Below, in pieces: positions 1-35,567 of a stretch of 35,567 nucleotides of DNA (position 1 is the stretch's first letter; every line of letters starts with the position of its first letter). The DNA comes from Microbacteriaceae bacterium (GTDB lineage: Bacteria > Actinomycetota > Actinomycetes > Actinomycetales > Microbacteriaceae), in NCBI GenBank assembly GCA_947454285.1, contig CANGJO010000002.1:1-35567 (forward strand), given 5' to 3'. The notes below the pieces were generated by a model. That model ran no database searches and had not been told where the DNA came from. It was given only the letters and a program-made list of their open reading frames with translations. A program made the translations under genes and the position numbers.

Positions 1-90
1 AAGGTTTTCCTGCTTTCTCCTAGCCACGTTGCAGTAAACAACGAAGACGACGAAACAGAACCAACAGACGATCTACTAGTTCGTCCGTAA
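1..90 (+). CDS. sepF: SepF cell division protein, C-terminal fragment (truncated by window edge)
   Basis: Frame 1 from base 1 reads KVFLLSPSHVAVNNEDDETEPTDDLLVRP*, matching the SepF C-terminal 'VFLLSP..V' motif; followed by yggT and divIVA as in other Gram-positives. Not in the ORF track because the start is outside the window. Confidence 0.85.
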   Translation, partial: KVFLLSPSHVAVNNEDDETEPTDDLLVRP

Positions 91-109
91 TTCAGGCTTT
101 TAGATAGAT

Positions 110-397
110 ATGGGTCTGGTTGCAGTAATCCTTTGGTGGCTGCTCCAGGCCTATTTCTTTGCCCTGGTCGCCCGACTTTTCATTGACCTGGCGCTATCGG
201 TTAATCCGGGACTGCGACCAGCGGGCATTCTCTTGCCAATCATTGAAATCATCATGACCATCACCGACCCAGCCCTAAAGCTGGTGCGACGCATAATTCC
301 ACCGATACGCCTAGGCGCAATCCAGCTGGATTTAGGCTGGACGGCCCTTGTTTTCGCCATTTTCTTTCTACAGCGGTTGGTGCTATCGGTCGCCTAG
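110..397 (+). CDS. YggT family membrane protein
   Basis: 95 aa hydrophobic ORF with 'P.L...RR.IPP....DL' YggT signature; located between sepF and divIVA. Confidence 0.9.
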   Translation: MGLVAVILWWLLQAYFFALVARLFIDLALSVNPGLRPAGILLPIIEIIMTITDPALKLVRRIIPPIRLGAIQLDLGWTALVFAIFFLQRLVLSVA

Positions 398-469
398 GCA
401 CCGATTTCAAGGTAACCTTGCCTCTGAGGCTAAATCCCCACTGGCCAAAGACTATAAAGAGGTAAGAAT

Positions 470-1180
470 ATGCCATTGACTCCAGAAGACGTGGTCAATA
501 AGAGATTCCAGCCAACTAAGTTTCGTGAAGGCTACGACCAAGATGAAGTCGATGATTTTCTCGATGAAATCGTTGTTGAACTTCGCCGTCTAACTCAAGA
601 AAACGAAGACTTGCGTCAGCGCTTGCTGGCATCGGAGTCTCGCATCGCGGAGTTGCAGCGCAGTGGTGCCGGTCTGGTTGCAGAAATCAACAGCCCAACC
701 GCCGAGAGCGCACTTGCACCGGCAATCGCACCTTCTGCGGTGAGTGCTTTCCCTGAGGCAACTCAGGACCCATCAACTCTTGACTCAAACAACACCAACA
801 ACTTGTTGCAGCTTGCTCGCAAGCTTCACGAAGAGCACGTTCGCGAAGGCCTAGCAAAGCGCGATGCTCTGATTGCCGAGGGTCACGCCACCGCAGCGCG
901 TGTTGTACGTGAAGCAGAGGCTCAGCAGCGTGCCGACATGAGCCGCCTAGAGCAAGAGAAGGCTTTGATCGAACACCGCATTCAGGAGCTTCGTAGCTTC
1001 GAGCGCGAATACCGTTTGAAGCTAAAGGCTTACATCGAAAACCAGCTGGCAGACCTGGAAGAGTCAACCGCTGCACCAACCGAGCGACCAACCACAGCAA
1101 TTGAGGGTGGCTTTAACTTTGGTGGTTCAGGTGCCGGTACTCAGGGTTACGATCCAAGCGGATTCAGCTCAAACAACTAA
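470..1180 (+). CDS. divIVA: DivIVA/Wag31 domain cell-division/polar growth protein
   Basis: MPLTPEDVVNKRFQPTKFREGYDQDEVDDFLDEI N-terminus is diagnostic; coiled-coil C-terminal part; SD 'agagg' upstream. Confidence 0.95.
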   Translation: MPLTPEDVVNKRFQPTKFREGYDQDEVDDFLDEIVVELRRLTQENEDLRQRLLASESRIAELQRSGAGLVAEINSPTAESALAPAIAPSAVSAFPEATQDPSTLDSNNTNNLLQLARKLHEEHVREGLAKRDALIAEGHATAARVVREAEAQQRADMSRLEQEKALIEHRIQELRSFEREYRLKLKAYIENQLADLEESTAAPTERPTTAIEGGFNFGGSGAGTQGYDPSGFSSNN

Positions 1181-1184
1181 TTAA

Positions 1185-1691
1185 TTGACGAAACGCAATT
1201 CACAGTTCGCACGCCTACTTTGGGTGCTGGGTTGCGCTTGGCTGGTAGTTGCGGCAGATCAATTTGTAAAGAATTTCTTGATTGCGGCTCTTGAGCCAGG
1301 TAAGTCGGTTGATTTTCTTGGCTCGCTGGTTCGACTAACTTTGGTCTTCAACGATTCCGCAGCATTCTCAATTGGCTTTGGTGCAACCTGGATTTTCACA
1401 ATTCTTTCAAGCGTCGCGGCACTCGCACTGATTTGGTACAGCTTCAAGATTCAAACATCAGGCTGGGCTGCAATGGCGGGCGTGCTGCTGGGTGGCATTA
1501 CCGGCAACCTGATTGATCGCCTCGTGCGCGAGCCCGGTTTTGGTATTGGTCACGTAGTTGACTACATTCAGGTTCCGTTCAATTTTCCAATTTTCAACAT
1601 CGCCGACATGGCAATCTTCATCATTTGCACACTCTCGGTGATTCGAATTATGCGCGGCGATCAGATTGGTCGCCAGCGGGTAAGCGCATGA
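1185..1691 (+). CDS. lspA: Lipoprotein signal peptidase (signal peptidase II)
   Basis: TTG start; motifs 'DQFVKNF', '[11 protein letters not shown]', 'VVDYIQ...FNIAD' contain the LspA catalytic aspartates. Confidence 0.95.
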
Positions 1692-2611
1692 GTGAACAAA
1701 AACTTCTTCCGGTACCAGACGCACTAGCCGGCGAACGAGCCGATGCTGGCCTGGCCAGGTTGATGGGACTTTCTCGTTCGGTTGCAGCAGATCTACTGAC
1801 CGAAGGTCACGTCCTACAAAACGGCAAGGTAATTGGAAAATCCGATCGACTGATTGACGGCGCAATTCTTGAAGTCACCTTTCCGGAAGTTAAAAACAAT
1901 CTTGAAATAGTTGCCTCAGAAGTTGAAGGCTTCAAGATCGTTTATCAAGATGAAGACATCATCGTGGTTGATAAGCCGGCCGGAGTTGCCGCGCATCCAT
2001 CAGTTGGTTGGGATGGACCAACCGTACCCGGTTGCTTGCTTGCGCTTGGCGTTCAGATTGCAACCAGTGGCGCGCAAGAGCGTCAGGGAATCGTGCAGCG
2101 ACTTGATGTTGGAACCAGCGGTTTGATGACGTTGGCCAAATCAGAAATTGCATACTCGCGACTCAAGCAGGCGTTCCGAGATCGCACGGTGCACAAGGTT
2201 TATCACGCGGTCATCCAGGGACTGGCCGATCCGCTATCGGGTACCTTTGACGCACCAATTGGCAGGCACCCAAAGGCTGAATTCAAATTTGCCGTGATGA
2301 ACGATGGCAAGCACTCGGTGACCCACTACGAAACCATCGAGGCATTCAAGGCTGCTTCATTGGTTGAAATCGTTTTGGAAACCGGAAGAACTCATCAAAT
2401 TCGCGTTCACTTCTCTGCATTCCGCCACCCGTTAGTTGGCGACACAATGTACGGGGCCGATCCAACCCTGGCTACCAAAGTTGGCCTTGATCGCCAATGG
2501 CTACATGCCGTGCGCCTAAGCTTTGAGCACCCAACCAAAGGCCAACAGGTTGAGTTCACCAGCGAATACCCGGCTGAGTTGGTGCACGCGCTAGAGGTTC
2601 TGCGAGGGTAG
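1688..2611 (+). CDS. RluA/RluD family pseudouridine synthase
   Basis: S4-like N-terminus, '[17 protein letters not shown]' (HRLD-type catalytic motif), '[12 protein letters not shown]'. ATG at 1688 overlaps the lspA stop (ATGA); the track start at 1625 is an upstream in-frame ATG inside lspA. Confidence 0.92.
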
Positions 2612-2673
2612 TCTGGTCTTCCGCCCAATCTGATTTTTAGGTTCGGTCCCACAGCAACAGGAAGGTCGTCGGC

Positions 2674-5600
2674 ATGTCCGATAACGCAGGTAAGTCCGAC
2701 TCATTCGTCCACCTTCATGTTCACACCGAGTATTCAATGCTCGATGGTGCTGCCAGAGTAAAACCATTGATTGAAGCCGCTGTTGAACAGGGCATGCCCG
2801 CAATTGGAATCAGCGATCACGGCAATAACTTTGGTGCCTTTGACTTTTACAAAACTGCCAAGGCTGCCGGCATTAAGCCGGTTATCGGTATTGAGGCATA
2901 CCTTTCACCGGGCACACCTCGTCAAGATCGCAGTCGCGTTCGCTGGGGTAGCGGTGGCGAAGACGATATTTCTGGTGGTGGAGCGTTTACCCACATGACC
3001 ATGTTCGCCGAGAACACCGATGGCATGTACAACCTATTCCGCATGTCTTCGAAGGCCTGGCTGGATGGTTTCTACTTCAAGCCGCGCATGGACCGCGAAC
3101 TGCTGCAGACCTATGGCAAGGGAATCATTGCCACCACCGGTTGTGCATCCGGCGAAATTCAAACTCGACTGCGACTTGGGCAGTACGCCGAGGCCAAAAA
3201 GGCAGCCGGTGAGTTTCAAGAGATCTTTGGCAAGGAAAACTTCTATGCCGAAATCATGGACCACGGTTTGGATATCGAACGACGCTCGATGTCCGATCTT
3301 CTCAAGCTTGCAAAAGAACTAAACATGCCGCTTTTGGCAACGAATGACTTGCACTACACCCATGCCGGTGACGCGGTTGCTCACGAGGCTTTGTTGTGCG
3401 TGCAGTCCGGTTCAACCCTGGTCGACCCAAACCGTTTCAAGTTTGATTCGCAAGAGTTCTATCTAAAGACACCAGCGCAAATGCGCGAACTTTTTGCAGA
3501 TCACCCAGAGGCTTGTGATAACACGCTTCTGATTGCCGAGCGTTGCAATGTTGAATTCAAAGAGCGTGAACTAATGCCGCGCTTTCCAGTGCCAGAGGGT
3601 TATACCGAGGCGTCTTGGTTTGAAAAAGAAGTTGCCGCCGGAATGGATCGTCGCTACAAAGGAAACATCCCTGAAGCGCAGGCCAAGCAGGTTTCTTATG
3701 AGGTTCAAGTTATTGAGCAGATGGGTTTCCCTGGCTACTTCCTGGTAGTTGCGGACTTCATCGCTTGGGCTCGTGCCCAGGGAATTCGCGTTGGCCCAGG
3801 TCGTGGTTCGGCAGCGGGTTCCATCGTTGCCTATGCACTTGGCATCACCGAGCTTGATCCAATAAAGCACGGCCTAATCTTTGAGCGTTTCCTAAACCCA
3901 GAGCGTATTTCGATGCCAGATATCGATGTTGACTTTGACGATCGTCGTCGCGGCGAAGTTATTCGCTATGTTTCTGAGAAGTACGGCGACGACCGCGTGG
4001 CCCAGATCGTAACCTTCGGAACCATTAAGGCCAAGCAGGCTCTCAAAGATGCCGGGCGCGTTTTGGCAATGCCTTACGCGGTTGGTGAAAAGCTAACCAA
4101 GGCAATGCCACCAATGGTTTTGGGTCGCGACATCGCGCTGAACGACTTGATCGACAAAAAGTCTGAGCGCTTCAAAGAAGCAGCAGATTTCCGCGAGCTA
4201 ATTGAAAATGATGATGACTCGGCAAAGGTGTTTGAACTTGCGCAGGGGTTGGAATCACTGAAGCGTCAATGGGGTGTTCACGCCGCCGGTGTGATCATGT
4301 CGGCGGAACCATTGATTGACGTGATTCCGATCATGAAGCGCGAAGATGACGGCGCGATCATCACCCAGTTTGATCAGCCGCCGTGTGAAAAGTTGGGTCT
4401 GCTAAAGATGGACTTCTTGGGTTTGCGAAACCTAACTGTGCTTGATGACACGCTTGCCAACATTAAGTCCAACCGCGGTGAAACGGTTGTGCTTGAAGAT
4501 CTAGACCTAGATGCAGATCAAGCAACATTTGAGCTGCTTTCTCGTGGAGACACTCTTGGTGTATTTCAGCTTGATGGAAATGCCATGCGTTCGCTTTTGC
4601 GTTTGCTAAAGCCAACCCTCTTCGAACACATCTCAGCGGTAATTGCTTTGTATCGCCCGGGCCCAATGGGTATGAATTCGCACACTAACTACGCGCTTCG
4701 TAAGAACGGCCAACAAGAAGTTGATTCGGTTCACCCTGAGCTATCACAATCACTTTCAGAGGTGCTTGATCCAACCTACGGTCTGATTGTTTATCAAGAG
4801 CAGGTAATGGCTGCAGCACAAAAGGCGGCTGGCTTCACGCTTGGAAAAGCAGACTTGCTTCGCCGTGCGATGGGTAAGAAAGACAAAGACGAACTAGATC
4901 GCCAGTATCAGGGCTTCTCTGAAGGCATGAAGGTCAACGGTTATTCCGACGCGGCGGTAAAGGCGCTTTGGGACACACTGCTTCCTTTCGCCGACTACGC
5001 CTTCAACCGCGCACACAGTGCCGCTTACGGAGTGCTGTCTTATTGGACCGCTTACCTAAAGGCAAACTATCCGGCCGAGTACATGGCCGCGTTGCTGACT
5101 TCAGTTGGTGATTCAAAAGACAAACTCGGAATGTATCTAAGTGAGTGTCGACGCATGGGAATACAGGTGTTGGCTCCAGATGTAAATGAATCGATCGCAG
5201 AATTTAGTGCGGTTGGCAAAGACATTCGTTTTGGTCTTGGAGCGGTTAGAAATGTGGGTCTCAACGTGGTTGAGGGCATTAGAAAAGCTCGCGAGGAAAA
5301 GGAAAAGTTCACCTCGTTCCACGACTTCCTAAGAAAAGTTCCTGCGGTGGTTTGTTCCAAGCGAGTTGTTGAATCGCTGATCAAGGCCGGTGCATTTGAT
5401 TCGCTAGGACACACTCGTCGTTCGCTTGCCGAAATTTCTGAAGAGGCTGTCGAATCTCAAGCGTCACTCAAGAGGAATGAAGCAGTTGGTCAGGTTGACC
5501 TTTTTGGTTCTCTGTTTGACGATGCAATGGCGGATAGTTCTTTCGCAGGTTCCGTTCCAGATCGCCCGGAGTGGCCAAAGAAAGAAAAGCTTGCCTACGA

Positions 5601-6207
5601 ACGTGACATGCTTGGGCTCTACGTTAGTGACCACCCACTTGCTGGTCGTGAAGAACAGTTGTCCAGGTACGCGCAGATAACTATCGGTGAAATTGCATCT
5701 AGCGAAACTTTGCAGGATGGCGAGACGGTAATCATCGCCGGACTTATCACTCAGGTAGCGCACAAGGTTGCCCGTCAATCGGGTAATCCTTACGCTGCCG
5801 TCACGGTCGAAGATTTTGAAGGTGAGATGCAAGTGATGCTGATGGGTAAGACCTATCAGGAATATGCCAAAAATCTAGAAGCGGATCAAGTGGTAATGAT
5901 TCGCGGAAGTATTTCGCAACGAGACGACGGCAATAGCCTGCGTGCCCACTCGGTAGAAACTATCGAAGGCGGTGCCGATTTCATTCGTGGACCGGTAGTG
6001 GTTCGTGTTCCTGAAGCAGAGGCAACTCGCGAGGTGCTCGAAGAACTCGATCGTATCTTGCGCGTCCATGCTGGTACCGAGGAAGTTCACGTGAAGTTGG
6101 TTGGTGAATCTGGGGAGCGCTTATTTAAGCTTCAGCCAAAGGTGCGAATCACAACTGAACTCTACGGTGAACTCAAGGTGCTGCTTGGTTCAAAGTGTTT
6201 GAGCTAG
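2674..6207 (+). CDS. dnaE: DNA polymerase III alpha subunit
   Basis: 1177 aa; PHP domain ('HLHVHTEYSMLDGA', 'SDHGNNFG'), catalytic 'PDIDVDFDDRRR', 'YRPGPM', C-terminal OB fold. Confidence 0.98.
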   Translation: MSDNAGKSDSFVHLHVHTEYSMLDGAARVKPLIEAAVEQGMPAIGISDHGNNFGAFDFYKTAKAAGIKPVIGIEAYLSPGTPRQDRSRVRWGSGGEDDISGGGAFTHMTMFAENTDGMYNLFRMSSKAWLDGFYFKPRMDRELLQTYGKGIIATTGCASGEIQTRLRLGQYAEAKKAAGEFQEIFGKENFYAEIMDHGLDIERRSMSDLLKLAKELNMPLLATNDLHYTHAGDAVAHEALLCVQSGSTLVDPNRFKFDSQEFYLKTPAQMRELFADHPEACDNTLLIAERCNVEFKERELMPRFPVPEGYTEASWFEKEVAAGMDRRYKGNIPEAQAKQVSYEVQVIEQMGFPGYFLVVADFIAWARAQGIRVGPGRGSAAGSIVAYALGITELDPIKHGLIFERFLNPERISMPDIDVDFDDRRRGEVIRYVSEKYGDDRVAQIVTFGTIKAKQALKDAGRVLAMPYAVGEKLTKAMPPMVLGRDIALNDLIDKKSERFKEAADFRELIENDDDSAKVFELAQGLESLKRQWGVHAAGVIMSAEPLIDVIPIMKREDDGAIITQFDQPPCEKLGLLKMDFLGLRNLTVLDDTLANIKSNRGETVVLEDLDLDADQATFELLSRGDTLGVFQLDGNAMRSLLRLLKPTLFEHISAVIALYRPGPMGMNSHTNYALRKNGQQEVDSVHPELSQSLSEVLDPTYGLIVYQEQVMAAAQKAAGFTLGKADLLRRAMGKKDKDELDRQYQGFSEGMKVNGYSDAAVKALWDTLLPFADYAFNRAHSAAYGVLSYWTAYLKANYPAEYMAALLTSVGDSKDKLGMYLSECRRMGIQVLAPDVNESIAEFSAVGKDIRFGLGAVRNVGLNVVEGIRKAREEKEKFTSFHDFLRKVPAVVCSKRVVESLIKAGAFDSLGHTRRSLAEISEEAVESQASLKRNEAVGQVDLFGSLFDDAMADSSFAGSVPDRPEWPKKEKLAYERDMLGLYVSDHPLAGREEQLSRYAQITIGEIASSETLQDGETVIIAGLITQVAHKVARQSGNPYAAVTVEDFEGEMQVMLMGKTYQEYAKNLEADQVVMIRGSISQRDDGNSLRAHSVETIEGGADFIRGPVVVRVPEAEATREVLEELDRILRVHAGTEEVHVKLVGESGERLFKLQPKVRITTELYGELKVLLGSKCLS

Positions 6208-6216
6208 TTAGGCGCC

Positions 6217-6723
6217 TTAGTTAAGCGATTTACCAGGTGCCATGTAATGACGCTGGTAGTAAAGCAAAGCGGGCGCTTCCTTGCCAACCAAGCCTTCAAT
6301 TACGTCAACAATTACTACGGCATTGTTCTCAACGTCGTGAATGTCACGGATCTTGGCAATTAATGCAGATGTGGCGTCAGTGAAAATCGGAAGATCAAAT
6401 GGGCCAACCTTCCAGTCATCTTTTGCAAAACGAAGAGTGTGGTCGGCTGCCATGCGCTGAGCAAGTTCTAGATTGCGCTCACCAAGAGTGTGAATGGCAA
6501 CGTACTTACCTTTTTGCAGGCTTGGCCAGGTGCTTGATCCGCGGGCAACGTTGAACGAGGCCAGTGGCGGATTCGCACCAAGTGAGGTCATTGAAGTTGC
6601 TGTGAATCCGGCCGGCTTGCCTTCGGCGTCCAAAAGTGTGATCACCGATACGCCCGATGCGTGCAATCTAAAGCTGGCGCGCAGAGCCTCAGTTGGCTCT
6701 TTCTCTACTGCGAAATTTTCCAT
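6217..6723 (-). CDS. Flavin reductase (DIM6/NTAB-like FMN-binding split barrel)
   Basis: 'FRLHASGVSVITLLDAEGKPAGFTATSMTSLGANPPLASFNV' is typical of the flavin reductase-like domain. Confidence 0.88.
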   Translation of the reverse strand: MENFAVEKEPTEALRASFRLHASGVSVITLLDAEGKPAGFTATSMTSLGANPPLASFNVARGSSTWPSLQKGKYVAIHTLGERNLELAQRMAADHTLRFAKDDWKVGPFDLPIFTDATSALIAKIRDIHDVENNAVVIVDVIEGLVGKEAPALLYYQRHYMAPGKSLN

Positions 6724-6814
6724 GACTCTTTTTCTCGAAATGAACTGCTAACTAGGCTACCGGTTGCTAGCCCGGCTCTAGAATTGCAACATAAACCAAT
6801 TTGGAGGATCGGCT

Positions 6815-8137
6815 ATGAGTTCCGCAGTTAACTTGCGAATTGTAGATTTTCGATCCAAAGCCTTTGATTCGATATCTGCAAATCTTGCCGTTCCGCGTGC
6901 CTCGCTGGATATCAGCAAAGCAACCCAGCAAATAATTCCCTTGCTCGAGGATGTTCGGCTCAATGGTGAATCCGCTGTAGTAAAGGTCACCCAGGAGCGC
7001 GACGGCGTTGACCCTAGGCCGCTGAAGGTAACTGCCGATGAAATGGCAAAGGCCCTAGAGAATCTAGATCTAACCCTGCGAAAGGCGATCGAAGAATCGA
7101 TTGAACGAGTATTCAAGGTTTCTCGAGTCAACATGCCTCAGGACTCAGCTATGAAGCTTGCCGATGGTGCAACTGTTCGTCAGCGTTGGCAGCCGGTCGA
7201 ATCGGTTGGCCTTTATGTGCCTGGCGGCAAGGCGGTGTACCCATCTAGCGTGATCATGAATGTGGTTCCGGCTCAGGTTGCCGGAGTCAAGAGATTGGCG
7301 CTTACTTCACCGGCTCAAAAAGAATTTGGCGGTCGACCACACCCAACCGTTCTAGCCACGGCAGCTCTGCTTGGCGTCGAGGACGTTTATTGCATGGGTG
7401 GCCCGGCCGCAATTGCAGCATTTGCCTATGGAATTCCGCAGATTGATCTTGAACCAGTAAGTCTGGTTACTGGACCGGGAAATATTTTTGTAGCGGCGGC
7501 AAAACGTGCATTGCGCGGAACTATCGGTATTGATTCAGAGGCCGGCACCACAGAAATTCTTGTGCTTGCCGACGCTTCAGCAAATGCCAGATTCATTGCC
7601 TATGACCTAGTCAGTCAGGCAGAACACGATGAGGCGGCGGCCTCGGTATTGGTAACTGATTCCGTTGAACTTGCCAATGCAGTAATTAATGAACTAACCG
7701 ATATTGTTTCGGCCACTTCAAGCAGCACCCGAGTGCGAGCCGCTCTAGAAGGCCAGCAGTCAGCAGTGGTTCTGGTTGACGACCTTGAAGCTGGAATTCT
7801 TTTTACTAATTTCTATGCCACAGAGCACCTTGAGCTGCACACGCAAGACAATGAAGCTGTCTTGTCGAAAATCACCAACGCTGGCGCGATTTTTATGGGG
7901 GAGTACTCTCCGGTGAGCCTGGGCGATTACCTAGCCGGGTCAAGTCACGTCTTGCCAACCGGTCAACAGGCTAAGTTTGGTTCCGGTCTTGGCGTGCACA
8001 GTTTCTTGCGCCCGCAACAAGTGATCGATTACGACAAACAGGGTCTTCAGGCGGTTGCCCAGTTGGTTGCGGATTTCTCTGAGGCCGAGGGCCTTCCTGC
8101 TCACGGCGAGGCCGTGACCGCGCGCTTTGACGCATAA
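6815..8137 (+). CDS. hisD: Histidinol dehydrogenase
   Basis: 440 aa; 'VGLYVPGG.A.YPSSVIMN', 'GPGNIFVAAAKR', 'SQAEHDE', 'SLGDYLAGSSHVLPTG'; SD 'ggagg' upstream. Confidence 0.98.
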   Translation: MSSAVNLRIVDFRSKAFDSISANLAVPRASLDISKATQQIIPLLEDVRLNGESAVVKVTQERDGVDPRPLKVTADEMAKALENLDLTLRKAIEESIERVFKVSRVNMPQDSAMKLADGATVRQRWQPVESVGLYVPGGKAVYPSSVIMNVVPAQVAGVKRLALTSPAQKEFGGRPHPTVLATAALLGVEDVYCMGGPAAIAAFAYGIPQIDLEPVSLVTGPGNIFVAAAKRALRGTIGIDSEAGTTEILVLADASANARFIAYDLVSQAEHDEAAASVLVTDSVELANAVINELTDIVSATSSSTRVRAALEGQQSAVVLVDDLEAGILFTNFYATEHLELHTQDNEAVLSKITNAGAIFMGEYSPVSLGDYLAGSSHVLPTGQQAKFGSGLGVHSFLRPQQVIDYDKQGLQAVAQLVADFSEAEGLPAHGEAVTARFDA

Positions 8138-8206
8138 ATAACCCAGCAATTACTAGGGGTTGGGCCTAGACTTAAAAAACAATCAACATCTAGGAGTGAT
8201 TCCGGA

Positions 8207-8701
8207 ATGTTCTGTCCTTTTTGCCGTTACCCAGACTCTAGAGTCACCGACTCTAGAACTTCGGACGACGGTTCGTCGATTCGTCGTCGTCGCCAGTGCC
8301 CAGAATGCAACATGCGATTCAGCACCACTGAAACCGCCAGCCTCACTGTGGTGAAGCGCAGCGGTGTGACCCAGCCGTTTAGTCGCGATCGCATCGTCGC
8401 CGGTGTTCGCAAGGCATGCCAGGGACGTCCGGTTTCCGAGGCCGACTTGGCGTTACTAGCCCAGACAGTTGAAGAAGCGGTTCGCGCAACCGGTGCTGCA
8501 CAAATCGAATCAAATGACATTGGTTTGGCAATCCTTGAGCCGCTTAGAAAATTGGACGAAGTGGCTTTCATGCGTTTCGCCAGTGTTTATCAGGGTTGGG
8601 AAACCTTGGAAGACTTTGAAGCTGCAATCAACATCCTTAAGGTTGGTCGCGAAGAGCGTGAGTCTTCCGACGCTCAATCTGCGCAAGACCAAAACAACTA
8701 A
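8207..8701 (+). CDS. nrdR: Transcriptional repressor NrdR (Zn-ribbon/ATP-cone)
   Basis: [42 protein letters not shown] plus ATP-cone; 164 aa. Confidence 0.97.
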
Positions 8702-8734
8702 CAAAACCGAATTCTTGAATAGGTAAATTACTTT

Positions 8735-9757
8735 TTGCTGTATCGCGCAATTTTCAAAATAGTTTTCGCTCGCATGGATGCCGAGCAGGCTCACCATTTG
8801 GTTATGTTCGCAATCCGCGTTGCGGGCAGTCTGGGTATCACCAAACTCGCGAAATTGAAATCAACCGGTCGTGGTGCCGTGCAGGCTTTTGGTTTACATT
8901 TTGATGCGCCGTTTGGATTAGCGGCTGGATTTGATAAAAATGCTGTTGCCATAAAGGCACTTGGTGAACTTGGATTCTCACACGTTGAAATTGGCACCGT
9001 CACAGCAATTGCACAAGACGGAAACGAGAAGCCGCGACTTTTTCGTTTGATTCCTGATCGCGCATTGATCAATCGCATGGGATTCAACAATCAAGGCGCG
9101 CAGGTAATTGCGGATCGCCTTGAAAAGCTTCGCGAAAAACATGGCAGCGCCTTACCGGTTATCGGTGTGAATATTGGCAAGTCCAAAGTGGTTGACGTTG
9201 AGTTAGCCCACGAGGATTACCGCAAGAGCGCAAGGTTGTTGGCTCCGCATGCGGACTATCTAGCCGTAAATGTTTCCTCTCCAAATACGCCTGGCCTTCG
9301 TTCACTTCAATCAGTTGAAGCACTAGAACCAATTCTGCAAGCCGTGATTCAGGAAGCAAAGGGTAAGCCAGTGCTCGTGAAGATTGCTCCGGATCTTGCT
9401 AACGAAGATATTGCCGCGGTTGCCGACCTTGCCCTGGATCTTGGATTAGCCGGCGTGATTGCAACCAACACCACGATTGGTCGCCATAACTTAAAGACCG
9501 ATTCTGCCAAGGTAGTTGCAGCCGGTGCCGGTGGATTATCTGGTGCGCCATTGAAAGAGCGTTCCCTAGAAGTATTGCGATTGCTGCACGCACGCATGAA
9601 TGGCAGGGCCGCAATTATTTCCGTTGGTGGAATAGAAACCGCTCAAGAGGCAGCTGAACGTTTGGCCAACGGTGCCACCCTGGTACAGGGCTATACCGGT
9701 TGGATTTACACCGGACCGCTTTGGGCGCGAAGCATAAATAAGGAACTAACCAAATAA
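8735..9757 (+). CDS. pyrD: Dihydroorotate dehydrogenase (quinone), class 2
   Basis: 'FGLAAGFDKNAVAIKALGELGFSHVEIGTVT', 'NRMGFNNQG', 'NVSSPNTPGLR', 'ATNTT'; TTG start. Confidence 0.96.
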   Translation: MLYRAIFKIVFARMDAEQAHHLVMFAIRVAGSLGITKLAKLKSTGRGAVQAFGLHFDAPFGLAAGFDKNAVAIKALGELGFSHVEIGTVTAIAQDGNEKPRLFRLIPDRALINRMGFNNQGAQVIADRLEKLREKHGSALPVIGVNIGKSKVVDVELAHEDYRKSARLLAPHADYLAVNVSSPNTPGLRSLQSVEALEPILQAVIQEAKGKPVLVKIAPDLANEDIAAVADLALDLGLAGVIATNTTIGRHNLKTDSAKVVAAGAGGLSGAPLKERSLEVLRLLHARMNGRAAIISVGGIETAQEAAERLANGATLVQGYTGWIYTGPLWARSINKELTK

Positions 9758-9793
9758 AAAAATCCCTCCGATTAATCGGAGGGATTTTTTCTT
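9757..9793. terminator. Rho-independent bidirectional terminator between pyrD and the DUF3043-like gene
   Basis: aaaaaaATCCCTCCGattaatCGGAGGGATttttttc: perfect 9-bp stem flanked by A- and T-tracts, between convergent genes. Confidence 0.95.
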
Positions 9794-9799
9794 AAGAAT

Positions 9800-10336
9800 T
9801 TAAGGCGTAACTTTTGTTCCGCGCTTTACCTGTGGCTTCGGTAGTCGCATTGGGCGCATCTGCACTGAGCGCATGCCCGCGTACCACTTAAGACCAGACT
9901 CCACCTTGTTGGCTCCGTACTTTGCCTCTAGAGCGCGAACCGCACCACGACCAAGAATCCAACCGTTGATTGCAACGCCAATGAACAGGGTCCACATGGT
10001 AAGCAGGGTTGCTACCTGCACGACGTAAGAATCGATTGCTGAGATCAGAATTACCACCAACAGCGCCGGCATTACCAATTCGCCAAGTGAGAATTTTGAA
10101 TCAACATAGTTGCGAACAAACTTGCGCTGAGGACCGCGGTCACGAACACCAAGATACTTTTCTTCACCGGCTGCCATGCCAATGCGTGCCTTGGCGCGTT
10201 CTTCACGAATTTGTGCCTTTTCGGCCTTGCGAGATTCAGGTGTCTTTTTGCCAACCAGTGGACGCAGGTTTGCTGCCTCTTGCTGCTTGCGCGATGGAGT
10301 TGCGCGACCTTTGCCGGTTGTTTTTGATTCAGTCAT
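9800..10336 (-). CDS. DUF3043 domain-containing membrane protein
   Basis: Start MTESKTTGKGRATPSRKQQEAANLRPL with SD 'GAGGAA' upstream; 'GRATPSRK..EAA..RPL' plus two TM segments resembles actinobacterial DUF3043 proteins. The longer track ORF (to 10660) would run into the divergent dipeptidase. Confidence 0.8.
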   Translation of the reverse strand: MTESKTTGKGRATPSRKQQEAANLRPLVGKKTPESRKAEKAQIREERAKARIGMAAGEEKYLGVRDRGPQRKFVRNYVDSKFSLGELVMPALLVVILISAIDSYVVQVATLLTMWTLFIGVAINGWILGRGAVRALEAKYGANKVESGLKWYAGMRSVQMRPMRLPKPQVKRGTKVTP

Positions 10337-10379
10337 AAAGATTCCTCTGAAGTTTGGTCTAGACCTATAGATTACTGGT

Positions 10380-11780
10380 ATGACCTTGCCAAATATCGCT
10401 GAGCAACAGTTGCCAGCTGCTAGTGATTTTGTAGCCAAAAATTTTGATGATCTTAAAGCAACGTTGATTTCGCTGGCCAAGATTCCAGGCATCGCCTGGG
10501 AGGCCTTCGACGAACAAGAACTTGAGCGCAGCGCAGAGGCCGTAGCCAAACTTTTTAGTGACACCCAGCTGTTTGACTTCGTTGAAATTCGAAGAGCGTC
10601 CGCAGATGGCAAGCCGGGTGCGCCGGCAGTGGTTGCCAAGCGCGCTGCCAAGAACGGCAAGCCTCAGATTTTGCTTTACGCCCACCACGATGTTCAGCCA
10701 CCCGGCGATGAAACCGTTTGGCAGACCAACCCGTTTGAGCCAACTGAGAAAAATGGCCGTCTCTATGGCCGTGGTGCAGCCGATGACAAGGCCGGAATCG
10801 TGACTCACTTGGCGGCGGTGAAGACTTTGGCTGAATTATGCGGCCCAGATTTTGATTTGGGTCTGACGCTATTCATCGAGGGCGAGGAAGAAGCCGGTTC
10901 GCCAACCTTCAGGAACTTCCTCGAGGAAAACCAAGCCGACCTCAAGGCCGATGTCATCATCGTGGCCGATTCCGGAAATTGGACTGTGGACGTTCCGGCC
11001 CTCACCACCACGCTCAGGGGACTGGTCTCGCAGGTGATTGAGGTTTCCACTCTGGATCACGCGCTGCACTCGGGCATGTACGGCGGCGCGGTGCCAGACG
11101 CCATGCTGGCAATGATCAAGCTGCTGGCCACGCTGCACGACGACCGCGGAAACGTGGCAATTGCGGGTCTGGTTCAGGGCAAGGCTGATGAGCTGCCCTA
11201 TTCTGACGCCCAATTAAACACCGATGCCGGCCTGCTGCCGGGCACCCAGCAGATTGGGGATGGCAGCATTTTGGACCGTATCTGGACCAAACCCGCCTTG
11301 ACCGTGATTGGTATTGATGGCCAGACCGTGGCCCTGAGCTCAAACACCATGTTGCCCTCGGTTAAGGCCAAAATCAGCCTCAGAATTGCCCCTGGAGAGC
11401 AGCCAGAGCAGGCTTTGGCCCTGCTAAAGGCCCATTTAGAGGCACATTTGCCGTTCGGGGCAAGGATTTCCTATGGCGAAACCGAGCTGGGTAAGCCGTT
11501 TGCCCAAACCCAGGATGGCTGGGCGAAAGGCCTGGCCGAACAGGCTCTCGGCGCCGCCTGGGGCACAAAATCGGTGAATATCGGGATCGGCGGGTCAATC
11601 CCGTTCATAGCGGACTTAACTCAGGTCTTTCCGGACGCCCAAATCCTGGTAACCGGGGTAGAAGACCCAGATTCCAGGGCCCACAGTCCAAACGAGTCCG
11701 TGGATCTGGCAATGCTGCAAAAGGCCATGGTAGCCGAGGCGATTTTCCTGGTTTCGGGGAATGCTAAACCGGGCCAATAA
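10380..11780 (+). CDS. M20 family dipeptidase/metallopeptidase
   Basis: 'LLYAHHDVQPPGDETVWQTNPFEP', 'LYGRGAADDKAGI', 'IEGEEEAGSP' metal-binding/catalytic motifs. Confidence 0.95.
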   Translation: MTLPNIAEQQLPAASDFVAKNFDDLKATLISLAKIPGIAWEAFDEQELERSAEAVAKLFSDTQLFDFVEIRRASADGKPGAPAVVAKRAAKNGKPQILLYAHHDVQPPGDETVWQTNPFEPTEKNGRLYGRGAADDKAGIVTHLAAVKTLAELCGPDFDLGLTLFIEGEEEAGSPTFRNFLEENQADLKADVIIVADSGNWTVDVPALTTTLRGLVSQVIEVSTLDHALHSGMYGGAVPDAMLAMIKLLATLHDDRGNVAIAGLVQGKADELPYSDAQLNTDAGLLPGTQQIGDGSILDRIWTKPALTVIGIDGQTVALSSNTMLPSVKAKISLRIAPGEQPEQALALLKAHLEAHLPFGARISYGETELGKPFAQTQDGWAKGLAEQALGAAWGTKSVNIGIGGSIPFIADLTQVFPDAQILVTGVEDPDSRAHSPNESVDLAMLQKAMVAEAIFLVSGNAKPGQ

Positions 11781-11821
11781 GTTAGTCTTAGAGCAGTTTC
11801 AAGCTACAGAAAGGGGTCAAA

Positions 11822-12163
11822 ATGACTCAAACCTTAGAAACTGGAGTAACTCTTACCGAGCAGGCTCAGAGCAAGGTTCGTACCCTGATCCAAGCCGAAG
11901 GTCGCGATGACCTTCGACTGCGCGTAGCAGTGCAGCCAGGTGGTTGCTCAGGCCTGATCTACCAGCTCTACTTTGATGAACAGATCGCCGATGGCGATGT
12001 TGTCAAGGATTTTGATGGGGTAGAGGTAGTAGTCGACAAGATGAGCGTGCCTTATCTAGACGGCGCTTCAATTGACTTCGAAGACACCATCCAGAAGCAG
12101 GGTTTCACAATTGACAATCCAAACGCAGCTGGTTCATGTGCCTGTGGAGACTCATTCAGTTAA
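11822..12163 (+). CDS. erpA: Iron-sulfur cluster insertion protein, HesB/IscA/ErpA family
   Basis: 113 aa; 'LRVAVQPGGCSGLIYQL' and C-terminal 'CACGDSFS' cysteines; adjacent to the respiratory operon. Confidence 0.93.
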   Translation: MTQTLETGVTLTEQAQSKVRTLIQAEGRDDLRLRVAVQPGGCSGLIYQLYFDEQIADGDVVKDFDGVEVVVDKMSVPYLDGASIDFEDTIQKQGFTIDNPNAAGSCACGDSFS

Positions 12164-12177
12164 AACAGAAGACTTTT

Positions 12178-12220
12178 CCGAAAAAGCCCGGTTTCCGATC
12201 CACGAACCGGGCTTTTTCGG
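12178..12220 (+). terminator. Rho-independent terminator downstream of erpA
   Basis: CCGAAAAAGCCCGGTTtccgatccacgAACCGGGCTTTTTCGG: long near-perfect inverted repeat with internal A/T tracts. Confidence 0.92.
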
Positions 12221-12316
12221 CATAAAAACCGCCTAGATAGCGTGTTTTATGGCACATTCGGCACATTGTCGAGCGTAGGATAGAAGGGTAACGATTCGAT
12301 ATCCGAAGGGTCGATT

Positions 12317-13174
12317 GTGCTAAAAAAGCGTGGTCTTAAATGGGCAGCGATGCCTGCCGCAGTGTCTTTGATGCTGCTTCTTAGTGGTTGTTCTGAGCAG
12401 GAATTTAGCCGTGGTTTCCTACCAGGCGTTCCGGGAGTCACCAATCACACCGATCGCATTACCGGCCTTTGGACCACTTCTTGGATCGTCTTGTGGGGAA
12501 TCGGAATCATCGCCTGGGGCCTAATGTTCTATGCGATCATCGTTTACCGCCGTCGCAAGGGCGAGACCGGCCTGCCAGCACAGCTGCGCTACAACAACCC
12601 AATTGAGACTCTTTTCACAATCGTTCCGCTGATCATCACCATTGGTTTCTTTGCTTTCACCGCGCGTGACATGGCAGCAATTGAGCAGCCAACTGCAAAC
12701 CCTGACGTGAAAATTCAGGTCATTGCTAAGCAGTGGAGCTGGGACTTCAATTACGTCAATGGCAATGTTTATGACTCTGGTGTTCAGTCACAGTTCGCTG
12801 GCGAAAAGGGCTCCGAGGCAGCGTTGCCAGTACTTTACCTACCGGTAAACAAGTCAGTTCAGATTGATTTGACTGCGCGTGACGTAATCCACTCATTCTG
12901 GGTTGTGGACTTCCTTTACAAGAAAGACATGTTCCCGGGACGCATCAACCACATGTACTTCACGCCACAGGTTGAAGGAACTTACAAGGGTAAATGTGCC
13001 GAACTTTGCGGCGAATACCACTCGATGATGTTGTTCAACGTCAAAGTTGTTTCACAGGCTGAATACGATGCTCACGTCGCAGCTCTTGCTGCAGCTGGCA
13101 ACGTTGGTCAGCTTGATACCAAATACAACCGCAACCAAAACCTTCCGGGTGACAACCCAGAGATCAGAGGATAG
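12317..13174 (+). CDS. ctaC: Cytochrome c oxidase subunit II
   Basis: GTG start; lipobox 'LLLSGC', two TM helices, 'QWSWDFNY', CuA motif '[12 protein letters not shown]'. Confidence 0.97.
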
Positions 13175-13179
13175 GCACG

Positions 13180-14853
13180 ATGGCTACCGCTACCGCAAGC
13201 AAGTCAACCTACGGAACTTCCAAGAAGACCAAGGGCCAGATCCTGGTTGATTGGATCACCACAACCGATCACAAAAAGATTGGTTACCTCTACCTGATTA
13301 CCTCATTCCTCTACTTCCTTATCGGTGGTGTGATGGCTCTCGTAATTCGTGCCCAGCTAACTGCGCCTGGTCTTGAGATTGTTCAGACCAAAGAGCAGTA
13401 CAACCAGCTATTCACTATGCACGGCACAATCATGTTGCTTATGTTTGCGACCCCACTTTTTGCCGCTTTCGCAAACATTCTGATGCCAATTCAAATTGGT
13501 GCACCCGATGTTGCGTTCCCTCGTTTGAACGCAATCGCTTACTGGTTCTACTTCTTCGGCTCATTCATTGCTGTAGCCGGCTTCTTCACTCCACAGGGTG
13601 CAGCCAGCTTTGGTTGGTTTGCTTACGCGCCGCTATCAAACACAACTTTCTCACCGGGACTTGGCGGAGACCTTTGGGTCTTTGGTCTAGCACTGAGCGG
13701 TTTTGGAACAATCATGGGTGGTGTGAACTTCATCACAACAATCCTGACCATGCGTGCTCCTGGTATGACCATGTTCCGTTTGCCAATTTTCACCTGGAAC
13801 ACATTGGTCACATCAATCCTGGTAATTATGTGTTTCCCGCCGCTTGCGGCAGCGTTGTTCGCGCTTGGCGCGGATCGCCGATTTGACGCTCACATCTTTG
13901 ACCCAGCTAACGGTGGCCCAATGCTTTGGCAGCACTTGTTCTGGTTCTTTGGTCACCCAGAGGTTTACATTCTTGCGCTGCCATTCTTTGGAATCGTTTC
14001 AGAGATCTTCCCGGTATTCAGCCGCAAGCCAATCTTTGGCTACAAGACTTTGGTTTACGCAACTATCGCAATTGCAGCTCTATCGATGACCGTGTGGGCA
14101 CACCACATGTACGTCACCGGTTCAGTGCTGTTGCCGTTCTTCGCATTCACAACAATGTTGATTGCTATTCCAACTGGCGTGAAGGTATTCAACTGGATCG
14201 GAACGCTTTGGAAGGGCTCAGTAACATTTGAGACTCCAATGCTTTACGCACTTGGTTTCCTAACCACCTTCATTTTTGGTGGTCTAACCGGTGTGATCCT
14301 GGCATCTCCTGCATTGGACTTCCACTTGTCAGACAGCTACTTCGTGGTTGCTCACTTCCACTACGTAGTATTTGGAACCGTCGTGTTCGCGATGTTCGCC
14401 GGTATTTACTTCTGGTACCCAAAGATGACTGGAAAGATGCTAAACGAGCGTCTAGGAAAGATTCAGTTCTGGTTGCTATTCGTAGGTTTCCACACCACCT
14501 TCTTGATTCAGCACTGGTTGGGTGTAATTGGTATGCCACGTCGCTACGCGACCTACTTACCAGAAGACGGTTTCACTTGGATGAACCAGGTTTCAACCGT
14601 TGGTGCGGCATTGCTGGCGCTATCTATGGTCCCGTTCCTTTGGAACATTTACATCACAGCTCGCAAGGGCGAGAAGACCACGCTCAATGACCCATGGGGT
14701 TACGGTCGTTCACTGGAGTGGGCAACTGGCACTCCGTTCCCACGTCACAACTTCACCTCGATTCCACGTGTGCGTTCCGAGTCACCTGCTTTTGACTTGA
14801 ACCACCCAGAGTTTGCTGCGCCTGAAGCAAAGACTTCAGCGAAGAAGGGCTAA
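13180..14853 (+). CDS. ctaD: Cytochrome c oxidase subunit I
   Basis: 557 aa; '[11 protein letters not shown]', 'FTMHGTIM', '[19 protein letters not shown]', 'HHMY', 'HFHYV'. Confidence 0.98.
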
Positions 14854-14861
14854 CCTAGAAA

Positions 14862-15275
14862 ATGAAGTTCAACGGTAATCTCTTTTACTTTTTGACTGCC
14901 TTCTACTTTGTAGACGCTGCCGGGTATGCAATCTGGTGGAACAACAGTAAGGGTGGCTACGAGCCAATCGGCACAGCGGCAATCGCGATGCTTGGCTTTA
15001 TGTCACTTTTCCTTGCTTTCTACATTAAGAACACAGGTAAGCGCCAGGGTGCTGTGCCTGAGGATCGCCTTGATGCAAACATCGAAGATGGTGAATCTGA
15101 AGTTGGCTTCTTTGCTCCATGGAGCTGGTGGCCATTCTTCCTTGGACTGTTCGGTTCGATTTGCTTCGCAGCTCTTGCTGTGGGTTGGTGGTTGTTCTTT
15201 ATTGGCTTCCCACTCGTTTTGGTTGCGTTGATCGGATTCGTTTTCGAACGCAGTCGTGGCCTATTCGCTCACTAA
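14862..15275 (+). CDS. ctaF: Cytochrome c oxidase subunit IV (actinobacterial type)
   Basis: 137 aa with four hydrophobic segments directly after ctaD; 'FYFVDAAGYAIWW' typical of actinobacterial CtaF. Confidence 0.92.
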   Translation: MKFNGNLFYFLTAFYFVDAAGYAIWWNNSKGGYEPIGTAAIAMLGFMSLFLAFYIKNTGKRQGAVPEDRLDANIEDGESEVGFFAPWSWWPFFLGLFGSICFAALAVGWWLFFIGFPLVLVALIGFVFERSRGLFAH

Positions 15276-15286
15276 AAATATTCAAT

Positions 15287-15332
15287 CAATTAATCCCGTT
15301 GACTTGATTGTCAGCGGGATTAATTTTTTAAT
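15287..15332. terminator. Bidirectional Rho-independent terminator between ctaF and the TipAS-like gene
   Basis: aattAATCCCGtTGACttgattGTCAgCGGGATTaattttttaattt: inverted repeat between convergent genes, flanked by an A/T-rich tract. Confidence 0.88.
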
Positions 15333-15338
15333 TTATGG

Positions 15339-15686
15339 CTACTTTAGATTCTGATTAGCCCAAGTGACAATCGCGTCGTAGTGATATTTCGCAAGACCTG
15401 GTGCTACACCTTCGTAGGTATCTCGATATGGTGATGGCATGATGTAGCTCATGGCCAACGACTTGTAAGTAGTTTGAGTTGGCTTCCAAAACTGCAGGCA
15501 GAACTCATAATGCTGGCGAACTAAGTCTTGAATCATGGGATCGCTCGTTGCGGTGCCTGCAAGCATTGCTTCTTTGAAGCGTTCGGTAATGACTCCAAAT
15601 TCGGTCATGAATTTTTGATTCTGTTCTTTGCTGAAGTTATTGGCGTACATGTCTGCATGATTTGCAGTTGGGTCTAACTCGCGCAT
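15339..15686 (-). CDS. Stand-alone TipAS (antibiotic-recognition) domain-like protein
   Basis: 115 aa; 'FKEAMLAGTATSDPMIQDLVRQHYEFCLQFWKPTQTTYKSLAMSYIMPSPYRDTYEGVAPGLAKYHYDAIVTWA' resembles the TipAS ligand-binding domain of TipA/Mta MerR regulators; no N-terminal MerR HTH. Confidence 0.72.
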   Translation of the reverse strand: MRELDPTANHADMYANNFSKEQNQKFMTEFGVITERFKEAMLAGTATSDPMIQDLVRQHYEFCLQFWKPTQTTYKSLAMSYIMPSPYRDTYEGVAPGLAKYHYDAIVTWANQNLK

Positions 15687-15701
15687 GGTTTGAAAGGTCG
15701 C

Positions 15702-16004
15702 CTAAGCGAGATTCCCATCGGTGTGCTGATAGGTGATTTCGGCAATTTCTACCGAGTAACCCACGTACCACTCTGCGTAGCGACGCTTAGCCTCCCGGTG
15801 CACCTCGTCTCTGCGGAATATCTGCAGGGAATCGTTATCGGTGAAGTAGTAGTCAACGCGAATGGTGTCACGGTCGGGGGAGAGCCACTTTTCTTTGCGA
15901 ATAAAACCTGGATTAGCGTTCGCGCGGGCCATAATCTCGTCGTCGAGTGCAACAAAGTCGTCATTGTGAGTGTGCTGCTTGAAGATGAAGGTCGCGGAAA
16001 TCAT
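15702..16004 (-). CDS. ABM-like (antibiotic biosynthesis monooxygenase fold) small protein
   Basis: 100 aa; 'EIMARANANPGFIRKEKWLSPDRDTIRVDYYFTDNDSLQIFRRDEVHREAKRRYAEWYVGYSVEIAEI' fits the dimeric alpha-beta barrel / ABM pattern. Confidence 0.65.
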   Translation of the reverse strand: MISATFIFKQHTHNDDFVALDDEIMARANANPGFIRKEKWLSPDRDTIRVDYYFTDNDSLQIFRRDEVHREAKRRYAEWYVGYSVEIAEITYQHTDGNLA

Positions 16005-16020
16005 TCACTAAGCCTAATTG

Positions 16021-16057
16021 ACAAAAGAAAAGAGGCCGGGCACATTGCCCAGCCTCT
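16021..16057 (-). terminator. Rho-independent terminator for the qcr/ctaE operon (minus strand)
   Basis: AGAGGCcGGGCA-cat-TGCCCaGCCTCT (12-bp stem, one mismatch); 'acaaaagaaa' gives a T-rich tract on the minus strand just after qcrB. Confidence 0.88.
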
Positions 16058-16072
16058 AATCGGTAAAACTAT

Positions 16073-17716
16073 TTAGGCCTCAACAGCCTTCACCTCTGCT
16101 GCCTCAACGGCATCGTGGTCACCGTGGTGGTGCGCTGCGTCGATTTCAGTCTGAGTCACCGGTGCAATGCGGTCTTCGAAGTAGAAGCGAGATAGGCCTG
16201 CACGTAGGCGCGCACGAAGAGTAATCTTTCCAGCTGCGTTTGGTCGGGCAAGGGTTGGCTGGTAGTCCTTGAAGTCAACCAACTTCCACTGCTCGAACTC
16301 ATCAAGCGGCTCGTGAACCTCAATGTACTCACCGTGCGGTAGACGAACGATACGTCCTGACTCACGACCGTGCAGTGCGATCTCGCGATCCTTGCGCTGT
16401 AGCGATAGACAGGTGCGCTTGGCAATGATGTAAGCGGCGATTGGAGCCACAAACAACAGAATCTGCATTGAAGTTAGAACCTGGTTCAACGACATCTTGA
16501 AGTTTGTCGCGATCAAGTCGGTACCCGCACCGGCCCAAAGGACTGCGTAGAAGGTCACACCTGCTGCACCAATTGCAGTGCGGGTTGGTGCGTTGCGTGG
16601 ACGGTCAAGAACGTGGTGTTCACGCTTGTCGCCGGTAACCCAAGCTTCAATGAATGGGTACGCAGCTACTACAACTAGGAAGCCAACTCCAACAATCATT
16701 GGCAACAAGATGTTCCATGCCCAAGTTACTCCACCAACGTGAACCTCTAGGTGGCTAGGCGCAAGACGAAGAGCACCATCAAGCCAACCGATGTACCAGT
16801 CAGGCTGTGTACCCGCAGAAACAGGCGATGGGTCGTAGCCACCGTAGTTCCAAACCGGGTTGATAGTGAAAGTTGCGGCGATCAACATGATCACACCGAA
16901 CACGATGAAGAAGAATCCACCAGCCTTAGCAACGTATACAGGCATCAGTGGGTAACCAACAACGTTGGAATCCTTGCGACCCGGACCTGAGTAGTGGGTG
17001 TGCTTGTGAATTACCACCATGAACAAGTGGATCACGATGAAAACAAGAATCAACGCCGGAACTAGAAGAATGTGCAGACCATAAAGTCGAGCAACGATTG
17101 CTTCGCCAGGGAACTCGCCACCGAAAAGCAGTGACGAAGTGTAAGCACCGATAACCGGAATGCCCTTGATCATTCCATCGATGATGCGAAGACCGTTTCC
17201 TGATAGCAAGTCATCAGGTAGTGAGTAACCGGTGAAACCACCAGCCATACCCAAAACGAATAGCACGAAACCAACTACCCAGTTAATTTCGCGAGGCTTG
17301 CGGAACGCACCGGTGAAGAAAACGCGAAGCATGTGTAGACCGGCAGCAGCTACGAATAGCAACGCTGACCAGTGGTGAACCTGACGCATCAAAAGACCAC
17401 CGCGAACTTCGAATGAGATATCCAAAGTTGATGCGTATGCGATTGACATCTCTGCGCCCTTTAGTGGACCGTAAACACCGTTGTAGATGACAGGTTCCAT
17501 TGAAGGCTGGAAGAAGAAGGTCAGGAAAGTTCCAGAAAGAAGAAGAACCAGGAAGCTGTAAAGAGCAACTTCACCAAGCATGAATGACCAGTGGTCAGGG
17601 AATACTTTGCGGCCAAACTCCTTCAGGATGCCAGCTACTCCAACGCGTTCGTCAAGGTAGTTAGCGGTTCCGGCTAGGAAGCCACCCTTCTTTGGTGCTG
17701 CAACGGCATTACTCAT
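16073..17716 (-). CDS. qcrB: Cytochrome bc1 complex cytochrome b subunit
   Basis: 547 aa; paired heme-ligating histidines ('VHHWSALLFVAAAGLHMLR', 'LHILLVPALILVFIVIHLFMVV'), actinobacterial C-terminal extension. Confidence 0.97.
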   Translation of the reverse strand: MSNAVAAPKKGGFLAGTANYLDERVGVAGILKEFGRKVFPDHWSFMLGEVALYSFLVLLLSGTFLTFFFQPSMEPVIYNGVYGPLKGAEMSIAYASTLDISFEVRGGLLMRQVHHWSALLFVAAAGLHMLRVFFTGAFRKPREINWVVGFVLFVLGMAGGFTGYSLPDDLLSGNGLRIIDGMIKGIPVIGAYTSSLLFGGEFPGEAIVARLYGLHILLVPALILVFIVIHLFMVVIHKHTHYSGPGRKDSNVVGYPLMPVYVAKAGGFFFIVFGVIMLIAATFTINPVWNYGGYDPSPVSAGTQPDWYIGWLDGALRLAPSHLEVHVGGVTWAWNILLPMIVGVGFLVVVAAYPFIEAWVTGDKREHHVLDRPRNAPTRTAIGAAGVTFYAVLWAGAGTDLIATNFKMSLNQVLTSMQILLFVAPIAAYIIAKRTCLSLQRKDREIALHGRESGRIVRLPHGEYIEVHEPLDEFEQWKLVDFKDYQPTLARPNAAGKITLRARLRAGLSRFYFEDRIAPVTQTEIDAAHHHGDHDAVEAAEVKAVEA

Positions 17717-17718
17717 TT

Positions 17719-18759
17719 TTAACGCTCCCAGAAGCTAGGGCCAACAGGTTCAGTGAAATCGCTTTGTGCAATTAGGTACCCCTCTGCGTCAACTGTGATT
17801 GGCAGCTGTGGCAGTGGGCGAGATGCAGGGCCAAAAATAACCTTGCAAGCATCGGTCACGTCAAAGGTTGACTGGTGACATGGGCAAAGCAGGTGGTGTG
17901 TCTGCTGCTCGTAAAGAGCAACCGGGCAACCAACGTGAGTACAAATCTTTGAGTAAGCAACGATGCCGTCGTATGACCAGCTCTTGCGCTCATCCGATTC
18001 TTTTAGATCGGCTGGATCAAGGCGAACCAAAAGAACCGCAGCCTTAGCTTTTTCTTCAAGCTTGCCGTGCTCTAGTTCACTTAGACCCTCAGGAATTACG
18101 TGGAACACAGAACCAAGAGTCACATCCGAAGCCTTGATTGGGGTACCGGTTGGGTCTTTAGCAAGACGGGTACCCTTCTTCCACATGGTGTGGCGAAGAG
18201 TGTCACCCGGGTTTGGTCCGAGGTCACCAAAAATCATGATTGCTGGAAGCGGGAACAAAGCCAGCGCACCGTATAGCGAACGGCGAATCAACTTGCGGCG
18301 GCTAAAACCTGATTCTGAATCTGCAAGCTTGATGATCTCAACAGCGCGAGCGCGAACTTCTTCTGAACCGCGAGTCTGGTGACGTTCTTCTGAAACTTCA
18401 GCATCCGGCATCAAGGTCTTTGCCCAGTGGACTGCACCGATTCCAATACCAAACAAACCTAGGGTGATTCCAAGACCTAGTAGGAGAGTGTTGTTGCGAA
18501 CGGTGCCAAGTGCCTCGGTGATTGGGAAGGCAAAGTAGGCGTAAACCGCAAATGCGCTGCCGGCGATAGACACCAGGAACAATGCAGCAACCTGACGAGC
18601 GGCTGCCTTTTCGTGCTTGACGCTCTTATCGGTCATGCGAGTACGGTGTGGCTCTAGACCCGGGTCTCGCACAGCGTCTGGAGCAATAACGGCTAGGCCG
18701 CCTTCGTACTCGTGCTCTGCGTTGTGTGAACCGGACTTCGCCAGCTTCTTTTCGCTCAC
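17719..18759 (-). CDS. qcrA: Cytochrome bc1 complex Rieske iron-sulfur subunit
   Basis: Rieske motifs 'CTHVGCPVALYEQQ' and 'CPCHQSTFDV'; N-terminal TM helices typical of actinobacterial QcrA. Confidence 0.97.
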   Translation of the reverse strand: MSEKKLAKSGSHNAEHEYEGGLAVIAPDAVRDPGLEPHRTRMTDKSVKHEKAAARQVAALFLVSIAGSAFAVYAYFAFPITEALGTVRNNTLLLGLGITLGLFGIGIGAVHWAKTLMPDAEVSEERHQTRGSEEVRARAVEIIKLADSESGFSRRKLIRRSLYGALALFPLPAIMIFGDLGPNPGDTLRHTMWKKGTRLAKDPTGTPIKASDVTLGSVFHVIPEGLSELEHGKLEEKAKAAVLLVRLDPADLKESDERKSWSYDGIVAYSKICTHVGCPVALYEQQTHHLLCPCHQSTFDVTDACKVIFGPASRPLPQLPITVDAEGYLIAQSDFTEPVGPSFWER

Positions 18760-18798
18760 TCTAAATTGCTCCCTTGTAGAAACTTCGTTGTTATAGCT

Positions 18799-19587
18799 TT
18801 AGTTTGACTTGGCGCCAAGCCAGATGGTGATTGCAATGATGAAGCCGAGAATGAAAATCCAGGTGAATAGTCCCTCAACAACAGGGCCTAGGTTCGCTAG
18901 TTCATAACCACCGGCAGAAGGGTTTTCTTCCACAAACTTTAGGTAAGTGATGATGTCTTTCTTGTCCTTAGGGGTCAAGTTGGCATCGTTGAAAACAGGC
19001 ATGTTTTGTGGTCCGGTCAACATTGCCTCGTAAACGTGATCCGCAGGAACACCCTTGAGTGCGGGTGCGTACTTACCCTCAGTCAAAGCACCACCGGCGC
19101 CAACCGCGTTGTGACACATTGCACAGTTGATTCGGAACAGTTCGCCACCGCGAGTTGCGTCACCGTTTGCAGCAATCATTTCCTCAGTAGGAACATCAGG
19201 GCCGTTGCCAAGAGTAGTTGCGTAAGCAACAAGCGCATCGATCTGCTCATCGGTGAACTGCTTCTTCTTAACCTGAAGCTGCGGACCTGAAGCCTGACCA
19301 GGCATGCGACCTGAGTCAACCTGGAATTCAACAGCGGCACCACCAACACCGATAAGGCTTGGTGCTGCCTTGGTGCCCTCGGCATTTTTACCGTGACAGC
19401 TTGCACAGTTAGCTAGGAAAAGTTTGCGACCCTCGCTGATCTGGTCTGCGCTGGCAACTGCCGATACAGGCTTAACTGCCTCAACTGCTGCGGTTGCCGC
19501 CGCGTAGCCACCACCGGTAAGTGCAAGTCCGGCTGCCATCACGATAACGGCGGCTAGTGGACTACGACGATTTTTCTTGAATGCCAT
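18799..19587 (-). CDS. qcrC: Diheme cytochrome c subunit of bc1 complex
   Basis: Two CXXCH motifs (CASCH, CAMCH), N-terminal and C-terminal TM helices. Confidence 0.97.
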   Translation of the reverse strand: MAFKKNRRSPLAAVIVMAAGLALTGGGYAAATAAVEAVKPVSAVASADQISEGRKLFLANCASCHGKNAEGTKAAPSLIGVGGAAVEFQVDSGRMPGQASGPQLQVKKKQFTDEQIDALVAYATTLGNGPDVPTEEMIAANGDATRGGELFRINCAMCHNAVGAGGALTEGKYAPALKGVPADHVYEAMLTGPQNMPVFNDANLTPKDKKDIITYLKFVEENPSAGGYELANLGPVVEGLFTWIFILGFIIAITIWLGAKSN

Positions 19588-19617
19588 TTTTGGTCTTTCA
19601 GCTTTGTTTGAAAACTC

Positions 19618-20229
19618 TTATTTAAGGACGTAAACGATGAGGAACAGGCCGATCCAAACCACGTCTACGAAGTGCCAGTAGTAAGAAACCACAATTGCGC
19701 TGGTTGCCTCGTAGTGGCCGTACTTCTTAGCTGCAAAGGTGCGGCCAATCACGAACAAGAATGCGATCAAACCACCGGTCACGTGCAATGCGTGAAATCC
19801 TGTGGTGATGTAGAAGGCTGAGCCGTAAGCATTTGAGTTCAGGGCAACGCCTTCGGAAATAAGGGTTGCGTACTCCCAGCACTGGCCGGCAACGAAGATT
19901 GCTCCAAGCAGGTAGCTAAGGAAGAACCACTCAACAACGCCCCACTTAACAGGCGACAGGCCGGTTGCGCGTGGCTGAAGACGCTCGGCGGCAAACACAC
20001 CAAACTGAGCGGTGAACGATGATGAGACCAGAATCAGGGTGTTCACCAAGGCAAATGGCACATTCAGAATTGTGGTGTCGTTGGCCCAAATTTCAGGGGA
20101 GTTGGCTCGAAGGCTAAAGTACATAGCGAACAGACCGGCAAAGAACATCACCTCACTACCAAGCCAAACGATAGTTCCAACCGAGGTTGAACTAGGGCGG
20201 TTAATGACAGGTGCGCTAATGGTCGTCAT
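19618..20229 (-). CDS. ctaE: Cytochrome c oxidase subunit III
   Basis: 203 aa; '[21 protein letters not shown]', '[14 protein letters not shown]', '[14 protein letters not shown]'. Confidence 0.97.
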
Positions 20230-20357
20230 AACTTCAATCCTAACCCCGCCGTCCCAGTAAATCCGCCCATTTTGGCGCGTCAGGCGATGGTTTTTTAATG
20301 ATTTTTCCTAATCCTTATAACGCTGCACTGCATAGTTTCGCCGATAAACTTTGGCCT

Positions 20358-21428
20358 ATGACTCAGTCGATTACCTGGCCGCAAATTCTCGGCAAATTAA
20401 TTGCCGACACCGATTTGAATCGGGCGGAAGCGGCCTGGGCACTCGACCAAATTATGTCTGGGAGCACCGAGCCGGGATTAGTGGAGACCTTTTTGATCAC
20501 CCTGCGTCACAAAGGTGAGAGCGTCGATGAGCTATCGGGGTTGGTCGACGCCATGTTGAGCAACGCCTTGAAACTAGACACCGGCTCCGACGCGGTAGAC
20601 ATCGTGGGCACCGGCGGCGACTTGCTGGGAACCGTGAACATCTCGAGCATGGCCTCAATCGTGACCGCCGCAGCCGGAGTGCCGGTTTTGAAGCACGGTA
20701 GCCGTTCGGCGTCTGGCAAGACCGGTTCATCCGAGATGCTGGAGTCGCTGGGGATTCGCTTGGATCTGACCCCAAGTCAGGTGTCAGAAGTGTTCAAGAC
20801 AGCGGGAATTAGTTTCTTTTTTGCCCAGGTATTTCACCCGGCAATGCGCTTCGTGGGGCCAATTCGCAAGCTTTTGGCCGTACCAACCACATTCAACTTC
20901 CTTGGCCCGCTGGCCAATCCGGCCCAGCCAATCGCAACCTCACTGGGCGTGGCTAATCGCTCTATCGCGCCGCTGATGGCCCAAGAATTGGCGGCTCGCG
21001 GCCGCAGCGCCCTGGTTTTCCGCGGAAATGACGGACTTGACGAGCTGTCGACCACCTCAAATAACGAAATTTGGCAGGTTTCAGGGGGAGTGGTCTCCCA
21101 GACTGAGCTAAATCCGGTGAAATTGGGCCTAAATCGCGCCGAAACCGCAGACCTGATTGGCGGCGATGCCGAATTCAATGCCCAGGTGGCCAGGAACCTA
21201 TTTGCCAGAAAGACAAGCGGAAACCTGGGAGCGGTGCGAGACATCGTTTTGTTGAACGCCGCCGGTGGAGTTGTCAGTTACCAAATGGCCAAGGATTCAT
21301 CCAAAGCTGACGTTGATTTGAACATCAGATTCCAGGAGGCGTTGCAATTGGTGACGGCCGCCCTGGAAAGTGGAGCGGCAGAAGTGAAGCTGGCTGAATG
21401 GATCACAGCGGCCTCGCAAGCCAAATAA
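20358..21428 (+). CDS. trpD: Anthranilate phosphoribosyltransferase
   Basis: 'DIVGTGGDLLGTVNISSMASIV', 'KHGSRSASGKTGSSEMLESLGI', 'NFLGPLANP'. ATG at 20358 (MTQSITWPQIL) preferred over the track start 20298 by homology and a -10 element seven nt upstream. Confidence 0.95.
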   Translation: MTQSITWPQILGKLIADTDLNRAEAAWALDQIMSGSTEPGLVETFLITLRHKGESVDELSGLVDAMLSNALKLDTGSDAVDIVGTGGDLLGTVNISSMASIVTAAAGVPVLKHGSRSASGKTGSSEMLESLGIRLDLTPSQVSEVFKTAGISFFFAQVFHPAMRFVGPIRKLLAVPTTFNFLGPLANPAQPIATSLGVANRSIAPLMAQELAARGRSALVFRGNDGLDELSTTSNNEIWQVSGGVVSQTELNPVKLGLNRAETADLIGGDAEFNAQVARNLFARKTSGNLGAVRDIVLLNAAGGVVSYQMAKDSSKADVDLNIRFQEALQLVTAALESGAAEVKLAEWITAASQAK

Positions 21429-21485
21429 GCAATATTGGCCAAATAAACACTACTTGACATAATGTTCATTATCGGCGATAGGGAT

Positions 21486-21950
21486 TCATTCCAGCAGGTG
21501 GCTGGTAAGGAAATCAACCAGACCTGGCGGACTCACCGACTCACCAGAATCCTTTAGCTCGCTCAGGCTCCACCATCGGTGTTCTAAAACATCACGGTGC
21601 TCGTCGTCAGTCCAGCCAGACGCATCCAGCTCAAATTCATCAACTTGCAACAGATAAAAATGATCTACGAACGTGTGGTGATTCACACCGTCGCCCCAGT
21701 CCCAGCGACCCTCAGTTATCCAGACGACTTCACCCAATTCCTGGGCGTTTGTGACAATCCCGGTTTCTTCGGCCAATTCACGCATGGCTGCCGCTAAAAC
21801 CGTTTCACCTGCATCGATTCCGCCGCCTGGAGTGATCCAGCGCGGTGGCAGGCCAACCTCAGGGTCAAAGTGTGTTTTTAGCAGGAAAATCTGGCCATCT
21901 GGTTTACATAATATGACTCTGGCGGTCTCACGATGCTGGCCCGGCTGCAT
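21486..21950 (-). CDS. NUDIX hydrolase
   Basis: NUDIX box 'GGGIDAGETVLAAAMRELAEETGI'; start MQPGQHRETARVIL at 21950 fits, 2 nt after the upstream gene's stop. Confidence 0.93.
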   Translation of the reverse strand: MQPGQHRETARVILCKPDGQIFLLKTHFDPEVGLPPRWITPGGGIDAGETVLAAAMRELAEETGIVTNAQELGEVVWITEGRWDWGDGVNHHTFVDHFYLLQVDEFELDASGWTDDEHRDVLEHRWWSLSELKDSGESVSPPGLVDFLTSHLLE

Positions 21951-21952
21951 GG

Positions 21953-22561
21953 CTACTGAAGCTTCTTTTTCTCGTCGTATTTGAAGATTTTCAGCGACCA
22001 CTGCATCAAAACACCGATGCAGACGGCGAATATCAGGGTTCCCTCGCGCACCTGCCCGCCCATCAGCCAACCGATGATCAAAACCAGAACCTCATACATT
22101 GTTCGGATTTGCCACAGCGGCCAACCAAGTAGTTTTTGGGTGCCGATCATCAGGCCATCTCGTGGCCCAGAGCCCAGATAAGACGTGATGTAAATACCTG
22201 TGGCTGTAGCCACAATCACCATTCCCAACAGGAACATGCCCAGGTTTGCCCAGTAGCTGTCGAATTTTGGAATGTGCGGGATAAATACGTCTGACCAGAG
22301 TCCAATCAAGATTGCGTTCAGAATGCTGCCGATGCCTGGTTTTACCTTCAGTGGAATCCAAGCGAGTAGAACCAGTGCGCTAACGATCACGCTAGCAATG
22401 CCGTAGGTAATCCCCAACTGAATTGAGATTCCCTTGGCAAATACGTCCCACGGTGGCAAACCAATTTGCGCCTCGACGATCATGGCCAGGCCAAGTCCAT
22501 AGAACATTAGACCGATGTTAAGCCGGGTAAGTCTTCGAACGGACTTAAAATCAAAGCGCAT
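21953..22561 (-). CDS. YczE/YyaS-YitT-like integral membrane protein
   Basis: 202 aa; 'FYGLGLAMIVEAQIGLPPWDVFAKGIS', 'YLGSGPRDGLMIG' typical of the YczE-like family. Confidence 0.82.
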   Translation of the reverse strand: MRFDFKSVRRLTRLNIGLMFYGLGLAMIVEAQIGLPPWDVFAKGISIQLGITYGIASVIVSALVLLAWIPLKVKPGIGSILNAILIGLWSDVFIPHIPKFDSYWANLGMFLLGMVIVATATGIYITSYLGSGPRDGLMIGTQKLLGWPLWQIRTMYEVLVLIIGWLMGGQVREGTLIFAVCIGVLMQWSLKIFKYDEKKKLQ

Positions 22562-22598
22562 TGCTAAAGCCTAGCCTTGCCTTTGACTTGAGGATTGA

Positions 22599-23333
22599 AT
22601 GAACAACTTTCAGGTGTTAGCTCACCGTGGTTTGGTTTCGGAATTCGTTCCCGAGAACACACTTAAAGCATTTGCCGACGCCCTGCACGCTGGTGCCGAT
22701 GTGATCGAAACCGATATTCAGTGCACCAAAGATGGCGTTCCAATAATTTTTCACGATGACGACTTGATTCGCCTCGCCGGCATCCCAAAGAAGATTTCTG
22801 AATCTACTTGGAAGGAAATTTCGGTGATCGACATAGGCTTCGGCAAAAGAATCCCAAGCCTTGAGAAAGCCCTAGCGGACTTCCCCACCGCCAGATTCAA
22901 TCTAGACATAAAAACCAAAATGGCCGAAGCGCCGGTTGCCGAGGTTGTAAATCGTCTGCAGGCACAGAGACGCGTGTTGATTTCAAGTTTCAATGACCTT
23001 CGAAGCAAACGTACTTGCAATTTGGTTAAAGGTGGCGTGCGAACCTCAGCTGGCAGTTGGCGCGTGCTTGGGCTATGGCTAAGTTCTGCTCTTGGAGCCA
23101 CTCCCCTCTTTTCGCTTCTCAGTCACGGCGTTGATGCTTTGCAAATCCCTGTTTCGAAATTTGGACTCCGGTTTGATTCAAAAAGATTTATTCACAAAGC
23201 TCTGGCCAACAAGCTTGAGGTGCACTTCTGGACCATAAATGATGTTGCGCAGGTGCGAAAGCTGAAAGCACTTGGTGCCACCGGCGTGGTCACCGATAAC
23301 TGCGACATCGTGATTGCGGCCTTGAAAAAATAA
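22599..23333 (+). CDS. Glycerophosphodiester phosphodiesterase family protein
   Basis: 'LAHRGLVSEFVPENTLKAFADALHAGADVIETDIQCTKDGVPIIFHDDDL' and 'WTINDVAQVRKLKALGATGVVTDN'. Confidence 0.95.
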   Translation: MNNFQVLAHRGLVSEFVPENTLKAFADALHAGADVIETDIQCTKDGVPIIFHDDDLIRLAGIPKKISESTWKEISVIDIGFGKRIPSLEKALADFPTARFNLDIKTKMAEAPVAEVVNRLQAQRRVLISSFNDLRSKRTCNLVKGGVRTSAGSWRVLGLWLSSALGATPLFSLLSHGVDALQIPVSKFGLRFDSKRFIHKALANKLEVHFWTINDVAQVRKLKALGATGVVTDNCDIVIAALKK

Positions 23334-23377
23334 TTCACGACACTCCCTGTGAGTTTGCCAAAAAGTTTGCAAATGCG

Positions 23378-23403
23378 GGAAGATTGAGCGTTCACGCGGA
23401 GTT
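23378..23403 (+). promoter_or_regulatory. Candidate SigR/SigH-type ECF promoter upstream of rbpA
   Basis: GGAAG (23378-23382) - 18 nt - GTT (23401-23403); resembles the published SigR/SigH consensus GGAAT/GGAAY-N17-20-GTT. Confidence 0.6.
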
Positions 23404-23450
23404 GTTCCTCGTCTAGCCCCAAAAAGGCGAACCAAACCAGGAGGATCAAC

Positions 23451-23813
23451 ATGGCACAGCAGACAATGCGCGGTATGCGACTTGGAACCCAAAGTCTTGA
23501 AAGCGAACGCGGAGTTAATTACTCGGCACGCGTTACCCACTCTTACCAGTGTGTAAACAATCACGTCTCTGAGATGATTTTTTCTGCCGACGCCGAGATC
23601 CCGCAGACCTGGCAGTGCAAGCACTGCACCGCGCAAGCCGTGCTACTTGAAAATGGCAAGCTGGTAAAGCTTGATGCCTCTGAAGACAAGACACCGCGTT
23701 CTCACTGGGAGATGCTGCTTGAGCGTCGCAGTCGTGAAGAGCTAGAAGAAATTCTGCAGGAACGTTTGGACTACATCCGCGCACGTCGTGCCGGTGGCCA
23801 AGCCGACCTATAA
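23451..23813 (+). CDS. rbpA: RNA polymerase-binding protein RbpA
   Basis: 'MRGMRLGTQSLESERGVNYSARV', Zn-finger-like 'YQCVNNH...WQCKHC', C-terminal 'TPRSHWEMLLERRSREELEEILQERL'; SD 'aggagg'. Confidence 0.98.
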   Translation: MAQQTMRGMRLGTQSLESERGVNYSARVTHSYQCVNNHVSEMIFSADAEIPQTWQCKHCTAQAVLLENGKLVKLDASEDKTPRSHWEMLLERRSREELEEILQERLDYIRARRAGGQADL

Positions 23814-25330
23814 AAACCAATTGCCAGCAGCAGTGCTGCGGCCAAATTAATCAATAAATCGAATACCGGGCCAATCACCATTGCCGGTGTAATCGATTTT
23901 CTTAACGGCAGTTTGTCTAGCATGGCTGCAGGCTCAAAACTTGGCACCTGATCAATAACTGATCCATCTGGTGAGTAGATTGCCGACACACCTACCGTTG
24001 AAACATTAACCACTACCCTGCCCGTCTCGATGGCGCGAAGTCTGGCAAAGGCTGCCTGTTGGTAGGTTTCGTCACTGTGACCAAAATCAGCGTTGTTGGT
24101 TTGCGAAATGATTATTTGTGCGCCATCGCTAACCAGGCCTCGACCAATGTCGTCTACTGCGATTTCAAAACAAATCAGGGCACCAAGCTTGGCATCATTG
24201 ACTTCAAAAATTCCGTCACGCGTACCAAAGGTGTAACCACGACTCACAAGCCCGATTAGGTCTGGCGCCAACTGATACCAGAAGTCACGGTCTGGAACGT
24301 ATTCGGCAAATGGAACCGGGCGCTTTTTGTCGTAGTAGTCGGTTGGTCCGGTGCCCGGCTTCCAAAGAATTGAACTATTAAAAAGTTCGTCTCCGCGCTG
24401 AGTGATGGTGCCAAAGATCAGCGGCACTTTGATTTCATGGTTCACCAAATTCTTGATTGATTGGCTGGCGGTAACGCTGCTAAACGGGCTCAGGTCAGAT
24501 GCGTTCTCTGGCCAAACCACAACATCAAGATCCTGAAAGTTGCTCTTCGCCTGTAGCAGTTTGGTGGCGGCAAGGTGATTTTGCAGAATCGTGCCAGGCG
24601 CCTCATTTGCAAAAAGTCCAGCGTTGGCATTGCCTTGTACTGCACCAATGGTGATTGAACCTGCCTCGGCCGAAGCCGATGGTTGCACAATTGCCGGAAT
24701 TAGCAGAACGATGATCAGTGCCAATGCCGCTGCCATGTCTGGCAACATTCGTTGCGATCGATACTGCAAAATCCAAATCAACGCGATGGCACTTACTAGA
24801 GCAATCACAAAGGTGAGTAAACCTAATCCGCCAAGATAAACCCATTTGGCTAGATACGTATCGGATTGGGTCTGGGCAAGTCTTGACCAAGGGAATCCAC
24901 CATAGGGAATTGAAATAGAGACCCACTCGCGTGCAGTCCAAAGCGTGGCAATCGCACCTGCGACAATCAGGTTTTTGAATTTATTGCTGACGGATATTTT
25001 GGCTTCAAGCCAACGCCAGACAATTGCTATTGCCATCAGGCCGATTGCAAAAATAGCCGCTTCAAGAATAGAAAGCGCCAACCAAGGCACCGGGCCAAGG
25101 TAAAGACTTAGCCATTCGATTTGGCTTAGGTAGAAGGCCAATCCCCCAATGAATCCAATCCCAAGAGCAGGCAGTGCCCTTGAATTCCGAATCGAGGCAA
25201 CGAGAAGCATTACGGATAGAAAAATTAGTGGTGAGATGTTTTCGCGCGGAAAAGCCAAGCTTGAGGTCACGCCGCCAAGCACTGCGGCGGCAATTTTGAA
25301 GAGTGTGCCTTTTAGATTTACACGATTCAT
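23771..25330 (-). CDS. lnt: Apolipoprotein N-acyltransferase
   Basis: 519 aa; N-terminal TM helices and nitrilase-like domain with 'VVWPENASD', 'KKRPVPFAEYVPDR', 'ALICFEIA' (Glu-Lys-Cys). Confidence 0.95.
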   Translation of the reverse strand: MNRVNLKGTLFKIAAAVLGGVTSSLAFPRENISPLIFLSVMLLVASIRNSRALPALGIGFIGGLAFYLSQIEWLSLYLGPVPWLALSILEAAIFAIGLMAIAIVWRWLEAKISVSNKFKNLIVAGAIATLWTAREWVSISIPYGGFPWSRLAQTQSDTYLAKWVYLGGLGLLTFVIALVSAIALIWILQYRSQRMLPDMAAALALIIVLLIPAIVQPSASAEAGSITIGAVQGNANAGLFANEAPGTILQNHLAATKLLQAKSNFQDLDVVVWPENASDLSPFSSVTASQSIKNLVNHEIKVPLIFGTITQRGDELFNSSILWKPGTGPTDYYDKKRPVPFAEYVPDRDFWYQLAPDLIGLVSRGYTFGTRDGIFEVNDAKLGALICFEIAVDDIGRGLVSDGAQIIISQTNNADFGHSDETYQQAAFARLRAIETGRVVVNVSTVGVSAIYSPDGSVIDQVPSFEPAAMLDKLPLRKSITPAMVIGPVFDLLINLAAALLLAIGFYRSAWPPARRARM

Positions 25331-25333
25331 TGG

Positions 25334-27781
25334 TTATCCGTAGTAGGAGTAGGCAACAATGCCACGTTTAACTTTGTCAACCGCTGCCTTAGCGGTCTCG
25401 GCCAACTCCGGTCCGGCAGTCTGTGCCATTTGGTCCAGCACATCAATGATTTGTTTAGTCCAACGAATGAAGTCGCCGGCAAGTAGATCCGCACTATCCA
25501 GAACCGCGTCAAGTTTTGCGCCGGAGGCCCATCGGTGTATCGGAAGCGACAGGCTTAGATCTAGTGGCGCAGTTTGTCCAAGCTTGTGCGAGTGAGCAAG
25601 GTTTTCAAGATCGTCCCAAATTGCAACCGTGGTCTCCATGATTTCTTGGAAGTTTCCCTTAGGAATGCGTGGTTCCCACTCTTCTTCGCGTCTGGCTTCG
25701 TAAACCAATGCTGCTGCCATCGCGGCCAATCCGGCCGGGTCAAGCTTTGACCAAACGCCTTCACGAATACATTCTGAGATCAGCAGATCGCGTTCGCCAT
25801 AGATTCTGGCCAGGGTCTTGCCTGCTTCAAGAACTTCGTAGTCGCCATCAACTTCGTGAATGTAGTTCAGATCAACCAGCATTCCGCAAATCTTGTCGAA
25901 GGTCTTGGCAACCTGATTGGTGCGTCCTTCAATCTGCGCGATGATGCCATCAAGTTCGCGGCTCAGTTTGAACCAACGCTCTCCCCAGCGGGCGTGAGCT
26001 TCGCGCTCGTTGCAAGAGTGGCACGGGTGTGCACGCATATCGCGCTTTAGTTGGTTGAGCCTCTGTTCCTGCAGGTGCCTGCCTTTTGACTGACGCAAAT
26101 CCTTACCGCGTTCGGCACGCACTCGACCGGCAGAAAGCGCTCGCTCGATATCGGTCATCTCGCGACGCAAAGTTGCGTACTCAACGAAGTCACCCTGGTG
26201 ACACTCCATTGCTTTTTCATAACCATCCAGCGAAACCTGTTTTTCGCGAATTCCCTTGGCAAGTCCAACGACAGAGCGGTCTGCCTGGAACTGTGCGAAG
26301 GATGTTTCCAGAACTTCACGCGCGCGTTCACGACCAAATGCCTCAAGCAAGTTCACCGACATGTTGTAGGTGGGCTTGAACGGACTGATCAGTGGATAGG
26401 TGCGCTTGCTTGCCAGACCCGCAACGCTGTTTGGGTCCATGTTGGCGCTCCACTGAATCACCGAGTGACCTTGAGTGTCAATGCCGCGACGACCGGCACG
26501 ACCGGTTAGCTGGGTGTACTCCCCTGGCGTTAGGTTTACGCGGCCCTCGCCATTGAACTTGTCTAGGCGCTCGAGCACCACGGTTCGCGCCGGCATGTTG
26601 ATGCCAAGTGCCAAGGTTTCCGTGGCGAAGACAACCTTTACCAAACGACGCAAGAAAAGTTCCTCAACAACTTCCTTGAACGCTGGCAACATACCCGCGT
26701 GGTGAGCTGCTACGCCTCTTTCCAAACCAGACAGCCACTCAAAGTAACCAAGAGTAGAAAGGTCTTCGTTGGCAATGTTGTAGCACTTCTCTTCGACAAG
26801 TCGTCGAATCTCTTGCTTTTCTTCGGTTGTGGTCAAACGAATGTTGTGACTCTGGCAAGCCTTAACGGCCGCCTCGCAGCCGGCGCGCGAGAAGATAAAG
26901 AAGATAGCAGGCAGAAGATCTTCATCTTCCAGAATGTCAACGATCTCTGGTTTGGAAATTCGGTGAATCTGTTTCAGCTGCATGCGCTGATTGCCAAAAT
27001 CGCTTCGGCGACCGCGGTTTGGCTTATTGATTGGATTGCGCAGCTTGGTGGCGTGCATCTGCGCCAACTCTGGATTTACTCGCGGGTCCTTAGAGGCTTC
27101 GTCGAATAGTTCAAGAAGTTCGTCGTTGAACAAAACGTGCTGATTGAGCGGTACCGGGCGAATTTCGGAAACGATGATTTCCGTGTCGCCCCGCACTTCA
27201 TCTAACCAAGCACCAAATTCTTCTGCGTTTGAAACCGTTGCGCTTAGCGAGACGATTTTCACATCTTTAGGCAGGTGCAGAATTACTTCTTCCCACACAG
27301 CTCCACGGAAACGGTCGGCAAGGTAATGCACTTCATCCATCACCACGTAGCCCAGGCTGATTAGCGAATTTGAGTTCGCGTAGATCATGTTTCTGAGCAC
27401 CTCTGTGGTCATCACAACAATCTGGGCGTCTGAGTTCTGGTTGGTGTCACCGGTTAGTAGACCAACGCGTTCGGCGCCATAGCGTTTGGTTAGTTCGGCA
27501 AATTTCTGGTTACTAAGCGCCTTGATTGGCGTGGTGTAGAAAACCTTTTGATCTTTTTCAATAGCAAGGTGAATGGCAAATTCACCAACGATTGTTTTAC
27601 CAGCTCCAGTTGGCGCCGCAACTAGGACTCCCTTGCCTTTGGCAAGCGCGCGACAAGATTGCTCTTGAAAAGGATCCATTGGGAACTTGAGCAGCTTGGC
27701 AAAGTTCTCAATTGATGGATCGGGTTTATTGGCCTTTGCCTTGGCGAATCGTTCTGCTGGACTCAGCGACTCATCAGTCAT
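25334..27781 (-). CDS. DEAD/DEAH-box helicase, Ski2/Mtr4 (HelY)-like
   Basis: 'AAPTGAGKTIVGEFAIH', 'DEVHYLADR', 'SLSATVSN', 'QLTGRAGRRGIDTQGH'. ATG at 27781 (MTDESLSPAERF) overlaps the tatC end by 8 bp. Confidence 0.95.
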   Translation of the reverse strand: MTDESLSPAERFAKAKANKPDPSIENFAKLLKFPMDPFQEQSCRALAKGKGVLVAAPTGAGKTIVGEFAIHLAIEKDQKVFYTTPIKALSNQKFAELTKRYGAERVGLLTGDTNQNSDAQIVVMTTEVLRNMIYANSNSLISLGYVVMDEVHYLADRFRGAVWEEVILHLPKDVKIVSLSATVSNAEEFGAWLDEVRGDTEIIVSEIRPVPLNQHVLFNDELLELFDEASKDPRVNPELAQMHATKLRNPINKPNRGRRSDFGNQRMQLKQIHRISKPEIVDILEDEDLLPAIFFIFSRAGCEAAVKACQSHNIRLTTTEEKQEIRRLVEEKCYNIANEDLSTLGYFEWLSGLERGVAAHHAGMLPAFKEVVEELFLRRLVKVVFATETLALGINMPARTVVLERLDKFNGEGRVNLTPGEYTQLTGRAGRRGIDTQGHSVIQWSANMDPNSVAGLASKRTYPLISPFKPTYNMSVNLLEAFGRERAREVLETSFAQFQADRSVVGLAKGIREKQVSLDGYEKAMECHQGDFVEYATLRREMTDIERALSAGRVRAERGKDLRQSKGRHLQEQRLNQLKRDMRAHPCHSCNEREAHARWGERWFKLSRELDGIIAQIEGRTNQVAKTFDKICGMLVDLNYIHEVDGDYEVLEAGKTLARIYGERDLLISECIREGVWSKLDPAGLAAMAAALVYEARREEEWEPRIPKGNFQEIMETTVAIWDDLENLAHSHKLGQTAPLDLSLSLPIHRWASGAKLDAVLDSADLLAGDFIRWTKQIIDVLDQMAQTAGPELAETAKAAVDKVKRGIVAYSYYG

Positions 27782-28592
27782 TTTGCTCAACAGCAGACTC
27801 TGGTTCACCTAATGATTCATAGCTCGCAAACTCTTTAGCCAACCTGCGTGCTCTGCGCTTGTCATTGAAATAAGTAATTGCGGCAGCGATGAAATAAAGC
27901 GCAACAAGTGGAATCATCACCAGGAACATAGACATTGGGTCGGCGGTTGGGGTCGCCAGGGCGGCAATCACCGCAATCACGAACACCGCAAGGCGCCACG
28001 ACTTAAGAATGCTGCGAGCGGCAATTAAGTTGGCGAAGTTCAGCATCACGAGCACCACCGGCAACACAAATGCCAAACCAAAGACCAAAAGAATTCTGAT
28101 GGTGAAAAGAATGTATTCATTCGCATTGATAACGTTTGCGGTCCCAGCAGGTGTGAATCCGATCAGCGTTGATACGAAACCCGGAAGCGATACCCAGGCC
28201 AGCCAGCAACCTACAAAGAACAGTGGCAGTGCCGAGAACACGAAGCCTAGGGTGAATTTGCGTTCGCGCTTCTTTAGGCCCGGTGTCACAAAAGCCCAGA
28301 GGTTGTAGAGCCAGATTGGACTAGCCATCAAAACGCCAAGGAAGATAGAGACCTGAAGTTGCAGATCAAAAGCACCGGCAACAGTGCCAATGTTTAGGGT
28401 TGCGTTAATTCCTCGACTATTGGCCAAATCAACAACGGGTTTCTGCAAAATTTGGAATACCGGTTCAAACAGGAACCAGCCGGCAACTGTGCCGGCAAAA
28501 ATGAAAATGGCAGAAACAAAGAGTCTATTTCTTAGTTCTTTTAGGTGCCCACCCAGGCTCATCTTGCCGTCGGGGTTGCGTTTTTTTGCCAT
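27774..28592 (-). CDS. tatC: Sec-independent (Tat) translocase subunit TatC
   Basis: 'MSLGGHLKELRNRLFVS', 'KKRERKFTLGFVFSALPLFFVG', 'FGLAFVLPVVLVML', 'PTADPMSMFLVMIPL'; start MAKKRNPDGK at 28592. Confidence 0.96.
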   Translation of the reverse strand: MAKKRNPDGKMSLGGHLKELRNRLFVSAIFIFAGTVAGWFLFEPVFQILQKPVVDLANSRGINATLNIGTVAGAFDLQLQVSIFLGVLMASPIWLYNLWAFVTPGLKKRERKFTLGFVFSALPLFFVGCWLAWVSLPGFVSTLIGFTPAGTANVINANEYILFTIRILLVFGLAFVLPVVLVMLNFANLIAARSILKSWRLAVFVIAVIAALATPTADPMSMFLVMIPLVALYFIAAAITYFNDKRRARRLAKEFASYESLGEPESAVEQND

Positions 28593-28617
28593 GAGGAATA
28601 GCTGTGGCAGCAACTAA

Positions 28618-28791
28618 CTAGTTGCTTGAGCTGCCTTCGTCCTTCTTTGGCTTATCTTCTGACTTAATTTCGGTCTTGAAGATGCGCAGTGACTGCGCCA
28701 GGCTCTTGGCAAGTCCTGGAAGCTTTGGTCCACCCCATAGGAGCAAGACGATAACAAGAATGATGATCCATTCCCAACCGTTTAGTCGCAT
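28618..28791 (-). CDS. tatA: Tat translocase subunit TatA (57 aa; below the ORF-track length cutoff)
   Basis: Own translation: MRLNGWEWIIILVIVLLLWGGPKLPGLAKSLAQSLRIFKTEIKSEDKPKKDEGSSSN*: TM helix, hinge, amphipathic helix, charged tail; directly upstream of tatC. Confidence 0.95.
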   Translation of the reverse strand: MRLNGWEWIIILVIVLLLWGGPKLPGLAKSLAQSLRIFKTEIKSEDKPKKDEGSSSN

Positions 28792-29123
28792 CAGTGGAAC
28801 CTGCTTTCATTTGGGTTAAAACGCTTTAGAGACGATATAAGTCTACGCTGGCGCTGTTGCTGTTTCTTTACCTTGGACTTTTGTAACGCAATAAGTCTGG
28901 CTCTGGCAGCCGTTGGATCGGCCAAGATAGAGTCCTGAGGTCGCTCCAGACTTGGCTTGTTCTGCATTGCGTCGGCAAGAACCTGGGCCTTTTGCGCCAA
29001 TCGTTGCGCTTGGTGCCCGGCTGCGCCGAGCTTATTGAACAGCGACTTCCCGATGAATCCAAATACCACCAAAGCCAACACCGATAGGCCTACCCAAACC
29101 CAGAACCACGTCCAAAAACCCAT
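28791..29123 (-). CDS. Small single-TM membrane protein of unknown function between pafC and tatA
   Basis: 110 aa; N-terminal TM (WTWFWVWVGLSVLALVVFGFIG) then Q/A-rich basic tail; its TGA overlaps the tatA ATG by one nt (TGATG), and it follows the pafC stop by 2 nt. Confidence 0.8.
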   Translation of the reverse strand: MGFWTWFWVWVGLSVLALVVFGFIGKSLFNKLGAAGHQAQRLAQKAQVLADAMQNKPSLERPQDSILADPTAARARLIALQKSKVKKQQQRQRRLISSLKRFNPNESRFH

Positions 29124-29125
29124 TG

Positions 29126-30118
29126 CTAGTCCTCGTTTTCAATCTGGTCGGCGGTGTCTTCGCCTAGAGCTGCGAGTGCATAGTTCTTCACAATTGCACG
29201 CGCCTCTGCTGGCGCAATCACCTTGGCTGCACCACCGTAGCGGGAAACCAACTTGCCCAGATTAGGCAGGTGGCCAACCATGATCTCGGCGCGAACAGTG
29301 CTGGAATCCACGGTTACCGGTTCGGAAACCGTTTTGGACTCACTGATCAGGCGGTAGCCCTCTGGCTGCACCTCAACGGTTACCGCGGTATCGGTAGCAG
29401 AAGCCACGTAAAGCGCTTCTTCGAAATCTTCAATCTTTTTAGCTTCGGCGCTTAGCGGTTCATCCAAGACTTGAATGGCGCGCATGCGGTCCAACTTGAA
29501 GTTTCTTACCTCTTTATGTAGCGGACAGTAACCCCGCAAGTACCAACCGTCGGCACGAGGATCAAGTCGCAATGGTTCAATGCTTCGAACTGATCGCTCA
29601 CCCTTTTGGTTGATGTATTCGCAACTAATTTGGTTGCCTGAAATCATGGCTCTACGAATTACCTCTGCCCCGGCCTCGGCACTGCCTGGTCGTGACTCAA
29701 TCAATGGGTTGATTCCGCGACTTCCACCTGCAGCCAGCAGCTCTTGCAACTTTTGCAGATCGGCATCGTCACTGAAGCCAGGAATCGTGGCTAAGTAATT
29801 CAAGCCAGCAGCAATTGCTGAGGCCTGACGCGTTGAAAGTCTAGGCACGTCGTCAATCACCTGATTAGAGATCAGAGACAAGACGCCTTCGTCTTCAAGT
29901 GCCTCAATATCGATAAAGAAGAACCACTCTTCGAATTCGTTTACGGTGGCTCGAGCCTCGTTGATCGAGGTGACTGCTTTGCGGATGTACTTAGCATCAA
30001 GTCCAAAATGCTCTGCCGCCTCATCAACTGAGACCGAACCGCGATTCTGTAAGTAGGCCACCAGGGCAAGCATGAAGTTGTAGCGATCTTCGCCGTTAAA
30101 GGAATTGAGTTTAGGCAT
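29126..30118 (-). CDS. pafC: WYL domain transcriptional regulator, PafC-like
   Basis: HTH-like N-terminus, WYL domain ('DGWYLRGYCPLHKEVRNFKLDRM'); position beside a second WYL gene and tatAC. Confidence 0.9.
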   Translation of the reverse strand: MPKLNSFNGEDRYNFMLALVAYLQNRGSVSVDEAAEHFGLDAKYIRKAVTSINEARATVNEFEEWFFFIDIEALEDEGVLSLISNQVIDDVPRLSTRQASAIAAGLNYLATIPGFSDDADLQKLQELLAAGGSRGINPLIESRPGSAEAGAEVIRRAMISGNQISCEYINQKGERSVRSIEPLRLDPRADGWYLRGYCPLHKEVRNFKLDRMRAIQVLDEPLSAEAKKIEDFEEALYVASATDTAVTVEVQPEGYRLISESKTVSEPVTVDSSTVRAEIMVGHLPNLGKLVSRYGGAAKVIAPAEARAIVKNYALAALGEDTADQIENED

Positions 30119-31121
30119 GAGCGGATGCCACCTTCTCGAAACCGCTGCGAATCAGGTCGTTAAGTTCACGAGGTCGGACAACCTTGATGTCCAAAGCAAA
30201 GTCACGAAGTTCCTCGGCAAGCAACACTAGGTCCATGTAATTGAAGGTGACGGTATCGCTTTTGGTGCCAGCCCCGTCATCGAGGTGAAAGTGGAACCAG
30301 GCTTGAGAATCTTGCTTAACTTTTAGTTCACAGACTTGATTAGCGATGTGCTCTTGAAGCTGGGTTACGGCCTGACCAAGTTTTTCATCAGATGGTTTAG
30401 TAAACCGTGATTCAACCTCATTCACCTTCACAGTCTGAACTTTGGAAACAATCCTGCGAAGCAAGAAGTTGCGCACTTCCCCTTGCTCTAGATCAAAGCT
30501 TTGTAGAAGCCATTGTCCATCAACATTGTGTAGTGACCACGGTTGAACGTGGCGCTTTGAAACCTCACCATTTGGCTTGCGATAGTTGAAAGTAACTTCA
30601 ACGCAATCTTGGATTGCCTCATTCAAAGGAATGAATGCAGGTTCACGGGTTTCAATGCGCGGAGCGAATCCAATCAAATCACTTGCTGCTGGTTCAACAC
30701 CAAGCGCCTTTAGTCGCACCAGGGCCTGGTTTGCATCGGCCTCAAGGGAAGCCTGAGACCAAACCTGTGCCGCGAGTTCCAACAACTGAAGTTGCTTTGC
30801 AGTTAGCTCAGTGTGTTGCGGCCAAACGAAAGTATCTTCGGCAATGACATAGACAATGTCATCCGAGTCTGCGTTGGCGTTTGGTGTGAATACCTGGATG
30901 CCGGTATTTTTCAGATCAACTTTGTCGCGTTCGAACATGCGGTTGAGTGATTCTTCACTGGTGCCGCCGCGAATTGCTTCAATGTAGGCCGGAATAGATT
31001 TGAAAAGTTCGGCCTTGGATAATCCGCGTTCCGAGAAAAGCAGGGCGCAGGTCAGCTGTAACAGTCGTTCCGATTTATCGGACTTTGAAGGCTGCCACGC
31101 CTCAGCTGACTTTGCGCTCAT
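30111..31121 (-). CDS. pafB: WYL domain transcriptional regulator, PafB-like
   Basis: 'KSERLLQLTCALLFSERGLSKAELFKSIPAY...RMFERDKVDLKNTGI' and 'DGQWLLQSFDLEQGEVRNFLLRRI'; SD 'GGGGGAG' upstream; 8-bp overlap with pafC. Confidence 0.9.
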   Translation of the reverse strand: MSAKSAEAWQPSKSDKSERLLQLTCALLFSERGLSKAELFKSIPAYIEAIRGGTSEESLNRMFERDKVDLKNTGIQVFTPNANADSDDIVYVIAEDTFVWPQHTELTAKQLQLLELAAQVWSQASLEADANQALVRLKALGVEPAASDLIGFAPRIETREPAFIPLNEAIQDCVEVTFNYRKPNGEVSKRHVQPWSLHNVDGQWLLQSFDLEQGEVRNFLLRRIVSKVQTVKVNEVESRFTKPSDEKLGQAVTQLQEHIANQVCELKVKQDSQAWFHFHLDDGAGTKSDTVTFNYMDLVLLAEELRDFALDIKVVRPRELNDLIRSGFEKVASAHA

Positions 31122-31141
31122 GTCTCCCCCGAGGTTGATCG

Positions 31142-31717
31142 CTATTGAGCCGGGTTAGCGGCTGCCAAGATATCAACCACGAAGATCAAGGTTGAGTTTG
31201 GCGGAATAGTTCCGGCGCCCTGTTCGCCATAGCCGTCTGCTGGAGGAAGAATTGCGATGACCTGAGAACCCACGGTCTGTCCGGCGATTGCCTTGGTAAA
31301 GCCCGGTACAACCTGCTCAAGTGAGAACTGCGCTGGCTGTCCGCTGGTCCAGGATGAGTCAAAAGGTGTGCCGTCCCACAACCAACCTGAGTAGTGAACG
31401 GTCACGACATCGGTAGAGCCAACAACTGCTCCGGCACCCTTGATCAAAGTAGAAACACCAAACTCCTTTGGCGCTTCGCCTTTCACTGCGGTGATTGAAG
31501 GTGCGCCATTAGAGTCAAGCGTCACTGCTGGGTATCCAGCCTTTGCTGTCTGTGCTTCTCCGGTTGCTCTAGTCATGGTTGAAAGCGTATCGGGTGCAGC
31601 TAGCTTCTGGTCTGCTGCTGGCTGCGATGCGCAGGCTGCAAGTGAGAATGCCAACGCGGCCGCGGTGATGATGGTGATTGCTTTACGCACAGGTAGTCCT
31701 TTGTTTGATTGCTTCAT
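31142..31717 (-). CDS. FKBP-type peptidyl-prolyl cis-trans isomerase, lipoprotein
   Basis: Lipobox 'LAAC'; FKBP motif 'VTVHYSGWLWDGTPFDSSW...FSLEQVVPGFTKAIAGQTVGSQVIAILPPADGYGEQG'. Confidence 0.95.
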   Translation of the reverse strand: MKQSNKGLPVRKAITIITAAALAFSLAACASQPAADQKLAAPDTLSTMTRATGEAQTAKAGYPAVTLDSNGAPSITAVKGEAPKEFGVSTLIKGAGAVVGSTDVVTVHYSGWLWDGTPFDSSWTSGQPAQFSLEQVVPGFTKAIAGQTVGSQVIAILPPADGYGEQGAGTIPPNSTLIFVVDILAAANPAQ

Positions 31718-32709
31718 TATTCTTGTTCAATTCTTGCTTCAGCAGCTGCTTCTGCGCTGCGAATGGTCTTGCGAAGTTTCTTGTCAGATACTTTGCGCTC
31801 TCCCATGTGTTCCGGGTTCCACGCCGACAAATCCTCGTCGCTAAATTCCGGCTTGTTCTTTGTCTTAAAGTTCGGAGCTTCCGAACCAGGCGCCATGCGT
31901 CGAGCAGTTATTAGAAATCCGGTGTGACCAATCATGCGATGCTCTGGTCTAACTGCTAGGCCCTGTAGGTGCCAACCACGAGTCATAGATTCAAACGCTT
32001 CTGGTTCGTTGAAGTGCCCGCTTGCCTTCAGTGCCTCGGCGAATCTAGACAACTGTGTCACGGTAGCCACATAGCCAACGATCAAACCACCTGGAACAAG
32101 TGCAATTGCGCATTCTTCAACGCATTCCCAAGGCGCTAGCATGTCTAGAACAATTCGGTCAACTGTGCCAGGTTGCTTCTTAATCGGAAGCTGTTCCTGC
32201 AAGTCACCGATATGAATGTTCCAACTATCAGGAACGATGCCTAGGTTGGTTGCCACATTGGCTTTGGCGATATCGGCAAATTCTTCGCGTCGTTCAAATG
32301 AATCAAGCGTGCCATGATCACCGATTGCGCGAAGCAAGTACATGCTTAGTCCACCGGAACCCACACCAGCTTCAACTACGCGAGCACCAGGAAAAATGTC
32401 ACCCATCACAACAATTTGTGCAGAATCTTTTGGATAGATGATCGCCGCACCGCGTGGCATCGACAAAACAAAGTCACTAAGCAACGGGCGGAAGGCAAGG
32501 TATTCGATTCCGGTTTGGTTCAAAATCACCGAACCCTCTGGCTTGCCGATGATGTCATCGTGCAGCAGATCGCCGCGGTGCGTGCCAAACTTGTCGCCAG
32601 CGCGCAAGGTGATGGTGTTTAGTCTTCCCTTTGGCCCGGTCAGCTGAACGCGATCGCCTTCGCGGAACGGCCCGGTGGGCAGCTTGGCCTTTGAAATTGG
32701 CTGGTTCAT
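31717..32709 (-). CDS. trmI: tRNA (adenine-N1)-methyltransferase, TrmI family (m1A58)
   Basis: 'FREGDRVQLTGPKGR', 'AQIVVMGDIFPGARVVEAGVGSGGLSMYLLRAIG', 'DRIVLDMLAPWE'; 1-nt stop/start overlap (TAATG) with the FKBP gene. Confidence 0.94.
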   Translation of the reverse strand: MNQPISKAKLPTGPFREGDRVQLTGPKGRLNTITLRAGDKFGTHRGDLLHDDIIGKPEGSVILNQTGIEYLAFRPLLSDFVLSMPRGAAIIYPKDSAQIVVMGDIFPGARVVEAGVGSGGLSMYLLRAIGDHGTLDSFERREEFADIAKANVATNLGIVPDSWNIHIGDLQEQLPIKKQPGTVDRIVLDMLAPWECVEECAIALVPGGLIVGYVATVTQLSRFAEALKASGHFNEPEAFESMTRGWHLQGLAVRPEHRMIGHTGFLITARRMAPGSEAPNFKTKNKPEFSDEDLSAWNPEHMGERKVSDKKLRKTIRSAEAAAEARIEQE

Positions 32710-32715
32710 TCGTTC

Positions 32716-33375
32716 CTAACTAAAAAGTTTCTGTAAGTCTTTGACGCGAACTCCCTCGAGAGTTGGCCAAAGAATTCTGCCGGGGATCATTGGAATCTCA
32801 ATGAAGTTTGGAATACCAACCGCCTTGGTGCCGGCTGCTTCAGCAGAGCGCAATCCGGTGTTGGAATCCTCGAAAGCCACACAGTCTTCCGGGCGCACGC
32901 CCAGTGCCTCGGCTGCCTTTAGGTATGGGTCCGGAAACGGTTTTCCGCGGGCAACGTCGTCACCACCGATAATCACGTCAAACGCGTCGAACGGAATCTT
33001 GTTCACAACTTCGGCGGCCATTCGGTGCAATGACATGGTGACCAAAGCGGTTTTGATTTTCTTGCGCTTCAATTCGCGCAGCAGTTCTTGTGCTCCTGGG
33101 CGCCATGGAATTTCAACTTTCAATTTGGCCACTACCGAATCGGTTAGGTGCTGAACAATTGCCTCAGTATCCATGTTGCTGCCGATTTTGGCCTTGATGA
33201 TCTTTGATGACTCGTAAAGGCTGTTGCCAATTAGGTCGTGACCGTCTTGCTCAGTCCAGGTTGCGTTGTGGGCTTCAGCCAACGATTTCTCGCTAGAAAG
33301 CCAATAGTGTTCAGAGTCCACCAATGTTCCGTCCATGTCCCACAGGACCGCAGCTGGCAACTTTTTTCCGAACAT
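32716..33375 (-). CDS. HAD superfamily phosphatase (beta-phosphoglucomutase-like)
   Basis: 'AVLWDMDGTLVDSE', 'ALVTMS', 'KPFPDPYLKAAEALGVRPEDCVAFEDSNTGLRSAEAAG'. Confidence 0.95.
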   Translation of the reverse strand: MFGKKLPAAVLWDMDGTLVDSEHYWLSSEKSLAEAHNATWTEQDGHDLIGNSLYESSKIIKAKIGSNMDTEAIVQHLTDSVVAKLKVEIPWRPGAQELLRELKRKKIKTALVTMSLHRMAAEVVNKIPFDAFDVIIGGDDVARGKPFPDPYLKAAEALGVRPEDCVAFEDSNTGLRSAEAAGTKAVGIPNFIEIPMIPGRILWPTLEGVRVKDLQKLFS

Positions 33376-33449
33376 AATTACTCGATTTTACCTGCGTTGC
33401 TTTGCCCTAGGGTTTTAACTAGAAATAAAGCTGAAAACCTTAGGAAATA

Positions 33450-34319
33450 GTGAACATTTTTGCCGGCCGAACCCTCATTGTGGCCTTTGAGGGCTGGAAT
33501 GACGCTGCCGAGTCGGCCAGTGCCGCTGCCAAGTTCATTGCCGAAAAGTTGAATGCCGACGTCGTTGGCACCGTTGATCCTGAGGATTACTACGACTTTC
33601 AGTTCACTCGCCCATCGGTGTCCTTTGATGGTGAGGGCAATCGCCAAATAAGTTGGCCAAGCACCGATTTGTGTGCGCCTGCCGTTGAAGTAGTTGCCGA
33701 GAACCCGCAGCTGGGCAGAATTCACGTTTTGCTAGGCGTTGAGCCTTCTCGTCGTTGGCAATCATTCACCGCCGAGGTCATGGAGATGATTGAAGACCGC
33801 GAGATAGATTCCGTTCTCTTTCTGGGTGCCATGCTGGCTGATGTGCCACACACCAGACCCATATCGGTGTCTGCGACTAGTCAGAACGAACGTGCTCGCA
33901 ACGAATTTAATCTAGAGCGCAGCCACTACGAGGGTCCGGTTGGCATTCTTAGCGTTTTGGGAATTGCCCTTGAGAAGGCAGGAATACCAAGCGTGGCGCT
34001 TTGGGCCTCTGTGCCGCACTACGTGCACAACACTCCTTCGCCTAAAGCAACCCTGGCCCTGTTGGTAGAGGCTGAGAAATATCTTGGCGTGCAATTCGAA
34101 CACGGCAGTCTTGCCGATGAGGCCTTTACCTGGGAACGTGGCATCGATGAGGTTGCCGAAGGCGACGAAGACATGGCCGGCTACATTGCGCAGCTAGAAA
34201 AAAATCGTGACGAAGTTGAATCGCCAGCGGCTAGTGGTGACGCACTTGCGATGGAATTCGAGAAGTTCTTGCGTGCCTCTGATGAGACTCCGCCAGAGGG
34301 CGAAGCTAAAAAGGATTAG
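33450..34319 (+). CDS. PAC2 family protein
   Basis: GTG start; 'TLIVAFEGWNDAAESASAAAKFI', 'DPEDYYDFQFTRPSV', 'GILSVLGIALEKAGIPSVALWASVPHYV'. Confidence 0.94.
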   Translation: MNIFAGRTLIVAFEGWNDAAESASAAAKFIAEKLNADVVGTVDPEDYYDFQFTRPSVSFDGEGNRQISWPSTDLCAPAVEVVAENPQLGRIHVLLGVEPSRRWQSFTAEVMEMIEDREIDSVLFLGAMLADVPHTRPISVSATSQNERARNEFNLERSHYEGPVGILSVLGIALEKAGIPSVALWASVPHYVHNTPSPKATLALLVEAEKYLGVQFEHGSLADEAFTWERGIDEVAEGDEDMAGYIAQLEKNRDEVESPAASGDALAMEFEKFLRASDETPPEGEAKKD

Positions 34320-35158
34320 GCGACTAGTTGATTGGTGCTTAGTAGCACAATCAAAGCCACTCCAACCAGTATTCGCCATATCACAAACGGCATGAATGAT
34401 CCCCTGCTCAGATACTTAAGCAAGCCAACGATCACTGAGAAACCAACTGCGAACGAAACCAACGTCGCTACAGCGGTTGCAACCAATTCAGCAGAATCCA
34501 AATCACGGTAGGTCTTAGCAAACTCGTACAGACCGCTTGCTAGCACCGCAGGAATTGCTAGTAAGAAGCTGTATCTTGCGGCAGCTTGGCGACTGTAGCC
34601 AAGTAGCAACCCCACTGATATAGTTCCACCGGATCGCGAAACACCTGGAATCACGGCAAGCGCCTGGCCGAGCCCAAATAGCAAGCCATGCCTTGTGGTC
34701 AATTGTTCGATTGAACGCTGACGCTTGCCAACACGGTCGGCAATTCCCAGCACGATACCAAACACGATAAGTGTTGCCGCAATTACCCAGAGGCTACGCA
34801 GCTGGTTTTCAATGGCGTCTTTGAAGACCAGACCAACCACAACCACCGGAAGCGAACCAATGATGATTAGCCAGCCAAGTTTTGCGTCGCGACGGGTATC
34901 GGTGTTTTGTTTGCTTCTGGCAAAGATAGAACCAAAGAAAGCCTTGACGATTCTGACGATGTCTTTCCAGAAATAAATCAGGACCGCGGCCTCTGTACCA
35001 AGCTGAATGGTGGCAATGAAAGCTGTGAGCTGCGGCTTTGGAATGTTGGAAAGCCCCAGAAGCTGTTGTGCGATTTGAACGTGTGCACTTGAAGAAATTG
35101 GAAGAAACTCAGTTAGTCCCTGAACGATGCCAAGGACAACTGCATCAAATGGATTCAA
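34316..35158 (-). CDS. uppP: Undecaprenyl-diphosphatase
   Basis: 'GIVQGLTEFLPISSSAHV', 'GLGQALAVIPGVSRSGGTI'; TTG start overlapping the upstream gene's stop. Confidence 0.97.
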   Translation of the reverse strand: MNPFDAVVLGIVQGLTEFLPISSSAHVQIAQQLLGLSNIPKPQLTAFIATIQLGTEAAVLIYFWKDIVRIVKAFFGSIFARSKQNTDTRRDAKLGWLIIIGSLPVVVVGLVFKDAIENQLRSLWVIAATLIVFGIVLGIADRVGKRQRSIEQLTTRHGLLFGLGQALAVIPGVSRSGGTISVGLLLGYSRQAAARYSFLLAIPAVLASGLYEFAKTYRDLDSAELVATAVATLVSFAVGFSVIVGLLKYLSRGSFMPFVIWRILVGVALIVLLSTNQLVA

Positions 35159-35367
35159 TCGTTCTCATCCTCTGCCAAAGAAATTGGCAGATACTCTTCA
35201 AATTTTTCGCCCAATGCTTCTTCATAGTTGAGGAAAGCATCTTCGACCTGGAAGTACGCTTGCTCGACTGCAGGGTCTTCTGCGCCGCGACGTGATGAGA
35301 TTGCTTCAAAGTGTCGCTCGAGTGAAGCGATGAACTGTTGTAATGCAATGCGTGCGTCTTGAGCCAT
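35155..35367 (-). CDS. Small hypothetical protein coupled to uppP
   Basis: 70 aa acidic ORF (MAQDARIALQQFIASLERHFEAISSRRGAEDPAVEQAYFQVEDAFLNYEEALGEKFEEYLPISLAEDEND); TTGA stop/start overlap with uppP; -10-like TAGTTT six nt upstream of ATG. Confidence 0.78.
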   Translation of the reverse strand: MAQDARIALQQFIASLERHFEAISSRRGAEDPAVEQAYFQVEDAFLNYEEALGEKFEEYLPISLAEDEND

Positions 35368-35445
35368 AGCCCTAAACTACCTTGAATGCAGCCTGCAGGC
35401 TAGTATCTGCAAACTTTTTTAGGGTAACATCATTCCTTGTTACCT

Positions 35446-35528
35446 GTCCGGGTGGCGGAATGGCAGACGCGCTAGCTTGAGGTGTTAGTCCTCTTACGAG
35501 GGTAGGGGTTCAAGTCCCCTTTCGGACA
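35446..35528 (+). tRNA. tRNA-Leu (anticodon GAG), CCA not encoded
   Basis: Acceptor GTCCGGG/TTCGGAC, anticodon stem CTAGC/GTTAG with loop TTGAGGT, long variable arm, T-arm GGGGTTCAAGTCCCC. Confidence 0.95.
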
Positions 35529-35530
35529 CT

Positions 35531-35560
35531 AAACCCTGGTCCTCCACGACCAGGGTTTTT
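35531..35560 (+). terminator. Rho-independent terminator after tRNA-Leu
   Basis: aAACCCTGGTCctccacGACCAGGGTTttt: perfect 10-bp stem plus T-run. Confidence 0.95.
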
Positions 35561-35567
35561 CATTTAA

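Follow-up and report, generated by a model that had tools for sequence, protein, structure and literature searches.

Gene order at the trmI-pafBC locus

The window, by which we mean the whole stretch of 35,567 nucleotides that was analyzed, comes from the genome of a member of the Microbacteriaceae. Between positions 25334 and 32709 it carries the following features.

31717..32709, minus strand: trmI, tRNA m1A58 methyltransferase (Pfam TrmI-like_N, 4e-25; GCD14, 4e-21), the upstream flank of the missing block
31717: the empty site, where the trmI stop and the FKBP start share 1 bp
31142..31717, minus strand: FKBP-type peptidyl-prolyl isomerase, 191 amino acids (Pfam FKBP_C, 1e-23)
30111..31121, minus strand: pafB, with wHTH, WYL and WCX (Pfam WYL, 2e-12; PafBC of PDB 6sj9, E=4e-30; best Foldseek matches 9fnd and 6sj9)
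29126..30118, minus strand: pafC, with HTH_PafC, WYL and WCX (Pfam HTH_PafC, 8e-17; WYL, 4e-17; 6sj9, E=4e-26)
28791..29123, minus strand: ORF of 110 amino acids with a hydrophobic N-terminal segment and no Pfam or NCBIfam match
28618..28791, minus strand: tatA (Pfam TatA_B_E, 1e-14)
27774..28613, minus strand: tatC (Pfam TatC, 2e-57; TIGR00945 over its cut-off)
25334..27808, minus strand: helY-type DEAD/DSHCT helicase (Pfam DSHCT, 2e-39; DEAD, 5e-29)

A previous reading of the letters alone (the sequence-only reading) had given this gene order and had argued that it leaves no space for pup, dop, mpa or pafA. All these ORFs are indeed present on the minus strand, and the distances between them range from -35 to +20 bp: -1 for trmI/FKBP, +20 for FKBP/pafB, -8 for pafB/pafC, +2 for pafC and the 110-amino-acid ORF, -1 between the latter and tatA, +4 for tatA/tatC, and -35 for tatC/helY. 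Adjacent pafB and pafC genes with the wHTH-WYL-WCX architecture, one of the features by which we recognize PafBC, are found in the window, the WCX of PafB being weak by Pfam (21 bits for a cut-off of 23.9). TrmI is 93% identical to that of Rhodoluna sp. Ww21, which groups the window with Rhodoluna. The FKBP is short, with 191 amino acids versus 310 to 330 in most other Microbacteriaceae sampled. The 110-amino-acid ORF has tblastn matches only in the genus of the window and in near relatives (L051, L052, and L071 to L073).

The position of the missing genes can be read from other actinobacteria. In Arthrobacter subterraneus (L074), arc, dop, pup, prcB, prcA, and pafA sit exactly between trmI and FKBP, and the product of arc has the AAA and proteasomal ATPase OB domains. 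Other families have a stretch of 6 to 9 kb including pup at the same position. The block-free gene order is common to the 12 Microbacteriaceae regions compared, including those of relatives with large genomes, and the eight trmI-FKBP intervals that we read directly hold no remnant of the block. At the locus itself, mpa/arc and prcBA are absent from the window and from the regions of its relatives.

Loss of pupylation in the Microbacteriaceae

The window belongs to a metagenome-assembled genome (1.05 Mb, 126 contigs, 76% complete) in which neither Pup nor PF03136 (Pup ligase/depupylase) was found. The same holds for the family. PF03136 is present in none of 400 Microbacteriaceae genomes, which span 85 genera and include many of 3 to 4 Mb, nor in any of the 351 that are at least 90% complete, and no match to Pup exceeds the cut-off in 150 genomes. 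One match to Pup in genome G065 (22 bits, below the cut-off, within a frame of 277 amino acids) was taken as chance. The pair pup plus pafA/dop, which we require of a Pup-proteasome (PPS) locus, is accordingly found neither in the genome of the window nor in these Microbacteriaceae. PF03136 is common in the order (268 of 297 genomes), where the negatives are Microbacteriaceae plus six members of a different family (f4), and in the class (251 of 297), where the negatives listed are Microbacteriaceae, members of f44, and a single genome that is 72% complete; of 26 further negatives, five belong to f44. We equate our family set f1 with the Microbacteriaceae because the named loci L071, L073, and L079 cluster with it in the PafBC tree, a placement that the TrmI tree supports for L071 and L073.

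With PF03136 missing from all 400 Microbacteriaceae and present in most genomes of the order and of the class, the loss of pupylation is family-wide and, by parsimony, ancestral to the Microbacteriaceae. It is unrelated to genome reduction in the lineage of the window. The sequence-only reading had proposed that the block was lost or moved while PafBC was kept, and had asked for a genome-wide search for Pup and PafA/Dop. This search supports the loss. That the genes moved elsewhere is hardly credible: gaps in a 76%-complete assembly could hide a gene, but PF03136 is also absent from the single-contig genomes of the genus (G010, G092, G154, and G205) and from all 400 genomes of the family, as is Pup from the 150 searched. 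The retention of PafBC, as an apparently working activator, also stands (see below). What falls is the attribution to this lineage. A loss restricted to small-genome freshwater bacteria through genome reduction would fit the genome sizes of the genus (about 1.2 to 1.4 Mb) and the tight packing of the locus, but it is very improbable given that complete Microbacteriaceae genomes of 3 to 4 Mb also lack PF03136 and that large-genome relatives have the same empty locus, the very observation that the sequence-only reading had named as speaking against it.

A second Pup-less lineage also keeps trmI-pafB-pafC. Where the contig is long enough, the Nanopelagicaceae-like loci (L080 to L085) have the order trmI-pafB-pafC-tatA-tatC-helY, lacking both the block and the FKBP gene. 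PF03136 is absent from five of the genomes behind these loci and also from eight genomes of f44.

PafBC retention and its promoter motif

HTH_PafC was found in 117 of 120 Microbacteriaceae genomes, and a PafB match is lacking in G015 (0.9 Mb) and G081. The sequence-only reading had suggested searching for PafBC promoters upstream of repair genes. We used TGTCRGTG-N8-TAnnnT, which we take to be the RecA-NDp consensus of mycobacterial-type PafBC, with the reversed pattern as control. The exact motif has 643 matches versus 34 for the control in 79 Microbacteriaceae genomes, a 19-fold excess, and outnumbers the control in 77 of them. The genes directly 3' of sampled motifs include recA, recQ, ligA (NAD-dependent ligase), sbcD, ogt (O6-methylguanine methyltransferase), and a UvrD-type helicase; at other matches in the sample, no repair gene is evident. 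Hence, Microbacteriaceae have the expected RecA-NDp-type motif upstream of repair genes, another feature by which we recognize PafBC.

In the genus of the window the exact motif shows no genome-wide enrichment (0 to 2 matches per genome versus 0 to 3 for the control), and the window's own genome has none; the regulon of this genus may therefore be very small. Near lexA, 11 of the 12 loci of the genus carry a match to 10 or 11 of the 11 motif positions (13 matches versus 1 in the control). In the window's own genome this match, TGTCGGGGTATACCCGTATTCT (10 of 11, contig C71), lies opposite lexA, is oriented away from it, and adjoins the SOS-box-like CGAACAACTGTTCG. Upstream of recA, 8 of 17 loci of the genus score 10 to 11 of 11 at a similar distance, and some are at background; no recA turned up in the incomplete assembly that holds the window.

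Of 60 genomes of the genus, 57 encode LexA. Since it is kept too, we rejected a scenario in which PafBC took over the SOS role of a lost LexA. From their motifs and domains, Microbacteriaceae PafBC look like working stand-alone damage activators beside LexA, their activation by damage being inferred, and damage control in the genus of the window looks dual, as in mycobacteria.

A divergent PafBC at a conserved place

In midpoint-rooted trees, Microbacteriaceae PafBC fall outside all other sampled actinobacterial PafBC and sit on a long stem of about 0.86 changes per column, whereas the neighboring TrmI has only short branches. The outlying position is what one would expect if a paralogue or xenologue had taken the place of the original pafBC here. 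We give this explanation a low probability: gene order and neighbors are unchanged in the Microbacteriaceae regions, with FKBP upstream and tatAC-helY downstream, the root is only a midpoint, and fast evolution can explain a long branch.

The ssDNA-binding site of PafB

We compared 45 to 47 Microbacteriaceae PafB rows (45 unique) with 22 to 23 rows from Pup-bearing genomes over 310 columns, with M. smegmatis residue numbers taken off the alignment of the window PafB. The recognition helix of HTH-B is intact in the window (RMFERDK), and its F, R, D, and K are conserved in the 45 unique Microbacteriaceae and the 23 Pup-bearing rows. The ligand site of the WYL domain has the following codons in the window.

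30453..30509, minus strand: PafB WYL ligand-site codons (L205, Q213, L220, and R223)
30507-30509, minus strand: L205, equivalent to M. smegmatis Y196
30483-30485, minus strand: Q213, equivalent to M. smegmatis R204
30462-30464, minus strand: L220, equivalent to M. smegmatis R211
30453-30455, minus strand: R223, equivalent to M. smegmatis R214, kept

The equivalents of R211 and Y196 are the two most divergent of the 310 columns between Microbacteriaceae and Pup-bearing genomes, and that of R204 is the fourth. At the R211 position Microbacteriaceae have Leu (45 of 47) or Val (2 of 47), versus Arg in the 22 readable Pup-bearing rows and in all 5 Nanopelagicaceae-like ones; four additional Microbacteriaceae loci (L182, L183, L188, and L190) also have Leu. 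The Y196 position is His, Leu, or Met in 45 of 47 Microbacteriaceae and Tyr in all Pup-bearing (n=22) and Nanopelagicaceae-like (n=5) rows; at the R204 position, all 22 Pup-bearing rows have Arg, and Microbacteriaceae mostly Ala, Thr, Val, or Gln. Only R214 is kept, in 47 of 47. In the M. smegmatis study (PMC11804915), the R211A/R214A and Y196A variants of PafB abolish ssDNA binding, as does a triple variant in which R204 was tested, and an arginine variant of PafC binds ssDNA like the wild type. Microbacteriaceae PafB do not have the complete set Y196/R204/R211/R214, which lowers the claim of M. smegmatis-like sensing, not that of PafBC orthology.

Pup-bearing genomes conserve 32 PafB columns, and those of them that changed in Microbacteriaceae are only suggestively enriched in functional residues (P = 0.057); a rank-based test gives P = 1.6e-5, but it was chosen after the data had been seen. 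The change of the PafB sensor is a single clade-level event and therefore counts as one evolutionary datum, whatever the number of genomes. The loss of Pup as its general cause was rejected, since Nanopelagicaceae-like PafB keep the arginine and the tyrosine. An AlphaFold model of PafB (7 aligned sequences, pLDDT 71.8, pTM 0.49) supports the predicted fold of the WYL domain, not side-chain detail; the model of PafC (pLDDT 64.5) was left out of the analysis.

These changes could also reflect relaxed selection, with Microbacteriaceae PafBC decaying or taking a new role and the damage sensing of PafB lost. The long PafBC stem beside the short TrmI branches, the replacement of three ssDNA-contact residues and two tunnel aromatics, and the two genomes lacking a PafB match are in line with this. 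We regard it as unlikely, since decay would scatter replacements and that of R211 is uniform, and since the DNA-reading residues, the promoter motif, and the WYL tyrosine of PafC are kept across the Microbacteriaceae.

Could PafC have become the sensor?

The PafC of the window keeps the WYL tyrosine and the loop pair K208/R211 and has basic residues at R195 and H201. The tyrosine is kept in 47 of 47 Microbacteriaceae rows and the loop pair in most. In Microbacteriaceae PafC, Arg also follows the WYL motif (41 of 45) and occurs again in the loop after it (36 of 45); at these two sites Pup-bearing rows are mostly acidic or Gln and mostly Ala, respectively. The kept tyrosine and arginine/lysine pair suggest that the WYL domain of PafC is the likeliest remaining sensor. 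PafB may thus no longer capture ssDNA in the mycobacterial manner, with the PafC WYL domain, or a different ligand, taking over; we hold this tentatively, at slightly less than even odds. A simple swap from PafB to PafC is countered by several observations: the net charge of the whole domains has not moved from PafB to PafC (P = 0.86 for PafC), the tunnel aromatics of PafC, equivalent by alignment to W250 and Y254, are also changed, and the enrichment among PafB residues is only suggestive.

Family f4, which has small genomes and is probably Bifidobacteriaceae, offers a parallel. Six of its genomes lack PF03136, and others, e.g., G419 and G464, have it. In all but one of the genomes the best match to the PafB profile is a divergent fused PafBC-like protein of 580 to 680 amino acids, where a PafB helix-turn-helix (FQRDR) is followed by a WCX-like stretch. 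No WYL domain is detectable in this PafB half, and the PafC half keeps its HTH, a weak WYL, and WCX. As the fused protein occurs with and without Pup, the absence of the PafB WYL is not tied to pupylation. By analogy, these proteins suggest that the WYL domain of PafB can be dispensable, and may parallel a re-partitioned sensor in the Microbacteriaceae.

A probable stand-alone damage activator

We favor, with a probability of about 0.85, an ancestral deletion of the block followed by the persistence of PafBC as a stand-alone activator of repair promoters with a rebuilt PafB sensor. In this model, the ancestor of the Microbacteriaceae would have lost arc/mpa, dop, pup, prcBA, and pafA by a clean deletion between trmI and FKBP, and PafBC would have remained to activate DNA-repair promoters, alongside LexA and not in its place. 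By homology to mycobacteria, short ssDNA from damaged DNA would activate PafBC, which would join sigma-A RNA polymerase at TGTCRGTG-N8-TAnnnT promoters, the HTH of PafB reading the -26 element and that of PafC holding sigma domain 4. The ssDNA-binding tunnel would have been rebuilt in the Microbacteriaceae, in which case ligand capture must differ from that of mycobacteria.

The Pup ligase is lacking in every genome checked of one large family and of a second freshwater lineage, and in part of a third family. Because these bacteria lack it and yet keep PafBC, they could serve as natural tests of how PafBC acts when no proteasome clears away its regulon. The rebuilt ligand site of PafB leads to a testable prediction as to whether PafB or PafC senses DNA damage, a role that falls to PafB in mycobacteria. 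In the open-access literature, we found no paper joining Microbacteriaceae with pupylation, PafBC with Leifsonia, or Pup/PafA/Dop with Microbacterium, and only a natural-products review for proteasome, Pup, and Microbacteriaceae; subscription papers, outside this scope, may mention the loss earlier.

Comparison with known systems

The PafBC of M. smegmatis (PDB 9fnd; PMC11804915) is also encoded by two separate genes, with the wHTH-WYL-WCX architecture, the conserved HTH-B recognition helix, and a non-palindromic promoter motif of the same kind upstream of recA and repair genes. Unlike it, Microbacteriaceae have no Pup or PafA/Dop in the genome, their PafB has no counterparts of R211, Y196, and R204, and their PafC none of W250 and Y254. 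The closest solved structure by sequence is that of Arthrobacter aurescens (PDB 6sj9; PMC6789036), where PafB and PafC are fused, unlike in the window. Arthrobacter relatives share the FKBP gene upstream of pafBC, but one of them has arc-dop-pup-prcBA-pafA at the locus. Pupylation loci without 20S proteasome, as in Corynebacterium and Micrococcus (PMC8223512), resemble the Microbacteriaceae in a partial loss at the same locus; there, only the proteasome subunit genes were lost and pupylation was kept, whereas in the Microbacteriaceae pup and pafA/dop are gone too. Finally, DriD of Caulobacter crescentus is, like PafBC, an ssDNA-responsive WYL activator of recA, and a structural match, but it is a homodimer and not a PafB/PafC pair. 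Its promoters are of a different type from those of PafBC.

Proteins and variants at the pafBC locus

Three features differ in their distribution or architecture:

Window 28791-29123, minus strand: 110-aa ORF between pafC and tatA, with a hydrophobic N-terminus
Window 31142-31717, minus strand: FKBP, 191 aa
Loci L191-L194 and L196-L198 of f4, probably Bifidobacteriaceae: PafB half of a fused protein, with helix-turn-helix and WCX-like parts

The 110-aa ORF was detected only in the window's genus and its near relatives, and matched no family. The length of the FKBP, 191 aa in the window and 219 aa in one other genome (G010) versus 310-330 aa in most other Microbacteriaceae sampled, suggests that an N-terminal part was lost.

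PafBC itself seems to have been lost too in some of the smallest Microbacteriaceae genomes, since PafB had no match in G015 (0.9 Mb, 98% complete) or G081 (78% complete). Two further genomes, G005 and G088, encode a PafB-PafC fusion of 702-714 aa (loci cited for PafB absence or fusion: L190 and L199). The PafBC-like protein of f4 is also a fusion, and no WYL domain was detectable in its PafB half.

Among the Nanopelagicaceae-like loci, the assemblies of L081 and L085 are probably mislabelled as Bifidobacterium breve; their TrmI clusters with a Nanopelagicaceae record.

A promoter motif opposite lexA

In the window's genus, a PafBC-type promoter motif lies opposite lexA (L087-L096, and L097:26-47 on contig C71 of the window's own genome, where an SOS-box-like sequence adjoins it). 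The gene that this motif faces encodes, in G092, a short protein, which is resembled by a short LysM-domain protein located behind this motif in G205 (L135).
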